From the IMG/VR virus record IMGVR_UViG_3300003323_000052, positions 1-64,000 of that record: 64,000 nucleotides of DNA. The stretch is one strand, 5' to 3'. This DNA comes from a virus. Positions 1 through 64,000 of this stretch are shown piece by piece. Made by a program: the position numbers and the translations under genes. The notes under the pieces were generated by a model. That model was not told the DNA's origin. It made no database searches and saw only the letters and a list, made by a program, of their open reading frames with translations. Each line of letters begins with the position of its first letter. Within the stretch, counting starts at the first letter, position 1.

Positions 1-201
1 GTTGGCACCGGACAGGTTGGCACCGTACAGGTCGGCACCGGACAGGTTGGCACCGGACAGGTTGGCACCGGACAGGTTGGCACTGCGCAGGTTGACGTCT
101 TCGCATACAGCCTTATTGACGGTAATAATAATTGAATTATCTTCGCACTCATGCGAATAAATTACATCACCATTCCAGCGGTTTTTGATTTCGATTTTCA
201 T
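1..201 (-). CDS. Pentapeptide-repeat protein (C-terminus outside window)
   Basis: Reading leftwards, after about 40 non-repetitive residues the protein becomes tandem A(N/D)LSG-type pentapeptides, which also make the first 85 bases visibly repetitive. Pentapeptide repeats fold into a right-handed quadrilateral beta-helix; some mimic DNA and bind gyrase, but the role here is unknown. An AAGGAG ribosome site precedes the ATG. The gene runs off the window start, so length and C-terminus are unknown. Confidence 0.85.
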   Translation of the reverse strand, partial: MKIEIKNRWNGDVIYSHECEDNSIIITVNKAVCEDVNLRSANLSGANLSGANLSGADLYGANLSGAN

Positions 202-212
202 TTTACTTCTCC

Positions 213-440
213 TTATTTAACTTTCAAAATACGATTAGCATCCTCAACTAGCGATTTAAGCATTCCTGCGCCAATTTCGCCAGCATCAGCATTCAAGCGA
301 GATACGCGCTCAACTAGCGAATAGAGGGCAAGAATATCTTGTTTTGCGTCAATGAAAGCAAATACAATTGCTGCTTCACCCTGACGAACGGCCATCGCAT
401 GTGGATCGCAGTTTTTCCATTGGTCGATTGAGCGGTTCAT
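213..440 (-). CDS. Hypothetical protein, 75 aa
   Basis: Unrecognised small protein, mostly helical by composition. A GGAGG site sits just upstream of the ATG, and the gene lies 11 nt upstream of the pentapeptide-repeat gene on the same strand, so the two are probably co-transcribed. Confidence 0.75.
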   Translation of the reverse strand: MNRSIDQWKNCDPHAMAVRQGEAAIVFAFIDAKQDILALYSLVERVSRLNADAGEIGAGMLKSLVEDANRILKVK

Positions 441-498
441 TGAATAGCCTCCGATTATATTTCATTGCCAAAGCCCCGTCGTGCGGTATATGTGTGCC

Positions 499-879
499 TT
501 AGTATGTAGCCAGAAGGGCGGCTATCTTTGCTTTCCGCTCAGATTCTTCCATAGCCTTTGCATGGTTTTTTTCTGTTTCCTCGGCCTTGATTTGTGCCAC
601 ACGATTAGCCACGATTTCCAAGAAGTCCTGCTGCCATTTCCCAGAGTGTAGCCAGCCGTAGCTTTCCGTCCATCCTGGCTGTCCTGACACGATGCCATAG
701 ACTTCAACAGCATCGCAGTTCAAGGGCGCGTTGTTCTGGCCGTTGGATTTTGCTTCTACCCCTTCTGGTAGAACGTAGATGTGGAATGTCCTGCCTCGCG
801 CATGGCTTCCAGATACCAAGTACAGGCGGCCAATCTGGCCGGTTTGAAACAGATTTGCATATTCTCTTGCGCCATTCAT
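499..879 (-). CDS. Hypothetical protein, 126 aa
   Basis: Unrecognised; a globular N-terminal part and a charged helical C-terminus (residues ~90-120, Glu/Lys-rich). The ATG at 879 is preferred to an upstream in-frame TTG at 903 because a strong AAAGGAG site lies 8 nt upstream of it. A consensus promoter at 923-950 directly precedes it. Confidence 0.75.
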   Translation of the reverse strand: MNGAREYANLFQTGQIGRLYLVSGSHARGRTFHIYVLPEGVEAKSNGQNNAPLNCDAVEVYGIVSGQPGWTESYGWLHSGKWQQDFLEIVANRVAQIKAEETEKNHAKAMEESERKAKIAALLATY

Positions 880-922
880 TTCTTTCTCCTTTTTCCGCGC
901 CAATCGCTGCGCCTATGTAAGT

Positions 923-950
923 ATCATAGCACTAAACTCGGATTGTGCAA
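923..950 (-). promoter_or_regulatory. Sigma-70-like promoter with extended -10
   Basis: Minus-strand TTGCAC, 16-nt spacer ending in TGC, then TATGAT. It is one of four promoters with the same architecture in the window (also 1334-1361, 8249-8276 and 44387-44414). It faces the 126-aa gene. Confidence 0.7.
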
Positions 951-953
951 GTT

Positions 954-1289
954 TTATTTGATATTGATGATTGCCTTTCCGGTTTGGCGCAACACTTCGC
1001 GCTCATAGCCAGCAGAAGAAACACAGAAGGAGGCGTCGATAGCGATTGCTTTTTGCTTAGCTACTCGCGCAACTTCTTTGGTAGCGCCATTAAGGCAGAT
1101 AGCCTCAAAAGCAGCGCTGGCACGTTCAAGAGTAATGCGAGTCCATTTGTCGCCATTAAACGGCACATTGAAGTGCGTCAAGTTCACCCAACGAGTTGCC
1201 ACGGTAAAGCGGTTAGCGCTTTCATCGAACAGAAGTTCAACGCGAGTGCCGTCGATATCGTAGCTGCTGCGAATTAGTTCTTGTACCAT
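954..1289 (-). CDS. Hypothetical protein, 111 aa
   Basis: Unrecognised soluble protein. AAGGAG lies 7 nt before the ATG and a dedicated promoter lies 45 nt upstream. No motif is visible. Confidence 0.75.
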   Translation of the reverse strand: MVQELIRSSYDIDGTRVELLFDESANRFTVATRWVNLTHFNVPFNGDKWTRITLERASAAFEAICLNGATKEVARVAKQKAIAIDASFCVSSAGYEREVLRQTGKAIINIK

Positions 1290-1333
1290 TTTGTTCTCCT
1301 TGTTGTCTATGCGAGTGCAGCGCCTATGTATCT

Positions 1334-1361
1334 AGCATAGCAACAAACGAGCGATATGCAA
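1334..1361 (-). promoter_or_regulatory. Sigma-70-like promoter with extended -10
   Basis: Minus-strand TTGCAT, 16-nt spacer ending in TGC, then TATGCT, facing the 111-aa gene. Upstream, 1362-1548 has no gene that I can support; it contains a CGCTA/TAGCG hairpin near 1441-1457. Confidence 0.6.
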
Positions 1362-1548
1362 GAATTATTTGCGCTATGTTGTATCAAGCGCATGTAGGGG
1401 GTTGGTATTTTGCGCTGTTCTTGTCATTACACCATTGCAACGCTAGAGAGATTAGCGAGCGCTCGATGAATATAATTGAAAAATGAAAGTCAAGAATATT
1501 GGCTACAGCCCAATATCCATTTACTTTTTTGATGCGAGGTTTCATATA

Positions 1549-1968
1549 TTAACACCACATGCTAAAAATTTGCCATTTTGGCTCTTTCCATTCGACGCCA
1601 TGCCTTTCGCAGAAAGCGCGCAGAGCATCAATTTCAGATGGCTCAATGTCCCGTTGGTCTGCATCTACAGTATGTCCTCGCAAGGCAGTTTGCTTAGTTC
1701 CGCGAACAGCAAGAAAATACATAGGGTACTCACTTGAGCAGTGCTCGATCAACTCGATTGGGATTGCTGCAATAGCTGTCCATTTCGCTTTCCAGTATTC
1801 TGTGTTAGTTTCTGGTGTCCATTCTGGAATTTCGATGCAGAAATCACACGCTAAAAAATGCTCAGATTCAAATCCATCGTCCTCATCATCATGTGCATGA
1901 AACGAATCCGGCAATTCCTCGCCAAGATCAATACCAAAAGCCATAATTGCATTTGTCGATTGCCCCAT
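1549..1968 (-). CDS. Hypothetical protein, 139 aa
   Basis: Unrecognised acidic protein with an Asp/Glu-rich stretch around residues 15-35 and several cysteines. AAGGAT lies 11 nt upstream of the ATG. It is divergent from the plus-strand gene at 2012, with only 43 nt between the two starts. Confidence 0.65.
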   Translation of the reverse strand: MGQSTNAIMAFGIDLGEELPDSFHAHDDEDDGFESEHFLACDFCIEIPEWTPETNTEYWKAKWTAIAAIPIELIEHCSSEYPMYFLAVRGTKQTALRGHTVDADQRDIEPSEIDALRAFCERHGVEWKEPKWQIFSMWC

Positions 1969-2011
1969 TATGTTTTATCCTTAATTTCTGTTTCCGTGGT
2001 ATAAATAGTCT

Positions 2012-2557
2012 ATGGCAAAATTCATTGAGAAATATATCAGGTCTGTTAACGCATCAGATTTGCGCGATGACGAGCACCACCATGCAACAGATGCGCTTGC
2101 GGCTTCTGCTATTGCAGATTCTAGCAGTGAATCTATCGGAGCGCTTCTATCAAGAGCGAAATATTCAGATAGTGTTGCAAAACTGCACGAATCCGGCACG
2201 AAGAATCTAGCATCGCTTTTGCGAGAATGGGAATCCCGTGTTATAAAGAAAGGAACCGAGCGCAAATGGGTATCGGCTAATACGGAATGGGATGCAAATG
2301 CAGCAATGGCGCTCTATAAGCGTGTCGCCCATGCATCTTTAGCTTATTGGCTAGATTCGCGCTGCGAAGGCTGTAAAGGCGCTAAACAAACGCCAGAACG
2401 AAGGATTTGCGAGGTATGCGAAGGAACAGGCCAAGCGCCGCTACCGAATGATTTAGGCGGTCTTGCCAAAGAAAAAACGCTAGACATGGTATCGGAACTT
2501 GAAGACCTGCTACAATCGCATAATCGACGCGCTGCACAATACTTGAGGAAAACATGA
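2012..2557 (+). CDS. Zinc-finger protein, possible late-gene regulator (181 aa)
   Basis: The C-terminal half (about residues 119-143) contains paired cysteine motifs of the DnaJ type: CxxCxG, then CxxCxGTG. Such a zinc ribbon in a ~180-aa helical protein is also seen in some Q-type phage antiterminators. The position just upstream of the strong late promoter and the late genes would fit that role, but no further signature supports it. It overlaps the next gene by ATGA. Regulator function is inference. Confidence 0.7.
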   Translation: MAKFIEKYIRSVNASDLRDDEHHHATDALAASAIADSSSESIGALLSRAKYSDSVAKLHESGTKNLASLLREWESRVIKKGTERKWVSANTEWDANAAMALYKRVAHASLAYWLDSRCEGCKGAKQTPERRICEVCEGTGQAPLPNDLGGLAKEKTLDMVSELEDLLQSHNRRAAQYLRKT

Positions 2558-2739
2558 CCGAAAAAGAAAATATGAATTGGCTCCTTGAGACTATGGATGC
2601 CAATATTTGGGCTACCGAATTTTGTAAAAAGTTTCCTGACGCTGACCATGGAACAATGCTTGCATGGTTTTCGTGCGCAATCATGACGGGCTTTGATAAA
2701 GCAAATCTGCAAAACGAAGCGCTTAGCGGTATTGAATGA
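2554..2739 (+). CDS. Hypothetical protein, 61 aa
   Basis: Small unrecognised protein starting inside the stop codon of the zinc-finger gene (ATGA overlap), hence translationally coupled. Confidence 0.7.
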   Translation: MTEKENMNWLLETMDANIWATEFCKKFPDADHGTMLAWFSCAIMTGFDKANLQNEALSGIE

Positions 2740-2743
2740 AGCC

Positions 2744-2920
2744 ATGAAAGAATCTCAAAAGTTTCTTGATTTTAAGATCGCATTAAAACAACTTTGCCTA
2801 GATCATGAGGTTGGCCTTTATGCTGGTGATTACGCGATAGATGTATATGATTGCAAAGATGGTGGTCATCCGTTTGATTGCGTGTTTTTACGTGACAATT
2901 TGAAATTTACTGAAAAATAG
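2744..2920 (+). CDS. Hypothetical protein, 58 aa
   Basis: Unrecognised. The ATG at 2744, four bases after the upstream stop, is preferred to a TTG at 2693 inside the previous gene. The stop codon directly abuts the -35 box of the late promoter. Confidence 0.6.
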   Translation: MKESQKFLDFKIALKQLCLDHEVGLYAGDYAIDVYDCKDGGHPFDCVFLRDNLKFTEK

Positions 2921-2949
2921 TTGCACATTTGAAATTAATGTAGTATAGT
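2921..2949 (+). promoter_or_regulatory. Strong sigma-70-like promoter for tRNA/late region
   Basis: TTGCAC (2921-2926), 17-nt spacer, TATAGT (2944-2949). Spacing is ideal and both boxes are near consensus. Downstream lie ~110 nt of leader, a 51-aa gene, two tRNAs and the late operon. Confidence 0.75.
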
Positions 2950-3064
2950 GTTGGAAAATCTCTGCGCACTCGTAATGTAACTTTTACAACGATAGCGCAG
3001 ACCGGCGAAGCAAATTTAACCATTGATTGGCTTTGCTCACCCTAAAATCTTGTAAGAGGTAGTC

Positions 3065-3220
3065 GTGATCGAAACGAAGCGCCCGACCAAACAAGAGCTT
3101 AGGGAATATTTATACAGGCGGTATGAATCGAAAGAGCCGCCGCCAACGCCAGAAGATATTAGAAAAGAATTAGGTTGGCATTTGATGCCTCAGAATAAAG
3201 CATACGATCATGATGACTAA
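3065..3220 (+). CDS. Small conserved-type phage protein, 51 aa
   Basis: Starts with GTG, with AAGAGG six nt upstream. The sequence has a TK(Q/E)xxREY motif and a C-terminal PEDIR(K/R)xLGW motif. The same two motifs occur in the 42-aa protein at 51865-51993, so the phage carries two paralogues of an unknown small family. Confidence 0.7.
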   Translation: MIETKRPTKQELREYLYRRYESKEPPPTPEDIRKELGWHLMPQNKAYDHDD

Positions 3221-3257
3221 GAATAACGAATATCGACCCGGACGACTCAGTTTTTAA

Positions 3258-3336
3258 CTGGGTGTATTGTCAGTCAGGTTAGACGGCCTCGCTTGGAACG
3301 AGGAGGGCGCAGGTTCAAATCCTGCCACCCAGACCA
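3258..3336 (+). tRNA. tRNA-Pro (anticodon UGG)
   Basis: Complete cloverleaf. The 7-bp acceptor CTGGGTG/CACCCAG is perfect. The D stem has a loop containing AGTCAGG. The anticodon stem CCTCG/CGAGG carries loop CTTGGAA (anticodon TGG), and the T arm GCAGG/CCTGC carries TTCAAAT. Discriminator A and CCA are encoded (ACCA at 3333-3336). Acceptor pair C1-G72 is typical of proline tRNAs. Confidence 0.9.
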
Positions 3337-3342
3337 TTTAAA

Positions 3343-3419
3343 GCCCCTGTAGCCCAATTGGTAGAGGCGACGTGCTTAGAACGCGTAAAGTCTCAGTTCG
3401 AATCTGAGCAGTGGCACCA
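3343..3419 (+). tRNA. tRNA with anticodon UAG (Leu), short variable arm
   Basis: The anticodon stem ACGTG/CGCGT carries loop CTTAGAA (anticodon TAG at 3377-3379), which reads CUA leucine codons. T arm CTCAG/CTGAG has loop TTCGAAT, and CCA is encoded. Two oddities are visible. The variable region is only 5 nt, whereas bacterial tRNA-Leu is class II with a long arm. The acceptor stem has a C4:U69 mismatch. Charging identity is therefore uncertain. It starts 6 nt after tRNA-Pro, presumably in the same transcript. Confidence 0.8.
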
Positions 3420-3430
3420 AGTAGTCACTA

Positions 3431-3765
3431 GAATTAATTGCATGCGCGAGAAAGCCTCGCAAACTTCGCCCACACAGTGAGTTCCAAGCCATGCAATTAC
3501 TTGTGGTGATTCCATGCGCCAACATGGATTAGATGGAAGTCAATCGAAAGATTGGGAAGCACAAGGGTTCAAGCCCGTAAGCGCAGGTTAGCCGAGTACG
3601 GCAAAAACTATTAAGAATCGCGTTGCAACGTTCTAGCGAAGATAGGCGCTTTGATACGCTAGATATAGAATCTGAATAAGTGTTGCAGAAAGAACCCTAA
3701 GCCGGAATATGGCACCGGCCACCACAGCTTTATAAGAGTTTTGCCATCGGCAGAGATGCCATTTA
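3431..3765 (+). ncRNA. Candidate structured RNA downstream of the tRNAs
   Basis: The 364 bases between the tRNA and the next gene lack a convincing ORF but fold strongly. A 10-bp stem (3435-3444 with 3490-3499) encloses a GCGAG/CTCGC hairpin. Further stems are TCCATG/CATGGA (3511-3528), CAATC-GAAA-GATTG (3541-3554), GCCG-AGTA-CGGC (3591-3602), CTAGCG/CGCTAG (3633-3662), GCCGG/CCGGC (3701-3719) and GGCA-GAGA-TGCC (3749-3760). GAAA and GAGA tetraloops on the plus strand favour plus-strand transcription with the tRNAs. No known family was recognised; it could also be decayed tRNA genes. Confidence 0.5.
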
Positions 3766-3783
3766 CTACTAGGACTACTAGAA

Positions 3784-4035
3784 ATGACTACATATCTTAA
3801 AATCATGTGCGATAGCACTGGCAAGCCTGATTCTGACGCATGGGCTAGCTATGAATTGCATATTATTCCAGAGGGTTCAAGCGTATCATTCACTCCATCT
3901 CCCGTTGATGCTGAGACGCGATATGAGGCGCGAATCATGGGGTTCGATCCTGAATTTAATCGCGTTATTCCTCTTTGGGGGAATGCATACGTGATGAGCG
4001 AATCTGGAAAAACTATTGCAAGTCATGGTTGTTAA
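3784..4035 (+). CDS. Hypothetical protein, 83 aa
   Basis: Unrecognised, beta-rich by composition. AGGA lies about 9 nt before the ATG. It is followed by a terminator, so it closes the tRNA transcription unit. Confidence 0.7.
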   Translation: MTTYLKIMCDSTGKPDSDAWASYELHIIPEGSSVSFTPSPVDAETRYEARIMGFDPEFNRVIPLWGNAYVMSESGKTIASHGC

Positions 4036-4051
4036 ATAAGTTCTCCACCCC

Positions 4052-4093
4052 GCCTCACTAGAGGCTTAGCCGTGTGTATTTCCGGCTTTTTTA
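4052..4093 (+). terminator. Rho-independent terminator (double hairpin)
   Basis: A GCCTC/GAGGC hairpin (4052-4065) is followed by AGCCG/CGGCT (4068-4087) running into six Ts. The second is a standard intrinsic terminator. Confidence 0.75.
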
Positions 4094-4140
4094 TTTAGGA
4101 TAATGTGAAGTTTCCGCCGCTCCGAAGAAAAGCTGATAGA

Positions 4141-4227
4141 ATGTACCTAGGGCTTATTCTTCTGGCGATATTTACATTATCGAGTTTGACATGGTTAGCA
4201 CAATTATTAATTTCTATTCTAGTTTAA
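4141..4227 (+). CDS. Possible 28-aa membrane peptide
   Basis: An open frame encoding an almost wholly hydrophobic peptide (Leu/Ile-rich, one transmembrane segment). The ribosome site is weak. It overlaps the next small frame. Confidence 0.35.
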   Translation: MYLGLILLAIFTLSSLTWLAQLLISILV

Positions 4228-4313
4228 GCAAAGACGATCTATGGAGCCTGATAGCAATTGCGACAGCAATTTTGCTTGGCTCGGGCTGTCTTATTGTGCA
4301 GTTAATGGCATGA
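4191..4313 (+). CDS. Possible 40-aa membrane protein
   Basis: A short hydrophilic start is followed by one transmembrane helix (about residues 18-38). Its TGA overlaps the ATG of the next gene (ATGA), which supports translation. The ribosome site is poor. Confidence 0.45.
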   Translation: MVSTIINFYSSLSKDDLWSLIAIATAILLGSGCLIVQLMA

Positions 4314-4504
4314 AGTGGATGTATTATCTAAAACTGATTAGGACGCTCAAGCTAGCGGATAATCAGGGTAGTCTCAAGCAATTGGCAATGCGCCTCGCAG
4401 AAGCCGAGGAGGCAAAGCAAATCCTCATTGCTAAAGGTTACGAAGGTTCAGACATTGCGGAACAGGTCAAAAAGATTCCGCCAGCATCACTAAAGCATTC
4501 CTGA
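4310..4504 (+). CDS. Hypothetical protein, 64 aa
   Basis: Lys/Glu-rich helical protein. The ATG at 4310, overlapping the upstream stop, is preferred over an ATG at 4241 that lies inside the upstream gene. Function unknown. Confidence 0.6.
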   Translation: MKWMYYLKLIRTLKLADNQGSLKQLAMRLAEAEEAKQILIAKGYEGSDIAEQVKKIPPASLKHS

Positions 4505-4732
4505 ATGACGCCAGAACAGGCAATCAAGCGCTACGAAAATCTGCGCAAGAACTGCGCTAAGAAACAAATTCCCTTCACATTGACACTAAAACAATGGTGT
4601 GACGCATGGGAAGGTAAAACAGAGTTCTTCGGAATATTGCAATTACAAAGAATTGACAAGGAAAAAGGTTTTATCGCTGGCAATATAACGATTGGCGAGA
4701 AACCTAAAAAGAAACATGGAACAAATGAATAA
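4505..4732 (+). CDS. Hypothetical protein resembling an HNH-nuclease fragment (75 aa)
   Basis: The start abuts the upstream stop. The C-terminal half has a pattern (L-x-R-I-D, then K-G-F-x-x-G-N-I) similar to the RID-N-GY-x-x-x-NV strand-turn of phage HNH-type endonucleases, but no catalytic His pair is visible. It may be a nuclease relative without activity or an unrelated small protein. Confidence 0.65.
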   Translation: MTPEQAIKRYENLRKNCAKKQIPFTLTLKQWCDAWEGKTEFFGILQLQRIDKEKGFIAGNITIGEKPKKKHGTNE

Positions 4733-5054
4733 GGAAAAGTTTGACGCTTTTCTTGAAAAAGTATCGCACGAAAATAAGACGAACAATGGTTTATCGAGCG
4801 ATGCCCTGGCTGAGATTTTTGAAAAGAGAATCAATCAGATTAGAGAGTCAGAAAAAAAGATTCAGGCATTCAACAAGAATAAAGTTGAGAATTACAAAGC
4901 AAGCTGCCGATTGGAAGGGTTGACGGTAGAAGCTACGCCGCATCCTGAATTGCATAATCGATACGAGATTCGTAGTAAGTGGTCGGAATACCTAGAAGCA
5001 AGCCAAGAGTTAGAAAAGGCAATGAACGAATGTCACTCGACCACGAACAACTAG
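4716..5054 (+). CDS. Hypothetical protein, 112 aa
   Basis: Charged, largely helical protein. Alternative starts are ATG 4716 and ATG 4725; both lie in the 3' end of the upstream gene. No domain recognised. Confidence 0.65.
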   Translation: MEQMNKEKFDAFLEKVSHENKTNNGLSSDALAEIFEKRINQIRESEKKIQAFNKNKVENYKASCRLEGLTVEATPHPELHNRYEIRSKWSEYLEASQELEKAMNECHSTTNN

Positions 5055-5239
5055 AACTGCGATGCCGCGTAGAGTTCGCATGGTGGGTACACATATATCT
5101 TGATATTTTGGAATTCTTTTGCAACCTGATGGGCCGTGAACCAGATTACGATAAGGCTGCCGCTATCATGGTTAAGGGTGCTAAGATTGTGATTGAAGAA
5201 GTCGGGCCAGCGGATAATGACGAACAGTCGCAAGGGTAG
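5030..5239 (+). CDS. Hypothetical protein, 69 aa
   Basis: Unrecognised; aromatic-rich first half. The ATG at 5030 is preceded by AAGG. It overlaps genes on both sides, typical of the tightly packed run leading to the terminase genes. Confidence 0.65.
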   Translation: MSLDHEQLELRCRVEFAWWVHIYLDILEFFCNLMGREPDYDKAAAIMVKGAKIVIEEVGPADNDEQSQG

Positions 5240-5855
5240 TCCGTCTAGCAAAAGACCATATCCGCCAGAGCAATTTACCGACAACTTAAATATCAAGTTC
5301 GCCCCGGCGCACGATGTTCTAGGATGGGTTAAGGAATTTCTCTTTAACGAAGATTCCAAGCTTTACAATTCAGACCATAAGCACTTGGTCGATGCTGACG
5401 TTTGCTTCTTATGGGCGCCGGGCGGATTCGTAAAGGCTGGTCGAGTGGTCTTAGGTCAATGTGAGGAAATTACATTCCGCGCTGGCAAGTGGCAAAAATG
5501 GCGTCAAGAAGAACAAATGCGGGATTGGTTCGGACACGTTCCCGAATACCTAATCACGCTAGACGCGCAATACGCACTTAAATGTTCTGATAACGAATTC
5601 TGCGCTTTGGTTGAGCATGAGTTATATCATGTCGGTCATCAACATGGAATCTTTGGCGAGCCGCTGTTTAATAGTAACGGACTCCCAAAGCTATTCCTGC
5701 GCGGTCACGATGTAGAGGAATTTGTAGGTGTTGTGCGTCGGTATGGCGCAAGCAAAGACGTTGAGAAGTTAATCCAAGCAGCTAAAAACGCACCCGAGGT
5801 ATCGGAAACTAGTATCGCACACGCATGCGGTACATGCTTATTAAAAGTTGCCTAG
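5217..5855 (+). CDS. Putative phage zinc metallopeptidase, 212 aa
   Basis: Contains HELYH (HExxH, residues 134-138) followed by further histidines up to His143-Gly, the zinc and catalytic site expected for the putative phage metallopeptidase family (PF18894-like). Members of that family are often found near the small terminase gene, as here. Substrate unknown. The ATG at 5217 was chosen inside the upstream gene end. The call rests on the motif and context. Confidence 0.8.
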   Translation: MTNSRKGSPSSKRPYPPEQFTDNLNIKFAPAHDVLGWVKEFLFNEDSKLYNSDHKHLVDADVCFLWAPGGFVKAGRVVLGQCEEITFRAGKWQKWRQEEQMRDWFGHVPEYLITLDAQYALKCSDNEFCALVEHELYHVGHQHGIFGEPLFNSNGLPKLFLRGHDVEEFVGVVRRYGASKDVEKLIQAAKNAPEVSETSIAHACGTCLLKVA

Positions 5856-5866
5856 AATAAAACAAA

Positions 5867-6322
5867 ATGGCTAAACTTACAGAACCAATGAAATTGTTTA
5901 TCGTTCAGGCGCTGGCTTGTTTCGATACGCCCACACAGGTAGCAAAGGCTGTAAAAGAGGAATTCGGCGTAGAGATTACACGCCAGCAAGTCCAGCGATA
6001 CGACCCAACTAAAGTTTTAGGTGAGGATTGCTCAAAGAAAAACAGGGCAATCTTTGAAGCTACGAGAAAAGAATTCCTTGAGGACGTAGGTCGAATCCCT
6101 ATCGCGCAACAAGCATATCGACTGCGGGTGTTGCAACGCACCCTAGATAAAGTTGAGGGCCAAGGCAATACTGCAATGGTGTCTCAGATTCTAGAGCAGG
6201 CAGCGAAAGAATCAGGCGGCGCATTTACCAACAAAACAAAGCTGGAACATAGCGGCGAAATTCGTCAGCCTGAACTTAAACTTGTGCTAAATGGAATTAA
6301 TCCTTCACCCAAGACAGACTGA
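5867..6322 (+). CDS. terS: Terminase small subunit (DUF2280 family)
   Basis: The 151-aa protein opens with the conserved FIVQALACFDTPTQVAKAV region followed by a QQVQRYDPTK motif, diagnostic of DUF2280 small terminases. The N-terminal part is a DNA-recognition HTH that marks the packaging site and hands DNA to TerL. It overlaps the TerL start by 32 nt. Confidence 0.9.
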   Translation: MAKLTEPMKLFIVQALACFDTPTQVAKAVKEEFGVEITRQQVQRYDPTKVLGEDCSKKNRAIFEATRKEFLEDVGRIPIAQQAYRLRVLQRTLDKVEGQGNTAMVSQILEQAAKESGGAFTNKTKLEHSGEIRQPELKLVLNGINPSPKTD

Positions 6323-7747
6323 GGCGTTCCTCAGCCAAGCTACCGAGATTCTTTACGGTGGTGCGGCTGGGGGAGGTGCTTAGCCCCTCTAGTCTAAATC
6401 TGGAGGGGCGAATAGAGTAAATCTCACCTGATGCGCTCTGCCGCAATCTCTTGGTGTACCGCTATACCGGGATTGCAGGTTTATATCTTCCGCCGCGTAT
6501 CGGATGACTTGGCTAAAAACCACATGGAAGGCCCGACCGGGTTCCCCTCCTTGCTGTCGGAATGGATTGAAGATAAGTTCGTAAAGATCAATTGGTCTAA
6601 GAACTTCATTGAGTTTTGGAACGGCGCAAAGATTCACCTTTGCCACTGCCAGTACGAAAAAGACCGATTCAAATATCAGGGCGCAGAGATTCACGTTCTG
6701 ATGATTGACGAATTAACGCACTTTACGGACGTCATTTATCGTTATTTGCGTGGTCGCTGTCGTTTGGGCGGGCTGAAAGTTCCTGAGCAATATATCGGAT
6801 TATTCCCGCGAATTATCAACGGATCAAATCCGGGCGGTATCGGGCACAACTGGGTCAAAGCAACATTCATTGATGAAGCTGCACCAATGGTTATTACTCA
6901 GCAAGAAAAGGCTGAGGGCGGCATGCGTAGGCAGTATATTCCTGCAAAGCTTGACGATAATCCAACACTAAAAGAAACTGACCCGGACTACGTTGACCGC
7001 TTGGAGGGTCTTGGTAATCCAGCTTTGATTAAGGCGATGCGCGACGGCGACTGGAATATCGTTGCCGGTGGCATGTTTGACGACTTGTGGAAGCAAGACA
7101 TACACGTCATTAAACCGTTCACAATCCCCGCTAGCTGGCGCATTGACCGTTCGTTTGACTGGGGTAGCAGCAAACCGTTTTCTGTAGGTTGGTGGGCTGA
7201 ATCTGACGGAACTGAAGCCATTATGGCTGATGGCTCTAAGCGCACTTTCCCTCGCGGCACACTGTTTCGCATTGCCGAGTGGTACGGGTGGAACGGCAAG
7301 CCAAACGAAGGCTTAAAAATGTCCGATGCCGGTATCGCAGACGGTATCGTAAAACACCAGATTGATTACGGCTTTGCTGACCGCGTAAAAGCAGGGCCAG
7401 CGGATAGTAGCATCTTTGACGAAACAAACGGCGACAGCCCGGCGAAGATTCAAGAGCGTCACAAAGTAAGATGGGAAAAAGCGGATAAATCCCCCGGCTC
7501 CCGCAAGCGAGGATGGCAACTACTAAGGGGTAGATTGCTCGCCTCACTTGCAGAGCGCATGGAAGAACCCGGATTATTCGTGTTTGATAATTGCCGACAA
7601 TTCATTCGGACAATTCCCGTACTGCCACGTGACGATAAAGACCCTGACGATATCGACACTGACGCAGAGGATCACATCGCCGATGAAACGCGATATCGAA
7701 TCCTCGCAATCAAGCGCATCGCAACTGTCGAGCAGCTACGGGTTTAA
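6291..7747 (+). CDS. terL: Terminase large subunit, interrupted in the Walker A motif by 41 nt
   Basis: The packaging ATPase/nuclease is read in two frames. From ATG 6291 the first 29 residues end with GGAAGGG, the first part of the Walker A loop, then Ala and TAG (6381). From AAA at 6419 in another frame the protein continues KSHLMR and runs to 7747. It has Walker B (VLMIDE) and the C-terminal nuclease acidic residues (FDWGSS, DHIADE). Joining codon 6375-6377 to 6419 gives a seamless 471-aa TerL with GGAAGGGKS, matching the family. A start at 6431 alone would lack the P-loop and could not hydrolyse ATP. How the gap is crossed is unknown. Confidence 0.9.
6378..6418 (+). other. 41-nt hairpin insert inside terL (bypass-element candidate)
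   Basis: The segment carries frame-0 TAG stops at 6381 and 6390 and, in the downstream frame, TAG at 6413. Bases 6383-6392 and 6400-6409 form a 10-bp stem (one G-U pair) with a 7-nt loop. The length is not a multiple of three. Its right part contains a second copy of the ancestral junction (TAAATCT then GGAGG, 6395-6406). Confidence 0.75.
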
Positions 7748-7969
7748 GAAAATCGAAAGATGGTTTTCAGGAACCGAGATTGTGTCGAACGGATATGTTT
7801 CGTTTGGGATAACGTTTTCGTTATCAAACGCAATCATATCAACGATGTAAATATGCCCCACAACAGGCATTTCAGTCGTTGCTACGCCTTTGATTCGCCC
7901 GATGCCAGAGATTGAATTCGGGCCAAGATTTACATTGACTAAATCCATGTGTTTGTATTTGAAGGTCAC
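7736..7969 (-). CDS. Hypothetical protein, 77 aa (minus-strand insertion module)
   Basis: Starts with GTG, AGGAG 8 nt upstream. Beta-rich, unrecognised. It is the last gene of a three-gene minus-strand cluster between terL and portal. Its 3' end overlaps the terL 3' end by 12 nt. Confidence 0.65.
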   Translation of the reverse strand: MTFKYKHMDLVNVNLGPNSISGIGRIKGVATTEMPVVGHIYIVDMIAFDNENVIPNETYPFDTISVPENHLSIFLNP

Positions 7970-8001
7970 GGCTCTCTCCTAGTTATTGGTAGTTGTTGAA
8001 T

Positions 8002-8019
8002 GCGCCCATTGAAGGGCGC
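8002..8019 (-). other. GCGCCC/GGGCGC hairpin between module genes
   Basis: A perfect 6-bp GC-only stem with a 6-nt loop between the 59-aa and 77-aa genes. It lacks a U-run on either strand, so it may attenuate or stabilise mRNA rather than terminate efficiently. Confidence 0.4.
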
Positions 8020-8030
8020 GGGTTGGATTG

Positions 8031-8210
8031 TTATTTGATTGTCATTAGTGCATCAAGCGGCAGGAAGAATTCGCCAGCGCCATGTTGCGAGTAATTGGCC
8101 GGGTTGACTGGTTTGACTTGTGCGCCATGTTCACCGCCTACAGTGCGGAAGGCCAGAATCACAAAAGTGCCAGCTTGTTTGCCTTTGACGATTTGATTAA
8201 CTGAGAACAT
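8031..8210 (-). CDS. Hypothetical protein, 59 aa
   Basis: Unrecognised small protein with an excellent GGAGG site before the ATG and a consensus promoter 39 nt upstream. Middle gene of the minus-strand module. Confidence 0.7.
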   Translation of the reverse strand: MFSVNQIVKGKQAGTFVILAFRTVGGEHGAQVKPVNPANYSQHGAGEFFLPLDALMTIK

Positions 8211-8248
8211 TTCCGCCTCCGTTGATTAAGTTGCGCTGCTATGAGTTC

Positions 8249-8276
8249 ATAATAGCACACAATCGGCGTTGTGCAA
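8249..8276 (-). promoter_or_regulatory. Sigma-70-like promoter with extended -10
   Basis: Minus-strand TTGCAC, 16-nt spacer ending in TGC, TATTAT. It gives the inserted 59-aa and 77-aa genes their own transcription against the late operon. Confidence 0.7.
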
Positions 8277-8336
8277 GTTTTGTTTGACCTATCTTAGCTA
8301 TGCAGCTAATTTGCGACACCGTATAAATAAACAGTG

Positions 8337-8543
8337 TTACTTCATGATTACGCGCAACGTGTGAAATACATACTCGACGCCATCAAGTTCCACAAGGCCA
8401 TCAGCGAGCATGTCAATTCGCTGAATAGTAAATTGCTCTGGAATGTGTTTCATTGAGCGCTGAGTAAATTCCTGCGACAGAATGTAATCGCCTTTCTTGT
8501 ATTTACGCTCAAGAATAAGGCGCTCCTTAGTTTTGGTCTTCAT
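8337..8543 (-). CDS. Hypothetical protein, 68 aa
   Basis: Basic N-terminus and a beta-rich remainder; no family recognised. AGGATAA lies upstream of the ATG. Its start faces the portal start 26 nt away. Confidence 0.7.
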   Translation of the reverse strand: MKTKTKERLILERKYKKGDYILSQEFTQRSMKHIPEQFTIQRIDMLADGLVELDGVEYVFHTLRVIMK

Positions 8544-8569
8544 ATTATTATCCTGACAATAAGTTAAAC

Positions 8570-9979
8570 ATGGCCGACGTTTCCACTAAAAATAGCACAG
8601 TAGACAAAATGGCCGAAGATTGGGCTATTGTCGAAGCATTGCTAGGTGGAACTGCGTCTATGCGTAAGCTTAGCACAAAGTATCTTCCGAAGTGGCCGAA
8701 TGAGGCGGAAGACGCATATGAGGCGCGAGTTAAGGCGTCTGTGTTGTTTCCTGCATACAGCAGGACGGTTGATACGCTGACAGGTAAGCCGTTCAGTAAG
8801 CCATTGACCTATTCCGACGATATGCCGGAACAGATGCAAGAATGGCTGAATGATGCTGATTTGCAGGGCCGTAATCTGCACGCATGCGCTGCCGATGTCA
8901 TGGAAAAGACGATTGGCAAGGGTATTGTAGGCGTTTTGGTCGATTACCCCCGCGTTGCCAATGTCCGCACCGTCGCAGAAGAAAAGCAAACCGGCTCCCG
9001 CCCGTACATCGTAGAGATTCGCGCAGAACAATTCATCGGCTGGCGCACTAAGCAAGAGAATGGCAAGACCGTTCTTACGCAATTCCGCTTCTGTGAGGTA
9101 GTGGAAGAAGACGACGGCGATTTCGGCGTTAAAAGCGTTGAACAAATCCGCGTGCTGGAGCCATTCCGCTGGGAGATTTGGCGTCAGACCGACAAGGGCA
9201 TTTGGTTTAAGTACGAAGAGGGCGTAACGACGCTCGATTTCGTTCCATTCGTGCCTTTCTATGGCAATCGCAAGGGATTCATGTATTCGCGCCCGCCAAT
9301 GATCGAGATGGCGTACATGAATGTCCAGCATTGGCAATCGTCTAGCGATCAGCAAAACATTTTGCACGTTGCTCGCGTCCCAATTCTGACCGTATCGGGC
9401 ATTACAGACGATTCCGGCTTTAAGCTGACTGTTGGCGCATCCGCTGCTGTAAAACTGCCCGTAGAAGGCAAGATGGAATTCGTAGAGCATTCCGGCGCGG
9501 CTATCGAGGCTGGCAAAGAATCGCTCGCGGATTTAGAAGAACAAATGCGTCAAGCTGGCGCGGAATTGCTCGTTATTAAGCCTGGTCAAATCACTGCAAC
9601 GCAAACCAGCACGGAAAACGCTGTCGGCATGTGCGCGCTTAACCGAATCGTCATGGATTCCAATGACGCATGGAATCAGGTCATTGACTACATGGCAATT
9701 TGGGGTGGGCTAGGTCAAGGCAATGGCGGCACCGTCAAAATCTTTAATGACTTCGCCGCACAAGCATTGCAAGACCAGAGTGCCGACATGCTACTGAAAG
9801 CTTGTGTTGCTGGCAAGATTAGCGACGAAACTTATATTACTGAAATGAAACGTCGCGGGCAACTCGCTGAAACGGTGAGCTATGAGGAAGAGAAAGAAAG
9901 AATTGAAGCGCAAGGCCCGGCGCTCGGCTCCCTCGGTTCCGACTCCCCAAATAACAATAGCGGAAACTCTAACGAATAG
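8570..9979 (+). CDS. Portal protein (DUF4055 family)
   Basis: This 469-aa protein has the size, position (after terL, before the MuF-like gene) and sequence character of the DUF4055 portal-like family. It has an N-terminal TLTGKPFSKP segment, a long alpha/beta body, and an Asn/Ser/Gly-rich flexible C-terminus. The portal forms the dodecameric DNA channel at one capsid vertex and docks terminase. Membership is from recognition of the family pattern. Confidence 0.85.
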   Translation: MADVSTKNSTVDKMAEDWAIVEALLGGTASMRKLSTKYLPKWPNEAEDAYEARVKASVLFPAYSRTVDTLTGKPFSKPLTYSDDMPEQMQEWLNDADLQGRNLHACAADVMEKTIGKGIVGVLVDYPRVANVRTVAEEKQTGSRPYIVEIRAEQFIGWRTKQENGKTVLTQFRFCEVVEEDDGDFGVKSVEQIRVLEPFRWEIWRQTDKGIWFKYEEGVTTLDFVPFVPFYGNRKGFMYSRPPMIEMAYMNVQHWQSSSDQQNILHVARVPILTVSGITDDSGFKLTVGASAAVKLPVEGKMEFVEHSGAAIEAGKESLADLEEQMRQAGAELLVIKPGQITATQTSTENAVGMCALNRIVMDSNDAWNQVIDYMAIWGGLGQGNGGTVKIFNDFAAQALQDQSADMLLKACVAGKISDETYITEMKRRGQLAETVSYEEEKERIEAQGPALGSLGSDSPNNNSGNSNE

Positions 9980-10091
9980 TGAATTCGTCATTATCGCATT
10001 TGATTTAGACGAACGCGGCAATAGAGTAAATATCCAAATACCGGGAATGCATATTGATCCGGTAACAGACGAATGGGTTTTTGATGACTGA
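9882..10091 (+). CDS. Possible 69-aa protein overlapping the portal 3' end
   Basis: The first half lies out of frame within the portal gene and is very basic. The second half fills the otherwise uncovered 100 nt before the MuF-like gene and reads as a plausible protein, ending in an ATGACTGA overlap. It may be an independent gene or be reached by frameshifting from portal. Start uncertain. Confidence 0.45.
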   Translation: MRKRKKELKRKARRSAPSVPTPQITIAETLTNSEFVIIAFDLDERGNRVNIQIPGMHIDPVTDEWVFDD

Positions 10092-11205
10092 CAGCGTAAA
10101 TGAATTGCTGCTAGATTCATCTATTAATCACTCGCATGATTTGGAGAATTACAAGAATCATGTCGTAGCAAAAATCGTAGCCTTGCTTAACCGCACGGAT
10201 GATGACCTTTTTGCGCAATTAGCTCGCGCATTAGAAAAACTTGATCCCGATCAATTCACAGTGCAACGTCTAGAGAAACTTCTAGACAGCATAAAAGAAT
10301 TGAATGCTCAGGCGTATCAGCAAATCGGGATGGAATTAACCGATGAGTTGAAAGACTTCACCGATTACGAGCTAGGCTTTCAAAAGCAATTGTTTGAATC
10401 GGTGATCCCGGCGCAAGTTTTAGCCGATGTGCGAATCGTAGGAGTTGCAGCGAATCAAGTCTATGCAGCAGCGATAGCGCGACCGTTCCAAGGCCGGTTG
10501 CTCAAGGAATGGGGCAAAAGTCTGGAAACTACACGAATGATCCGCATTCGTGACGAAATACGCATGGGTTATATCGAGAATCAGACTGTTTCTCAGATAG
10601 TTAAGCGTATTCGTGGCACTAAGGCTAACAATTACACTGATGGCGTAATCGAGATTGACCGTAGGCATGCGGAATCGGTTGTTAGGACTGCCATAGCGCA
10701 TACGGCTAACTACTCCAAAGAGCAAATGCTCAAAGCTAATAGCGACCTGATTAAGGCTATTGTTTGGGTTTCAACTCTTGACAATAGAACAACAGCTTAC
10801 TGCCGCATTAGGGATGGCCTGAAATACGAGGCAGCAGCGCCGCATAAACCAATTGGTCACAATGTCCCATTCTTCAATGGCCCTCCGGGTCATTGGGGCT
10901 GTAGGAGTACGACTACTTTTGTTACTAAGTCATGGAAAGAACTTAGTGGCGCGAATATTGATGAGTTCCTGCCATCCGTTCGCGCAAGCATGGACGGGCA
11001 GGTTCCCGCCGAAATGACTTATTCGCAATGGTTCGCAAAGCAATCTGCTGCGCGACAAGACGAGATTCTAGGCCCGACTCGCGGCAAGTTATATCGGGAC
11101 GGTGGTCTTGAATTGGAAGGCTTTAGTAACCTAAAAGGCAACTTATTTACACTCGACCAGCTCCGCGAACGTGATGCACAAGCGTTCAAAAAAGCTGGTC
11201 TGTAA
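10084..11205 (+). CDS. Head morphogenesis protein (SPP1 gp7 / MuF-like)
   Basis: 373 aa. The C-terminal third has the MuF-type signature: VRTAIAHTANYSKEQ, then TLDNRTTAYCRIRDG and GPPGHWGCRSTTTFV, with Cys and His spaced as in the family. These minor capsid proteins bind portal and enter proheads in small numbers. The ATG at 10084 is preferred over the TTG just before it. Confidence 0.88.
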   Translation: MTDSVNELLLDSSINHSHDLENYKNHVVAKIVALLNRTDDDLFAQLARALEKLDPDQFTVQRLEKLLDSIKELNAQAYQQIGMELTDELKDFTDYELGFQKQLFESVIPAQVLADVRIVGVAANQVYAAAIARPFQGRLLKEWGKSLETTRMIRIRDEIRMGYIENQTVSQIVKRIRGTKANNYTDGVIEIDRRHAESVVRTAIAHTANYSKEQMLKANSDLIKAIVWVSTLDNRTTAYCRIRDGLKYEAAAPHKPIGHNVPFFNGPPGHWGCRSTTTFVTKSWKELSGANIDEFLPSVRASMDGQVPAEMTYSQWFAKQSAARQDEILGPTRGKLYRDGGLELEGFSNLKGNLFTLDQLRERDAQAFKKAGL

Positions 11206-11294
11206 TACCGATTAAGTACAACGAAACCCTAATTATTCGTAGGGAATAATTGCACTTAATTTTCCTGCTGCTAGCGGATGCAATGCAGCGTAAC

Positions 11295-11328
11295 GGGCGG
11301 ATGCCCATTGTAATTAGGGCGGATGCCC
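11295..11328 (+). repeat. Two copies of GGGCGGATGCCC before the scaffold gene
   Basis: The 12-nt unit occurs at 11295-11306 and 11317-11328. Each copy is itself a small hairpin (GGGC-GGAT-GCCC). They lie just before the ATG at 11341, so they could hold the ribosome site in structure. Confidence 0.5.
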
Positions 11329-11340
11329 GGAAAGAAGCAA

Positions 11341-12123
11341 ATGAAACTCTTGATGGATGGCGAACACGCCGTATTGCGTAATGGTAAGCCTGTTTATGTT
11401 CTGGATGATGGGCGCGAAGTTGAGCATGATGCCGCTGCTACTGTGGCGAAAATCTCTCAGTTGAACGGCGAGAGTAAAAATCATCGCGAGGCTAAAGAAG
11501 CCGCAGAAGCAAAGCTTAAGATGTTTGAAGGCATCGAGAATGCAGAAGACGCGAAAAAAGCGCTTGAGCTTGCTAAAAACATTAAAGACGGCGAATTGGT
11601 GGCCGCTGGCAAAGTTCAAGAAATTAAGGATGCGGCGGCGCGTACTGCGCAAGAGCAAGTCGCGGCGGCAACTCGTGAAGCGGAAGCCAAACGTGTAGCG
11701 CTGGAAGAGGCTAACGCAAAGCTTACCGGTCAACTGAATAGCCATATCGTCGGCGGCTCGTTTGCTAATTCCAAATACATTCAAGAGAAACTTGCAATCC
11801 CGCACGACGTAGCACAAGCTATGTTCTCCAATCGCTTCAAGGTCGATAATGGCAAATTGGTTCCAATGGATGCAAGCGGCAACCCGATCTATAGCGCTGT
11901 GCGTCATGGCGAGATTGCAGATTTTGAAGAAGCAATCGGCATGATGGTAAATCAGTACCAAAACAAAGACATGATTATGAAAGCGTCGAATCAAGGCGGC
12001 TCTGGCGCTCGTCAAAGCGGTGGCGGCGGCGATAAAACCATGTCTCGCACTGAATTCGCTAAGCTTGACCCAACATCTCAAGCTAAAGCAATGAAAGATA
12101 AAGTCACTCTCGTAGATGGCTAA
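11341..12123 (+). CDS. Scaffolding-type protein (DUF6651-like)
   Basis: About 260 aa, with a short beta N-terminus, a long Ala/Glu/Lys coiled coil (residues ~25-135), and a C-terminal part with a Gly/Ser-rich linker. Its position directly before the major capsid gene and its coiled coil fit a scaffold that templates the procapsid. ATG 11341 has a GGAAAG site; an ATG at 11323 lies inside a hairpin repeat. Confidence 0.8.
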   Translation: MKLLMDGEHAVLRNGKPVYVLDDGREVEHDAAATVAKISQLNGESKNHREAKEAAEAKLKMFEGIENAEDAKKALELAKNIKDGELVAAGKVQEIKDAAARTAQEQVAAATREAEAKRVALEEANAKLTGQLNSHIVGGSFANSKYIQEKLAIPHDVAQAMFSNRFKVDNGKLVPMDASGNPIYSAVRHGEIADFEEAIGMMVNQYQNKDMIMKASNQGGSGARQSGGGGDKTMSRTEFAKLDPTSQAKAMKDKVTLVDG

Positions 12124-12159
12124 TGAATCCATTCCGTGTAGATTCTTCTGCGCGGATTT

Positions 12160-12266
12160 TTGGCCCTATTCGGTGGATTCCGAAGGGCGTATTGAGCCGG
12201 ATAGCTCGCTTGCTACACCCTAGTTAATTCACTTTTGTACACCAGCCGCTTAGTGCGGCTTTTTTA
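12160..12266 (+). terminator. Hairpin and intrinsic terminator between scaffold and capsid
   Basis: A GCCCT...AGGGC hairpin with inner TTCGG/CCGAA (about 12162-12187) precedes AGCCGC-TTAGT-GCGGCT (12244-12260) and a T-run. Partial termination or mRNA processing here would separate scaffold and capsid expression levels. Confidence 0.7.
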
Positions 12267-12284
12267 TTTTCAGAAAGGGCCAAA

Positions 12285-13439
12285 ATGGCTAATACTCTTA
12301 CTAGTCTGATTCCAGACCTGTACGAAGCTCTTGATGTTGTCTCCCGTGAGATGACCGGCTTCATTCCTGCTGTATCGCGCAATACCGGCGTAGAGCGTGC
12401 TGCTGTCAACGAATCTGTGCGAGTGCCTATCACTCCTTCGGCTTCGACCGCGACCAGCACCCCAGGCGTAACCGCACCTGACACTGGCGATCAGACTATT
12501 GATAACGTGGCAATCGCTATCACCAAATCCAAGCACGTTCCTGTGCGTTGGAATGGCGAAGAAACCAAAGGCCTGCAAAACGCTGGCACTTTCTCGACCA
12601 TCCAAGCCGACCGCTTCTATCAAGCAATGCGCGCTCTGGTGAATGAGATTGAGCAAGACTTGTGGCTCGAAGCTTACAAGAACTCCAGCCGCGCTTATGG
12701 TACTGCTGGCACCGCGCCTTTCGGTACTGCTGCTGATATGTCTGACTTCGCTGGTGTTCTGCGCATTCTGGAAGAAAATGGCGCTCCAGCCAATGACCTG
12801 CAATTGGTTCTTGGTCACGCTGCTGTCGGTAACCTGCGCGCTAAGCAATCCGGCCTGTTCAAAGTGAACGAAGCTGGTTCTAGCGATATGCTGCGTAATG
12901 GTATGACTGACCGCGTTATGTCGTTCGCGCTGCGTCACTCGCACCAAATCAGCACTCATACCAAAGGCACCGGCGCATCGTATCAATTGAACGATTCGTC
13001 TCTGGCTCTTGGCGATACCACTTTCGGCGCTGATACTGGCACCGGCACTATTCTGGCTGGTGACATTATCACCAATAGCCAGTCGGGCCGTGACTCCAAT
13101 AAATATGTTGTGACGACCGCACTGTCTGGTGGCTCCTTCTCCATTGGTAAGCCGGGTTCGCGCGTTCTGTGGGTTGATGACGACACTCTGGCTGTGGGCA
13201 ATACCTACACCCCGAACGTCGCATTCGCTCGCTCCGCTATCGTTCTGGCATCTCGTCTGCCAGCAATGCCAGAAGGTGGCGATATGGCTGATGACGCTGT
13301 GGTTGTTACCGATCCGCTGACCGGCCTGTCGTTCGAGGTTGCTCGCTATCGCCAATTCATGCAGACCGTGTACCACGTGCGTCTGGCATGGGGCGTTAAG
13401 GCGATTAAGCAAGAGCACATCGCAACCCTGATCGGCTAA
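12285..13439 (+). CDS. Major capsid protein (P22 coat-protein family)
   Basis: 384 aa starting MANTLTSLIPDLYEALDVVSREMTGFIPAV, the characteristic opening of P22-like coat proteins, and ending with a YHVRLAWGVKAI(K)QE region. It forms the HK97-fold capsomers. A central region (about residues 225-300) resembles the inserted domain of this family. Codons are C-ending and biased relative to neighbours, as expected for the most abundant protein. Confidence 0.9.
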   Translation: MANTLTSLIPDLYEALDVVSREMTGFIPAVSRNTGVERAAVNESVRVPITPSASTATSTPGVTAPDTGDQTIDNVAIAITKSKHVPVRWNGEETKGLQNAGTFSTIQADRFYQAMRALVNEIEQDLWLEAYKNSSRAYGTAGTAPFGTAADMSDFAGVLRILEENGAPANDLQLVLGHAAVGNLRAKQSGLFKVNEAGSSDMLRNGMTDRVMSFALRHSHQISTHTKGTGASYQLNDSSLALGDTTFGADTGTGTILAGDIITNSQSGRDSNKYVVTTALSGGSFSIGKPGSRVLWVDDDTLAVGNTYTPNVAFARSAIVLASRLPAMPEGGDMADDAVVVTDPLTGLSFEVARYRQFMQTVYHVRLAWGVKAIKQEHIATLIG

Positions 13440-13447
13440 TCCCGTAT

Positions 13448-13486
13448 ATCCCCGGCATTCTTAATTGAGTGTCGGGGATTTCTTTT
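13448..13486 (+). terminator. Intrinsic terminator after the capsid gene
   Basis: ATCCCCG (13448-13454) pairs perfectly with CGGGGAT (13473-13479), followed by TTCTTTT. It sits 9 nt after the capsid stop. Confidence 0.8.
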
Positions 13487-13497
13487 ATAGGTGACTC

Positions 13498-13797
13498 ATG
13501 GGACGTAAATCTAACGAACAAAAAGCGGCAGAAGAGGCGGCAAAAGTGATGCAAGAAGAATCGAGCGAAGCCAATCAGGATATGGCCGTATCGGAAGTTG
13601 AGCAAGCGGCAGAAACCGTTGCGGAAGTAGTAGAAGAAGTAGAAGAAAAAATGGAACAGATTGAAGAAGTAGAAGTCGTGCAAACCGTGCGTATGGTGCG
13701 ACATGCAGACTATGACGGTGATGGCGCAATGACTGCTGATGTGCATCCGCTGGAAGTCGATAACTACCGCATTGGCGGCTGGATTGTAGAGGAATAA
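13498..13797 (+). CDS. Hypothetical virion-region protein, 99 aa
   Basis: An acidic, Glu/Val-rich coiled segment (residues ~10-60) is followed by a small C-terminal domain with DYDGDG. It lies between capsid and putative decoration genes, so it may be a head protein. Family not recognised. Confidence 0.75.
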   Translation: MGRKSNEQKAAEEAAKVMQEESSEANQDMAVSEVEQAAETVAEVVEEVEEKMEQIEEVEVVQTVRMVRHADYDGDGAMTADVHPLEVDNYRIGGWIVEE

Positions 13798-13800
13798 AAA

Positions 13801-14076
13801 ATGGCACTGACTAGCATTAGCGGCACTATCACTACGGGCGGCGCGGCTCAAACTATTTCGGCAGCGAACGTGTATCGCAATGGTTTTTGGGTTCAAAACA
13901 ATTCGTCCGGTGATTTGTGGGTAAATGAATTGGGTAGCGCCGCTGCCGCTAGTCAACCAGCTATTAAGATTGCAGCGGGTCAGCTTTACGAATCGCAAAA
14001 GGGCGAACCATGCCCATATGCCATTTCCATTTTCGGTGCGACTACCGGCCAAGCATTTACTGCTCGGGAGTGGTAA
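13801..14076 (+). CDS. Putative head decoration-type protein, 91 aa
   Basis: Ser/Thr/Ala/Gly-rich beta protein of the sort that coats capsids. AAUAAAAAATG spacing makes it directly downstream of the previous gene. The structural role is inferred from composition and position only. Confidence 0.7.
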   Translation: MALTSISGTITTGGAAQTISAANVYRNGFWVQNNSSGDLWVNELGSAAAASQPAIKIAAGQLYESQKGEPCPYAISIFGATTGQAFTAREW

Positions 14077-14079
14077 GCC

Positions 14080-14481
14080 ATGCCACTTTACGGACTTTCT
14101 AGCGCATCGCCGCAAGGCAAGATTCTGCGATATAGCGCATCTAGCATAAATATTAATGCTGTCGCTGACGCAACTTCGTTCACTGGTCTTCCTGCTAAAT
14201 GGCGTCTGCGCAAGCTGACTGTTTATGACGCATCCACTACGCTTGCTACGAGTTTAGCTACTGTAGGCTGCTATACGGGCGCTGGCGCTACCGGATCGGC
14301 ATTGGCTGCACTCGCGCTCATTACGGGTCTTACGGCGGCTGCAAAGTGCGCTGATTTGACTTTGGCTGCTATCGCTGGGACTGATTATCAAACAGGCTCT
14401 ACATTGTATATACGCTGTGGCGTAGCTCATGGTTCCGCTGCAACCGTTTCCGTAGCAATTGAAATTGAAGATTTGACCTAA
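14080..14481 (+). CDS. Putative head structural protein, 133 aa
   Basis: Ala/Thr-rich, low-charge beta protein following the decoration-type gene. The C-terminal half reads as a jelly-roll-like series of strands. Decoration or head-fibre function is inference. Confidence 0.7.
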   Translation: MPLYGLSSASPQGKILRYSASSININAVADATSFTGLPAKWRLRKLTVYDASTTLATSLATVGCYTGAGATGSALAALALITGLTAAAKCADLTLAAIAGTDYQTGSTLYIRCGVAHGSAATVSVAIEIEDLT

Positions 14482-14483
14482 TC

Positions 14484-14993
14484 ATGACTTTGATTGTTGA
14501 GGATGGGACGGGACGCTCGGATAGCGAGTCTCTTTGCTCTGTTGCTTTTGCTGATGCATATCATGTATCTCGCGGAAATACTGTTTGGGCGGGGCTGACT
14601 ACCGATCAGAAGGAAATTAATCTGCGCCGCGCCGCTGACTATCTTGAGCAAACCTATGCTCAGCGATGGGCTGGTCTTCGTAAGAAAGGCACTCAAGCGC
14701 TCTCGTGGCCGCGTGATAATGTAGAAATTCTAGATACGTGGCCTTTGCAGTATTATCCAAACGATTCGGTTCCTTTATTGGTGCAAAACGCTTGCGCAGA
14801 ACTCGCATTAAAAGCAAATAGCGGTGATTTGGCCCCTGATGTGACACGAGTTAAGAAACGTGTTAAAACAGACGTATTAGAAGTTGAATACGCTGACAGC
14901 ACTACGCCTTATACTCGTTACCGCGCAATTGATAATATGCTTGAACGATTCTTCGGTGTTGGCAGCGCTAATATAGGGATTGTGCGCGCATGA
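14484..14993 (+). CDS. Head-tail connector (DnaT-like PF20557 type), 169 aa
   Basis: The pattern ADAYHVSRGN, then LRRAADYLEQTYAQRWAG and LSWPRDN matches a phage family named for DnaT-like proteins, but whose members sit in the connector region between capsid and tail genes. The role is therefore more likely neck adaptor than DNA replication. It overlaps the next start by 4 nt. Confidence 0.8.
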   Translation: MTLIVEDGTGRSDSESLCSVAFADAYHVSRGNTVWAGLTTDQKEINLRRAADYLEQTYAQRWAGLRKKGTQALSWPRDNVEILDTWPLQYYPNDSVPLLVQNACAELALKANSGDLAPDVTRVKKRVKTDVLEVEYADSTTPYTRYRAIDNMLERFFGVGSANIGIVRA

Positions 14994-15532
14994 CATGCAT
15001 CGTAGGCATTGAGTATGACGGCAAGGTTTTGTTAGGTGGCGATATTCAGGGCACTGGCTGGAATAGTAAAACAGTTCATACTCAGCCAAAAGTTTTTAAT
15101 AAAAGCGGCGTCATTTTTGGTTATACGACAAGTTATAGATTCGGTCAGATTCTTGAACACGGTCTAATTGATCCAGTCGTGCCGGAAGATGAGGCGGAGA
15201 TTTACCGCTGGCTTATTACCGTTCTAATTCCAGACATTCGCACCGTTCTTAAGGCTAATGGCTATGAAGATGGCGGAAACTGTCTAATCGGCGTCAAGAA
15301 TCAGCTTTGGGAATTGCAGGATGACTTTAGCGTCATTCGCTCTACGCTCGGATACGCCTCTGTAGGCTCCGGCACTGAATATGCAATCGGCTCGGTATTT
15401 ACTGCCTTGCATATTCGGCGCGGGCTACCTAAAACGCTTACCGCAGCTAAAACAATCGTCAAAAACGCTATTCTCGCGGCTGGCACATTCTGCCCATCGG
15501 TCGGCACTGATTCCGAGGTAATTTCTACATGA
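14990..15532 (+). CDS. Ntn-hydrolase / HslV-like proteasome-beta-fold protein
   Basis: 180 aa beginning MTCIVGI; removal of Met would expose Thr2 as the N-terminal nucleophile, as in HslV and proteasome beta subunits. A GGD motif and the GYASVGSGTEYAIG segment (residues ~119-132) match the fold's conserved loop before the helical layer. It lies in the head-tail connector block, overlapping neighbours by 4 nt on both sides. Protease activity and substrate are not shown by sequence. Confidence 0.8.
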   Translation: MTCIVGIEYDGKVLLGGDIQGTGWNSKTVHTQPKVFNKSGVIFGYTTSYRFGQILEHGLIDPVVPEDEAEIYRWLITVLIPDIRTVLKANGYEDGGNCLIGVKNQLWELQDDFSVIRSTLGYASVGSGTEYAIGSVFTALHIRRGLPKTLTAAKTIVKNAILAAGTFCPSVGTDSEVIST

Positions 15533-15894
15533 GCGTCTTCTACGATGAAATGGCGGAAGTTGCCGATGAACTGCTAGCTGAATTTGGTCAGACTGCTACG
15601 CTAGGCGTTCCGGGAGCGCAAGTTCTTGATACGACGACCGGCGTAAAAGATGTAACTTATACGTCACATACTGTAACCGCTGCTGTATTCGATTATCCGC
15701 AAAAGTTGATTGATGGCAATCTTATTCGAGTTGGCGATAAGAAAGTTATTATCTCTGCTGTAGGCTTAACGGTTTCTCCGGCTCCCCTACAGAAATTCAC
15801 CGATGTGAATGGGCTGGTTTATAAGGTAATCAATGCTCGCGCAGTCGCTCCTGCCGGTCAATCTGTGCTTTGGATTCTACAGGTGCAGCGTTGA
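15529..15894 (+). CDS. Putative head closure / neck protein, 121 aa
   Basis: Beta-rich protein with a helical N-terminus in the slot usually filled by the head-tail joining (stopper) protein, before the gp10-like completion protein. Assigned by gene order. Confidence 0.7.
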   Translation: MSVFYDEMAEVADELLAEFGQTATLGVPGAQVLDTTTGVKDVTYTSHTVTAAVFDYPQKLIDGNLIRVGDKKVIISAVGLTVSPAPLQKFTDVNGLVYKVINARAVAPAGQSVLWILQVQR

Positions 15895-16322
15895 GTAATT
15901 GGAGCATTCCTCTCGATAAACTCGCGGAGAAAGCTCAAGCCGATCTTGAGACGGTGGCGCGCAAGGTTACTTTTGACCTATATTCGTCTGTTGTTTATAT
16001 GTCGCCGGTCGATACTGGCAGGTTCCGCGCAAATTGGAATGTGAGTGTTGATTCTGTCGATACTGCAACCTCGCAAAGCACGGATAAAAATAGAGCGTCC
16101 ACCGAAGTTGCGAAGGTTCTAGAGTTGCCAGTTGGCGGTGTTTATTTTCTCTCCAATTCGTTGCCATATGCACAGGTTTTGGAGTACGGCCTTTATCCTA
16201 ATCCGCCAAAGCATCCAACAGGTAAAACGGTTAATGGCTATTCAAGACAAGCGCCAGCAGGATTTGTGAGAGTGTCCGTTGTTAGGTTTAATGAATTCGT
16301 ACAAAAGGCAATTAAAAAATGA
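15891..16322 (+). CDS. Tail completion protein (HK97 gp10-like)
   Basis: 143 aa from TTG 15891, which overlaps the upstream stop (TTGA). The motif MSPVDTGRFRANWNV and a later LPYAQVLEYG are typical of the HK97 gp10 / minor tail Z family, which completes the tail before it joins the head. Confidence 0.85.
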   Translation: MSNWSIPLDKLAEKAQADLETVARKVTFDLYSSVVYMSPVDTGRFRANWNVSVDSVDTATSQSTDKNRASTEVAKVLELPVGGVYFLSNSLPYAQVLEYGLYPNPPKHPTGKTVNGYSRQAPAGFVRVSVVRFNEFVQKAIKK

Positions 16323-16711
16323 GAGTTTCAAAAGACCCGAAAGACGTTGCTTACGATCCGCGAGAGCGAAAAGTATTCGTTTCTGAAAAGCCTGTAGAAA
16401 ATTGGATTAGCGCCGATGAATTCCGCCGTGTAGTTGTATGCACTGACCGGACTATCTTTGGTGATGTATATATTGAGCGCTTGCCTGAGGTTATTAAAGA
16501 AGATAAATCCAAGCAAGAAGTTATCGAAGTCAGTAAGTTAATTGCGGATAAGCCGCTTGCCAATTGCGATGCGCGTTTCGCTAATTCAGAAAACAAGACT
16601 AAAAATCCAGTCGATATGACAATTATTACGGAAACTCCGAAATATGGTTCTGCGACTGGCGATAGCGATTACTCGCTTGGCAACCGCATTCGATTCAAGG
16701 ATAGCAAGTGA
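16319..16711 (+). CDS. Hypothetical protein, 130 aa
   Basis: Unrecognised charged protein between two tail-completion genes, overlapping both by 4 nt. The operon position suggests a minor neck/tail or assembly role; nothing in the sequence confirms it. Confidence 0.75.
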   Translation: MRVSKDPKDVAYDPRERKVFVSEKPVENWISADEFRRVVVCTDRTIFGDVYIERLPEVIKEDKSKQEVIEVSKLIADKPLANCDARFANSENKTKNPVDMTIITETPKYGSATGDSDYSLGNRIRFKDSK

Positions 16712-17121
16712 GTGACTTGCTTATCCGCGCCGCGTTCAATGCTCGTATAGAGGCATGGGCCGCTTCCAATTCGGTGACATTCGTCTCTGAAAATGATGGG
16801 GATGGACCGATTGTTGGCGCTTATGTGGAAACATTCATTCTTCCGGCTCCTACTCTGAGTCGCGGCATGGATGGCACGCATAGGGAATGGCGCGGAGTAT
16901 GTCAAGTCAATGTGTGCGTTCCGGTCGATACTGGATGGGGCGCTGCTAGCGGTTACGCATCGTCGCTTGATGCTGCTTTTCCTCTGACTGCCTACATCAC
17001 TCAGTTAGGTCTGAAAATTTGGATTACAGCGCCATTTAGCGCGGCTCCAGCGGCATTTAGGAGTGATACGCATTGGGTGTTGCCGGTGTCTTGCCAATAT
17101 CAGGCGCATGCGTTTGTTTGA
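16708..17121 (+). CDS. Tail terminator protein (DUF4128-like)
   Basis: 137 aa, GTG start overlapping the upstream stop. Has the N-terminal RAAFNARIEAWA helix and a central LPAPTLSRGMDGTHREWRG strand region typical of DUF4128 tail terminators, which cap the tail tube once tape-measure length is reached. Confidence 0.82.
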   Translation: MSDLLIRAAFNARIEAWAASNSVTFVSENDGDGPIVGAYVETFILPAPTLSRGMDGTHREWRGVCQVNVCVPVDTGWGAASGYASSLDAAFPLTAYITQLGLKIWITAPFSAAPAAFRSDTHWVLPVSCQYQAHAFV

Positions 17122-17169
17122 TTTGGTAGTCGGCGCGACAGCTCGGGAGATGTGGCATAAAATTGCCAC

Positions 17170-17682
17170 ATGAAAACTGAAAAAGAGATCGCGGAACGAG
17201 TACGCGAAGTAATCCACTATGACCCTGAAACGGGCATATTCACTCGTAAGGTACGCCTAGCACAACGTCATCATGTTGGCGATAGGGCGGATATGTACAT
17301 AACTGGCGGAAATGCCGCAGGTTATCATCGAGTATCATGGGACTCCCAAAGATATCTCGCTCACAGAGTCGCATGGCTATATGTTTATGGTGAATGGCCT
17401 AAGGGCGTAATAGATCACATTGATGGCAATAAGGCAAACAATGCTATTGCAAATTTGCGCGATGTGACTGATAAGATTAATGCTGAAAATACCCGCAGAC
17501 CTAGGGCTAATAGCAAAAGTGGTTACTTAGGGGTGCATTGGCATGAACAAAATAAAAAATGGGTCGCTAGGATTCAGGTTGACAAGAAAAACATTCATAT
17601 AGGATGTTTTGATGATCCTCAAAAAGCGCATGAGGCATATATAGAATACAAAAGAAAGCTTCATGAGGGCTGTACTTTGTAG
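17170..17682 (+). CDS. HNH homing endonuclease with AP2 domain
   Basis: 170 aa. An N-terminal YDPETGIFTRK and the HNH_3 core (HRVAW, then IDHIDGNKANNAIANLRDV, residues ~80-98) are followed by an AP2-like DNA-binding domain (SGYLGVHWHEQNKKWVARI). It is a free-standing mobile nuclease inserted between tail terminator and tail tube; such genes spread by cutting the unoccupied site. It is flanked downstream by its own terminators. Confidence 0.92.
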   Translation: MKTEKEIAERVREVIHYDPETGIFTRKVRLAQRHHVGDRADMYITGGNAAGYHRVSWDSQRYLAHRVAWLYVYGEWPKGVIDHIDGNKANNAIANLRDVTDKINAENTRRPRANSKSGYLGVHWHEQNKKWVARIQVDKKNIHIGCFDDPQKAHEAYIEYKRKLHEGCTL

Positions 17683-17703
17683 TTTGTTTTAGTAGTATCA
17701 ATT

Positions 17704-17770
17704 AAGCCAGCATTTGCTGGCTTTTTTGTTTTCCGGTCGCTTATGCGACTTTTTTTTCGTCCATTTGGAC
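17704..17770 (+). terminator. Tandem terminators after the homing endonuclease
   Basis: AAGCCAGC-ATTT-GCTGGCTT with a T-run (17704-17727) is followed by GTCGC-TTAT-GCGAC with eight Ts (17736-17757), then a weaker GTCC-ATTT-GGAC (17759-17770). Three hairpins within 67 nt. Confidence 0.8.
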
Positions 17771-17780
17771 TTAATCTCGT

Positions 17781-17796
17781 CGGTCGATATCGACCG
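17781..17796. repeat. Perfect 16-bp palindrome before the tail-tube gene
   Basis: CGGTCGATATCGACCG reads identically on both strands and ends 13 nt before the tail-tube start, next to its ribosome site. It could be a binding site, an mRNA hairpin controlling translation, or the nuclease insertion boundary. Confidence 0.6.
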
Positions 17797-17809
17797 GAAA
17801 GGACTTCCC

Positions 17810-18460
17810 TTGAGTGTTGCTTTGCCTAACGGTGCGACGATTTCGATAGGTTCTACCTATGGAGCGTCTAAAACCATCTCCGCGTTTTCTAACGCAAACC
17901 CCGGCGTTATGACGCTGGAAGCTTCGCATGGCATTATTGTTGGCGATGTATTCGAAGTAACCTCTGGCTGGGATCGTGCAAACGGTAATGTATATCGCGC
18001 ATCTGCTGTTTCCACTAATGATGTGTCGGTGGAAGGTCTTAATACGACTTCTACTACTTTCTTCCCTTCCGGCTCTGGCACCGGCACGATCCGCGAGGTG
18101 ACTGCATGGACTCAGATTACTCAGGTTCTGGAGTTGACTACTTCGGGCGGCGATCAAAACTTTGCGACTTATTCTTTCTTGGAATCTAGCGCAGAGCATC
18201 AAATCCCTACCGTGAAGTCGCCCACTGTCTTTAACCTGACGATTGGCGATGATGCTTCGCTGCCGCATTATACGCAATTGGCTACCGCTGATTCTGACCG
18301 CGCGCAACGCGTTCTAAAAATCACGCTGCCTTCTGGCTCGCTGATTTACTTCTCGGCATATGTAACTCTGCAAAAAACTCCAACCCTGACCAAGAATGAG
18401 GTTATGGGACTGCGTTCGACGCTTTCGGTTATCAATGAAGTAACGCGATATGCTTCTTGA
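17810..18460 (+). CDS. Major tail tube protein
   Basis: 216 aa. A TTG start with AAAGGA upstream begins MSVALPNGATISIG; the earlier frame is only hairpin sequence. Beta-rich, with ITQVLELTTSGGDQNFATYSF typical of the lambda gpV / tail-tube superfamily. It polymerises as hexameric rings around the tape measure. Confidence 0.87.
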   Translation: MSVALPNGATISIGSTYGASKTISAFSNANPGVMTLEASHGIIVGDVFEVTSGWDRANGNVYRASAVSTNDVSVEGLNTTSTTFFPSGSGTGTIREVTAWTQITQVLELTTSGGDQNFATYSFLESSAEHQIPTVKSPTVFNLTIGDDASLPHYTQLATADSDRAQRVLKITLPSGSLIYFSAYVTLQKTPTLTKNEVMGLRSTLSVINEVTRYAS

Positions 18461-18479
18461 TTAATATGTGATATAAGTA

Positions 18480-18514
18480 AGAGGGCGATATTATTTATCG
18501 CTCTCTTATTTTAT
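18480..18514 (+). terminator. Intrinsic terminator after tail tube
   Basis: An 11-bp stem (18480-18490 with 18496-18506, one G-U pair) and a 5-nt loop are followed by TATTTTAT. It would limit read-through into the chaperone genes. Confidence 0.75.
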
Positions 18515-18525
18515 CGGAGATTAAA

Positions 18526-18837
18526 TTGCTGAAACTGACTACCGAACCAACTTTTACCGCACCCGTAGTAATCCCTACCCCCTGGGGAAAACAGACTATT
18601 AAAATGGTCTTTAAATATAAGAATGCAGAGCAATACGAAGAATACATTAAGAAGGAATCGACCGAATCACGCAAAAACGAAGATGTGATTATGGAGATTG
18701 CTTCTGACTGGCAAGAAGTTGACGGCGAGTTTAATGCTGAGAATATCGCAAAACTGTGCAATGCTTATCATCAAGCAGCCGGTGCGATTGTTAAAGCATA
18801 TATCGAAACTAACTGCCAAAGCCGTCTGGAAAACTAA
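18526..18837 (+). CDS. Tail assembly chaperone (G-like)
   Basis: 103 aa from TTG 18526, with GGAG upstream. A beta N-terminal and helical C-terminal protein in the slot between tail tube and tape measure, where lambda has G and GT. The last codons read G-GAA-AAC-TAA, a possible -1 slip site. Confidence 0.8.
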   Translation: MLKLTTEPTFTAPVVIPTPWGKQTIKMVFKYKNAEQYEEYIKKESTESRKNEDVIMEIASDWQEVDGEFNAENIAKLCNAYHQAAGAIVKAYIETNCQSRLEN

Positions 18838-19148
18838 AACAGGCAGCGGAAAACCTGTATAGAAAACCGCCTACAGCATTGGAACTTCATAACCTCGGCA
18901 TGAAGCGCGAGGACTTTGAAGAAACCATTTTTCTATATGAAGATAACTACGAGTCTATTCGTCTATTTCTAGACATAGGCTCTCAATGGCGTAAAGACCA
19001 AGGCTATGCTTATGCCTTGGATTATTCCATTTTGTACCAGAAGTTAGACCGCATGAAGATATCGCCTGAAAGGGCTGATGAACTTGAGGCGGATATTCGC
19101 GTCCTAGAAGATGCGGCACTAGCGCAAATGCGCAGCGACAGAGACTAA
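18831..19148 (+). CDS. Tail assembly chaperone -1 frameshift extension (T-like, DUF1799)
   Basis: The -1 frame relative to the G-like gene is open through its stop and on to 19148. It includes P-T-A-L-E-L-H-N-L-G-M, the DUF1799/T-domain signature. An independent start at TTG 18879 would remove the upstream part of that domain, so fusion by -1 slippage near 18828-18834 is the likelier expression route, as in lambda GT. Confidence 0.75.
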   Translation, partial: KLKQAAENLYRKPPTALELHNLGMKREDFEETIFLYEDNYESIRLFLDIGSQWRKDQGYAYALDYSILYQKLDRMKISPERADELEADIRVLEDAALAQMRSDRD

Positions 19149-19166
19149 CAATCAACAGGATTAGCG

Positions 19167-22100
19167 ATGGCAAATGACGTAACGACTCTTACACTAGCGG
19201 TTGATACCACTGATGTAAAGACGGCATCGCAAACCCTAGGCCAAATGGCGCAAGCGGGTAATACTGCTGCCGCCTCTACAACTCGACTGCAACAAGCCAA
19301 TTCCGCAATGGTCGCGGAACTTAAACGCATTAGCGCTGGTGTTTCTGAGTTGGTTAAGTTGGCTAGTGCTGAACGTACTGCCGCTTCTGCTGTAGAAAAG
19401 CGCTCCAAAGCTTCCGCTGCCGCTGCTGTCTCTAGCGCAAAGGCTTCCGCTGCACTGCGCAATGAAGTAAAAGAGATTGAGAAACTTGCTCCTGCTGCAA
19501 CGATTAGCGCGGGCGCAATGCAAAAGCTTTCCCTATCTGCGTCGAATGTTAGCGATGCTGGCGTTAAGGAACTGACGAAGGAATTAAGCGCCGCTGCAAC
19601 TCAAGCATCGCGCACGGCTGCTGCTGTCAATTCTATTTCTGTCAAGCCACAGCAATCTGTTCAGCAGTCAACTAGCAATCAATCTTCTGATGCGGCCCGC
19701 GCTGCGCGTGAAGCGGAAAGAGCGGCAAGCCAAGCAGCAAGAGATGCAAGAGCCGAACAACGTGCAGCAGAACGTCAGGCCGCAGAGGCTTCTAAAACTG
19801 CTCGTAACGATGCCCGTATTTCCGCCCGCAATGATTTAGCGGCGCAAAAGAATCAGGCACGAGATGCCGCGCAGGCGTCTAAACAATTGGCCGACGCACA
19901 GCGCCAACAAGCGAAAGAAGCGGGAAATGCTGCATTTAAGAATCAGCAATTGGGCTTCCAGTTGCACGACTTCTTTGTTCAGGTCGCATCTGGTCAAAGC
20001 CCGCTTACTGCATTCATTCAACAAGGTTCGCAGCTTTCGGGCACGTTCGGCGGTGCAGGTAATGCATTCCGTGCCGTACTTGGTCTTCTCACGCCTTTAC
20101 GTGTTGCTATTGGCGGCGCTGCTGGCGCTGTGCTTGGTCTTGGTTATGCATTCGTTAAAGCAAACGAAGATGCGCGAGAGCTAAATAAAGCACTGATCCT
20201 ATCAGGTAATTTCGCTGGTCAAACGAAAGACTCGTTTAATAGTTTGGCGGCAGGTATTGCTAACGGCACTCGCGCAAATATCGGGCAAGCAAAGGATGCT
20301 GTTCAAACATTGATCGCTACCGGCCAAATCGGCCCGGAGGTATTAGCTAAAGCTGCCGAAGCATCTGCACTTATCACCAAAGTAACCGGCCAAACTGCCG
20401 AAGATGTAGCAAAAGATTTCGCCCAAATGGCGCAATCCCCTACGAAATTCGCTAGGGAATTGAACAGGACGAGCAATCTATTCTCTGCGGCGCAGCTTCA
20501 GCTTATTAAGGGGTTTGAGGAAACTCAGCAACCAGCCAAAGCGCAGGAAGTAATTATCTCCGCGATTATCGGTCGCATGAGTGAGTTTAATTCGACTCTT
20601 TCAAAAACTGATAAGGCATTAGACCAAAACTCCAAGTTCTGGAGTGCGCTCGGCAATTCTATTAAAGGCGCATTCGATAGTAGCTCTATTGATTCGGAAA
20701 TATCCAGGCTTGAGGCTAATGTAAAGCGACTTGATGCTATTGCGGCTGGGCGCAATCAACAACAGGAAACAAGGGTATTTAATCCGACCAGTGTTGACAC
20801 AAATGCCGGTATTGCAACTCGCCAATCCGCTAGAACTCAATCTATTGCCGCTGGCAATTTGGAAGAGGCTAGGGATGCGCTGAAGCGTGCGCAGGCTCGG
20901 AAGGATGCGAATGACATTCAAGCCATGCTCCAAGCAGAAATTGCTACTAGAGCAAAGGCTGGCGATGCCGCTAATGAGTATATTGACTCTCTTGTTAAGG
21001 AAGGTAAGGCCACAAGCGAGCTAAAGAAAGAGAACGAAAAGCTAGATCGAGCAATTAAAAATGCTGCTGATGCTGGCACGCCTCGCAGTAAAGAAGATAT
21101 TTCTGTAGCAAGAAGGGCTATTGCTAAAAAGTTCACTGATTCCGAAGCTGGTCAAGTTCTAAAAGCTCAACTCGATAAAGACATTAAGTCTATTCAAGAT
21201 ATCCTTGAGCAAGAGCGCGATGCATTCTCATTCAATGAGAAATTCTTGCATGGGCAATATCAGGCCGGTCAAAAGTCGCTCAAAGATTATTACGACGAGC
21301 GCAAGACGAATGCTCAGCAAGGCATTGATGCAGAAATTGCTGTCCTGCAAAAAGAGAATGAGCGCTTAGAGAAATTCCGCAAGGAAACTAAAGACCCATC
21401 CGAAAAAGTTCAGACTAGCACTAGGATTGACGAGAATACGGCAAAAATCTCGCAATTGCGTGCGCAAGGTATCCGAGAACAAGAGTTGTTGAATCAAGAA
21501 GCGACAGCTAGTTTTAAACAGCTTGACGAGTCTGTATCGAACTATAACGCTACGCTTGAGCAGCTTCTCGGCAACGAAGAAAAAGCGGCTAGCATTCGTG
21601 CGGCTATCGCCATTCAAAACGCCAAGGTTCTTTCGTCTCAAAAGGGCGGCACCGTAATTGATGTTGCTGCATATGAGAAAGCGCTTGCAATCCAAAATCA
21701 ATTCAACGAGGTGCAGCGCCGCTCACAAGCACTGACTGCCGCTGGTCGCACAGCAGAAGAAGCTTTCGCAGAAGCGGCAGAACAGCGTGGCTTGAGCATT
21801 AAAGATACCGATACTGGAATTTATCAAATTCGCAAGCTGCAATTGGATCAACTAGCGGAACTGGTCAGGAAAGCGAATGAACTCGCGGCAGCATCTACAA
21901 ACCCCGCTGTAAAGCAATTTGCAGCCGATTTGGCGCTTGAATATGCGAAAGCGGCAAAGTCTATTGACCCAGCATTACAACGCCTTAAAGACGCGAATAA
22001 AGAGATTGCGCAGACTATTGCGAATACTCTCACGAATCTGCCTAAAACGTTCTCCGATGCATTCTCGCGTCGTCGCCAACAAGCGAATGACGATATCAAG

Positions 22101-23288
22101 AACGAAAAGTCAGAGTATGACCGCCGCATAGATCAGCTTGAGGAATACCTCGCAGAATCCACTGATAAGCAGGATAAAGCACGCCTGCGCGAGCGCATTA
22201 AAGCCTTGCAAGCCGAGAAGGCGGGCGTCAAGAAAGAATCTCGCGCCTCGTCATTCCTTAAGACTATCGGTGAAACTATCCTCGCCCCTATTGGGCAACA
22301 GGCTATTGCTTCGTTTAGCAAGCCGCTGACTGACAATCTGCAAAAGAGCATTGAGTCTTCGCTTAATAATATTACAACTGGCGATAGCGGTATTGGCAAG
22401 TTCTTCAAAGATCTTTTCGGCGTTCAATCCGATCCGAAACAGATTGCGCAGGATCAGCAAATAATTGCAATCAATTCGACTACGACCGCATTGCAAGCGC
22501 TCGAAGCTGCCGCAAGAGCCGCCGCTGGAGCACTACCTAGTCCCGGCAATCCAAATGCTAACGGTGCTTCGGCTGAAGGTGATTCAAATACTTCCGCGTT
22601 GCCTGATTCTGAAATTTTCGGCGACTTCGGGCAATCCGTACAAGATGCTGAAAGCGGCAACAAGGAACTTGCCAAAACGATCCCAACTGTAACCAATGTA
22701 TTGTCGAAATTGACCGGGGCTACTTCTGATGCGACCAGCGCGCTTTCCATTCTTCCATCTATTATCAGTCTGATTACTTCTAGCAGTTCCGGCAGTGCAG
22801 CTAGCGGGATTGGCGGCTTATTTGGATCGCTATTCGGCGGCTCGTCGTCTTCTGCTGGCTCTGGCGCAATATCAAATGAGCTATTCCATAGCGGCGGGAT
22901 TGTTGGTGCTGGTAGCGGGATGCGCAGGACCACATCGTCCAATATCTTTGCTGGGGCACTGAAATATCACAAAGGCGGTATTGCTGGATTGGCTCCTGAT
23001 GAAGTTCCTGCAATTCTAATGGGTGGACCGAAGGGTAGGCGCGAGGAAATTCTCACTGCTAAAGACCCGCGCCATCGTGACAATTTGCTCAATCCGCAAA
23101 ATCGTCCATATATGGCGGGTCAGCATTCTGGCTCAAGCACAAACAACAACATTACCAATCGCAACCAGACTATTAATCAAGAGTTTCACTTTAATACTGG
23201 CGGCGCTCCTGTTGACCGTCGTAGCGCGCAGCAAGTTGGTGCGGTGGCATTCCGTGAAACGGCTAGGGCAAACAAGAGGTATAACTAA
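19167..23288 (+). CDS. Tape measure protein
   Basis: 1373 aa, the second longest gene. The N-terminus (about residues 1-270) is coiled coil rich in Ala/Gln/Glu. A hydrophobic GAAGAVLGLGYAF segment lies near residue 315, further coiled coil runs to ~1040, then a Gly/Ser-rich end. At about 0.15 nm per residue this predicts a tail near 200 nm (inference). It occupies the usual position between the chaperones and tail tip genes. Confidence 0.93.
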   Translation: MANDVTTLTLAVDTTDVKTASQTLGQMAQAGNTAAASTTRLQQANSAMVAELKRISAGVSELVKLASAERTAASAVEKRSKASAAAAVSSAKASAALRNEVKEIEKLAPAATISAGAMQKLSLSASNVSDAGVKELTKELSAAATQASRTAAAVNSISVKPQQSVQQSTSNQSSDAARAAREAERAASQAARDARAEQRAAERQAAEASKTARNDARISARNDLAAQKNQARDAAQASKQLADAQRQQAKEAGNAAFKNQQLGFQLHDFFVQVASGQSPLTAFIQQGSQLSGTFGGAGNAFRAVLGLLTPLRVAIGGAAGAVLGLGYAFVKANEDARELNKALILSGNFAGQTKDSFNSLAAGIANGTRANIGQAKDAVQTLIATGQIGPEVLAKAAEASALITKVTGQTAEDVAKDFAQMAQSPTKFARELNRTSNLFSAAQLQLIKGFEETQQPAKAQEVIISAIIGRMSEFNSTLSKTDKALDQNSKFWSALGNSIKGAFDSSSIDSEISRLEANVKRLDAIAAGRNQQQETRVFNPTSVDTNAGIATRQSARTQSIAAGNLEEARDALKRAQARKDANDIQAMLQAEIATRAKAGDAANEYIDSLVKEGKATSELKKENEKLDRAIKNAADAGTPRSKEDISVARRAIAKKFTDSEAGQVLKAQLDKDIKSIQDILEQERDAFSFNEKFLHGQYQAGQKSLKDYYDERKTNAQQGIDAEIAVLQKENERLEKFRKETKDPSEKVQTSTRIDENTAKISQLRAQGIREQELLNQEATASFKQLDESVSNYNATLEQLLGNEEKAASIRAAIAIQNAKVLSSQKGGTVIDVAAYEKALAIQNQFNEVQRRSQALTAAGRTAEEAFAEAAEQRGLSIKDTDTGIYQIRKLQLDQLAELVRKANELAAASTNPAVKQFAADLALEYAKAAKSIDPALQRLKDANKEIAQTIANTLTNLPKTFSDAFSRRRQQANDDIKNEKSEYDRRIDQLEEYLAESTDKQDKARLRERIKALQAEKAGVKKESRASSFLKTIGETILAPIGQQAIASFSKPLTDNLQKSIESSLNNITTGDSGIGKFFKDLFGVQSDPKQIAQDQQIIAINSTTTALQALEAAARAAAGALPSPGNPNANGASAEGDSNTSALPDSEIFGDFGQSVQDAESGNKELAKTIPTVTNVLSKLTGATSDATSALSILPSIISLITSSSSGSAASGIGGLFGSLFGGSSSSAGSGAISNELFHSGGIVGAGSGMRRTTSSNIFAGALKYHKGGIAGLAPDEVPAILMGGPKGRREEILTAKDPRHRDNLLNPQNRPYMAGQHSGSSTNNNITNRNQTINQEFHFNTGGAPVDRRSAQQVGAVAFRETARANKRYN

Positions 23289-23921
23289 ATGTCTGTGACT
23301 GTTTATAACGACGTTATTCTAAAAAATAATGTTATCTCGTCAAGTATTAACGGTAAAATTAACCGTAAAAACGTTCGCATTGTTACAGAGGGTGGTGACA
23401 CTACGGTAAATATTCTTTGGCAGGAATCACTGCGTGAATATGAAATTTCTACTGTGCCGCTTTCTATTGATAATTGGAAGTTAATTGAAGGTCTATTTGA
23501 AATTACAGAGGGCGGCGCTTATGGCTTTCTAATGCACGATCCAAAGGATTTTAAAGTTAGTTCGACCGAAGGTAAGGCTTCACTTATTACCGGCGCAACT
23601 TATCAAATGAAGAAACGTTATTCAACTATTTCTTCGTCAAGATATAAAGATCGTGATATAACTAGGCCACGGAATGGATCAATTGCTGTTACTTATAATG
23701 GCGGCGCTGCTCCAGCATATACGATTAATTATGACACGGGCGTTATCACATTTACAGGCGGCCCTGTTGGGAATGCTTCCCTTATTGGCTGGTCTGGTGA
23801 ATTCTATGTGCCAGTTCATTTTGCCGCTGACGTTATGGGGTGGGACTTGATTGCTCCCGGCGCTTATGAATCACGTTTTACAGAAATGCCAACAATTACA
23901 CTAATGGAAATTAGGGAATGA
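23289..23921 (+). CDS. Distal tail protein (DUF2460)
   Basis: 210 aa. Contains YDTGVITF and the C-terminal F-x-V-P-V-H-F-A-A-D region typical of DUF2460 proteins of GTAs and lambda-like tails, which form the hub between tube and tip. Overlaps the next gene by ATGA. Confidence 0.87.
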   Translation: MSVTVYNDVILKNNVISSSINGKINRKNVRIVTEGGDTTVNILWQESLREYEISTVPLSIDNWKLIEGLFEITEGGAYGFLMHDPKDFKVSSTEGKASLITGATYQMKKRYSTISSSRYKDRDITRPRNGSIAVTYNGGAAPAYTINYDTGVITFTGGPVGNASLIGWSGEFYVPVHFAADVMGWDLIAPGAYESRFTEMPTITLMEIRE

Positions 23922-24769
23922 AAAGTATAAGTACCGCACTCAAGGCGCATTATGCTTCGGGGACAACCACAGTTGCACTGCTCGTAAAGCTTACTCGTAC
24001 TGACGGCGTGGTGTTGGCAGTTGCTTTGGATCACGATCAAGACATCACTTATGATGGCGTGACTTATAAAAGCGTCTTCGGTCTTGTTTCTTCTGCTATT
24101 GAAACAAGTGCGCAAATGAACGTCGATAGCCTTGATGCTAAAGGCGCTCTGTTGGCTCTCGGCGTAAATGAGGCTGATATCAATGCTGGTTTGTGGGATA
24201 ACGCTGTATTCGCCCTTATTCGTGTGAATTGGGCAGACCTAACAATGGGCCATGAAAAGATAAAAGATGGCTGGTTTGGTGAAATTAGTATTGGGCGCTC
24301 TGAGTTTAATGCAGAGTTTCGCGGTTTAACTCAGAAACTCCAATCTACTATTGGCGATGTCGTTTCGCCATCATGCAAAAACGATCTATTTGATTCCAAA
24401 TGCACAATCCCACGTACTGAGGGAACTTGGAAATTTAGCGGCAAAGCAGTAACCGGCGTGACGAATAACAGGACTTTTGTAATTTCGACTCTCGCGCAGG
24501 CGTCTGGTTATTTCTCTGCCGGGAAAGTAACTTGGACTACTGGATTGAATACAGGGCTGTCCAAGGAAATTAAAACTCATACCGCAACAGGCAATTTTGT
24601 ATTGCAAGAGCCAATGCCATATAACATTGCAGTATCCGACCAATGCACCGTCGAGGCCGGATGTTTAAAAAGATTCGATGAAGATTGCGGCACAAAATTC
24701 TCCAACGGTCCTAATTTCAATGGATTCCCATTCTTGCCGGGTCAAGACCAAACATTGAAAGGTGTTTGA
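23918..24769 (+). CDS. Tail tip protein (DUF2163 / BR0599, gpL-like)
   Basis: 283 aa. The N-terminal part has DHDQDITYDGVTY (DUF2163). The C-terminal part has four spaced cysteines (SCKNDLFDSKC, later AGC and DEDCG), matching the cluster-binding domain of the BR0599/gpL family. A tail-tip hub component. Confidence 0.87.
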   Translation: MKSISTALKAHYASGTTTVALLVKLTRTDGVVLAVALDHDQDITYDGVTYKSVFGLVSSAIETSAQMNVDSLDAKGALLALGVNEADINAGLWDNAVFALIRVNWADLTMGHEKIKDGWFGEISIGRSEFNAEFRGLTQKLQSTIGDVVSPSCKNDLFDSKCTIPRTEGTWKFSGKAVTGVTNNRTFVISTLAQASGYFSAGKVTWTTGLNTGLSKEIKTHTATGNFVLQEPMPYNIAVSDQCTVEAGCLKRFDEDCGTKFSNGPNFNGFPFLPGQDQTLKGV

Positions 24770-25182
24770 TGCTTGGCGAAGAACTGGCTGAAACCGCTAA
24801 AAGTTATGTCGGAACACCATTCCATGCGCAAGGACGCGCGCCGGGAGTGGGTCTTGACTGTATCGGCGTAATCGCATGCGTAGCAAGAGTACATAATATT
24901 TCGCATGATGATAAATCCGCCTATTCAATGAGTCCAACCGGCGAATTACAGCCTGAACTTGAAAGACAAATGATTCGCGTAAGCCTTAATGATCTACGTG
25001 AAGGTGATGTTTTGCTTATGCGCTGGAATTCCAATATGGAGCCGCATCATGTTGCCATGGTTGTCGGACCTAATTTAATCGTGCATGCCTACGCACAAGC
25101 TAGAAAGGTTAGCATGCAAGTTTATACACAATATTGGCGCGATAAAGTCGTTGCCGCCTATCGTTTTCCGGGGGTTGATTAA
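24769..25182 (+). CDS. NlpC/P60 tail peptidase (gpK-like)
   Basis: 137 aa. Papain-like NlpC/P60 fold with catalytic Cys31 in GLDCIG, His94 in PHHVAMV and a further polar residue near His106. It hydrolyses peptidoglycan during entry and is carried in the tail tip. The ATG overlaps the upstream TGA by one base. Confidence 0.9.
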   Translation: MLGEELAETAKSYVGTPFHAQGRAPGVGLDCIGVIACVARVHNISHDDKSAYSMSPTGELQPELERQMIRVSLNDLREGDVLLMRWNSNMEPHHVAMVVGPNLIVHAYAQARKVSMQVYTQYWRDKVVAAYRFPGVD

Positions 25183-28100
25183 ATGTCTTCTGCTGGACAA
25201 GTAATTGGCGGTGTTGTTGGCGCAGTTATCGGCTATTTTATTGGCGGTCCAAGTGGTGCTTACTATGGCTTCACTATTGGCGCTGGTATTGGTGGTTATG
25301 TCGATCAACCAGACCGTCAAGGGCCACGTCTAGAAGACCTGCGAAGCCAAGTATCAAGCTATGGCAATAATATTCCATTTTGTTACGGTGTAAATCGTTT
25401 CGCCGGTACTGTCATTTGGCCTCGTATTATTGAGGCTGAAGAACATGAGCATTCTGAATCTGCGAAGGGTGGTCCGTCCCAAGTCAATTTCACATATACC
25501 CTATCGTTCGCAATTCTGGTATGCGAGGGGCCAATCGCTGGTGTTCGCCGTATTTGGGCAAATAAAAAACTAGTTTATGATATTTCCAGCGGAAACGAAG
25601 GAGCAACGCAAGACCCTGCAATTTCTAGCATTCGTTTTTATAACGGCACTAATGATCAAGATGCCGATCCTTTGATTGAAGCCCGCGAAGGCAATACGCC
25701 TAACTATCGCGGCTATGCTTATGTCGTCTTTGAAGATTACGATGTTACAGAATTGAATGGCCGTGTGCCTCAATTTGAGTTTGAAGTTATTACCGATGGC
25801 GTCAATGAGGAACTTGCTGCTACTAGTATGGGTGATGGCGGCGGCGCGGCTGCATATTATCCTAATAGCGATCTAGTTTGGTCTGTCGAAGGTACTGCTA
25901 ACTCACATATTGACGTCTATATCACTGATGTCGTAAATGAAGTTTTGGTTGACCATATTACAGTGGTCCCTAATACTCTTGCGTCTAGCCTTGGCAATGA
26001 TATTACATACGTCCCACAACATGGTGAATTCTGGATTGCTGACGAAAACGGCACTGACATTATTGCGATTAATGCAGAAACCCATGCTGTTCGTCAGATA
26101 GATTTTGGCAAATCATGGACTGGCAAGATTCACTACAGCCCTAGCCATGGGCAAGTAATTCTTGGCGTCACCAATGCCTCTACAAAATTATGGGTAGTTG
26201 AACCGATTTCTGAAACTATTCTCGGCTCGCTGACGTTCGCCGGGAGTGTTTATGGCATCGACAAAATCGCCACTCTTCAAAGCGGGTATGAGGCTGTTCT
26301 ATATCGAGACAACGTTTCTATCTGCAATATTGCTGGTGCAGCGTCTACTATCGTCAATACTTTCTACAACGCTGATATCGGCACGTCTGCTGATATGGCA
26401 ACCGATACGAATCGTAATCGAATCGTTATTATCAATGAAAACGATAGTCTTCTTATCACTCTTGATTTAGAAACTGGTGACTACGTTACATATACTCTGA
26501 CGCTGCCAGATGATGCGCCATCTAATGCTAGCATTTCCATGCACCGTATTATGTGGCATTCTCAGAATGATAGATATTACATTACTGCGCACCATGCCGG
26601 TTTCGGCTGGACGCTGATCACTGTAAATCCAGAATCATTTGCCATTGAGACGGTTAGGGTTTATTCCGGCCCAACAAATTACGGCACGCTAATTGAGGTA
26701 GATAACCGACCTAATTTTATTGCATATGCAGACCATGGGAGTAGGCAGGTTTGGAAGCTACCATTGACTGGTACGCTTGATCCTAATCAGGTAGTGCTTT
26801 CGGATATCGTTTCCGATCTATGGCAACGCACTGGATTAACCTCAGGGCAAATTAATGTTTCTGCCCTGACTGATTTGGTTGATGGCTTCCTCGTTGGCCG
26901 CCAGATGACATCACGCTCTGCAACTGAGCCGTTACAAACAGCGTATCAATTCGATGTAGTTGAATCCGAAGGAAAGATTAAGGCCGTAAAACGTGGTAGT
27001 GGAACTATTACGACTATCCCACTAGCAGACCGCGCTGCGCATATCTTTGGTGAAGATGTACCGGTGAATTTGGAGATTATGCGTTCGTTTGAGTACGAAC
27101 TCCCATATCAATGCGACGTTGAGTATGCTGACGTAGACGCAGATCATCAAATAGGCAATCAGTACGACCGGAGAATTACTAAGGATACCCGTCAGAGAAT
27201 TAATCTCCAATTGCCTATCTCAATGACTGCGGAGAAGGCTAAGCAGATTGCAAAAATCGTTCTGTACGATGCATGGAAGAAACAAAGTTTCAAGTTTTCC
27301 ACGAGCATTAAATATGCATATCTCGAACCGACTGACCTAATTTATCTGCCAAATAACTCCATTACCTATACGGCGATGATTACTAATCGTCGTGATCAGC
27401 CTAGTGGAATTATCGAATGGGAAGCTAGGATTGAGGATTTAGATACATATACTCAATCCGGCGCTGATGCCGTCCCAATCCAATACACGCCTCAAACCAT
27501 CTTTGAGCCAGCCGATACGATTCTTGAATTGATGGATTCGCCGCTAATGCGCGATGAGGATCAAAATGACGGCTTCTATGTGGCTATGGGCGGCGCTACG
27601 CCATCATGGCGCGGTGGGCAGCTATTCCGTAGTGATGATGGCGGGTCAACTTATACCTCCGTGCTATCGGCCGTAGATGCTTCCGTGATCGGTGCTGCCA
27701 CTACTATTCTTGGCGATTTTACTGACGGTGATGTTTTTGATGAAGGTAATTCGGTAACTGTTGTCATTGAAACCGGGAAAACACTAACCAGCTATACGGA
27801 AGACCAAGTACTAGCTGGCTATGGCGCATTTCTTCTTGGAGAAAATGGCCGTTGGGAGGTGTGCAATTATAAAACAGCAACTTTGATTGCTGAAGGTACT
27901 TATACGCTCACCGGGCTTCTTCGCGGTCGCCGAGGTACGGAATGGGCTATCGGCAATCACCAAGTGGGCGACAGATTTATCTTTGGCGATGTCGATACGT
28001 GGCGTGTCTACAATCCGCCATCTACCGACCTGAACGTTCAGCGTCAATATAAAGCACCAAGCTTTAGGGCTAATCTTGCAGATGCGGAAGTTGAGCTATA

Positions 28101-29655
28101 TACCGACAGGGCGATTCGTCGCCGTCCATATTCGGTTTCCCATTTAAAGGCCGATCCTCTAAATGATGGCGGTCTTTCTGTGTCGTGGCTCCATCGTAGT
28201 CTAGTGGGCAGTTCTTGGGATACCGGCCTTGTCGTGCCATTGGATGCAACGTTTGAATCTTTCAGCGTAACTATTAGCTCCGTAGAAGGCGTAATACTTC
28301 GTCAATTCTCAACGACTGACGAGGCATTCCCATATTCTGCTGCTGATATTGAAGACGATTTCGGCGATATTCCGCCAGCGATGTTAATTCGTGTTGCGCA
28401 ACGCAATACAGATTATGGCGATGGTGTTGGCGCGACTTTACATACGGCTGACGGTTCGATTACTTACGATTTTACCGATCCGTTCTCAACGCCGTATGTT
28501 CCGCCAGACACAACCGCGCCACCCGATACACCGGGCGATGGCGACCCTATCCCTCCCGGCAATCAATGGTTCGGCCCTGACTATTGGGCACCAGCCTTGT
28601 GGGATGGAACAAATTTCATTGCGTCCAATGTGTATGGCAAAGCTGTAATTTCTACTGGCGCATTGTGGACTAGCTCAGATGGGCTTAATTACACGCAATT
28701 GACAAGTAATAATATGACCATACCACTTAAGATTGCCGCTTATCATGGCGGAACTTATGTGAATCAATATAATTCAAGCAAGCCATGGTATAGCACTGAT
28801 CTAGAGGCATGGACGGAGGGAGCTTTTAATTCCTATCCTAGTGGTTATCCATATGATAGCGGCTCTCCATTCTCAAAAATCATTCATGATGGGACTCGTT
28901 TTGTGGCATTGCGCCGCAATGGCGAGATTATGGGAAGTTCAACCGCTGCAACGTGGGACCATAAATGCAACGTGACTATTCCGTCGGATACAAGTGCTAA
29001 TTTGGTCGGTAATGGCTTGGAGGCATGGGGGCTTGCGTTTGGCTCCGGGGTATATGTTGCAGTTGGACTTGATCCATCCGGTGGCCCATCGTTATCTGAT
29101 CGCATTTGGACGTCTTCGAATTATGACGGCCCATATACCGCTAGAGACGGCGCTCCTATTGTTGATCATGGCGGTGGCCCAATCGATAAGGCATATCTGT
29201 ATTCTGTCACCTTCTGCTCGGATGACGGATATTTTTACGCCGTAGGGTCTAAACGTTATTACTTTGAGCCAAGTAGTTATTATGTTTCGACTGGCGTGAT
29301 TATTAGAAGCACTGACGGCATAACTTGGAGCGACGTAACGCCAACTCCAGTAGTTGCGCCGACCTACACGGCAAGCCAAGCATTCTCTTTCCATAAGATT
29401 ACTGGCGGCTATGTTGTGCTAGGAACGAATGCATATTGGACAAGCTCGGATGGCTCAACGTGGACTGAAAATCCATTATCCCCATATAACGAAAATCAAT
29501 TGTATTCTTTGCAGCTAAGCGCTAATAACGGATCAATTGTGGCTACTCAAGAATATCAATGGCTTCAGAGTGGCGCTTATATTAATTATTATCGAAAGCC
29601 TATAACCTTCGATGGATCGGTATTCGATCCGACTCTTGATTCGCCATATCCATAA
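25183..29655 (+). CDS. Tail tip / host-specificity protein (J-like) with propeller domains
   Basis: 1490 aa. A glycine-rich hydrophobic N-terminus and residues ~60-210 match the phage-tail_3/J family. Residues ~220-540 read as an inserted beta-propeller-like block (repeats such as YVPQHGEFWIAD and MATDTNRNRIVIIN). The conserved J core resumes from ~540 (EPLQTAYQFDVVESEGKIKAV). After a Pro-rich linker near 1120, the last ~350 residues contain Asp-box motifs (SSDG, STDGITW, SSDGSTW), suggesting a sialidase-type propeller for receptor binding. Confidence 0.9.
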   Translation: MSSAGQVIGGVVGAVIGYFIGGPSGAYYGFTIGAGIGGYVDQPDRQGPRLEDLRSQVSSYGNNIPFCYGVNRFAGTVIWPRIIEAEEHEHSESAKGGPSQVNFTYTLSFAILVCEGPIAGVRRIWANKKLVYDISSGNEGATQDPAISSIRFYNGTNDQDADPLIEAREGNTPNYRGYAYVVFEDYDVTELNGRVPQFEFEVITDGVNEELAATSMGDGGGAAAYYPNSDLVWSVEGTANSHIDVYITDVVNEVLVDHITVVPNTLASSLGNDITYVPQHGEFWIADENGTDIIAINAETHAVRQIDFGKSWTGKIHYSPSHGQVILGVTNASTKLWVVEPISETILGSLTFAGSVYGIDKIATLQSGYEAVLYRDNVSICNIAGAASTIVNTFYNADIGTSADMATDTNRNRIVIINENDSLLITLDLETGDYVTYTLTLPDDAPSNASISMHRIMWHSQNDRYYITAHHAGFGWTLITVNPESFAIETVRVYSGPTNYGTLIEVDNRPNFIAYADHGSRQVWKLPLTGTLDPNQVVLSDIVSDLWQRTGLTSGQINVSALTDLVDGFLVGRQMTSRSATEPLQTAYQFDVVESEGKIKAVKRGSGTITTIPLADRAAHIFGEDVPVNLEIMRSFEYELPYQCDVEYADVDADHQIGNQYDRRITKDTRQRINLQLPISMTAEKAKQIAKIVLYDAWKKQSFKFSTSIKYAYLEPTDLIYLPNNSITYTAMITNRRDQPSGIIEWEARIEDLDTYTQSGADAVPIQYTPQTIFEPADTILELMDSPLMRDEDQNDGFYVAMGGATPSWRGGQLFRSDDGGSTYTSVLSAVDASVIGAATTILGDFTDGDVFDEGNSVTVVIETGKTLTSYTEDQVLAGYGAFLLGENGRWEVCNYKTATLIAEGTYTLTGLLRGRRGTEWAIGNHQVGDRFIFGDVDTWRVYNPPSTDLNVQRQYKAPSFRANLADAEVELYTDRAIRRRPYSVSHLKADPLNDGGLSVSWLHRSLVGSSWDTGLVVPLDATFESFSVTISSVEGVILRQFSTTDEAFPYSAADIEDDFGDIPPAMLIRVAQRNTDYGDGVGATLHTADGSITYDFTDPFSTPYVPPDTTAPPDTPGDGDPIPPGNQWFGPDYWAPALWDGTNFIASNVYGKAVISTGALWTSSDGLNYTQLTSNNMTIPLKIAAYHGGTYVNQYNSSKPWYSTDLEAWTEGAFNSYPSGYPYDSGSPFSKIIHDGTRFVALRRNGEIMGSSTAATWDHKCNVTIPSDTSANLVGNGLEAWGLAFGSGVYVAVGLDPSGGPSLSDRIWTSSNYDGPYTARDGAPIVDHGGGPIDKAYLYSVTFCSDDGYFYAVGSKRYYFEPSSYYVSTGVIIRSTDGITWSDVTPTPVVAPTYTASQAFSFHKITGGYVVLGTNAYWTSSDGSTWTENPLSPYNENQLYSLQLSANNGSIVATQEYQWLQSGAYINYYRKPITFDGSVFDPTLDSPYP

Positions 29656-29676
29656 TCTAAATCTCATTGCATAAAT

Positions 29677-31002
29677 ATGACTACAGAAATTCTAGGGATT
29701 GATGAGCTTGCGCCCTCGCAGGGTAGTCCTGACGTTACGCACAATAATGGGCTTCGCCAATTAGAGGGGAAATTAGTACGTGCGCTGGATAAGGATTTGA
29801 CGGTTGCGCCGTCCACACCCACTGCCGGCGATGTCTATATTGTTGCTACGGGAGCAACAGGCACTTGGTCAGGTAAAGATAAGAAGATTGCGCACTATTG
29901 GGGCGGCGCATGGAAATACTATACGCCTATCCATGGTAATTCGATTTTCGTAACGGATGAAGACAAGCGTTATTTCTATAACGGTACTAGCTGGGGTATA
30001 GAACCCGCTGGATCGCTGGCTAATGGTGATTATGGTGACTTTACTGTGTCTAGTGGAGTTGCAACAATTGACAATGACGCTGTAACGTACGCCAAAATTC
30101 AAAATGTTTCAGCAACAGATAAATTGCTAGGGCGGTCAAGTTCCGGCGCTGGAGATATTGAGGAAATTACTTGTACCGCCGCTGGGCGCGCATTGATTGA
30201 CGATGCCGATGCTACTGCGCAAAGAGCTACTCTTGGCTTGGTGATTGGAACAAATGTTCAGGCATATGATCCAGAACTCGCCGCAATTGCTGGGCTGACC
30301 TCTGCTGCCGATAAGGGTATTCAATTTACTGGCTCTGGAACTGCCGCTACTTTTGATTTAACTGCTGCTGGTAAGGCGCTGCTCGATGATGCTGATGCCG
30401 CTGCTCAGCGCACCACATTAGGACTCGGAACGCTTGCAACGCAAAGTAACACTCTTTCTGGCACTAATACCGGCGACGAAACCACAACAACTATCGGCTC
30501 TCTGATTAATGGCGCTACAAGCAAAACTACGCCGGTTGATGCTGACTATCTAGGTCTGATGGACAGCGCAGCTTCAAATGTCCTGAAAAAATTATCGTGG
30601 GTAAATCTTAAGGCTACGCTTAAAACGTATTTCGACACGCTGTATGCTCCTCTTTCTCAGCCTTTCGACATGCATTTAATGATGCCGAAGACGCAGACTG
30701 ATGCTTCTCAGGTTATCTATCGCGGCAAATTGGCGCGAGCCGTTACATTCCCAGGCAATTTCTCTGGCAGTTATTTCACTGGCTCAGCTAATGCCACGGC
30801 TTCAACAGTCTTTGATGTACAAAAGAATGGCTCAAGCATTGGCAGCGTAACTATCGCTGCTGGCGGTGTTTCCGCTACTTTTGCCACGACTAGCGGCGCA
30901 TCGCAGTCATTCTCTGCTGGAGACATATTCTCGTTAATCGGCCCCGCTAGCGCCGATGCAACCCTTGCCAATGCGGCATTTACTTTTACTGGCACTCGAT
31001 AA
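29677..31002 (+). CDS. Tail fibre protein (DUF2793)
   Basis: 441 aa. Residues ~1-110 match DUF2793 (PTAGDVYIVATGATGTWSG, YYNGTSW-like). Two imperfect repeats follow (AGRALIDDADATAQRATLGL and AGKALLDDADAAAQRTTLGL), and a C-terminal beta domain begins after FDTLYAPL. A trimeric fibre attached to the tail tip is the expected form. Confidence 0.85.
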   Translation: MTTEILGIDELAPSQGSPDVTHNNGLRQLEGKLVRALDKDLTVAPSTPTAGDVYIVATGATGTWSGKDKKIAHYWGGAWKYYTPIHGNSIFVTDEDKRYFYNGTSWGIEPAGSLANGDYGDFTVSSGVATIDNDAVTYAKIQNVSATDKLLGRSSSGAGDIEEITCTAAGRALIDDADATAQRATLGLVIGTNVQAYDPELAAIAGLTSAADKGIQFTGSGTAATFDLTAAGKALLDDADAAAQRTTLGLGTLATQSNTLSGTNTGDETTTTIGSLINGATSKTTPVDADYLGLMDSAASNVLKKLSWVNLKATLKTYFDTLYAPLSQPFDMHLMMPKTQTDASQVIYRGKLARAVTFPGNFSGSYFTGSANATASTVFDVQKNGSSIGSVTIAAGGVSATFATTSGASQSFSAGDIFSLIGPASADATLANAAFTFTGTR

Positions 31003-31014
31003 GGATTTTAAAAA

Positions 31015-32013
31015 ATGGCTACAAGATGGGCAGATGGCTTTGAGGACTTCGCCTCTGGAGCTACCAACTTCGCAACAGACTACACAGCAACCGCCGGTAC
31101 AGGCATCAACGTCACGACAGGGCGGCGTACAGGCACGCAAGCTATGTCAACCACCAACGGTACTCTAACCAGAACGATTGGAGGGACTGAATCTACAATG
31201 TTCGCATCTGTTGCCGTTAATCCTGCGGGGCTTATTAATGGAAATATCATTCAATTTCTTGAGGGAGCTACTGTACACGTCGAAATCCGCACGACAACGA
31301 CCGGAGCTATCGAAGCGCGTCGAAACGGAACTTTGCTTGGGACTAGCTCGGCTTATTTCACAACCAATAATTGGGGATGGATTCAAGTCAAGGCAGTAAT
31401 CCATGATACCACTGGTTCGGTTGAGGTGCGCGACGGCTCTGGAAATGTGCTTTTAAATCTAACAAGCCAAGATACTCGTAACGGCGGAACCGGCTACTGT
31501 GATGCAGTGAAGCTTCAAAGTCCGGGGTCTTCCGTTCACCTATTTGATGACTGGCATATTTGGGATTCTACTGGCTCTATCTGCAACACATGGACTAATG
31601 ACACCCGCGTTGATTCTAAGCTGCCTGATGGTGCTGGCAATTCTACTCAATTCACCGCATCAACTGGTAGTAACTATACTTGTGTGGACGATGCCACGTG
31701 GAACAGCACAGACTATGTAGACGACTCCACGGCAGGCCACAAAGATACTTATACCTTCGGCGATATTAGCCATAACCCGCCGAATATCTACGCTGTATTA
31801 GTGACTGCGGTCGCCCAAAAGGACGATGCTGGCGCTCGCTCGCTCAAGATGGTAACTCGTAGATCAAGCACCGACTACTCCGGCAGTGCCGTATCTCTTA
31901 ATCAGGGCAGCTATACGCGAGTAGTCGATATCCGCGAAACAGACCCTAGTACTAGCGCCGCTTGGACGCAGACAAATCTTAATGCCGCTGAATTTGGCTT
32001 TGAAAACGTGTAA
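31015..32013 (+). CDS. Virion-associated beta-sandwich protein, 332 aa
   Basis: Ser/Thr/Gly/Asn-rich protein with a lectin/LamG-like reading of strands (FEDFASGATNFATDY, later HLFDDWHIWDSTG). The position directly after the tail fibre suggests an accessory tail or adhesin subunit. No exact family identified. Confidence 0.75.
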   Translation: MATRWADGFEDFASGATNFATDYTATAGTGINVTTGRRTGTQAMSTTNGTLTRTIGGTESTMFASVAVNPAGLINGNIIQFLEGATVHVEIRTTTTGAIEARRNGTLLGTSSAYFTTNNWGWIQVKAVIHDTTGSVEVRDGSGNVLLNLTSQDTRNGGTGYCDAVKLQSPGSSVHLFDDWHIWDSTGSICNTWTNDTRVDSKLPDGAGNSTQFTASTGSNYTCVDDATWNSTDYVDDSTAGHKDTYTFGDISHNPPNIYAVLVTAVAQKDDAGARSLKMVTRRSSTDYSGSAVSLNQGSYTRVVDIRETDPSTSAAWTQTNLNAAEFGFENV

Positions 32014-32015
32014 TC

Positions 32016-32216
32016 ATGACAATCGCCCGCGTAACACAAAATTCTGTTCGTGTCGTTAGTAACGCTGATCCGAAGGCTCGCGTAACACAAAATACAATTC
32101 GTGTTGTGTCCTCGGCGATTAACCACGCGCGTATTACACAATGCTCGGTCCGTTTGGTTTCAACTAATACGCCAGACCAAAATACTTCATATCCAGTAAT
32201 ATTTATTTGCACTTAA
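32016..32216 (+). CDS. Small repeat protein, 66 aa
   Basis: Three tandem copies of an A-R-(V/I)-T-Q-x-(S/T)-(V/I)-R-(V/L)-V-S unit (starts near residues 4, 21 and 38), then a short tail. Such RVTQ-type repeats occur in phage tail-region proteins. Function unknown. Confidence 0.7.
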   Translation: MTIARVTQNSVRVVSNADPKARVTQNTIRVVSSAINHARITQCSVRLVSTNTPDQNTSYPVIFICT

Positions 32217-32230
32217 ATATTAAATAAGCC

Positions 32231-32542
32231 ATGACCAAATCTCATTATGAGCGAATGACAAAACGCTTATTTGGATTTGGGATATGGCTTATTTGTATTT
32301 TTGGTTGTCTAGTTACACTTTTTGTTATGTTTTTATGTATAATTGGCTCGCCAAGGAAATATTTAGGAATTGCAATAGCGATTGACCGCGCTGCAAATGC
32401 CTCCCTAAATGGCGATTACAATGAAACGATTAGTTCTAGAGCTAATCGAGCAAGATTAAATGGCAGTAGATGGGGCTGCATTCTTTGCAAGTTTCTTGAT
32501 TTATTCCAGAAGGATCATTGTCAAAAGGCAGCAGGTAAATAG
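32231..32542 (+). CDS. Membrane protein, 103 aa, pre-lysis region
   Basis: One strong transmembrane helix (residues ~16-40), then a SRANRAR and WGCILCKFLDLFQKDHC segment with three Cys. It lies just before the lysis genes. Proteins of this pattern are common there in phages of Gram-negative hosts; role unknown. Confidence 0.75.
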   Translation: MTKSHYERMTKRLFGFGIWLICIFGCLVTLFVMFLCIIGSPRKYLGIAIAIDRAANASLNGDYNETISSRANRARLNGSRWGCILCKFLDLFQKDHCQKAAGK

Positions 32543-32574
32543 TTAAATGTCGCGTGAGCGACGAAGGTAGAATC

Positions 32575-32862
32575 ATGGATTCATCGTTGCTCATGTGGAT
32601 AGTTGGCGGGTTGCTGTCAGTTTTTCAGGTTCTAGGGCTTGGCTTTTGTCGTTTGCTTTGGATTAATTTCCAAGAAGTAAAAAAACAGGCGGTAGATGCC
32701 AATAATGCGCTAGCAGACCATAAGCTATATTGCGCGCAGAAATATAGTACTAAAGACGAATTAGCAAAAGCGGTCGAGGACGTTTCTAAATCCTTGGATC
32801 GCATGTCCGGCATGCTGGATAAGATTGACAGTAAGCTAGACAATAAGCAGGACAAGCCGTGA
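32575..32862 (+). CDS. Membrane-anchored coiled-coil protein, 95 aa
   Basis: An N-terminal transmembrane helix (residues ~4-26) is followed by a coiled coil to the end. ATG 32575 with AAGGTAG is preferred to a GTG 21 nt upstream. Possibly a holin partner; not a classical holin. Confidence 0.7.
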   Translation: MDSSLLMWIVGGLLSVFQVLGLGFCRLLWINFQEVKKQAVDANNALADHKLYCAQKYSTKDELAKAVEDVSKSLDRMSGMLDKIDSKLDNKQDKP

Positions 32863-33083
32863 TAAATCTCCATCCAAATTGGAAGCAAATTCTAAAGCAT
32901 GCATGGAGTATCCGCCTTATCATCGTGGCGGGTTTCTTTAGCGGCCTAGAGGTCTCCCTCCCATACTTCCAAGATATCATTCCAGTGCGCCACGGCGCAT
33001 TCGGCCTCCTATCATTCATTGCGGCAAATGGCGCTTTCGTGTTTCGTCTTATTGCTCAAAAGAACATGCCTAAGGATCAATAA
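32859..33083 (+). CDS. Putative holin, 74 aa
   Basis: GTG start overlapping the upstream stop. Two transmembrane helices (about residues 16-38 and 46-66) joined by a short loop, directly upstream of the lysozyme: the expected topology and place for a holin or pinholin that partners a SAR endolysin. Confidence 0.75.
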   Translation: MINLHPNWKQILKHAWSIRLIIVAGFFSGLEVSLPYFQDIIPVRHGAFGLLSFIAANGAFVFRLIAQKNMPKDQ

Positions 33084-33577
33084 TGCCTGAAATTAGTTCT
33101 CGCGGTAAAAAAATAGGTGTAGCAACTGCGGTAGCGGCAGCAATTGCGGCACCAGCAGAAGGAATCAGGCAATATGCATATTACTGCCCGGCTGGCATTC
33201 TTAGCGTTTGTTATGGCGCGACCGATGGTGTAATCAAGGGCAAAAAATACAGCTTAGAAGAATGCAAGGCGATGCTTGATGCCGACATGCTTAAAGCCGT
33301 GTCTATCGTTGATAAATGCCATCCTAATTTGCCAGTTAAGGTTTTGGCTGCATTCTCTGATGCTGTGTATAACATTGGACCAACAATTGCATGTGATGCA
33401 GGTAAATCGACCGCTGCGCGTTATCTCTACAAAGGCGACTTGATTAACGCATGCTTGCAACTGGAATTTTGGAATAAGAGTCGGATCGCAGGTGTTTTGG
33501 TAGAATTGCCGGGACTTACTAAACGTCGGAAGCAAGAAGAACAATTGTGTCTAGAGGGCGCGACAAATGCTAAGTAG
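33083..33577 (+). CDS. Endolysin, SAR-type GH24 lysozyme
   Basis: 164 aa. A weakly hydrophobic Ala/Gly/Val stretch (residues ~11-24) acts as a signal-arrest-release anchor. The active site follows: Glu26, then Cys35 where T4 lysozyme has Asp, then Ser41 where Thr is usual (E-8-C-5-S). Cuts the glycan in peptidoglycan; SAR enzymes reach the periplasm tethered and are freed when the membrane is depolarised. Confidence 0.9.
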   Translation: MPEISSRGKKIGVATAVAAAIAAPAEGIRQYAYYCPAGILSVCYGATDGVIKGKKYSLEECKAMLDADMLKAVSIVDKCHPNLPVKVLAAFSDAVYNIGPTIACDAGKSTAARYLYKGDLINACLQLEFWNKSRIAGVLVELPGLTKRRKQEEQLCLEGATNAK

Positions 33578-33668
33578 TTCACATCACAATCTGGCCTTAA
33601 TTACTCTGATTTTCGCATTCGTTGGATTCATGGCGTCTAGTATTTTCCTTATTGCCTACCTTCCTTAG
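33567..33668 (+). CDS. Small membrane protein, 33 aa
   Basis: Overlaps the endolysin end. After a polar start it has one transmembrane helix (residues ~9-31). It lies between endolysin and spanins, so a lysis accessory is possible. Confidence 0.55.
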   Translation: MLSSSHHNLALITLIFAFVGFMASSIFLIAYLP

Positions 33669-33676
33669 AGTTAATC

Positions 33677-34033
33677 ATGATTCCGACAGTCTCAACAATC
33701 CAATGGAAATTAATAGGTGGCGCTGTATTGCTTGCTGGAGTTTTCTATGCCGGGTGGGCTGCGAATGGTTGGCGATTGAATCTTGAATATAAATCCGCTT
33801 TGTCAGAAAAAGATATACAAATTTCGGACATGAGTGCGCATATCGTTACGCAAAATGCGGCAGTAGATATCCTAAAAGAGAAGAAGGATTCCGCTGATGC
33901 TAAACGCAAGATTGCAGAACAGTACAACTTGCAATCTACCAAACGAATTAACAGCCTAGAATCTGTTATTGCATCACTACAAGGCACAAGTTGCGAAAGT
34001 GTGATAAAAGAGGCTTGGGAGAAATTCAAATGA
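33677..34033 (+). CDS. i-spanin (Rz-like)
   Basis: 118 aa with an N-terminal transmembrane helix (residues ~10-30) and a long periplasmic coiled coil, the form of Rz. Works with the adjacent lipoprotein to fuse inner and outer membranes. Overlaps the o-spanin by 4 nt. Confidence 0.82.
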   Translation: MIPTVSTIQWKLIGGAVLLAGVFYAGWAANGWRLNLEYKSALSEKDIQISDMSAHIVTQNAAVDILKEKKDSADAKRKIAEQYNLQSTKRINSLESVIASLQGTSCESVIKEAWEKFK

Positions 34034-34329
34034 GTAAAAATAGCCTTGACAGCGTCAATATGAAGTTTCTTGAAAGTCGTTGGGCTATCGTTCTTTTGGC
34101 TGTTTTCGTCGTCATTTTGCTTTCTGGTTGCGCCACTCAAAAGACGGTTGAAGTAAAAGTGCCGGTACATGTTGCGTGTATCGACAAGAAGCCAGAACGC
34201 CCTCAGCGCAAGTTCGGACAAGGCGATTATGTCAGTAGCGCAGAAGCGGCAAAAGCAATTCTCCTAGACTATCTAGCGCTCGATAAATACGCGCTGGAAC
34301 TTGAAACGCAGTTAGCTGGATGCGAGTAA
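34030..34329 (+). CDS. o-spanin (Rz1-like lipoprotein)
   Basis: 99 aa. After a hydrophobic signal it carries a lipobox LLSGC near residues 28-32 (signal peptidase II site), leaving a short outer-membrane lipoprotein. The ATG overlaps the Rz-like stop. Unlike lambda, it is a separate gene rather than embedded. Confidence 0.82.
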   Translation: MSKNSLDSVNMKFLESRWAIVLLAVFVVILLSGCATQKTVEVKVPVHVACIDKKPERPQRKFGQGDYVSSAEAAKAILLDYLALDKYALELETQLAGCE

Positions 34330-34335
34330 GGAAAT

Positions 34336-34551
34336 ATGGCAACTAAAAAACCAAAGCCAGAAGTAGACCCAAAGCGTTGCGAAAATTGCGAATTCTTCGA
34401 TCCACTCGAAGGAACTGACAATGCAGGCGAATGCTTCCGGAATCCGCCGCTTCTGATTCCTATGAGCGAGGACGACATTCAATCGTTCCGTCCGATTGTG
34501 TTTAATGATGACCGTGTTTGCGGGGAGTTTAAACGCAAGCTGGATTCGTAA
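34336..34551 (+). CDS. Cys-rich small protein, 71 aa
   Basis: CxxC (CENC), a later Cys in GECF and a final VCGEFKRK form a likely zinc-binding knuckle. Common type of small phage protein with unknown role. Ends 12 nt before the exonuclease start. Confidence 0.75.
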   Translation: MATKKPKPEVDPKRCENCEFFDPLEGTDNAGECFRNPPLLIPMSEDDIQSFRPIVFNDDRVCGEFKRKLDS

Positions 34552-34563
34552 GCGGAGGCTATC

Positions 34564-35307
34564 ATCAAGATACTGCTTTTAGATATCGAGACAGCGCCAA
34601 ATCTCGCTCATGTGTGGGGTTTGTGGCAGCAGAATGTCGGATTGCCTCAACTCATTGAACCGGGCTATACATTGTGCTGGGCGGCGAAGTGGCTAGGCGA
34701 GAAAGAGGTATATTTCGCATCTATCCGCGATGGCAAATCGAAAATGATTCGCCAAATTCACAAGATGATGAATGAGGCAGATGCCATTTGCACTTATAAC
34801 GGTAAGAAGTTTGATCTTCCGACGCTCAATAAAGACTTCCTCCTGAGTAAGCTGTCTCCACCAGCGCCAAGTAAATCCATTGATTTATTCCAAGTCGTCA
34901 AATCTTCCTTCCGCTTCCCCTCTAATAAGCTTGCATTTATTTCTGAAGCGCTCGGCATCGGCTCCAAGGTTGAGCACTCAGGCCACGAATTGTGGATCGG
35001 CTGCATGGCTAATCGCGCTGATTCGTGGCGAACTATGGAAAAGTACAACAAGCAAGACGTAAAGCTGCTAGAAGACCTTTACGAGCGCTTGAAGCCATGG
35101 ATTCGCACTCATCCAAATCATGGTCTTTATAACCCGGATAATTCGCTTGTGTGCCCTAAATGCGGTCATGATAAGTATCAACGGCGCGGTATTCAGAAAA
35201 CGGTTACTTGCTCATATAACCGATTCCAATGCTGCGGGTGCGGCGGTTGGTTCCGTTCAGTCCAAAATATCGGCCCGAAGCCTAGCCAGAAATTTGCGAG
35301 CCTATGA
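34564..35307 (+). CDS. DnaQ-like 3'-5' exonuclease (RNase H fold), apparent AUC start
   Basis: The conserved opening KILLLDIETAPN contains Exo motif I (Asp7, Glu9). Motif II is in CTYNGKKFDLPTL and motif III in YNKQDVKLLEDL; the C-terminus has a four-Cys zinc ribbon (CPKC, CCGC). No ATG, GTG or TTG exists upstream of motif I. GGAGG (34554-34558) lies 5 nt before ATC 34564, which aligns with the family's initiator Met. A GTG at 34612 would delete motif I. An AUC start is therefore inferred. Confidence 0.8.
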   Translation: MKILLLDIETAPNLAHVWGLWQQNVGLPQLIEPGYTLCWAAKWLGEKEVYFASIRDGKSKMIRQIHKMMNEADAICTYNGKKFDLPTLNKDFLLSKLSPPAPSKSIDLFQVVKSSFRFPSNKLAFISEALGIGSKVEHSGHELWIGCMANRADSWRTMEKYNKQDVKLLEDLYERLKPWIRTHPNHGLYNPDNSLVCPKCGHDKYQRRGIQKTVTCSYNRFQCCGCGGWFRSVQNIGPKPSQKFASL

Positions 35308-35561
35308 TGACTTTTTTTATTGCTTTTATTTCGTCATTTTGCTTCGTGGGGATGAAAAGTTTCCAGCAGTTAAATGTCGTTCATAAGCAATATCTGTTGG
35401 TAATGCCCACATCTATGTTGATGGCTCTTTGCGAAGTATATGTTATTGCAACCGTTGCAAAATCTGGTTTTGGCTGGCTAGCATTTTTCGTAGGATTGGG
35501 CGCTGGCCTCGGCTGCATGACCTCAATGTATTTCCACGGCAAGCTTACTAAGAATGATTAA
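35304..35561 (+). CDS. Membrane protein, 85 aa
   Basis: Three predicted transmembrane segments. The ATGATG overlaps the exonuclease stop. No family recognised. Confidence 0.75.
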   Translation: MMTFFIAFISSFCFVGMKSFQQLNVVHKQYLLVMPTSMLMALCEVYVIATVAKSGFGWLAFFVGLGAGLGCMTSMYFHGKLTKND

Positions 35562-35565
35562 TGCT

Positions 35566-35643
35566 ATGGGTATATTCTTGCTGGGTGTTGTTGTGTGCGC
35601 GTTAATTATTGCTATGGTAAATGCGTGGTATGGCGATGAATAA
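35566..35643 (+). CDS. Possible 25-aa membrane peptide
   Basis: A single hydrophobic helix in the 70 nt between two genes. The ribosome site is weak. It overlaps the start of the next gene. Confidence 0.35.
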   Translation: MGIFLLGVVVCALIIAMVNAWYGDE

Positions 35644-36073
35644 CATTGACAAATCAGCAAATCCTAAACATTCGTCTGGCACCGCGAAAGCGCCGTTGCA
35701 TCTATGGCCTATTAGCGCCACGATACACGCTTGCTACGCCCTTTTCGCTGGTCGGACTAAGTACGGACACCTAAACTGGCGTTCGACGCCTGTATGCGCT
35801 TCTGTGTATTATGCTGCGCTTCTTCGTCACATGGGTAAGTGGTGGGAGGGTCAGGATTATGATCCGGATGACGGGACGCACCATATTGGAAACGGTTTGG
35901 CATGTCTCGCCATCCTGATTGACGCATGGGTATGCGGCACATTAATTGACGACCGTCAATTCAATGGGGATAAAGTGGTTGAATCATTCTCAACGCAAAA
36001 TCACTTGATCCCGGAAATAGAAGGGCGATACAAAGAGAAAAATCCAAAGCATTGGACAATTCAAGACAACTAG
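35636..36073 (+). CDS. dATP/dGTP diphosphohydrolase N-terminal-type protein (DUF5664-like)
   Basis: 145 aa with ARTKYG-type and W(R)STPV(C)ASVYYAALLRHM(G)KWWEGQDYDPDDGTHH segments. These match the helical all-alpha NTP-diphosphatase-like domain named dATP/dGTP diphosphohydrolase N-terminal in databases. The E/D residues after the Arg/His/Lys block would bind metal. The C-terminal DUF550 partner found in some phages is absent. Starts at 35621, 35630 and 35636 are all possible. It ends the late operon. Confidence 0.8.
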   Translation: MNNIDKSANPKHSSGTAKAPLHLWPISATIHACYALFAGRTKYGHLNWRSTPVCASVYYAALLRHMGKWWEGQDYDPDDGTHHIGNGLACLAILIDAWVCGTLIDDRQFNGDKVVESFSTQNHLIPEIEGRYKEKNPKHWTIQDN

Positions 36074-36086
36074 GCACATGGCGATC

Positions 36087-36509
36087 TCACACGCCGATGC
36101 CTCTTTCAGTTTCACTATCTCCTTTTATCGTTCTCCTGAGTTCTGCGTTTTCATTTTCCAACTCTCTTACGCGGGCACGCAGCTTGACCGCATACGAAAA
36201 CCATTGTCGTTTTATATTGTCTGGTAGCGTAACGAATGTGTCTACGCTGCAAAAATCTGTCAATCTCTTGATCTTCAAATACTCGTCTGCCTCTTGACAA
36301 ATCTGAGGTAGAACCCGCCTAGCATAAGCAATCTGATCTGCTGTCGGATCATAACGCCCACTCTCCCAAGCAACAAAAGCTAATTTGTGTTGCTGATCAA
36401 TATCATCTATTTCGCTAAAACTCTTTGTTGACGCTCCGCAAGATATACAAATCATCTTTGCTCTTGCGTAATAAGCACAACCTCCACAATACTTGCATGG
36501 CGTCATCAT
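36087..36509 (-). CDS. Zinc-finger protein, N-terminus like Lar restriction-alleviation proteins
   Basis: 140 aa. CxxCGG near the N-terminus and CxxCGA 17 residues on, then an A-F-V-A-W-E-S-G-R segment, resemble the Lar family that protects phage DNA from type I restriction. The remaining ~90 residues are helical with a C-terminal coiled coil and are not part of that family. Function moderately supported. It is the last gene of the minus-strand early operon. Confidence 0.7.
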   Translation of the reverse strand: MMTPCKYCGGCAYYARAKMICISCGASTKSFSEIDDIDQQHKLAFVAWESGRYDPTADQIAYARRVLPQICQEADEYLKIKRLTDFCSVDTFVTLPDNIKRQWFSYAVKLRARVRELENENAELRRTIKGDSETERGIGV

Positions 36510-36563
36510 ATCCCCGCATTGCTGTTGTTGGAGATATCAATCTAGACGCATGCCGGAAGTTAG

Positions 36564-36848
36564 TCAATTGAATTCACGAATTGACATAACCCTATCAATC
36601 AATCTGCGTAGTCCATTCACTTCATCCTGATGGTTTGGTTCGTCACGGCCATTTTTCCATGCTGCTTGCATGGCGAAGTCGTACTTATTCTCTTCAACTC
36701 CATCAAATCCATCATAATCCGCGCACGCGAACAGTAGGCGCTCTGAATCGTCCTCAAACTGACTAGCTAGCCATTTCATGGCATAAACTGGCCCATGAAC
36801 AACAACCAATGCTAGCGCGTCATCAACTAGGTCTTGCTTAGTTTTCAT
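36564..36848 (-). CDS. Hypothetical protein, 94 aa
   Basis: Unrecognised acidic helical protein. ATG 36848 lies within the end of the upstream gene and is preferred to an in-frame GTG at 36866. Confidence 0.7.
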   Translation of the reverse strand: MKTKQDLVDDALALVVVHGPVYAMKWLASQFEDDSERLLFACADYDGFDGVEENKYDFAMQAAWKNGRDEPNHQDEVNGLRRLIDRVMSIREFN

Positions 36849-37095
36849 ATTCAGTGCTGACCACAAGTTTATGTGCTTCTCGCCACATGCAGGCTATAGA
36901 TTTATTCTCAAGAATAAGCTGTCCAATAATCCGCTTATCTAGCGTTTGCTCTGCGCGAAGTTCTCTGAGATACTTCATTTCTTCATAAGTGAACTCATCA
37001 CCGCATTCCTCTTTGCATGCTTCAAAATGCGTGATTACATTGCTTCGCCGATCAATTCGGCTTTGAAGCTGTCGCAGGATTTCTTTTTTGGTCAT
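36838..37095 (-). CDS. Hypothetical protein, 85 aa
   Basis: Highly charged helical protein. Overlaps its upstream neighbour by 4 nt. No family recognised. Confidence 0.72.
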   Translation of the reverse strand: MTKKEILRQLQSRIDRRSNVITHFEACKEECGDEFTYEEMKYLRELRAEQTLDKRIIGQLILENKSIACMWREAHKLVVSTEYEN

Positions 37096-37337
37096 TTCCC
37101 GCCTTTAGATAAATAAATTGTCCCATTTCCATATCGTCCAGATCGGCCCAAAATACCACCGCCGAAATTATCTCCAGTGGCATAAACTGTTCCGCATTTC
37201 CTGAATTCAATATTGAAAACCATGTCTGCATGGAAGTTTTTTTGCATTAAATCTGCTGGCAAATTAGGCCAATAAAAAGAATGGAAATCACACACGCACA
37301 AAGTGCCGGGTTTAATCCGACCACGAAAAGTATTCAT
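37092..37337 (-). CDS. Hypothetical protein, 81 aa
   Basis: Contains a glycine-rich GGGILGRSGRYGNG run in the C-terminal third. Overlaps both neighbours by 4 nt. Function unknown. Confidence 0.72.
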   Translation of the reverse strand: MNTFRGRIKPGTLCVCDFHSFYWPNLPADLMQKNFHADMVFNIEFRKCGTVYATGDNFGGGILGRSGRYGNGTIYLSKGGK

Positions 37338-37642
37338 TTTGCATTCATTTTCATAACCGCATCATGCAAACGGAAAGCTGTTTTGCGAGAAGGCAATTTA
37401 TGATGATACCAAGGATATCGCCTCCAGTTATATTCATGGCCGTAGCAATAAAACTTACTAGCAACCCATATTTCTGTTTCTCCAAGCATAATCGTATGAG
37501 TCATATAACTTCTTACGCTCGGGCTATATTTATCAAGAAGTCTATTTAAAGCATAGTCCCAGCTTTCTGAAGTTGGGTAATTTCTAACCCAACAAGAAGG
37601 AGTAGTAATAACTCGAAGAATATGCTTGATTTCATCAATCAT
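37334..37642 (-). CDS. Hypothetical protein, 102 aa
   Basis: Aromatic-rich (many Trp/Tyr) unrecognised protein. Four-base overlaps with both neighbours. Confidence 0.72.
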   Translation of the reverse strand: MIDEIKHILRVITTPSCWVRNYPTSESWDYALNRLLDKYSPSVRSYMTHTIMLGETEIWVASKFYCYGHEYNWRRYPWYHHKLPSRKTAFRLHDAVMKMNAK

Positions 37643-37839
37643 TTTTCCAGTACCTCCATAATATATTCAATATCAGCACGATCAAGATGCGAATAAATCT
37701 CTGCCTGCGCGGCTTTCGTCAATTGAGAAAATATATTCTCAATTTTCTCAGGTGACCTTGTGTTAATTGCGTTTCGCACAGACTTTACCACCGGCTGCGC
37801 AAGTTCATCAATTAATTCTTGCATGTCTTTTGATCTCAT
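37639..37839 (-). CDS. Hypothetical protein, 66 aa
   Basis: Short helical protein, no motif. Coupled by ATGA overlaps on both sides. Confidence 0.7.
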   Translation of the reverse strand: MRSKDMQELIDELAQPVVKSVRNAINTRSPEKIENIFSQLTKAAQAEIYSHLDRADIEYIMEVLEK

Positions 37840-37958
37840 ATCGCCTTCAGATTATCAATAGCGCATATAACAATCCACCCGACGCCGCATGTAACGAACA
37901 TGGCAATAATAACAGCCAGCGCTATAAGCCATCGGATGCCATCAATGTATTCGTTCAT
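37836..37958 (-). CDS. Small membrane protein, 40 aa
   Basis: One transmembrane helix (residues ~9-34). Overlaps both neighbours by 4 nt, which supports translation. Confidence 0.6.
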   Translation of the reverse strand: MNEYIDGIRWLIALAVIIAMFVTCGVGWIVICAIDNLKAI

Positions 37959-38128
37959 ACTTCAACCGGCTTCCGAATTTCGATACAGCCGAGATTCTTT
38001 TTTTTCTCAAGCGGAACGTCCATATCAATCATGTATTTGTAGCATGCCTGCGGGCTGTCAAAACGCTTAATAACACCAAAAGACAGCGGATCATCGGACA
38101 GAATCAAAACTAGGAGCGTAACGAACAT
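37955..38128 (-). CDS. Small protein, 57 aa
   Basis: Hydrophobic start, then a charged body ending in IEIRKPVEV. Frame bounded by an ATGA overlap. Unrecognised. Confidence 0.6.
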   Translation of the reverse strand: MFVTLLVLILSDDPLSFGVIKRFDSPQACYKYMIDMDVPLEKKKNLGCIEIRKPVEV

Positions 38129-38159
38129 TTTCTTACTCTTTCAGGTGGTGATAAAACTT

Positions 38160-38432
38160 TTATTTATCTTTAGTTGCATCTTCGATAAACGCAATTGCTT
38201 CTTTAAGCTTATCCGATGGCGTGAAAAGACCAAATGCGATAATCGTTTGGATATCTTTCATTAGCACCTCCATATGAGGAATGAGCGCTGCTTGCGCAGA
38301 TGTCCAAGTGAAATAAAGCTGTTGCACATCTTTAATGTAAAACTCAATATTGCCACGGTCTAATGCACGAGAATCCAAAAATAGACCGTCTGGACTCTTT
38401 GCAAATTCTTCAAACTGTTCACGCTGATTCAT
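38160..38432 (-). CDS. Hypothetical protein, 90 aa
   Basis: Resembles the general type of phage early proteins with an FEEFA...F..SAQAAL-like layout. Exact family not recognised. Overlaps the upstream gene by 4 nt. Confidence 0.72.
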   Translation of the reverse strand: MNQREQFEEFAKSPDGLFLDSRALDRGNIEFYIKDVQQLYFTWTSAQAALIPHMEVLMKDIQTIIAFGLFTPSDKLKEAIAFIEDATKDK

Positions 38433-38617
38433 TGCTGATTCTCCTTCGCTCGATTCTTACCCCAAGGGCGCGCAATATACCAATCTTGGCGCGTAATGGT
38501 TGATTCGTGAATGCCATGCCGTTTAGCCAGTTCTTTAGCTTTAGGCTTAGGTCCATCTTTGACTGATTCGTACTCCTGTCGGGCATTTTCCGTCCCGAAA
38601 CATGTTTTGCGGCTCAT
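38429..38617 (-). CDS. Small HTH-like protein, 62 aa
   Basis: Residues ~25-48 (AKELAKRHGIHESTITRQDW) read as a helix-turn-helix. Possibly a small DNA-binding regulator. GGAGG precedes the ATG. Confidence 0.65.
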   Translation of the reverse strand: MSRKTCFGTENARQEYESVKDGPKPKAKELAKRHGIHESTITRQDWYIARPWGKNRAKENQQ

Positions 38618-38668
38618 AATTTCCTCCTAAATTTCTTATAACTCAGTAAGGCGACTTATGCAAGTCGA

Positions 38669-38872
38669 TCACCGATTACCGTGCTTTTGCCACCACTGAT
38701 CTTCATCAATCTTAGATTGCCTGCCTTGATCAAAGCCTTCTTTGTATGCTTCTTGCCACAATGCATACACTGCGCGAGTCGTGCGCATGTGGTACTTGCC
38801 ATCAGTTCGCTTGATGATACTGATGTCATTTTTCTTGCAATATTCCTCAAACTTCGTCTGTTCGTGATTCAT
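38669..38872 (-). CDS. Hypothetical protein, 67 aa
   Basis: Charged; contains an ALWQEAYKEGFDQG segment of the kind seen in many small phage early proteins. ATG 38872 lies inside the upstream gene's end. Confidence 0.68.
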   Translation of the reverse strand: MNHEQTKFEEYCKKNDISIIKRTDGKYHMRTTRAVYALWQEAYKEGFDQGRQSKIDEDQWWQKHGNR

Positions 38873-39296
38873 TTTCTTTCGATTCCTCAATAAGTGTGTC
38901 AATAGCATATTGTGGTACGTGATAACCTAGATCGCGGAGCATAATAAGTATTTTTGCGCACTCTCCAGCGTCGTCAGCTTGCATTGTTTCGCCATCATGC
39001 GGCAGATTAAGCGGAACATTCGGAATAACGCCAACAGACCAAATGTGTAAGCGATGCCAATGCATGGCAAGCCCAAACACGATCTTAGCCATAACCTCTT
39101 TAGTTTTTGACGGATAAACCAATTCTCTGCCGATTAGTTTGCTTCCAAACCTAGGCAATTTTGACCAAGGAATATCTGGAATTGGCCTATATTTCTTTTT
39201 ATTTCCCGCGATGTGAATAGTAAATCCACCGTAGCAAGATTCATAGCAATAAACATCGCTCTTAAAATTATCGCTACTAAAACGACAATAACTCAT
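38847..39296 (-). CDS. Conserved-type phage protein, 149 aa
   Basis: Opens MSYCRFSSDNFKSDVYCYE with GGFTIHIAG following, a pattern recurring in phage genomes without assigned function. AAGGA lies 8 nt upstream of ATG 39296, so this start is preferred to ATG 39302. Confidence 0.78.
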   Translation of the reverse strand: MSYCRFSSDNFKSDVYCYESCYGGFTIHIAGNKKKYRPIPDIPWSKLPRFGSKLIGRELVYPSKTKEVMAKIVFGLAMHWHRLHIWSVGVIPNVPLNLPHDGETMQADDAGECAKILIMLRDLGYHVPQYAIDTLIEESKENESRTDEV

Positions 39297-39298
39297 AA

Positions 39299-39529
39299 TC
39301 ATTCCTTGAAAATATCAATTTGACGCGGATCGGTTTTGACTTCGACGTAAACATAACCATCCTCGCAATCGTTAAGTTTTCGCAATTTTGCTTCTTCACC
39401 AGCAATTCGACATACTTCACTGCGCTCCTTCAAGAAAATGCAACCTTCACAAGCATCCTCATGCTCGTCAAGCATAGCCGGATTAAGCCTTTTCGTTGTG
39501 AATAATATCTTTCTTGGATCGCGTTTCAT
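39299..39529 (-). CDS. Hypothetical protein with Cys cluster, 76 aa
   Basis: Cys residues in ACEGCIFLK and VCRIA, plus a later Cys, may bind metal. Overlaps the downstream gene by 4 nt. Unknown role. Confidence 0.72.
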   Translation of the reverse strand: MKRDPRKILFTTKRLNPAMLDEHEDACEGCIFLKERSEVCRIAGEEAKLRKLNDCEDGYVYVEVKTDPRQIDIFKE

Positions 39530-40225
39530 TTACTTACTAGCTTCTGCCAGAATGGCGCGAATCGTGCGCAGCAAGTCATTCTCGCCTCCAAATGCCATCC
39601 ATACGCCACGAGCATCACTCCATAAGCCTTCTGTCGTGGCAATTTCCATAATCCGCTCATCGCTCATCTCGGCCTTCGGCTGGGTGGCTGGTACTGGTGC
39701 GGCAATAGGGCTGGCGTAAGCATGAATGGTGGCGCGGGCCTTGGCTTCAACCCATTCATCGCCAGTCATCACACCATAATCAAGACATGCTTGCAGGGCT
39801 TCCAAAAGCTCTGAAGCAGAAACAGCTAATGCGTTATTTGGATTACACTCCTTGATAGCCTTCAACTCTGCTTCTGCGATGCGCAGCTTTTTCGAGGTGG
39901 CCCAGAATGCCGTATTCTGCTTGTCGAATTCGCCTTGTAATTCGTCAAGGAACTGCCGTGTTTCATCCCGCTCCGCTTCTGCTTTCTCCGCACGCTCTGC
40001 CGCAGAACGGTAGGCAGAAGAAAGGGCTTCTCGCTGGGTTTCCGCTTTCTTTAGGCGGTCGATGATGGCGAGGATAACTGGCGGCGATATAGCAAGCACA
40101 AATGAAACATCAGACTCTGGCATATTCGCATAAGCGAATTGACGCGCATCGTACCACTCCAATTCGCCTGGTTTTGCCTTCGCTGCCAGTGCTGCGGCTT
40201 CCAGCTTCTCCATTTCGTCGCTCAT
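39530..40225 (-). CDS. Ea22-like early protein, 231 aa
   Basis: Long coiled coil (residues ~60-125), then LLEALQACLDYG and a terminal module MSDERIMEIATTEGLWSDARG that recurs in phage early genes, as in Ea22/ead-type proteins. These are variable, modular and of unknown function. Confidence 0.75.
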   Translation of the reverse strand: MSDEMEKLEAAALAAKAKPGELEWYDARQFAYANMPESDVSFVLAISPPVILAIIDRLKKAETQREALSSAYRSAAERAEKAEAERDETRQFLDELQGEFDKQNTAFWATSKKLRIAEAELKAIKECNPNNALAVSASELLEALQACLDYGVMTGDEWVEAKARATIHAYASPIAAPVPATQPKAEMSDERIMEIATTEGLWSDARGVWMAFGGENDLLRTIRAILAEASK

Positions 40226-40641
40226 GGCTTCTCCTTACTGGCACGAATGGCGGCGTCGATACGCATGGCCCAGTCCTTCAATGGCCCCATATTCATTGCT
40301 TCCCCACACGTGCGTAACTCCTCCGCAATCTTTTGCAGCTCTCCCGCGCCATCAGCGGCGGCTTTGCTTGGGATGCTGATTACCTCTTCACCGATGATTT
40401 CGGCTTTACCTGTGCATGGATTTGCCTGTGTGCTGCTAGTTTGACTGGATGCGACCGATTCAAGCATCTCGCATAGTGGAGTGATTTTCACCGAATAGTA
40501 TCCGTGGTTTAATAATTCGATAGCGAATGCTTCCGCACTATTCCTGTCCCCGTCGTACCTCTTGGCCCGTACAATATTACGCTTATCGAATCCCTCGGTC
40601 AGATAGCCCAGACAAGCCATTAATGTATTTCCGGCTGTCAT
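40222..40641 (-). CDS. Hypothetical protein, 139 aa
   Basis: Modular early protein; the C-terminal module (AADGAGELQKIAEELRTCGEA) is helical. Overlaps both neighbours by 4 nt. Unrecognised. Confidence 0.7.
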   Translation of the reverse strand: MTAGNTLMACLGYLTEGFDKRNIVRAKRYDGDRNSAEAFAIELLNHGYYSVKITPLCEMLESVASSQTSSTQANPCTGKAEIIGEEVISIPSKAAADGAGELQKIAEELRTCGEAMNMGPLKDWAMRIDAAIRASKEKP

Positions 40642-40838
40642 TCTTGGCCCTCCCAGCGCAGTGCGTCCCAGCGACCAGTGAAGACCATCCAGGCCATATG
40701 CAGACGTTTCCGGAGACTTATGCCGGGGAACCCTATTGGGCGAGCAGCGACGTTGCGACCATCAGAAAGTAGGCAGCCAATATTTGTCAAAGGCTCGGAT
40801 CGGATTTGCTCTGGGGTATAAACGCTTGGTGTATTCAT
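40638..40838 (-). CDS. Hypothetical protein, 66 aa
   Basis: Short, with a basic C-terminal half containing RKRLHMAWMVFTGRWDAL. The start lies beside the upstream stop. Unknown. Confidence 0.7.
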   Translation of the reverse strand: MNTPSVYTPEQIRSEPLTNIGCLLSDGRNVAARPIGFPGISLRKRLHMAWMVFTGRWDALRWEGQE

Positions 40839-41426
40839 TTATTTCTCCTTGTAGTTAATGCAGTATTCAAACATTGCCTTGGCCTGATCGGCGGTCAGTA
40901 GATTAGTCCCAATAGGCATGCCCCACTTTTCACCATATGCCCGGTCGAACGAAATACCGGCATCGGGGTAGAAATCTTGTGGCAGTTTCCAGCCTAGAAA
41001 GCGATTGACCATTTCTTTTACATCTGGCACCTCCGCTACTACTGGCGTAGATGGGGCGACTGGCAACATCCAGCCCGGTAGTAGTTGGCTGGCGCTCATA
41101 GCCACCCAACCGAGAGGCAATTTCAGCTCGGCGATGCCGCCCATCACCTCTTGTGCGCTGGTGAAGATGCCGACGTCGCTCAGCAGCGTATAGCCGAGTT
41201 CCTTTCCACCGTCTGGCATTTCCACGACGGTTTGCAAGGCGAGCACCCAGCCTTCTGGCACGGCTGTTGCTACAGATGGCGCGCGGCGGGCGGCTTGCCA
41301 TGACTCATACGCAGCTTGCATATATGGATTATCATACTTACCAAACTTATCGCGGTCCAGGTTAAGCGTGTTTTGGCTTGCCCATGCCTCGAACTCGGCG
41401 CGGGATTGGTCTTGGTTGGTGGTCAT
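40839..41426 (-). CDS. Modular early protein, 195 aa
   Basis: The N-terminal EFEAWASQN...YMQAAYESWQAARR module is shared by many small phage early proteins. A central GWVLALQTVVEMPDGG-like part and a C-terminal VNRFLGWKLPQDFYPD module follow. These are mix-and-match modules of unknown function. ATG 41426 chosen; TTG 41435 is the alternative. Confidence 0.75.
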   Translation of the reverse strand: MTTNQDQSRAEFEAWASQNTLNLDRDKFGKYDNPYMQAAYESWQAARRAPSVATAVPEGWVLALQTVVEMPDGGKELGYTLLSDVGIFTSAQEVMGGIAELKLPLGWVAMSASQLLPGWMLPVAPSTPVVAEVPDVKEMVNRFLGWKLPQDFYPDAGISFDRAYGEKWGMPIGTNLLTADQAKAMFEYCINYKEK

Positions 41427-41472
41427 GGTTGTCAAAATCCTATGAGGTTCAAAATTACAATTCAGTCATGTG

Positions 41473-42183
41473 TCACGTTGCTTCGCGCAAATTGGCAATG
41501 CGGTTATCTAGTTTGTCGCGGTTGATATGCTTAAGTGCTTTTTTAGGCCATTCACCATAGAACAAAGCCCATGCAACGCGGTGTCCAGCAAAACGATACG
41601 GGCCAGTAGTTATTGCCAAATAACCCTTCACATCAACATGCCCAGCATCGCCCTCCTTATTCAGGCGGCACAAGTCACTATTCTTACGAGTGATAATTCC
41701 AGTCTCCGGGTCATAGTCGAAAACCTCTCGTAATTGCAATGCGGTAGGGCGGCTAGACCATGTTTTCTGTGTTTCTCTCTTTGGCATCAAAACTTTTTCA
41801 GTCGGCAGACCAATGCGAAGTCTGTAGTGAAGAACAGATTCGTGAAGATCTAAATGCTTTGCCCAATCACGAACTGTCATTCGCAACCCATCTTTTTCAA
41901 GATAATGACAAGTGCGTTGATTTAGCCGCTGCTCCCTCCTATCTGCCCACTTGCAGTTACCAGGCTCATAGTTTCCGTTGTTGTCGATGCGCTCTATAGT
42001 CAGCCCTGTTGGCCGAGGCCCCATATCGGCATAGAAGTTATCGAAGCTATTTAGCCATCGTTCGCAAATCTTGATCCCTCTGGCACCGTAGTTTTTGAAT
42101 TGCGCATGCTTCGTATTCAAGCACCGTTGCTTCATCCCTTGCCATGTTTTATAGACTGGATCGTCTGAGCGGTTATTCTTCAT
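41473..42183 (-). CDS. Two-domain HNH homing endonuclease
   Basis: 236 aa. The N-terminal half has YKTWQGMKQRCLN, then YGARGIKICERW and IERIDNNGNYEPGNCKWA, a phage HNH-like/DNA-binding module. The C-terminal half has FDYDPETGIITRK, HRVAW and KHINRDKLDNRIANLRE (HNH_3), with Lys where Asp usually precedes the catalytic His. The protein ends soon after this motif, so a downstream AP2-type domain is missing. Activity uncertain. Confidence 0.88.
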   Translation of the reverse strand: MKNNRSDDPVYKTWQGMKQRCLNTKHAQFKNYGARGIKICERWLNSFDNFYADMGPRPTGLTIERIDNNGNYEPGNCKWADRREQRLNQRTCHYLEKDGLRMTVRDWAKHLDLHESVLHYRLRIGLPTEKVLMPKRETQKTWSSRPTALQLREVFDYDPETGIITRKNSDLCRLNKEGDAGHVDVKGYLAITTGPYRFAGHRVAWALFYGEWPKKALKHINRDKLDNRIANLREAT

Positions 42184-42830
42184 GCTTTATTCATGGCTGC
42201 ATCAATAGCAGCAATCGCCATAGCTACTTCATCGCTGTCTATCGCGCCGAACTTGTTTGCCTCGACATTCTCAAGTGCTTCTTTTGCCTGTCGAAGTGCC
42301 GCATCCCTTGCATCCTGCCCCGCTTGCAGATCGGGGGATGGGGTGACAAGAGCCGCATATTTTGCGTAAAGCTTCGCCACATCTCGCAAAGCCGTAGTGT
42401 CGTAATCTGGATGAATGCTCTCCCCTTCTTTCCAGTAGCCGAGAGCCGCAGTGCTGATGCCAGCCATCTGCATGCGATACTGCTCGAAGTCCTCAAGTTT
42501 TACTGGCGCTTGTGCCGCTAGTGGGGCAGCAGCGAGCATAGCTTCGATCTTCTCTACTGCGAATTCAACGCCAAGCTGAGTGTCGCTAATCGTAAGCGCA
42601 CCCTCCGCGAGATTACCTCTCCGTTCAGTAATGTCAAAGGCTTTGTTCATTGCATCGTAGATCTTTTCCTGCCACCCTTCCGCCACTACAGCAGGTGCTG
42701 GAGATGCGCGCTCGGCTAGGGCATTCATCAGCGTCCGCAGGTCATCACTTTGCACCATCGGTTCGCCGGCCCTCAAGTAAGACTGTACGCGCTCCAGCGA
42801 CTCTTTCAGTTTGTTCAGGTCAATAGTCAT
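42180..42830 (-). CDS. Hypothetical early protein, 216 aa
   Basis: Ala/Glu-rich helical protein. The C-terminal ALENVEANKFGAIDSDEVAMAIAAI region is a recurrent module in Ea22-type proteins. Overlaps the HNH gene by 4 nt. Confidence 0.72.
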   Translation of the reverse strand: MTIDLNKLKESLERVQSYLRAGEPMVQSDDLRTLMNALAERASPAPAVVAEGWQEKIYDAMNKAFDITERRGNLAEGALTISDTQLGVEFAVEKIEAMLAAAPLAAQAPVKLEDFEQYRMQMAGISTAALGYWKEGESIHPDYDTTALRDVAKLYAKYAALVTPSPDLQAGQDARDAALRQAKEALENVEANKFGAIDSDEVAMAIAAIDAAMNKA

Positions 42831-42848
42831 GTCGGTTCCAGGTAGTGG

Positions 42849-43127
42849 TTAGGCGTCGCGTGCAGCGAGCATTGCATCGGCCATCTGGTAGGCGCACTCA
42901 GCTACTGTACGGTTGATGTTTTCCCAGCGATCTTCTGTGAAATAACCATTCTCGAAAGCCGTCCAAGCAACAGGAAGTGCCTTGACTGCAATGTAGTCAC
43001 GGAGGCTCATGCCAGGCATCTTGAAATCGTCATTCCCGAACTGATATGGGCGAACTTCTCCAGCTTCACGGTTCAGCGAGATATCCGTTGGGAATGCTGG
43101 CCCACCATCTTTTAGATCAATAGTCAC
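42849..43127 (-). CDS. Conserved-type phage early protein, 92 aa
   Basis: GTG 43127 with AAGGAG upstream gives an N-terminus of type MTIDLKDGGPAFP, and later PGMSLRDYIAVKALP. This GGPAFP/GMSLRDY pair is widespread in phage early regions with unknown role. Confidence 0.8.
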   Translation of the reverse strand: MTIDLKDGGPAFPTDISLNREAGEVRPYQFGNDDFKMPGMSLRDYIAVKALPVAWTAFENGYFTEDRWENINRTVAECAYQMADAMLAARDA

Positions 43128-43131
43128 GGTC

Positions 43132-43401
43132 TTACTCCTTACTGTGTTGGGGGATGGCGCGCTCAGCATCCGAGTAGAAATCATCGGAGTTGTGGACAAC
43201 GCCGTTCATGTCCTTGAAGCGCGCAATATCGCCGATGTGAGTAACATCAAGCATTCCCATTACATCAATTCGGACAAGGCCCGTTTGAACTTCGATATCG
43301 TGCACCGGCCACCACCAGTTATCTCCTGCTGATCCCCACCTCTGTGCAAGGAATGGCTGCGATAGGCTGTTGATGTAGGCCATGTCGAGCAGGTCAGCCA
43401 T
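43132..43401 (-). CDS. Hypothetical protein, 89 aa
   Basis: WWWPVHDIEVQTGLVRIDVMG suggests a small beta domain. ATG 43401 overlaps the upstream stop. Function unknown. Confidence 0.7.
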   Translation of the reverse strand: MADLLDMAYINSLSQPFLAQRWGSAGDNWWWPVHDIEVQTGLVRIDVMGMLDVTHIGDIARFKDMNGVVHNSDDFYSDAERAIPQHSKE

Positions 43402-43688
43402 CACTCGCCCTCCACCACAGATGGAGCGGCAGGAATCGAAAGATGCTTTTCTGCCGCGATGTCGGAGACAGTTTTTAATGCGAGGCGCAGCTCCGCAACT
43501 TGCGCTTCCAGTTCGGCGATGCGAGTCAGCGCATTTGCATAAGTCTCGCCAATCGAAAACGCTTGCGCGGAATGATCTTGCAGTTGCTTTTCGAGTTCAG
43601 CAATGCGCACAGATTTATCAAGACCATCTTTAAAAACACGTTGAAATTGAGCCTCCAGCATTTTGTGAACTTCGTCAATTTTGTCCAT
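43401..43688 (-). CDS. Coiled-coil protein, 95 aa
   Basis: Almost entirely heptad-patterned (ELEKQLQDHSAQ, AELEAQVAELRLAL). Unknown role; similar short coils accompany Ea22-type genes. Confidence 0.7.
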   Translation of the reverse strand: MDKIDEVHKMLEAQFQRVFKDGLDKSVRIAELEKQLQDHSAQAFSIGETYANALTRIAELEAQVAELRLALKTVSDIAAEKHLSIPAAPSVVEGE

Positions 43689-43697
43689 TTTCTTCTC

Positions 43698-43880
43698 CTA
43701 GATTTTCCCGTGCTTTTTAAGCAATGAAACTGCATTGTAGTGCGACTCTGTATCTTGCGGCCCGTATTTAACAACACGATCAAGGGCAATAAGCAATTCC
43801 TCAATCGTCTTTTCTGCTTCTTCTAGCTTAGTCGAAAGCCTTGCTGCTTTAGTACTAAAGTAATGATGTGGCTCAGTCAT
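43698..43880 (-). CDS. Hypothetical protein, 60 aa
   Basis: Helical with a coiled-coil centre. The ATG overlaps the stop of the upstream 42-aa gene. Confidence 0.68.
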   Translation of the reverse strand: MTEPHHYFSTKAARLSTKLEEAEKTIEELLIALDRVVKYGPQDTESHYNAVSLLKKHGKI

Positions 43881-44005
43881 GCGTTCATCCCCAAAGTTGC
43901 AGCAATCGTAAAAGCAGTAGTAAGAGAATAGAAAAGCAACTCAATACCACCGAATCCTGAAAGGAAGCCAATCATAAATTCAATGATGTCTGTATCGAGA
44001 TTCAT
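43877..44005 (-). CDS. Small membrane protein, 42 aa
   Basis: GGAGG before the ATG. Two short hydrophobic segments (residues ~8-20 and 24-40). Overlaps its downstream neighbour by ATGA. Confidence 0.6.
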   Translation of the reverse strand: MNLDTDIIEFMIGFLSGFGGIELLFYSLTTAFTIAATLGMNA

Positions 44006-44034
44006 GATTGCCTCCATCCATATTTTAGTGAAGA

Positions 44035-44346
44035 TCAACCTTTATAATATGCTGCGATAAGCTCGATAAAACATTTCAATTCAGCGTCATAGCCGGTTGC
44101 ACTGTAAATATTTTCACGGCTTTCCGAAATTGATGCGAATCTTCCACCAGACATGCTAACGATATTGCCAATGAATACACCATTTAAAACTACCGTATAG
44201 TTGCGTTTATTGTTGAAGCTTCTGGTAGCGCTTGCGCCAGGCATGTCGCAAATGATATCAGTAGTATCAATCTGCCAGCCATTTACCAATGCAAAACCAG
44301 CGGTAATGCCTTTGTGCGTAATCTGTTCTGCAAGCTTGATTTCCAT
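44035..44346 (-). CDS. Hypothetical protein, 103 aa
   Basis: Unrecognised alpha/beta protein. AAAGG lies 8 nt before ATG 44346. It has its own extended -10 promoter. Confidence 0.72.
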   Translation of the reverse strand: MEIKLAEQITHKGITAGFALVNGWQIDTTDIICDMPGASATRSFNNKRNYTVVLNGVFIGNIVSMSGGRFASISESRENIYSATGYDAELKCFIELIAAYYKG

Positions 44347-44386
44347 TTTATTCACCTTTGTTTAGATGTGCAACCTCTATGGCTTA

Positions 44387-44414
44387 ACTATAGCACAGAA
44401 AACGCATTGCGCAA
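44387..44414 (-). promoter_or_regulatory. Sigma-70-like promoter with extended -10
   Basis: Minus-strand TTGCGC, 16-nt spacer ending in TGC, TATAGT, in the 70 nt between SSB and the 103-aa gene. Fourth member of the promoter family. Confidence 0.7.
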
Positions 44415-44416
44415 GT

Positions 44417-44953
44417 TTAATATTCAAGTTCGTTGCCGCGATTTAGCTTTGAGCGCATAAGTTGCGATGATTTTGCCACAGGATTTTCGCAAGTGTTGCT
44501 ATAAACGAAAGGGATATCTGTGTCCAAATCATCAAATTTTGGCGCTGGCTTAGGGGCAGGTCGCGGCGCTGGCGCAGCTTGACTTGCTTGCTGTCGTGGC
44601 GCAGGTTGTTGCTGTTGTTGAGAATCTGCATCGCCGCGCTTATCGAGCATTTGCATACTCTCTGCGATGATTTCAGTAGAGTATTTTTCAATTCCGTCTT
44701 TATCTTGGTACTTGCGCGTCTGGAGACGACCTTCGATATACACGCTGCTACCCTTAGTCAGGAATTGACCGGCAATCTCCGCAAGTCGTCCAAAGAATGA
44801 GACGCGATGCCATTCTGTAATCGGCTCCTTGTCTTTTGGCTTGTAACTAGTAGCTACTGCAATATTCGCAATTGCATCGCCGCTTGGCATATATCGAACT
44901 TCTGGATCACGACCCAAATTTCCCACGAGAATTACGCGATTTACCGAAGCCAT
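44417..44953 (-). CDS. ssb: Single-stranded DNA-binding protein with extended C-terminus
   Basis: 178 aa. OB-fold opening ([18 protein letters not shown]), then [14 protein letters not shown] and [18 protein letters not shown] Gln/Pro/Ala linker leads to the usual acidic tip [10 protein letters not shown] at residues 140-149. Normally the protein ends there, but 29 more residues, fairly basic, follow. Coats ssDNA and recruits partners through the tip. Confidence 0.92.
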
Positions 44954-44954
44954 A

Positions 44955-45257
44955 TCAAACCTCTTTCTTAACTTTTAGATACACAGGCCATTTATCCTTA
45001 GGTATGCCCGCCAACCTTCTTAATTCTTGAATTGATAGCTCTGGATGATTATCGAGAATATGTACCATTAATCCAGAACCAATTACTAAAATCTTATGCT
45101 CAATCTTCCAAATAGTGGAAGGAGATACATTTAACTTTAATGCCAGCCCGTGCGCGCTTTTCGTGCTGTATTTCTCATGAAGGAAATTCAATAACCGATT
45201 CGGCGTGTATTGTGGGCTATGTAAAATAGCCTCTTCAGTCGTTGATAGCTTTTTCAT
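44955..45257 (-). CDS. HTH protein A of a tandem paralogue pair, 100 aa
   Basis: Shares the [12 protein letters not shown] opening, a [17 protein letters not shown] helix-turn-helix and an [13 protein letters not shown] end with the next gene upstream. Likely DNA-binding regulator; no operator identified. Confidence 0.75.
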
Positions 45258-45555
45258 TGCTTTTCTTTGCTCGCTTTTTGCCCGGTCGAAAATCCATAGG
45301 AAGCCCTGAAAGCTTACGAATTTCTTGCAGTGAAATATCAGGGAAATAATCCATGATAAGAATCATAATCCCTGCTGGCAATACAATCCTCTTTGCCTCG
45401 ATGTCATAAAGCGTAGAGGGCGATAAACCAAATAGCGCAGCAAGCCTATTGCTTCGCATAATGCCTGCTTTCTCCCTAACGTAATTCAACAGCCGATTAG
45501 GCGTATATGTCGGGCTTTTCAGCATCTTTTCTACATCTGTTTCAATAGCATTCAT
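45235..45555 (-). CDS. HTH protein B of a tandem paralogue pair, 106 aa
   Basis: Same layout as its neighbour: [32 protein letters not shown], then ISLQEIRKLSGLP. Overlaps the downstream paralogue by 23 nt. Divergence is high, so the duplication is old. Confidence 0.75.
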   Translation of the reverse strand: MNAIETDVEKMLKSPTYTPNRLLNYVREKAGIMRSNRLAALFGLSPSTLYDIEAKRIVLPAGIMILIMDYFPDISLQEIRKLSGLPMDFRPGKKRAKKSNEKAIND

Positions 45556-46071
45556 TTACCAATCTCGCAAACGTTTTGACTTAAGTTCCTCTTTAATTTC
45601 TTCGGCAATGCCGGGGCGCGTGTCTTGCTTTTCCGTTGACTCAATAATTGGCGCTGCTGACGAACGACAATTAATAGTCCCAAGTCCACTTGCAAAATTA
45701 GCCGAGAATGTTTGAATCCATACGCCACCAGAATAAACCCTAGTCTCTGTCTGAGATAGGTCATATAGAGTTACATAATCCCCGTCAACAACATCTGTGT
45801 AACCGCTTTGACCAAGCTCCCATAGTGCATCAGATTCTGCCCATTGCGAATATCCGCTAGCGCTAATCGTTACTGGATCGCGCTTTGTCGTTGCTGGCCC
45901 ATTAGATGTGATGCTGCTGAAGCCTTGATTCATGTAAGCCTTGCATATAGGGTCATGAATAACAGATATAGGGATATAGTGATATGTCCTATTATCAGCA
46001 TTGATAAATTCTGCGTAAGTAAATTTGCACTTGCATCCCAATGAATGAAGGCGGCTAGTAGCACAACTCAT
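45556..46071 (-). CDS. Hypothetical protein, 171 aa
   Basis: Several Cys in the first 45 residues (including KCKF), a beta-rich centre and a charged Glu/Lys C-terminus. No family recognised. It precedes the HTH pair with no gap. Confidence 0.7.
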   Translation of the reverse strand: MSCATSRLHSLGCKCKFTYAEFINADNRTYHYIPISVIHDPICKAYMNQGFSSITSNGPATTKRDPVTISASGYSQWAESDALWELGQSGYTDVVDGDYVTLYDLSQTETRVYSGGVWIQTFSANFASGLGTINCRSSAAPIIESTEKQDTRPGIAEEIKEELKSKRLRDW

Positions 46072-46073
46072 AT

Positions 46074-46304
46074 TTAAACTCTCCTATGCGCGCAACCATA
46101 ACAAGCCTTATCGTCACTTACTTCGATATATTGACAATCAATACTCAAAACATGATAGACCTTAACCCATTTAGCAGAGCCGCGAACCATATTGCCGCTT
46201 CCATCTTTGAATTCATGGTATCCATCTTGCGCAAAATACCAAGACTCTGACGTAGGGCGCTCACGACCATTGCAGCCGTATCTGTGTTCATTTGCCTTCA
46301 TCAC
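46074..46304 (-). CDS. Hypothetical protein, 76 aa
   Basis: Contains CNGRERPTSESWYFAQDGYHEFKDGSG and ends in CYGCAHRRV, possibly metal binding. Start overlaps the upstream stop. Confidence 0.72.
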   Translation of the reverse strand: MMKANEHRYGCNGRERPTSESWYFAQDGYHEFKDGSGNMVRGSAKWVKVYHVLSIDCQYIEVSDDKACYGCAHRRV

Positions 46305-46492
46305 CAGCTTCCATAAGCATTAAGCGCTTTAACCAATTCATCGTGACAGCCAAACGTTTTAATATTTGCCTTGATATCGCTTTTAGTCATCCATAGCCAC
46401 TCGCCATCTGGGTCAATCTCAACTCTTGCGGCTGCCACATCGCGTATTGCGCGACGATTATTAAACTCAACGAATCTGAAATATGGCTCCAT
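46301..46492 (-). CDS. Hypothetical protein, 63 aa
   Basis: No motif recognised. Overlaps its neighbour by 4 nt. Confidence 0.68.
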   Translation of the reverse strand: MEPYFRFVEFNNRRAIRDVAAARVEIDPDGEWLWMTKSDIKANIKTFGCHDELVKALNAYGSW

Positions 46493-46720
46493 TTATTCAA
46501 TCTCCATCAAAGGCATTGCATCAGTTGTAAATGTCCTGCAAATCCTATCTCCGTGCATTGAATCAAATAGGTCAATAATCAAATCTTGATCCACGTAGCA
46601 CAACATATCAGCACTATCATTATTCGTCACGATCATCGTATATTGACCATTATCGTTACTCCAGCAACTAAAGAAATGGCCGCTAAACTCAAACTCGCAG
46701 ACTTCGTTTTTATTATCCAT
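46493..46720 (-). CDS. Hypothetical protein, 75 aa
   Basis: Acidic, beta-rich, unrecognised. Start overlaps the end of the NinB gene. Confidence 0.68.
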   Translation of the reverse strand: MDNKNEVCEFEFSGHFFSCWSNDNGQYTMIVTNNDSADMLCYVDQDLIIDLFDSMHGDRICRTFTTDAMPLMEIE

Positions 46721-47111
46721 ATGTTAGCCTAACGTTGTTTTGTGCGCAGAAGCTTTTTGCGTATTCAATCAAACTTGATCCCCTTGCCTTCGACATAGTT
46801 GCTGACGATTCACGAAGATTTACCAATTCACCCTCTAATCCTCGCACAATCTCTGTTTGAGTATTTGTTGCAATGCAATGAGCGCTGATTATCAAAAGTT
46901 TCCATTCTTCTAACTTCCTTTCAACTCCTCCCCATTTTAAACCAGATTTTTCAAGGTCACCGCATATCGCATGGAAACAAGCATTCATGCTGAGAGTTCT
47001 AACTGGTTCCTCAAACTTAACAACAACACCATCTTTCGCCTCGCTGCAAAATGCGGCGGCATTGCGCCTAGCTTGCTCATGCGCGAGGATAAAGCGTTTA
47101 ATTAGTGCCAT
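46713..47111 (-). CDS. ninB: NinB-like recombination protein
   Basis: 132 aa from ATG 47111. GVVVKFEEPVRTLSMNACFHAICGDLEKSGLKWGG and a later RGLEGELVNLRESSATMSK match lambda NinB/Orf, which binds DNA and acts with SSB in RecFOR-type recombination. It lies in the recombination cluster with the exonuclease, RecT and SSB. Confidence 0.85.
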   Translation of the reverse strand: MALIKRFILAHEQARRNAAAFCSEAKDGVVVKFEEPVRTLSMNACFHAICGDLEKSGLKWGGVERKLEEWKLLIISAHCIATNTQTEIVRGLEGELVNLRESSATMSKARGSSLIEYAKSFCAQNNVRLTYG

Positions 47112-47116
47112 TGTAT

Positions 47117-47434
47117 TTATTGCTGTCCGAGTGCTTTTAAAATTACAGAGCGAGCCCATTTAACGCATGGCCGATCTTCTCCCCATGCTTCAGCGCCACA
47201 TTGTGTAATTTCCTGCAATGCATCCAATAAGTCAGGTGCAGCAGCAATCAGAGTAGCATTTGCACGTTGAATATCGACCAATTCACTAGATACAGTTTCC
47301 GCAATCAACGACGCAACATCGGAGTAATGCTCGGTATAAGGAGCGCCTTCCTGTTGAGAAATGTAGAATCGCGTATCTCCGAATTGCTCCCAATCCGAAA
47401 ACTTCCAAGGTCCGGGAGTGAATTTATTTGTCAT
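47117..47434 (-). CDS. Conserved-type phage protein, 105 aa
   Basis: Begins MTNKFTPGPWKF and contains ANATLIAAAPDLLDALQ, a combination found in very many phages, function unknown. Confidence 0.8.
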   Translation of the reverse strand: MTNKFTPGPWKFSDWEQFGDTRFYISQQEGAPYTEHYSDVASLIAETVSSELVDIQRANATLIAAAPDLLDALQEITQCGAEAWGEDRPCVKWARSVILKALGQQ

Positions 47435-48176
47435 TTTTAAACCTCTCGCTCTCAATATGATGCTCTTCGCAAATTTTATCCATCACCTTATATAGATACT
47501 TCTGCGCAATATCCAGTTTCAAATACATCTTCTTTTCAAGTACCATATCTCGCTTATATGTGATGCTTGTAATTCTAAGCGATGGGTCGATATGTGAAAC
47601 TTTGTGAATCTCGATTGGTTCCCATTTGATTAGATCGTCTGGTGTATCGAGCATGACATGGACTACCTCGTGCTCTTGCTCATCCCATAATGAGAGGTAT
47701 CCGCGCCCTTGCCATTCGTACGTCGTATCGTGACAATCCTCGCTAAGCGCCGGAAACGTGTCTAGCGACCAAGAAACCTTCGTATCAATCGTTTTTACGC
47801 CTTTGTGCCATATATCACACTCCCCCGTCAAATAATCGTTTGTGCGCCGTTCTGTGTTCTTTTCGTACCGCTTAAATCGACGGTGATTAATGAACTGGAT
47901 TGCTTCTGCCTCAAGCCTAATTCCCTTTTCTAGATATCGATTGTCAATCTCTTTTCGATATCCGAAAATTATTTCCTTGGCGATATTCTTGATATAAGTT
48001 TTTGCTCCAGCCGACAAGCTCATATCCTTATACGGCTGCAATATCAATTTTTCATCGTCAGTCTTTTTAGTCTTTTTTACGAGTCCGTGCAATTCTTTTG
48101 GCAGAATCTCCAAATCAATTGATTGCGCATCGCCCATTAGTGAGCCAATGCTAGATGGGTGAAATTTAATCGGCAT
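47424..48176 (-). CDS. PD-(D/E)XK recombination exonuclease
   Basis: 250 aa. GIRLEAEAI (Glu89/Glu91), then GECD at 118-121 and IDTK at 130-133 provide the acidic residues and lysine of a YqaJ/lambda-exo-type nuclease. Paired with the RecT-like gene two genes upstream, it would resect double-strand ends to make 3' tails. Confidence 0.85.
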   Translation of the reverse strand: MPIKFHPSSIGSLMGDAQSIDLEILPKELHGLVKKTKKTDDEKLILQPYKDMSLSAGAKTYIKNIAKEIIFGYRKEIDNRYLEKGIRLEAEAIQFINHRRFKRYEKNTERRTNDYLTGECDIWHKGVKTIDTKVSWSLDTFPALSEDCHDTTYEWQGRGYLSLWDEQEHEVVHVMLDTPDDLIKWEPIEIHKVSHIDPSLRITSITYKRDMVLEKKMYLKLDIAQKYLYKVMDKICEEHHIESERFKNDK

Positions 48177-48302
48177 TTAAATTAGTCTTACGTAAATCAG
48201 TGAAATGGCACGTTTCCCATTTCCAAAAAATATACCAGTTTGAATAGATTTTCCGTCGTTGAATTTAAAGAAAAAAGTGAATGGCCCGAAACGTTTTCTC
48301 AT
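48177..48302 (-). CDS. Small protein, 41 aa
   Basis: Beta-rich with repeated Phe (FGPFTFFFKF). The stop abuts the exonuclease start and its own start abuts the upstream stop, filling the gap exactly. Confidence 0.6.
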   Translation of the reverse strand: MRKRFGPFTFFFKFNDGKSIQTGIFFGNGKRAISLIYVRLI

Positions 48303-48485
48303 TTAACTGCCCTCAATTAATTTAATAAGCCCATCATGGAATGATTGAGCTTCAATGTCATCATTGAAGCTCCAATAAAACTCATGACTATTAACCATTG
48401 TCACGCGAACTCCAAAATAATTAACCATGGCAACGGAACAAATATGAGCAACATTGATATATGTTCCTAATGGATGCTGAATCAT
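48303..48485 (-). CDS. Hypothetical protein, 60 aa
   Basis: Short beta/alpha protein ending in ESFHDGL-like helix. Located immediately downstream of recT. Unknown. Confidence 0.7.
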   Translation of the reverse strand: MIQHPLGTYINVAHICSVAMVNYFGVRVTMVNSHEFYWSFNDDIEAQSFHDGLIKLIEGS

Positions 48486-48487
48486 AC

Positions 48488-49159
48488 TTATTTCGCTAAC
48501 TCCTTTTCAAGATCAGCAAGCGCAATCTCTTGATCTACTGTAAGCGCATAGAATCCACGCATTGAAACTGCATCATAGTCGCCGGAGCGAATCGAATCAA
48601 GTGCAAGTGCAAATTCCTCGCGGCTGATTTCGTGCTTTTGCGGTTCTTTTGGCGTGATGTCGATTTCACGCGGAGACATTACGACAGGCGGCAAGTCCTG
48701 AGCCTCTTCTACCGACAGCATTCCACCAATAGCGCCGGGGAATACTGCCCGCACACCTTCTGCAATGCAACGAGCGCGAAGCATTGCTTGCGGATACTTC
48801 TTCCATACATCTTTGTCTGCAATGCCAGCCTTTTGCGCTTGCTGCACCGTCCATTCGACGCGCAGGGAACCGCCTTGCTTATGGGAGAACACACCAGCCG
48901 CACGAGTTTGCGTTACCTCTTCCCACGCTACAGTGCCGCCCGCCGCTTGGAATCGAGCCAAAATGGAATGCGTCTTACGCGCAGGACGACCTTGAACAAT
49001 ATCAAAGTCCTGAATAGCGGTCATAGGATGACACCCCTCAGCTTGAGCAAGAAGCATAAGGCTCATGGCCTGAGATTCGTCTTTCGCCCCGAATAACTTA
49101 GAGCGAACGATATAGCTTGCCATACTTTCCATTTCGCTAAATGGTACTAGGTTACTCAT
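48488..49159 (-). CDS. recT: RecT-family single-strand annealing protein
   Basis: 223 aa. SLMLLAQAEGCHPMTAIQDFDIVQGRPARK and KKYPQAMLRARCIAEGVRAVFPGAIGG match the RecT core. Anneals resected strands; forms a pair with the PD-(D/E)XK exonuclease. An acidic/helical C-terminus follows. Confidence 0.88.
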   Translation of the reverse strand: MSNLVPFSEMESMASYIVRSKLFGAKDESQAMSLMLLAQAEGCHPMTAIQDFDIVQGRPARKTHSILARFQAAGGTVAWEEVTQTRAAGVFSHKQGGSLRVEWTVQQAQKAGIADKDVWKKYPQAMLRARCIAEGVRAVFPGAIGGMLSVEEAQDLPPVVMSPREIDITPKEPQKHEISREEFALALDSIRSGDYDAVSMRGFYALTVDQEIALADLEKELAK

Positions 49160-49238
49160 TTACATATCCTTTGTGATATTTAATTTTGCTGATTTTTATT
49201 AAATTTATGTTTTTTTGCTTTCGCAATTGATGGTACTT

Positions 49239-49269
49239 TTGACATCCTGCCTACTAGTTAGCGCAGGCA
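49239..49269 (-). other. IS200/IS605-type right end with omega-RNA boundary
   Basis: On the minus strand a TGCCT/AGGCA hairpin spans the tnpB stop codon and is followed by GGATGTCAA, which I recall as the usual right boundary of tnpB elements in proteobacteria. The 3' end of tnpB plus this hairpin would form the omega RNA, with the guide read from 49238 downwards into the recT leader. Confidence 0.6.
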
Positions 49270-50496
49270 TCCTACAGCGTCATGCGAAAATTCGCTGATC
49301 GCTTCGGCGGGTTCCTGTTTCACGGAGTGGCCTTGCTGCACCATCTCTCCACAGGCTAACACGCGATGTCCTCGCGCTAAAATATTGATCGAACCAACTA
49401 CGTCGGCGTTATTTTCGTAACCGCAATTTATACACAAAAATTTAGCTTGTGTTTTTCGATTGTCTTTTGATACATGGTCACAGCATGGGCAAGTTTGGCT
49501 AGTATATTGCGCAGGAACCTTTAAAAGCATTCCTCCGTTCCATGCTAGCTTGTATTCTAGTTGTCTATAAAACTCGCCCCATCCTTGATCCAATATAGCA
49601 CGATTGAGGCCGGATTTCTGGCGCACATTTTTACCATGCTTTTCCTTATTGCCTTTAGCCGATTTCGACATATTCATTATCTGCAAATCTTCAACGCAGA
49701 CGAGCGCGTGGTTTTTACTGATCGCTGATGTGGCTTTGTGCAGAAAGTCTTTTCTAGCATTGGCAATATGAGTATGAAGCTTTGTTACTCGTTTCTTTGC
49801 TTTCTTCCAATTGTTACTGAATTTTACTTTGCGGCTCATGCGGCGCTGGTAACGCGCAAGACGTTTTTGATACTTCTTAAAGCTGTTGAGTGGTTCTATA
49901 AAACTCCCATCGCTCATAGTAGCGAACCGAGAAATACCAAGATCGATACCGATTGCTGTTGCCGAAGATGGAATAGGTTGCTCTATTTCTTGTTGCGTCA
50001 AAACCAAAACAAACCATTTACCGGCAGATTTACTTATAGTGGCGTTGCGAATCTCCCCAATAATATCGCGGCTTTTTCGATAACGAAGCCATCCAAGCTT
50101 TAGCAAAAAAATTCGTTCATTAACTTGATCGAGTTTAATCTTTTTTTTATCAGGATAGCGAAAGCTATCACCACTGCTTTTTAGCTTGAATTTTGGGAAT
50201 TCAGCACGTTTGGAGAAAAAATTCTTATATGCCTTTTCCAAGTCTTTTAATTTCTGTTGCAATGGATGGCATGGCGCATTCTTCAGCCACGGAATTTCAG
50301 CACTATTGCGCCATTCAGTCAAATGTTTTGCCATTGTGAAATAGCTGATAAATTCACCTCCATTCTCGTAATTCTCTTTTTGCATCGCAAGAGCCTTGTT
50401 ATATACGAACCGGCACGCGCCAGCGAACTGGCGCATTTTCCGCTCTTGTTCGCCAGTCGGCATCAGTTCAAATTTAAAGGCTTGTATACGTTTCAT
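49258..50496 (-). CDS. tnpB: TnpB RNA-guided nuclease (IS200/IS605 OrfB), no TnpA
   Basis: 412 aa and intact. RuvC-like catalytic Asp185 (GIDLGIS), Glu269 (VEDLQ) and Asp365 (NNADVVG) are all present, with a zinc ribbon (Cys336, Cys338/339, Cys355, Cys358). No transposase gene lies nearby, and upstream sequence is coding almost to its start, so a left end is not evident. It is either a lone mobile element or a domesticated nuclease. It lies between recT and a small early gene. Confidence 0.93.
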   Translation of the reverse strand: MKRIQAFKFELMPTGEQERKMRQFAGACRFVYNKALAMQKENYENGGEFISYFTMAKHLTEWRNSAEIPWLKNAPCHPLQQKLKDLEKAYKNFFSKRAEFPKFKLKSSGDSFRYPDKKKIKLDQVNERIFLLKLGWLRYRKSRDIIGEIRNATISKSAGKWFVLVLTQQEIEQPIPSSATAIGIDLGISRFATMSDGSFIEPLNSFKKYQKRLARYQRRMSRKVKFSNNWKKAKKRVTKLHTHIANARKDFLHKATSAISKNHALVCVEDLQIMNMSKSAKGNKEKHGKNVRQKSGLNRAILDQGWGEFYRQLEYKLAWNGGMLLKVPAQYTSQTCPCCDHVSKDNRKTQAKFLCINCGYENNADVVGSINILARGHRVLACGEMVQQGHSVKQEPAEAISEFSHDAVGCLR

Positions 50497-50508
50497 ATTA
50501 AATTGACA

Positions 50509-50649
50509 CTACTTTACTTTCTTTATTAAGTTTTCAAGCCGCTTAAGGCTCACATCCATCCTAGCCAAAGCAAAGCACAAGCTTAGCGTAGGAATCCCTT
50601 TGCGCCAGTAATAATAAGTACTGACGATAATTTGTAGAATAGCACGCAT
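50509..50649 (-). CDS. Small protein, 46 aa
   Basis: A hydrophobic N-terminal half and a basic helical C-terminus (SLKRLENLIKKVK). It ends 12 nt before tnpB. Probably a small membrane-associated protein. Confidence 0.55.
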   Translation of the reverse strand: MRAILQIIVSTYYYWRKGIPTLSLCFALARMDVSLKRLENLIKKVK

Positions 50650-50653
50650 CGCA

Positions 50654-50884
50654 TTAAGCCGCTTCTTTAAGCTGTTGTTTTTCCATCGTTCGATTCCGAC
50701 GTTCTTGAATCTTGTCGTAAATCGGCTTTTTCCATTTCAGCAATTTTTCTTCGCGCTGACCAGAGACATAGCCCAATCCTTCTAGCGCGATATCAAAAAT
50801 CTTAACTTGGCGCAAATTCAAGTTTTCCGATTGCTCGCAAATCTTAACAATCTTCTCAAGTGCTTTTCTGCTTTCGTATGTCAT
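50654..50884 (-). CDS. Hypothetical protein, 76 aa
   Basis: Charged helical protein. Unrecognised. Precedes the 46-aa gene by 4 nt. Confidence 0.7.
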   Translation of the reverse strand: MTYESRKALEKIVKICEQSENLNLRQVKIFDIALEGLGYVSGQREEKLLKWKKPIYDKIQERRNRTMEKQQLKEAA

Positions 50885-50895
50885 TTTCTGTCTCC

Positions 50896-51201
50896 TTATG
50901 CTTCATTCCAATATTTATCTCTATTGGTTCTGATGCTTTCTGAGCCATCATATTCCGAAATGTAAAACATAGTTCCTTGCTCGATCCAGCAAAGTTCGAT
51001 ATCGTGAATGCCACCTTGATATGCATCTGGATACTTACTGCTAGTAACATCAGAAAGCTTTTTAATTCCACCATCAAGAAAAGCCTCAACCAAGTCACGG
51101 TCATAAGCCATTTCTGGCTCCCCCCATGTACTCCAACCAGCTCCAAATCCCGGCGAATAAAGCACGTCAATGCAACCATCTTTAATATATTTCTCAGTCA
51201 T
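50896..51201 (-). CDS. Conserved-type phage protein, 101 aa
   Basis: GAGGAG before the ATG. The sequence has GWSTWGEPEMAYDRDLVEAFLDGG, then KYPDAYQGGIHDIELCWIEQGTMFYISEYDG, a pattern recurrent in phages. Function unknown. Confidence 0.78.
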   Translation of the reverse strand: MTEKYIKDGCIDVLYSPGFGAGWSTWGEPEMAYDRDLVEAFLDGGIKKLSDVTSSKYPDAYQGGIHDIELCWIEQGTMFYISEYDGSESIRTNRDKYWNEA

Positions 51202-51317
51202 TTCGCGCTCCTCATTTCCTGTTGTTTAACCTGTTCCCTGTAATCCAGCGTCCCAACGCATGCATACAATGCAAATAGAATAATTAGCGCTGGAATGGCT
51301 GCTTTGAAGTTATTCAT
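51198..51317 (-). CDS. Small membrane protein, 39 aa
   Basis: One transmembrane helix (residues ~6-24), then a charged tail. Its TGA overlaps the downstream ATG. Confidence 0.6.
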   Translation of the reverse strand: MNNFKAAIPALIILFALYACVGTLDYREQVKQQEMRSAK

Positions 51318-51498
51318 CCTCAATCTCCATTTCATCACGAAGATAGCCAATAAGATATCCCGGATTGATTACCACGATACGAGACGTGCTAAAGCTTCCT
51401 CGCTCCGAATAATAATCTTGACTTTGCGTCAGAACATCATGGGATTCCGTGCTTCGCTCTATTGCGCTAATCAATACCTCACAATCCGAGCGTTTCAT
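51310..51498 (-). CDS. Hypothetical protein, 62 aa
   Basis: Acidic small protein, no motif. Overlaps both neighbours. Confidence 0.68.
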   Translation of the reverse strand: MKRSDCEVLISAIERSTESHDVLTQSQDYYSERGSFSTSRIVVINPGYLIGYLRDEMEIEDE

Positions 51499-51665
51499 CA
51501 GAACCCCCGTGCAGTACGTTGCTTCTTAGTCCGGATATTCCGCGCCTGTTCGATTTCTTGCCGGAATTGCGAGCCTTCGTAAATTACCTTTGCTGGCAAT
51601 TTCTGCTCTGCGCCAATTTGTCGAGCCAGTTTTCGCGCTGGTGAGTTTTTAAGTTTCATTTTCAT
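51498..51665 (-). CDS. Small basic protein, 55 aa
   Basis: Lys/Arg-rich, with AGGGGA before the ATG. Its TGA overlaps the next ATG (ATGA). The basic C-terminus (RTKKQRTARG) suggests nucleic-acid binding; unproven. Confidence 0.65.
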   Translation of the reverse strand: MKMKLKNSPARKLARQIGAEQKLPAKVIYEGSQFRQEIEQARNIRTKKQRTARGF

Positions 51666-51868
51666 TCCCCTAGTCTTTTATAGAATTCATATTGCTCTGG
51701 ACTTACGCGGCACTTTCCAGTGCCTTCACAAGAACTGCATTTTGGACTGCCATTACTATCATAACGCCCCGATCCGTTGCAAGCAACGCACTTAACAAGT
51801 TTCCATCCCAATACATTTTTCTCTTTGTGCGCTTTCCTTTCTGCTTTACGCTCATGAAATGTACTCAT
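51662..51868 (-). CDS. DnaJ-type zinc-finger protein, 68 aa
   Basis: CxxCxGSG and CxxCxGTG repeats (CVACNGSG, CSSCEGTG) form a small zinc domain like the DnaJ central region but without a J domain. Overlaps both neighbours by 4 nt. Confidence 0.75.
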   Translation of the reverse strand: MSTFHERKAERKAHKEKNVLGWKLVKCVACNGSGRYDSNGSPKCSSCEGTGKCRVSPEQYEFYKRLGE

Positions 51869-51993
51869 CGCGTACTCCCATTCAAATACCAGCCGAGTTG
51901 CCTACGGATTTCTTCTGGCGATTTTGGCGGATTAGTTTCTGTCTTACGTTGCTGCATGTATTCGCGTACTTGCTCTTTGGTTGGCTTGTTCAT
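51865..51993 (-). CDS. Small protein, 42 aa, paralogue of 3065-3220
   Basis: PTKEQVREYMQQR and SPEEIRRQLGWYL match the two motifs of the 51-aa late-side protein. GGGGA precedes the ATG. Function unknown. Confidence 0.68.
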   Translation of the reverse strand: MNKPTKEQVREYMQQRKTETNPPKSPEEIRRQLGWYLNGSTR

Positions 51994-52032
51994 GATAATC
52001 CCCTATTTAGTTATTTGAAGTTCCGTGAATTC

Positions 52033-52060
52033 ATATTACACGATATCCAGCATAACGCAA
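52033..52060 (-). promoter_or_regulatory. Sigma-70-like promoter
   Basis: Minus-strand TTGCGT, 16-nt spacer, TAATAT, facing the run of genes from 51993 downwards. It lacks the TGC extension of the other four. Confidence 0.55.
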
Positions 52061-52074
52061 GATCTAACTAAAAA

Positions 52075-52290
52075 TTATTTGCGCGAGAGCATTTCTGCAA
52101 CAAAAACGAACACAACAATTATCCCAAGAATGCCAATCGCAAATACAACAGGTAGCCAAAACGGCGCAAGAACCCACAGCCAAGACCATTGCGCGATATC
52201 GGTGACACCTGCGAGTTTCAAGATTACAAAGACGCATCCCATCAGGCTAAAAAGTGGGATGCTGAGCTTGGTTGTCTTTTCTTTGCTCAT
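52075..52290 (-). CDS. Membrane protein (Fragile-X-F-type name in databases), 71 aa
   Basis: Two transmembrane helices (about residues 10-28 and 40-66) with a Trp-rich WSWLWVLAPFW between. Small phage proteins of this layout carry the name transmembrane Fragile-X-F protein. Function unknown. Confidence 0.72.
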   Translation of the reverse strand: MSKEKTTKLSIPLFSLMGCVFVILKLAGVTDIAQWSWLWVLAPFWLPVVFAIGILGIIVVFVFVAEMLSRK

Positions 52291-52532
52291 TGATTAGCCT
52301 TTTTATTCTCGATTTCAGCAAGATTCTTTCGTGCAAAGTGAGCGAGCAAGTTTTGTCCGTATGCCCCGCGAATCTTCCCACTGCCAGCACGACGAAGATT
52401 TTCACGCAACTGTGCGCGAGTACCGTATTTACCGCCATTGTTTGCCTGATAGTTCAGACGATTGATTGCTTCATTATCAAATGCGCGGCGCACTTTATAG
52501 TCTGCAAATGATTCGTTTTCTTTTCGTTGCAT
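52287..52532 (-). CDS. Basic hypothetical protein, 81 aa
   Basis: Arg/Asn/Lys-rich, probably nucleic-acid binding by composition. AAGGA lies upstream of the ATG. It is the first gene downstream of the large hairpin block. Confidence 0.7.
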   Translation of the reverse strand: MQRKENESFADYKVRRAFDNEAINRLNYQANNGGKYGTRAQLRENLRRAGSGKIRGAYGQNLLAHFARKNLAEIENKKANQ

Positions 52533-52552
52533 TATCTGTCCTTAGTATTTAT

Positions 52553-53196
52553 GGGTTGACGGTTGGCTCCGTCAGCTACCGACTTCATAGCGCCTTCTTG
52601 CTCATATTGCCCGCGCATTGCTCAATCTATTTTGGATAACTCCCACTGAGTCAAGGAGCCGCAAGAGAGTATTTCTACTTTCAATCCATATTCATGCACG
52701 TCTGTGGTTATAACCACATTGAAGCGGGCTAGGGCGTCAATCCTAGCTGGGGGCAGTACTTCCGGCTAGTTCGCGTGTTGCTAGGGATGCCTCCCATATT
52801 CGCAACTTTGTTGAACTCATTGCACATGCTGCTTTAGCCTCGCGTGTCTACATTCCACGCCGCCGCTTCAATCTAGTTTCTGCGTTCTTACCCGACACAG
52901 ATTGGGTAAACACCACCTTAGAGCTTGCTATTAATCGCCAACTGTGGTGACTAGAACACAGGGTTCCCCCGACCAATAGCAAGCTTTAAGGTGACTGGCT
53001 TTCCACCAGTCGGCGCGAAAATTGTGGCAGCAATTTTGCGTCTGAATTTACGTATTCCACGGCGCAATCAATAGGTCATGAAAGGCCATTATGTCAAGCA
53101 AACCATAATGAAGGAGGAACCTACCTTGCGCTGCCGCTGTTATTTCCCGACCTGCGGCTGCGGTGACAGAGTTCCTAAATTCTGTGCAGTCACCGC
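52553..53196. ncRNA. Candidate large structured RNA (~650 nt), strand uncertain
   Basis: The 788 bases from 52533 to 53320 carry no convincing gene in a genome otherwise packed end to end. Stems found: TGACGG/CCGTCA (52557-52574); a 16-nt palindrome (52703-52718) inside TTCAAT/ATTGAA; GCTAGG/CCTAGC (52728-52747); a 7-bp stem 52749-52755/52788-52794; GCGTG/CACGC (52842-52860); TTACCC/GGGTAA (52888-52909); a 19-bp stem 52914-52932/52975-52993 with one G-U; GACTGG/CCAGTC (52993-53011); 10 bp with one bulge (53014-53040); CATTATG/CATAATG (53087-53110); GCGGTGAC/GTCACCGC (53160-53196). Size and style recall giant phage RNAs such as GOLLD and ROOL; homology was not tested. Confidence 0.6.
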
Positions 53197-53265
53197 TTTA
53201 CTACTTATTAATTAAACCAAAATCTCCTTGTTTTGTACTTCGGCATTGCCTGATGCATGAGAAAC

Positions 53266-53271
53266 ATTATA
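53266..53271 (-). promoter_or_regulatory. Perfect -10 box upstream of the structured region
   Basis: Minus-strand TATAAT preceded by TGCA; no good -35 at 17 nt. It would start a leftward transcript near 53259 that covers the whole hairpin block and then the minus-strand genes. Confidence 0.4.
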
Positions 53272-53320
53272 TGCATTGTACGCTGTTCGCGGGTAATCGG
53301 AAACAAGATAATCATTATGC

Positions 53321-53689
53321 TTAGCCGTTGTGTTTTTGCAGCGCTTTTTGAACAGCTTTAATCGCATCCTGAGCCGTTACTTTACGCGGAACGACTGGCG
53401 TATCCAATTCGCGGATTGCTTCGATTTCTGCCTTGTTAAACAGGAAGTCGCCGAACAATTCTTCAAACTTCACGCCAACTACAGCATGGTTGCAAGCGAA
53501 GTTCGCCATAACCAATTTCGGCCATTTCGGATTATCGAGCAAGAAGTCAAGGAACTCTTCGCAAGTATCCATGAACTTGTCATTGCGCCCGCCGATAATC
53601 TCTGCGCGCATAGCTTCAATTTTCTTGTTGATGCGAGTCCGCAATTCTTCTTCGTAAAGTTCGGATTCTCGCTCTGGATCGGTTTTCAT
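53321..53689 (-). CDS. Hypothetical protein, 122 aa
   Basis: ATG 53689 with GGAG upstream. Charged N-terminus, EFLDFLLDNPKWP and a C-terminal helix AQDAIKAVQKALQKH. No family recognised. Confidence 0.74.
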   Translation of the reverse strand: MKTDPERESELYEEELRTRINKKIEAMRAEIIGGRNDKFMDTCEEFLDFLLDNPKWPKLVMANFACNHAVVGVKFEELFGDFLFNKAEIEAIRELDTPVVPRKVTAQDAIKAVQKALQKHNG

Positions 53690-53690
53690 T

Positions 53691-54041
53691 TTAATCTCCA
53701 ATTGGAGTGAGAGAGTAAACATCGGCTAAAGCTATGATGTCGTCTCGCCACTCGTGAATATCGCCTAAATCATGAATGCGCTGAAGTTCTGAAAGCATTT
53801 TAAATGCGTGATGATTAATGCCAGAATAAAATAGCGCAGATTGAACTAAAACCGAACGAATATTGCCGCCTTCCATCGCTTCGCTGTAATATTCATCTTT
53901 AATCAGACAGCCGATTGCACACATTGCTCCATTCTCGCCGCGATAGGCGCATCCTTGGGCCTTATCACTCATCGAACGTTCGTTCTGCGCGAGCAAATGC
54001 TTAGCGACTTTATCGTAAATCTCCTGAAGCGTCATGTTCAT
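53691..54041 (-). CDS. Conserved-type phage protein, 116 aa
   Basis: The pattern TLQEIYDKVAKHLLAQNERSM, then CAYRGENG(A)MCAIGCLI, recurs widely in phages with no assigned function; three Cys may bind metal. GGAGAG sits 6 nt before ATG 54041. Near the head of the leftward operon. Confidence 0.8.
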   Translation of the reverse strand: MNMTLQEIYDKVAKHLLAQNERSMSDKAQGCAYRGENGAMCAIGCLIKDEYYSEAMEGGNIRSVLVQSALFYSGINHHAFKMLSELQRIHDLGDIHEWRDDIIALADVYSLTPIGD

Positions 54042-54042
54042 G

Positions 54043-54171
54043 TCACTCTCCAATGTTGACTTTCAATGCTGCGACAATTTTATTCTTAGCTGGTTCAATC
54101 GCATGATAAGCGTTCCACGCCATCCAGCCCGAGAAAGCCAGAACCCACACAATAAACAGTTTCGATTTCAT
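54043..54171 (-). CDS. Small membrane protein, 42 aa
   Basis: First gene of the leftward operon, with GGAGG before the ATG. An N-terminal transmembrane helix (residues ~4-22), then a short polar tail. Confidence 0.65.
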   Translation of the reverse strand: MKSKLFIVWVLAFSGWMAWNAYHAIEPAKNKIVAALKVNIGE

Positions 54172-54441
54172 TTCATCCTCCGTTTTGGCTGTATGCAGCG
54201 TCCATGAATCAAGCTTAGTTGCCTAACGCGATAAAGTCAAGTCGCTGGCGCATATTTTCTTTGTGTTGCGTAATTACCACTAGGAAACGCCTTTATTTAC
54301 AGCTTACAACACTTCTGCCGTGTAGGACTAGATTACATCATGCTACTGTTGTGCTGAAACGCTTTATTTTGCTTAGCCACCTTGACAGCAGGAAATTGTG
54401 ATATTAGAGTGAAATCTAACGAGTCCTAGAGGAAAAACGCA
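54172..54441. promoter_or_regulatory. Divergent early control region
   Basis: It separates the leftward and rightward early operons. Rightward promoter: TTGACA (54382-54387), 17 nt, TAGAGT (54405-54410). A weaker leftward candidate is TTGACT near 54231-54236. Two imperfect direct repeats begin GAAACGC and run into T-rich TTTATTT (54284-54300 and 54356-54370). An AGGACT/AGTCCT inverted pair flanks the rightward promoter. These are plausible Cro operators. Confidence 0.6.
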
Positions 54442-54639
54442 GTGGGTTACAAGATCGACGTAGATAGAATGATAGACCTGTTAGGCGGCGTTGCTGAAAC
54501 AGCTAGGTTGTGGGAAGTGACAACTAGCGCAGTGTCTCAGTGGCGCAAGAGTGGAGCGCCGGGTGACTTCCTAAAGTTTCTGCGCATCGCAAGACCGAAG
54601 ATTTTTAGACAAGTCGCCACAAAAGAGGGTGACTCTTAA
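54442..54639 (+). CDS. Cro-like repressor, 65 aa
   Basis: GTG start with AGAGGA upstream. HTH at residues ~12-33 (GGVAETARLWEVTTSAVSQWRKSG) of the YdaS/Cro type and a basic C-terminus. It is the first gene after the divergent promoter, the standard cro position; no CI-like partner lies opposite. Confidence 0.85.
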   Translation: MGYKIDVDRMIDLLGGVAETARLWEVTTSAVSQWRKSGAPGDFLKFLRIARPKIFRQVATKEGDS

Positions 54640-54653
54640 ATAGGAGAAGGGCC

Positions 54654-55016
54654 ATGCTTTATAAGAACAATGCTGGTGTAGTTTGGTTTGCCTTTTACGG
54701 CGCAACGCTGCTAATTGCCTATCGAATGTTTTTCGGTGATCCAGATGCCAAGATGGCCTTTCAAGCAATCATGTGGTTGAGGGCTATCTCCATTGTTTTC
54801 ATGTCTTTCATCATGGGCGATCCGTACCGGATTTATCAACCAGAGCCGCGAAAGTTGGAAACCGTTGTATGGATCATTTGCGGCGAATTATGGATTTGGT
54901 TTTCGATGTTCGCGCAACTATTTTACACTGAGCTTGTCGTAACTATTCTGGCAATCATTTTGTTTGAATCGACCCGTTACGAAGCTGTTTGCTTCGGTCG
55001 GACTAAAGAGGATTAA
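54654..55016 (+). CDS. Membrane protein, 120 aa
   Basis: Four hydrophobic segments (about residues 8-25, 38-55, 68-85, 87-105). AGGAGAAGGG precedes the ATG. Unrecognised. Confidence 0.75.
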   Translation: MLYKNNAGVVWFAFYGATLLIAYRMFFGDPDAKMAFQAIMWLRAISIVFMSFIMGDPYRIYQPEPRKLETVVWIICGELWIWFSMFAQLFYTELVVTILAIILFESTRYEAVCFGRTKED

Positions 55017-55018
55017 TC

Positions 55019-55381
55019 ATGGCTTTCAAAAAAGAAGAGCAAGTAAGGCGCAATAATATTGTCAATTACATTCTTTCTCGCTGCAAAGATAGTAAGCAAG
55101 TACTGGTAAGCGATCTTGTTTTCGAGAATGAAATAAGCAATTCTGAATTAGCAGCAATTTTGCGGAAAATGGTTGCCAAGAATTTGATCCATCGCTGTAC
55201 GGTTGTTGGCGCTGGGCAAATGATGAATAACATCATTGCATCTGGCCCCGTTCCGCCTATTGTGGATGGAAGTAAAGACCTTGAGCCGGTACAGGTAACC
55301 ATTAAGCATTGGTCACGCGGCGAGCATAAGCGAAATGAGTTTGAATCTTTATTCTTCGGAGCCGCAAATGTTCAAGTTTAA
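55019..55381 (+). CDS. Winged-helix-like protein, 120 aa
   Basis: N-terminal two-thirds pattern (VNYILSRCKDSKQVLVSDLV, SNSELAAILRKMVAKNLIHR) reads as a winged helix. Possible early DNA-binding protein. Confidence 0.7.
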   Translation: MAFKKEEQVRRNNIVNYILSRCKDSKQVLVSDLVFENEISNSELAAILRKMVAKNLIHRCTVVGAGQMMNNIIASGPVPPIVDGSKDLEPVQVTIKHWSRGEHKRNEFESLFFGAANVQV

Positions 55382-55640
55382 TATTGACGAGCATGTGATT
55401 CTGCATTCTCTACAAGGCAATCTAGCAATATATAACGGCGAGGAGGGCGTTATTAACGATTTTATCCTTGCTGGCGACGTTAAACGAATCCAAGGCAAGG
55501 AAGTAACGCTGCCCTATAACGGATACGCTGTAAATCTGTTTTGCGGCCTTCGCGCGGGTGTGATGGAAAAGCATCTTAAGCGCAAAGAATTCCCCGACGA
55601 AGAAAAATCAACACCACGAATTGAAGAATTGGAGGAATAA
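55368..55640 (+). CDS. Hypothetical protein, 90 aa
   Basis: ATG 55368 with CGGAG upstream. Beta-barrel-like N-terminus (FNIDEHVILHSLQGNLAIYNGEEGVI) and an acidic tail. Unknown. Confidence 0.7.
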   Translation: MFKFNIDEHVILHSLQGNLAIYNGEEGVINDFILAGDVKRIQGKEVTLPYNGYAVNLFCGLRAGVMEKHLKRKEFPDEEKSTPRIEELEE

Positions 55641-55934
55641 ATGGCTAAGTTTAAGAAAGGCGACGTTTGTGTTATCGTCAAGGCATATACTATGCCGGAG
55701 CTTGTAGGCGAAGAGGTAACGATCCAAGGCGATCCATATTCCTATTATTGCAAAGAGCTTAGCCAAACTGTTTTTGGCTATCCCACAGATTTGCGCGTAA
55801 AGTATAAAGGTGTCGAGCGCAAAATTACGCCGCCAGAGCATTGCCTACGCCTTAAAGACGCGCCGCCTGACGCAATCGTTATGCGCGAGTACAACCGGCT
55901 AATCGAGAAAATTACAGGCAAGGTGCCAGCATGA
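55641..55934 (+). CDS. KOW/SH3-like small protein, 97 aa
   Basis: FKKGDVCVIVKA, then LVGEEVTIQGDP is a small beta-barrel (SH3-like) reading, similar to the preceding gene, followed by a helix. Overlaps the next gene by 4 nt. Confidence 0.72.
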   Translation: MAKFKKGDVCVIVKAYTMPELVGEEVTIQGDPYSYYCKELSQTVFGYPTDLRVKYKGVERKITPPEHCLRLKDAPPDAIVMREYNRLIEKITGKVPA

Positions 55935-56161
55935 ACTACATCGAAATCGGCGACGTATGCGAAGGTCAGTATTTCATGCAACATACCGACCGGAACGGAA
56001 AGCTATGCTATATCGACAATATCATTACGATTGACGCATACGATAAAGACTCTGGCGGAAACGTTCAACCTCCCGGCACATATTACTGCTGCATGTGGGA
56101 AGATGGGCTTTATGGTTCATCGCTTGCTGAAAATCTTAAACCGTATGAGGTGATGGAATGA
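55931..56161 (+). CDS. Hypothetical protein, 76 aa
   Basis: Beta-rich with YCCMWEDG near the C-terminus. Unrecognised. Confidence 0.7.
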   Translation: MNYIEIGDVCEGQYFMQHTDRNGKLCYIDNIITIDAYDKDSGGNVQPPGTYYCCMWEDGLYGSSLAENLKPYEVME

Positions 56162-56286
56162 AAGATGTATATTTTCTGATTATTATGGCTGCAATTTATA
56201 GCGCTCCGCACTGCAATAAAAGGGATGGGATTATTATTTCTATGGTGTTTTCTACTGCCGCCCTCATTGGCATGTTCTGGGGGTGA
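56158..56286 (+). CDS. Small membrane protein, 42 aa
   Basis: Two short transmembrane segments separated by CNKRDG. Overlaps the upstream gene by 4 nt and is followed after 3 nt by the next start. Confidence 0.6.
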   Translation: MKDVYFLIIMAAIYSAPHCNKRDGIIISMVFSTAALIGMFWG

Positions 56287-56289
56287 AAA

Positions 56290-56574
56290 ATGAAGCTTTG
56301 GCGAGTTACTGCTGAAATTGAATTTGTCGTTGCTGCCGAGGATTGGAGTAGCGCTTATTCTGTAGCTAATGATTCGTGGCATGAAGTGCGACGAGAGCAA
56401 GAGCCATTTTTAGATGTTGATTGCGAAATAAAGGAAGAAAAACAACTGCCGCCAGAATGGACTATTGAATGCATTCCATATGGTGATGCTGACGATAAAG
56501 AGATTGGCGAATATCTTGATAACGTTGTGTTTCCAGATACTAAAACAATAGACATGTTTGAGGTTAAAGAATGA
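56290..56574 (+). CDS. Hypothetical protein, 94 aa
   Basis: Acidic alpha/beta protein with an N-terminal VTAEIEFVVAAEDWSSAYSVA repeat-like ferredoxin-fold reading. Unknown. Confidence 0.7.
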   Translation: MKLWRVTAEIEFVVAAEDWSSAYSVANDSWHEVRREQEPFLDVDCEIKEEKQLPPEWTIECIPYGDADDKEIGEYLDNVVFPDTKTIDMFEVKE

Positions 56575-57272
56575 GTAGGACTCTCGTAAAACGATTCACA
56601 AAAAACACGCGAGGACGAGATATTATCGTTGGCGATATTCACGGCACATATTCAAAGCTTATTGAATCATTGAAGGAAATTGACTTCAATGCCGTTTCTG
56701 GTGATCGCCTATTCTCTGTTGGTGATTTAGTTGACCGTGGGCCAGAGTCAATCGAATTCCTCAAGTTTATTGAAAAGGATTGGTTCCATGCTGTAGCCGG
56801 TAATCACGATGATATGGCATGGCGCTGGCCTAATGGTTATATGGATAAATACGTCTATGAGTCGAATGGAGGTGCATGGATGATTGCTCTTGACAAGGAA
56901 ACTCAATATGAAGTGTCGGCAATCATGGGCGCGCTTCCTGTGGCTATTGAACTTGAAACAGAGTATGGTCTTATCGGCATTGTTCATGCTACATGCCCAT
57001 TCTCAAGTTGGTCTGACCTTATCGCAAATCTTGACGATACGAACATGTCAGAAATGAAGAAAGAATCAATCATTGATCTTATACAGTGGGATCGGAATAC
57101 ATATCCTAATCCAGTTCAAGGCGTCAGGGCGGTTGTTGTCGGCCACACCCCGAAAACCGGCATTCAAGTCATCGGCAATCACATCTATATCGACACAATG
57201 GGCTGGCGAGGTGGCGAATTTACCTTACTTGATGCGAACACATTGCAACCAGCAGAAAAGGTCAAGAAATGA
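56571..57272 (+). CDS. Serine/threonine metallophosphatase (lambda PP-like)
   Basis: 233 aa. PPP-family motifs in order: GDIHG (21-25), GDLVDRG (51-57) and GNHD (77-80), then later histidines in GIVHATC and VVGHTPKTG. Two-metal phosphatase; substrate unknown, possibly host or phage phosphoproteins. Confidence 0.9.
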   Translation: MSRTLVKRFTKNTRGRDIIVGDIHGTYSKLIESLKEIDFNAVSGDRLFSVGDLVDRGPESIEFLKFIEKDWFHAVAGNHDDMAWRWPNGYMDKYVYESNGGAWMIALDKETQYEVSAIMGALPVAIELETEYGLIGIVHATCPFSSWSDLIANLDDTNMSEMKKESIIDLIQWDRNTYPNPVQGVRAVVVGHTPKTGIQVIGNHIYIDTMGWRGGEFTLLDANTLQPAEKVKK

Positions 57273-57469
57273 GCTTCCGCAACCAAAAGCAGTTCTTCGA
57301 CCCAACTATCTCGCTTCGTGAGCGCCTATTGCGCGCAAGCCGTGGCCCCGGTGATACATTCGTTTGCTACAAATGCAAAGGATATAAATCAATCACTGGC
57401 CGCAAACTTGCCGGAAAGAATGGTAAGATTTCGATGTGGATTTGCAAGGAGTGCGTTAGTCATGAGTGA
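57269..57469 (+). CDS. Zinc-ribbon protein, 66 aa
   Basis: CYKCKG and later WICKECV form a four-Cys zinc ribbon. Overlaps both neighbours. Confidence 0.72.
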   Translation: MSFRNQKQFFDPTISLRERLLRASRGPGDTFVCYKCKGYKSITGRKLAGKNGKISMWICKECVSHE

Positions 57470-57629
57470 TCTTGAAAAATTGATTACTTTGATTAAAAAG
57501 TCAATCGAATGGTATGAGCTTGACCCGCCATCAAATCTAAATAGTTATGCTAGTGGAATTCATGACGGCAGAATTCAAGGTCTGAAGATTGCGCTTAAAG
57601 ATGCTATTTATTTAAAGAATAAAGGTTAA
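57462..57629 (+). CDS. Hypothetical protein, 55 aa
   Basis: ATG 57462 overlaps the zinc-ribbon gene end. Helical, with SYASGIHDGRIQGLKIAL. Unknown. Confidence 0.65.
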   Translation: MSDLEKLITLIKKSIEWYELDPPSNLNSYASGIHDGRIQGLKIALKDAIYLKNKG

Positions 57630-57631
57630 AA

Positions 57632-57781
57632 ATGGACGAACTGGATAAGCTGGAAGAGTTTTTAAAAAGGATTCTTCAAGAATCTATCGCAATGCAAATC
57701 GATGAATTTGACCGTGGTTATATTTATGAAATAAAAGACGCATTAAATGAGGTGCAAATGTTTCGTGATGGCATTAAGTGA
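57632..57781 (+). CDS. Hypothetical protein, 49 aa
   Basis: Acidic helical protein filling the gap before ninG. Codon layout and spacing support it. Confidence 0.6.
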   Translation: MDELDKLEEFLKRILQESIAMQIDEFDRGYIYEIKDALNEVQMFRDGIK

Positions 57782-57790
57782 GGAATATTC

Positions 57791-58408
57791 TTGAGCGAGC
57801 TTAAAAGAAAAACACTCATTCGGAAAACAGCATTTACTCCGCATGAAGAAAAGCCAGAAAAGAAACAGCCAAGGAAAAAGACTTGCGCGATTTGTAAAGA
57901 GAAATTCCCGCCGATGAATTCTCTAGCTAAAGTATGCTCTCCAGATTGCGCAAAGAAATACGCAGAGCAAATCAGGCTAAAGAAAGAACGGAAAGAGGAT
58001 AAAGAGCGCAAGCAGAAGCTTAAGACGTTATCCGACCATAAGAAGGAATTGCAGGATATCTTCAATAAATGGGTTCGTGAGCGCGATTACGGCTTGCCGT
58101 GCATTAGTTGCGGTAGTGATAAAGGATATGAGCAAGCAGGGCATTACAAGAGTAGGGGAGCGTATCCAGAGCTCGCCTATGAACCTCTCAACGTGGCAGG
58201 CCAGTGCCTCCATTGCAATCTACACATGGGTGGGAACATTCATGAGTATAGAAAAGGATTAATTGCGCGTTACGGACAGCAAGTAGTCGATTGGCTAGAA
58301 GGCCCACACCCGCCGCTTAAATTGAGTATTGAGGCGATAGAGCAAATGAAGAAGTATTACAGGAAGGCTACGAAGGAATTAATTGCAAAAAGAGAATGCG
58401 AAAATTAA
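57791..58408 (+). CDS. ninG: NinG-like recombination protein
   Basis: 205 aa, TTG start with AGGA upstream. N-terminal CAICKEKFPPMNSLAKVCSPDCAKK zinc part, a charged coil, and a C-terminal GLPCISCG...GHYKSRGAYPELAYEPLNVAGQCLHCN nuclease-like zinc region as in lambda NinG (Rap), which acts on recombination junctions. Confidence 0.9.
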   Translation: MSELKRKTLIRKTAFTPHEEKPEKKQPRKKTCAICKEKFPPMNSLAKVCSPDCAKKYAEQIRLKKERKEDKERKQKLKTLSDHKKELQDIFNKWVRERDYGLPCISCGSDKGYEQAGHYKSRGAYPELAYEPLNVAGQCLHCNLHMGGNIHEYRKGLIARYGQQVVDWLEGPHPPLKLSIEAIEQMKKYYRKATKELIAKRECEN

Positions 58409-58992
58409 AAGAAGTTAATGGCGTTCCTGTTTTGGTTGGCAGGTCTAGGAGAATTAGACCGAATATCTTTACAGAAGAGGCGTTCGCTTATTGCGATGGA
58501 GCGTATAAGCTTTTCTTTATTGGACTTCTATGCTTCACTAGTCTAACTGGTGAAGTTATTGAACACAATGAAGCATTGCGCAATGCGATTTATCCATATA
58601 GGCCAGATTTCGATGTTGCTAATTGTCTGAATTGGCTTGAGCACTTTAAGCTAATAAGTCGTGCTGAGCGAGACGGGAAGAGGTTTATACAGATAGTGAG
58701 GTTGAAAGACTTCGTTGAGCTATCTATTCCTAGCTCCGCACATGCGGCAAAGCGCAGGGCATTAAGACGAAATGCCTATCCAGTTTGGGCAGATAAAAAA
58801 GCTATTGCCGCCATATACAAGGAATGCAAAAGATTAAATCTCCGCGATGGCGACGGAACTTGGCATGTGGATCATGTAATACCGCTGGCAGGAAAGAATG
58901 TTTGCGGATTGCATGTTCATAACAACCTAGAGATTATTCTAGGCAAAGATAACCTACGTAAATCAAATAAATTCATAGTCATGGTCGAATAA
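58396..58992 (+). CDS. Winged-helix replication-like domain fused to an HNH domain
   Basis: 198 aa. Residues ~1-110 (AFAYCDGAYKLFFIGLLCFTSLTGEV, then LNWLEHFKLI) resemble the N-terminal winged helix of phage O/DnaD-type replication proteins. From residue ~115, HVDHVIPLAGKNVCGLHVHNNLEI and NLRKSNKF form an HNH nuclease motif. It may be a domesticated or invading HNH fused to a replication-type DNA-binding domain. Confidence 0.75.
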   Translation: MRKLKEVNGVPVLVGRSRRIRPNIFTEEAFAYCDGAYKLFFIGLLCFTSLTGEVIEHNEALRNAIYPYRPDFDVANCLNWLEHFKLISRAERDGKRFIQIVRLKDFVELSIPSSAHAAKRRALRRNAYPVWADKKAIAAIYKECKRLNLRDGDGTWHVDHVIPLAGKNVCGLHVHNNLEIILGKDNLRKSNKFIVMVE

Positions 58993-59940
58993 ATGCGTGA
59001 TTACTCAAAAATAGCTCCACAGTTTTGGATAGGAAAAACTGGAAAAACACTTCGCCGCGCTGGAGTTGATGCTCAACTAGTTGGGCTATATCTCATGAGT
59101 AGCCCGCATGCGAATATGCTAGGGTTGTACTATCTAGCCAAAGAAACTATAGGCTATGAGACAGGATTGGGCTATGACAGGTCAATAGAGGCGCTTGATG
59201 CTTGCATTGAAGCTGGATTCTGTTCTTATGACGAAGAATCGGAAATGGTATGGGTTCATGAGATGGCGACATATCAAATCAGTGATGCACTCGCAGGCGG
59301 CGATAAGCGGATTAAGGGAATTCAAAACGAATACAATAGCCTTCCAGATAATATTTTTTTGGGGAAATTTTATGATAAATATTCCGTTGCATTTTGCATG
59401 ATCTCCCGCAGAAGTGTATGCGAATCGGAAATCAACCCCATCAAAGGAGCTAGCAAGGGCCTTGCAAGCCAAGAGCAGGAACAAGAACATAAACAAGAGC
59501 ATGAGCAAGAACAAAACAATGTTGCGACGGCTCCCGCCATCGCGCCGGAAAAAAATGAACCGGATGAAGTTCAAGTTATTTTTGATTACTGGCGAAGAGT
59601 CCTGAAACACCCCGGAGCAAAACTGGATGCAAAACGAGAAAAGGTGATAAAAAATGCACTAAAGCTTTACTCGCCTGCCGATCTTTGCATTGCAATCCGT
59701 GGTTGCTCAAAGTCTCCGTACCACATGGGTAAAAACACTAGCGGGACAGTTTATGATTCGCTTGGCTTGATTCTGCGAGACGCAGACCACATTGACAGCT
59801 TCATTGCCCTAGACGCAGGAAACGCAAAATCTAGCAGTAACGAGACAATTGACGAAAAAAATGCTAGGCTGATTCAGGAATTTTTGAATGACGAACATAG
59901 CCAAGATGATGATGGCATGACAGTGGAGATGGAAATATGA
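58993..59940 (+). CDS. Replication initiator, O-like
   Basis: 315 aa. An N-terminal winged-helix region (PQFWIGKTGKTLRRAG..., LIGLYYLAKETIG), a low-complexity EQ/HE/KQ linker (~residues 157-175), then a helical DnaD-like C-terminal domain. Position before the P-like gene fits origin recognition. Confidence 0.78.
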   Translation: MRDYSKIAPQFWIGKTGKTLRRAGVDAQLVGLYLMSSPHANMLGLYYLAKETIGYETGLGYDRSIEALDACIEAGFCSYDEESEMVWVHEMATYQISDALAGGDKRIKGIQNEYNSLPDNIFLGKFYDKYSVAFCMISRRSVCESEINPIKGASKGLASQEQEQEHKQEHEQEQNNVATAPAIAPEKNEPDEVQVIFDYWRRVLKHPGAKLDAKREKVIKNALKLYSPADLCIAIRGCSKSPYHMGKNTSGTVYDSLGLILRDADHIDSFIALDAGNAKSSSNETIDEKNARLIQEFLNDEHSQDDDGMTVEMEI

Positions 59941-60608
59941 TTGATAGCGATAAGGTTAATTTTGCAGAAATGATTAGACAGACAATGCTTGCTTATGGCA
60001 AGTCTGTTCCTGATAAGGCTGTTCTGCGCGCATGGTGGGACGAACTTAAATCGTTCCCGATTGAATACGTTGCTAGCGCGATTGTTGATTATCGTGCCGA
60101 GCAAGGGGAATTCGCTCCTGTTCCTGTTGGCATTGCATTGCGTTGCCGGAAAATGGATGGTCGCCCCGGCGATGAGGAAGCATGGGCAATGATCCCTCAC
60201 GATGAGGAATCATCGGTTGTCTGGACGCAGGAAATGGCATCGGCTTATGGCGTGGCGGCTCCGCTGATTCAAAGCGGCGACAAAATCAGCGCACGCATGG
60301 CATTCAAGGAAGCATACGCAAAACTCGTTACTGAGGCCCGTAAGCGCTCCGAGCCGGCAAAGTGGAGTCCATCCCTAGGTTGCGACGTTTCGGGCCGCCA
60401 GCAGGCTCTAATCGAGGCTGTGAGGCATAAACGTTTGGAGTTGAAGCACGCTCTTTCGCTTTTGGATTCATATCCAGACTTGCAGGAAGGTCTTTTGCTA
60501 TCGGTTGGCGTGACAGAGCATCCATTGCTTGCGGCTCCGAACAAAGAAAATCAGGATAAAGTTCGTGCTATGATTGACGGGATGAAAGAACAACTGAGGT
60601 TGAAATGA
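59937..60608 (+). CDS. Replication protein P-like (helicase loader)
   Basis: 223 aa, helical, starting 4 nt inside the O-like gene. The N-terminal MIRQTMLAYGKSVPDKAVLRAWWDELKSFPIEYVASAI is typical of phage helicase-loader-type proteins. No AAA+ motifs, so a lambda P/G39P-like loader rather than DnaC. Assigned by pattern and order. Confidence 0.72.
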   Translation: MIDSDKVNFAEMIRQTMLAYGKSVPDKAVLRAWWDELKSFPIEYVASAIVDYRAEQGEFAPVPVGIALRCRKMDGRPGDEEAWAMIPHDEESSVVWTQEMASAYGVAAPLIQSGDKISARMAFKEAYAKLVTEARKRSEPAKWSPSLGCDVSGRQQALIEAVRHKRLELKHALSLLDSYPDLQEGLLLSVGVTEHPLLAAPNKENQDKVRAMIDGMKEQLRLK

Positions 60609-60796
60609 GCGACGTTTTGAGATACGAGGCAGAAGCGAAATATCCATTTAAAACTAAAAGCGGCGAAGATTATAAGGCATGGGCAAAACGTTTTATTTAT
60701 CGCGCCGAACGAAACGACAAAGAATTACTGCCCATTCAAATAAAATTCGCATATCAGGCAATGGATTTACCGGTTCCGCTTGGCGATGCCAAATGA
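60605..60796 (+). CDS. Hypothetical protein, 63 aa
   Basis: Short charged protein overlapping both neighbours by 4 nt. Unknown. Confidence 0.7.
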   Translation: MSDVLRYEAEAKYPFKTKSGEDYKAWAKRFIYRAERNDKELLPIQIKFAYQAMDLPVPLGDAK

Positions 60797-61038
60797 AATG
60801 CATCAACTGCGAAAACTTCCGATTCAAAACTAGCGAATTAGATAAAAATGATATGCCGATACTTGGCTATGGTCATTGCAGATTGAATAAAGAAAGTTGG
60901 AAATATGTATCGTTTTCATATGATCGCGACTGTTGTAATTTCGCTGCAATAACTGAGATAGAAATTCAGGCCCGGCGCGACGAATATAGGGATATAAAGT
61001 ATCCTAAGATCAGAGAAACTGAAAAAGAGGAAGAATAA
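60793..61038 (+). CDS. Zinc-binding small protein, 81 aa
   Basis: CINCENF, GHCRL and CCNF supply five cysteines of a zinc knuckle common in small phage proteins. ATG 60793 overlaps the upstream stop. Confidence 0.72.
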   Translation: MKCINCENFRFKTSELDKNDMPILGYGHCRLNKESWKYVSFSYDRDCCNFAAITEIEIQARRDEYRDIKYPKIRETEKEEE

Positions 61039-61869
61039 ATGAATATGGATGAACTGATTGAAAGTCTTTGCAATATCCGCGAGGAAGGCAAATCAATTAA
61101 GACCGTTCCAGTAATTGGCAAGCATGATAAAGAATTAGCAAAAATCATGAATGCCGCTGACCATTATGAACCGGCTGGAGCATATATTGCTGGCGGCGCT
61201 TTAACCGCTTCATTTACCGGCAGCGACATTAAAGATGTTGATATGTACTTCAAATCAAAGCAATTCTTTATTGATGCTATTGAATTGGCTTATGACGAAG
61301 GAATGTGGTGTTTAGCTGCAACCGATAGGGCTGTAACTTTTGCATCGCATGAGAAAATCATTCAGCTAATGCATTTTGATTTCTTTGAAACGGCAGAAGA
61401 TATTTTTGACGCATTTGATTTTACTATCTGCATGGCTGCATATGATTTGGATGAAAAGAAATTTATCTTCCATGAAGATTTTATGAAGCACGCCGCGCAA
61501 CGATATTTGAAATTCCATAGTGGCACGCGCTATCCATTCGGCTCATTGCTTCGCACTATCAAGTACCGCGAGCGTGGGTTTAGTATGAGCAAAAGCGATT
61601 TGCTTCGTATCACTCTTTGCTGCCATGAAGTTCGACTTGAAACATGGGATGATTTGGCTACGGCTATTGGCGGGCAATATGGCGAAAAGGTTCGTCTTGA
61701 TGAAACTCAGCCATTTTCTATTGATGCGGCTCTAAAACTATTTGATGGGATGGAAGTAACAACAGAGGTTACGGCAGAAGAAATGCCAGCATGTGCAGAT
61801 GATTTGCTGGTTAAGCTTGGTATGAAAGAGGCTTCCGAGAAACAAGAAGATAAGGTGGATTGGCTATGA
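61039..61869 (+). CDS. Nucleotidyltransferase-fold protein, 276 aa
   Basis: Gly52-Gly53, then DIKDVD with Asp66 and Asp68 form the GG...DxD active site of the pol-beta nucleotidyltransferase superfamily. The remaining helical part is unlike CCA-adding enzymes, and both phage tRNAs already encode CCA, so tRNA repair is unlikely. Target unknown; DNA or RNA tailing or a toxin-like transfer are possible. Confidence 0.78.
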   Translation: MNMDELIESLCNIREEGKSIKTVPVIGKHDKELAKIMNAADHYEPAGAYIAGGALTASFTGSDIKDVDMYFKSKQFFIDAIELAYDEGMWCLAATDRAVTFASHEKIIQLMHFDFFETAEDIFDAFDFTICMAAYDLDEKKFIFHEDFMKHAAQRYLKFHSGTRYPFGSLLRTIKYRERGFSMSKSDLLRITLCCHEVRLETWDDLATAIGGQYGEKVRLDETQPFSIDAALKLFDGMEVTTEVTAEEMPACADDLLVKLGMKEASEKQEDKVDWL

Positions 61870-62117
61870 GTCACTGGAACTACCGCCTTTGGAAAATCAC
61901 TGGCGAAAACGAAGATTGGATTGAGTTACGCGAAACGTATTACAACAGCAATGGCGAAATATGCGCATGTGTTGAGCGAGCATCTGATATGGTTTTCTAT
62001 AGCAAAGATTTGGACGAGATTTCTGACGTTATCAATCGAATGCACGACGACTTGAAAAAATGTTGGGCTGATATTCTCGACTACGAAACCTTTAAATTTG
62101 CCGAATGGGATAAATAA
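61866..62117 (+). CDS. Hypothetical protein, 83 aa
   Basis: ATG 61866 overlaps the NTase stop. The YRLWKITGENEDWIELRETYYNSNGEI and DMVFYSKDLDEI pattern recurs in phages. Function unknown. Confidence 0.74.
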   Translation: MSHWNYRLWKITGENEDWIELRETYYNSNGEICACVERASDMVFYSKDLDEISDVINRMHDDLKKCWADILDYETFKFAEWDK

Positions 62118-62362
62118 TGAGCGACGACGAAATTGCAATGAGTAATGCCGCACTTGATTCTGTGCTTTATAAAGCATTTGAGCGAGCATTTGAAGAATTG
62201 CCGAATGATTATAATTTAGTGATTCATTGCACTAAAGGCTCTGGAGTTGTGTATTTAATGGGGCCGAACAATAAAGAGTATGTGGTAGAAGGCGATGGCT
62301 GGCTTGCCGAAGATATTCACGCTGCGATTGATAAGGCTGTAGAATTGGAGTTTAATAAATGA
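62117..62362 (+). CDS. Hypothetical protein, 81 aa
   Basis: Acidic alpha/beta protein. Starts on the last base of the upstream stop. Unknown. Confidence 0.7.
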   Translation: MSDDEIAMSNAALDSVLYKAFERAFEELPNDYNLVIHCTKGSGVVYLMGPNNKEYVVEGDGWLAEDIHAAIDKAVELEFNK

Positions 62363-62439
62363 CTTCTGTAGACTTTTTGATTTATGTAATTATTCCGTTC
62401 TGCATTGGCGCATGGCTTGGTACAATTACAAGGAAATGA
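62359..62439 (+). CDS. Small membrane peptide, 26 aa
   Basis: Single transmembrane segment. ATG overlaps the upstream stop (ATAAATGA), and the next gene starts 3 nt after its stop. Confidence 0.5.
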   Translation: MTSVDFLIYVIIPFCIGAWLGTITRK

Positions 62440-62441
62440 TT

Positions 62442-62723
62442 ATGAGTGAAAGGGACTTTTGCCTGTGGCTATGGGGCTACATGGAATTAAGCTATACGGA
62501 CTCTCCTACGGTAGATCAATGGAAGTGCATTAAAGCGCATCTTGCTACGGTATTTGAGAAGAAGGCACCTAGTGTTGAGGATATTAAGGAACCCATAGTT
62601 AAGACTCCAGCCGTTTTGTCGCCAAGTGCCGACATGATTAAACAGGCAATTGAGAAGTATAGCGAGCAAAAGAAAATTGCCAATCGGTGGCCTGCTGACC
62701 CGCCAATTAAGATTACATGCTAA
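62442..62723 (+). CDS. Hypothetical protein, 93 aa
   Basis: AAGGAAA before ATG 62442. The N-terminal FCLWLWGYMELSYTDSPTVDQWKCIKAHLATVF is a known phage pattern without assigned function. Confidence 0.74.
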   Translation: MSERDFCLWLWGYMELSYTDSPTVDQWKCIKAHLATVFEKKAPSVEDIKEPIVKTPAVLSPSADMIKQAIEKYSEQKKIANRWPADPPIKITC

Positions 62724-62935
62724 CCATGAAACCAGAGCAAATCCTAGAACTTGAAAAAGCACATGCTGCGCTTTCGGCATTGATTTTCTACGCTGAACGA
62801 TGCTGCATTGATTTGGATGATGGTAATCGAGGCTTGAATCAAATCGAAATTGATGGTGATTTGCCAAAGTCGATTCAAGAAGCAAGGGTTCGATTGGCGC
62901 GGCTTGAGGGTTTGATTGATGGGGTGAGGAAATGA
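62717..62935 (+). CDS. Hypothetical protein, 72 aa
   Basis: Helical, unrecognised. ATG 62717 overlaps the upstream stop; ATG 62726 is the alternative. Ends with an ATGA overlap into the ParB-like gene. Confidence 0.7.
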   Translation: MLTMKPEQILELEKAHAALSALIFYAERCCIDLDDGNRGLNQIEIDGDLPKSIQEARVRLARLEGLIDGVRK

Positions 62936-63603
62936 ATATTATTCAAGAAGTAGTAAAAGCCATTTCAGAATGCAAAACAGTTGATGAAAAGGTGGAGTTG
63001 ATTAATTCGTTGAAATTGGCGATGCATGCAATTAGCCCGTTTTCAACTGAGCCAGTGGATTGCGTGATTTGGGTTAAGAATAAAGAAGTACATCAGAACG
63101 ATTGGAATCCAAATCAAGTTGCGCCTCCCGAGATGGAATTGTTGCGCCATTCTATTGCTTCGGATGGTTACACGCAGCCAATTGTAACTATGCAGCAAGA
63201 GGACAATACGCGAGAAGTCGTTGATGGATTCCACCGGCATCGCGTAGGTAAGGAGTGTGAAGATATCCAAAGCCGTGTGCATGGCTATTTGCCTATCGTG
63301 CAGATTCGAGCTAGTCAAGAGGGCCGCAATGACCGTATGGCAGCAACAATCCGCCACAACCGCGCTCGCGGCAAGCACAAAGTAGAAGCAATGTCGGATA
63401 TCGTTGTAGAGTTAAAGCGCCGCTTTTGGAATGACGAGAAGATTGCAAAAGAACTTGGTATGGACCCCGATGAGGTCTTGCGCCTCGCACAGATTACCGG
63501 GCTTGCAAGCGTATTTGCGGATCGTGATTTTTCTGAGGCGTGGGAAGCTGAAAGCTTTACTGGTGAAGATGAGCAAGAATTGATTACGGAAGATGAAGCT
63601 TAA
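62932..63603 (+). CDS. ParB-like (IbrB-type) protein, 223 aa
   Basis: ParB/Srx-type N-domain: VHQNDWNPNQVAPPEMELLRHSI, then VVDGFHRHRVG (the D-G-x-H-R motif) and AATIRHNRARG, with a C-terminal HTH (EKIAKELGMDPDEVLRLAQI). No ParA partner is seen. IbrB-type proteins act in gene regulation, often beside a PAPS-reductase-like gene, which may lie just past the window. Confidence 0.85.
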   Translation: MNIIQEVVKAISECKTVDEKVELINSLKLAMHAISPFSTEPVDCVIWVKNKEVHQNDWNPNQVAPPEMELLRHSIASDGYTQPIVTMQQEDNTREVVDGFHRHRVGKECEDIQSRVHGYLPIVQIRASQEGRNDRMAATIRHNRARGKHKVEAMSDIVVELKRRFWNDEKIAKELGMDPDEVLRLAQITGLASVFADRDFSEAWEAESFTGEDEQELITEDEA

Positions 63604-64000
63604 GCGAGTATTCCATCACTACAAGGATTGTGAGGAGTTTGATAGCAATCTTTGGAAATATGTTCCGCCAGAAGATCGGCAAGCCTACATAGATAAATCT
63701 GCGGCGCTTATGCTCGATTGCAGGGCGTTTGAGGCAGCAATGAATCGCGCTGTAGATGAATGGCCTAATTCATGCGAGGCAGCGCTAACAGCTTCTACAA
63801 TGAATCATCAAGCTTGGCTAGGACATGCTGGTTGCGCCATAAATCACAATGCACCGGAAGATTTAACGCGCCTAGCATGGAGAATGCTAACAGAAGATCA
63901 GCAAGATTTGGCGAATGCTGCCGCTGATAGGTCTATTGCTAGGTGGCGTGAGAATTACGTAGCAAAATTAAAAATGGAGAAAAGCAAATGCCAAAACATG
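63593..64000 (+). CDS. Conserved-type phage protein (C-terminus outside window)
   Basis: At least 136 aa and still open at the edge. EFDSNLWKYVPPEDRQAYIDKSAALM, then CEAALTASTMNHQAWLGHAGC is a common phage pattern downstream of ParB-like genes. Function unknown. Another ATG at 63988, with GGAG upstream, probably begins the next gene. Confidence 0.75.
   Translation, partial: MKLKRVFHHYKDCEEFDSNLWKYVPPEDRQAYIDKSAALMLDCRAFEAAMNRAVDEWPNSCEAALTASTMNHQAWLGHAGCAINHNAPEDLTRLAWRMLTEDQQDLANAAADRSIARWRENYVAKLKMEKSKCQNM

Follow-up and report, generated by a model that had tools for sequence, protein, structure and literature searches.

The window analysed here is a stretch of 64,000 nucleotides of viral DNA, and the phage that it comes from has its own record of 67,960 bases (G000), which also holds portal, head, tape measure, tail, endolysin/lysis, recombination and replication genes. 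The terminase region contains a DUF2280 gene in the position of the small terminase gene, which precedes terL in Rhizobium phage RHph_TM3_3_3 as well (Table 1). For the ORF before it (window 5193-5855) the transposase label given by phrog_513 conflicts with a Pfam match to PhageMetallopep (5.9e-37), and the metallopeptidase assignment looks right.

The terL gene itself is interrupted. Its frame from the ATG at 6291 reads MELILHPRQTEAFLSQATEILYGGAAGGG, followed by one alanine codon (GCT, 6378-6380) and a TAG stop, and the remaining part of TerL starts at AAA 6419 as KSHLMR and stays open for 442 codons. An offset of 41 nt separates the two parts, and the split lies inside the P-loop, GGAAGGG // KSHLMR. 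As another TAG is located in the frame of the second part, no single frameshift can join them, and because the insert sits in the ATPase P-loop it has to be omitted precisely from the protein. The original prediction had described this layout, with the 41-nt segment splitting the P-loop, a 10-bp hairpin and stops in both frames, and all of these elements and their coordinates held upon re-examination. It had also named a second, intact terL as an observation that would count against bypass, and none was found in the G000 record. Split phage enzymes are known, such as Aeh1 NrdA (PMC2988022), and an ATG is present at 6431, so that two separate polypeptides assembling into a working terminase could be imagined. 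However, the last P-loop glycine and the catalytic lysine end up on opposite sides of the split, and since the internal ATG lies past K and S the second polypeptide would be devoid of both, which makes this explanation very improbable.

Table 1. Features of the interrupted terL region of the window phage (window coordinates).
Feature	Position	Strand	Evidence or counterpart
DUF2280 gene, small-terminase position, overlaps terL start	5867..6322	+	Pfam PF10045, 1.8e-43
terL ORF1, 29 codons, through P-loop GGAAGGG	6291..6377	+	sequence
Conserved 5' flank GCTGGGGGAGGT	6366..6377	+	identical in G001, synonymous positions included
Candidate take-off codon GGT (Gly)	6375..6377	+	putative; GGT also precedes the insert in G001, L125 and L126
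41-nt insert	6378..6418	+	homologous 42-nt insert at L089 17671-17712 (G001)
TAG stop, ORF1 frame	6381..6383	+	sequence
10-bp hairpin, arms 6383-6392 and 6400-6409	6383..6409	+	G001 counterpart of 12 bp with GUAA loop
Shine-Dalgarno-like GGAGG	6402..6406	+	sequence, pairing energy computed; putative role
TAG stop, ORF2 frame	6413..6415	+	sequence
Candidate landing triplet AGT	6416..6418	+	putative; AGC in G001 and L125
terL ORF2, KSHLMR to C-terminus	6419..7747	+	phrog_979 terminase large subunit, 1.6e-24; strong purifying selection

Comparison with 80 terL relatives fetched from viral contigs, a check that had been proposed along with the prediction, showed that the P-loop is uninterrupted in 78 of them, while one (L041) starts too late to be read. 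The remaining one (L052) belongs to G001, a 58.6-kb phage record with a GC content of 61% as compared to 46% in the window phage, and is interrupted at the same codon by an insert of 42 nt that is identical to the G000 insert at 30 of 42 aligned positions. The flanks are also shared, all 12 nt before the insert and 17 of 18 nt behind it being identical. At the fourfold degenerate sites of the second exon the two genes are only 31% identical, i.e. neutral sites are saturated and neutral sequence would be scrambled, and therefore the insert is conserved beyond neutral expectation (p ~1e-7 for 30/42 at the neutral rate). No long DNA match between G000 and G001 was found outside terL. At the level of sequence comparison this confirms that the insert is real, and old rather than recent. 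An assembly or sequencing error, which would have undone the original prediction, is largely refuted by the presence of a homologous but diverged insert in G001, an independent genome, and by the endonuclease association described below, and its probability is negligible.

The G001 insert is in frame and carries a single TAA, which could point to stop readthrough, frameshifting or a reassigned TAG, giving a protein with extra residues. Against this, the G000 insert shifts the frame and contains stops in both relevant frames, TAG serves as a regular stop at the end of normal genes in every one of these genomes, and any extra residues from readthrough or a single frameshift would end up inside the P-loop. 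We therefore consider such a protein extremely unlikely.

The insert of the window phage folds with -20.0 kcal/mol (z = -4.1) and none of 200 shuffled sequences was as stable. Its counterpart in G001 is stronger still. Each hairpin occurs as a single copy, no other such hairpin being present in the whole 67,960-base record and likewise in G001, so that a dispersed REP-like hairpin element was ruled out; the byp elements of Magnusiomyces capitatus mitochondria, in contrast, occupy 81 positions in one genome (PMC5009743). No double compensatory changes were seen in the pair counts of the G000 and G001 hairpins, and hence the fold is supported by stability and conservation and not by covariation. 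Folded together with its flanks, the insert becomes part of a single long, imperfect hairpin in which the two junctions are close neighbours. The GGAGG ends 9 nt before the candidate landing triplet, with equal spacing in G000 and G001.

The terL gene is under strong purifying selection in both phages, so there is no sign of decay. Changes in terL assigned to the G000 branch comprise 111 synonymous and 22 nonsynonymous ones, and exon 2 of G001 is 91.7% identical to that of the uninterrupted relative G002 with a dN of 0.023 and a dS of 0.36. The G001 gene is a mosaic. At fourfold sites its exon 1 matches G000 at 10 of 14 and G002 at 3 of 15 positions, whereas its exon 2 matches G000 at 48 of 153 and G002 at 158 of 199, and the switch point is located within a few codons past the insert. 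This is the kind of pattern left by homing gene conversion, although ordinary recombination could also produce one.

Further P-loop inserts, in a size range of about 25-60 nt, were sought by pattern scans. In the viral contigs G001 alone was recovered; the remaining matches were unrelated glycine-rich or out-of-frame sequences. The same kind of scan of genome contigs returned out-of-frame dnaA matches only, and when the insert was compared with phages and plasmids by BLAST, the matches obtained were all weak and chance-like.

In G001 the ORF between terS and terL (L089 16887-17615), directly upstream of terL, is a GIY-YIG homing-endonuclease gene. Relatives were found by scans with the G001 endonuclease and with an alignment of it. 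Five of them all match GIY-YIG in Pfam and have Tyr, Arg, Glu and Asn invariant at GIY-YIG-like positions. The relatives lie immediately upstream of terL, and the terL genes in question share 25-49% identity with the TerL of the window phage, which itself has no endonuclease gene beside its terL. Five weak relatives (L130-L134), matching mainly in the DNA-binding part, were left out of the counts, and among 784 prokaryote genomes only helix-turn-helix matches were obtained, in one genome.

The terL genes next to these endonucleases carry P-loop inserts of very different length. In L125, a single contig with an adjoining endonuclease gene, the P-loop reads GGT-TAGC-AAA (4771-4780), a 4-nt insert with a stop. 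In L126, counted once with the identical L127, it reads GGT-TAG-GGT-GGG-AAA (3294-3302), with a 6-nt insert and an endonuclease relative upstream. In L118, whose terL belongs to a different family, the P-loop insert measures 66 nt (6106-6171), keeps the frame and includes a TAG stop. Every short insert carries a stop. Intact relatives of L118 (Acidovorax phage AP1) and of L125 (a Rhizobium phage) both have GGSAGGGKT. Vibrio phages 1.170.O (MG592537.1; L119, L120) and 424E50-1 (OX241437.1; L122, L121) show a P-loop interruption of about 240 nt and a GIY-YIG gene upstream. A group I intron was identified in 1.170.O (Rfam, 66.8 bits) and alignable sequence is present in 424E50-1. The annotation of OX241437.1 lists the first terL exon as a short terminase gene of its own. 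Finally, L128 (4001-4950) has an endonuclease relative upstream and an intact P-loop, GGAAGSGKS, in which the codons GGC TCC GGA replace the usual glycine codons.

Interrupted terL genes were found in 6 of 7 endonuclease-bearing lineages and at 1 of 69 loci without the endonuclease (Fisher 2e-7), and when only short inserts were considered in 4 of 5 endonuclease-bearing lineages (Fisher 2e-5); these p-values serve as a guide only, as the endonuclease-free loci all come from the terL family of the window phage. Among the 69 window-family loci with at least 700 nt of upstream sequence the endonuclease gene was present in G001 alone. The window phage is the sole exception among the endonuclease-free loci, the other 68 of 69 being uninterrupted. 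In addition, all 4 short-insert lineages use the codon GCT for the second alanine of the P-loop, as compared to 9 of 70 uninterrupted genes (p 6e-4), which would be expected if this codon falls in the recognition site of the endonuclease.

Many insert lengths at one site, the short ones all with a stop, could also be inactivating scars of endonuclease cleavage and imperfect repair in a dead terL. This is improbable, as both G000 and G001 have an open ORF2 under strong purifying selection, the insert, too, is conserved beyond neutral expectation, and G000 has otherwise kept its head, tail, lysis and replication genes. Another possibility is removal of the insert from the RNA by splicing or a cut-and-ligate process of a kind so far unknown. 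The junctions are close to each other in the long hairpin, group I introns occupy the same region of terL in the endonuclease-bearing Vibrio phages, and in phage ICP1 terL splicing was shown beside a gene for T5orf172, an endonuclease of the GIY-YIG superfamily (PMC10448857). In ICP1 that gene lies beside the N-terminal terL exon, the same layout as in both Vibrio phages. However, the collaborative homing of ICP1 involves a spliced intron (PMC10448857), whereas inserts of 41-42 nt are far below any known self-splicing intron, and Rfam gave no intron match in G000 or G001. No group I intron exceeded the cut-off in the records of L118, L125, L126, G000 and G001 with the covariance model. The 4- and 6-nt members of the series cannot be introns, which favours ribosome hopping, and RNA removal is therefore unlikely. 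Translational bypass, as originally predicted, is supported as still the best reading.

We consider it probable that the inserts are endonuclease-resistant terL alleles spread by homing, with the introns being spliced and the short inserts being hopped by ribosomes. The free-standing GIY-YIG endonuclease would recognise the codons of the terL P-loop, and an insert at this position would destroy the recognition site and travel with the endonuclease gene by gene conversion. The long inserts would be self-splicing group I introns, whereas the short ones (4, 6, 41, 42 and probably 66 nt) would be passed by the ribosome. Peptidyl-tRNA-Gly would leave GGU, the skip being aided by the hairpin where one is present, and land on AGU or AGC (or GGU) right before the next codon, so that GGAAGGGKS is produced. 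In the window phage the insert would have been kept, while the endonuclease was lost or never acquired. Taken together, the series and the position of the inserts, along with the endonuclease gene that usually adjoins them, suggest that they block the endonuclease and that ribosomes jump over them to make whole TerL.

In G000, G001, L125 and L126 alike, GGAAGGGKS would be regained by a hop from GGU. The match between take-off and landing codons varies. It is imperfect in G000 (GGT/AGT) and G001 (GGT/AGC), where the first position differs, and complete in L126 (GGT/GGT). The partial match had been held against simple bypass at the outset, and this mismatch stands, as the landing AGU would pair with tRNA-Gly at 2 of 3 positions only. 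A stop directly follows the take-off codon in L125 and L126, in G000 GCT precedes the TAG, and G001 is without an early stop. Two other routes were rejected. After landing on a GGC within the insert, the ribosome would meet the TAG in G000, and in G001 extra residues would precede the lysine of the P-loop. Take-off from GCT would place an alanine before that lysine.

To our knowledge, evidence for efficient programmed bypassing in bacteria comes almost entirely from T4 gene 60. A study by Bonocora in 2011 (cited in PMC8300805) reportedly dealt with the gene 60 bypass together with the mobA homing endonuclease. The analogy to gene 60 had been drawn in the original prediction and turned out to be closer than noted, since a homing endonuclease gene adjoins the insert of the relative G001, much as mobA is found in the vicinity of gene 60. 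In both systems a short hairpin-bearing gap (50 nt in T4, 41-42 nt in G000 and G001) interrupts a phage enzyme gene, the take-off codon encodes glycine, a homing endonuclease gene is nearby (here beside terL in G001, not in G000) and the gap is thought to protect against cleavage (PMC5009743). In gene 60, gaps of up to about 56 nt are bypassed with high processivity (PMC11194080), a range that includes the 41 nt of G000 and the 42 nt of G001 and is exceeded by the 66-nt gap of L118. T4 has a minimal Shine-Dalgarno sequence 6 nt before the landing site with a modest effect (PMC5009743). The differences are that here the gap is in the terL P-loop, the endonuclease is GIY-YIG rather than HNH, relatives have gaps of 4-6 nt and the landing match in G000 and G001 is imperfect. 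The hairpin begins 5 nt past the take-off codon, whereas that of T4 contains it. No KKYK-like nascent-peptide signal was apparent in the N-terminal part encoded by ORF1, which resembles that of uninterrupted relatives. A mechanism that works like gene 60 is thus favoured, but since several of its features are absent here we do not assign the locus to the gene 60 type in the strict sense.

Stop-hops are on record from synthetic constructs (Weiss 1987, as covered in the review PMC5009743). The GGT TAG GGT of L126/L127 is similar in that matched codons flank a stop, and we regard it as a candidate natural 6-nt stop-hop; no natural in-frame stop-hop was known to that review (PMC5009743). A suspected bypass in Streptomyces phage Hau3 is likewise located in a terminase gene, but is tied to a UUA codon and has a much shorter gap, for which the review suggests regulation and not avoidance of an insert (PMC5009743). 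Besides this suggestion no report of bypass in terL was found in the literature covered, which mostly did not extend to subscription journals.

In our judgement the chances are even that a GIY-YIG family attacking the terL P-loop has repeatedly selected hopped inserts, including natural 4- and 6-nt stop-hops, so that bypass would be a recurring phage immunity to a selfish nuclease and not an oddity of T4. If true, this would be a second and apparently independent case of bypass, in another gene and with another class of endonuclease, and it would include the first candidate natural stop-hops. The length series (4, 6, 41, 42 and 66 nt, and intron) would then show how such gaps originate and which signals are really needed, and the immunity hypothesis would become directly testable.

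Other features were observed in the window. A short tandem coding repeat (APDRLAP...) lies at the contig end (2-160), and tRNA-Pro (TGG) and tRNA-Leu (TAG) genes are located at 3258-3419. An ORF on the minus strand (41473-42183) encodes an HNH_3 endonuclease with the HNH motif at its C-terminal end, and another minus-strand ORF (49258-50496), labelled as transposase by phrog_506, adjoins RecT-like and exonuclease genes. A phosphoadenosine phosphosulfate reductase-like auxiliary metabolic gene reaches into the very end (63988-64000) and lies mostly past the window (L088 88-1320).
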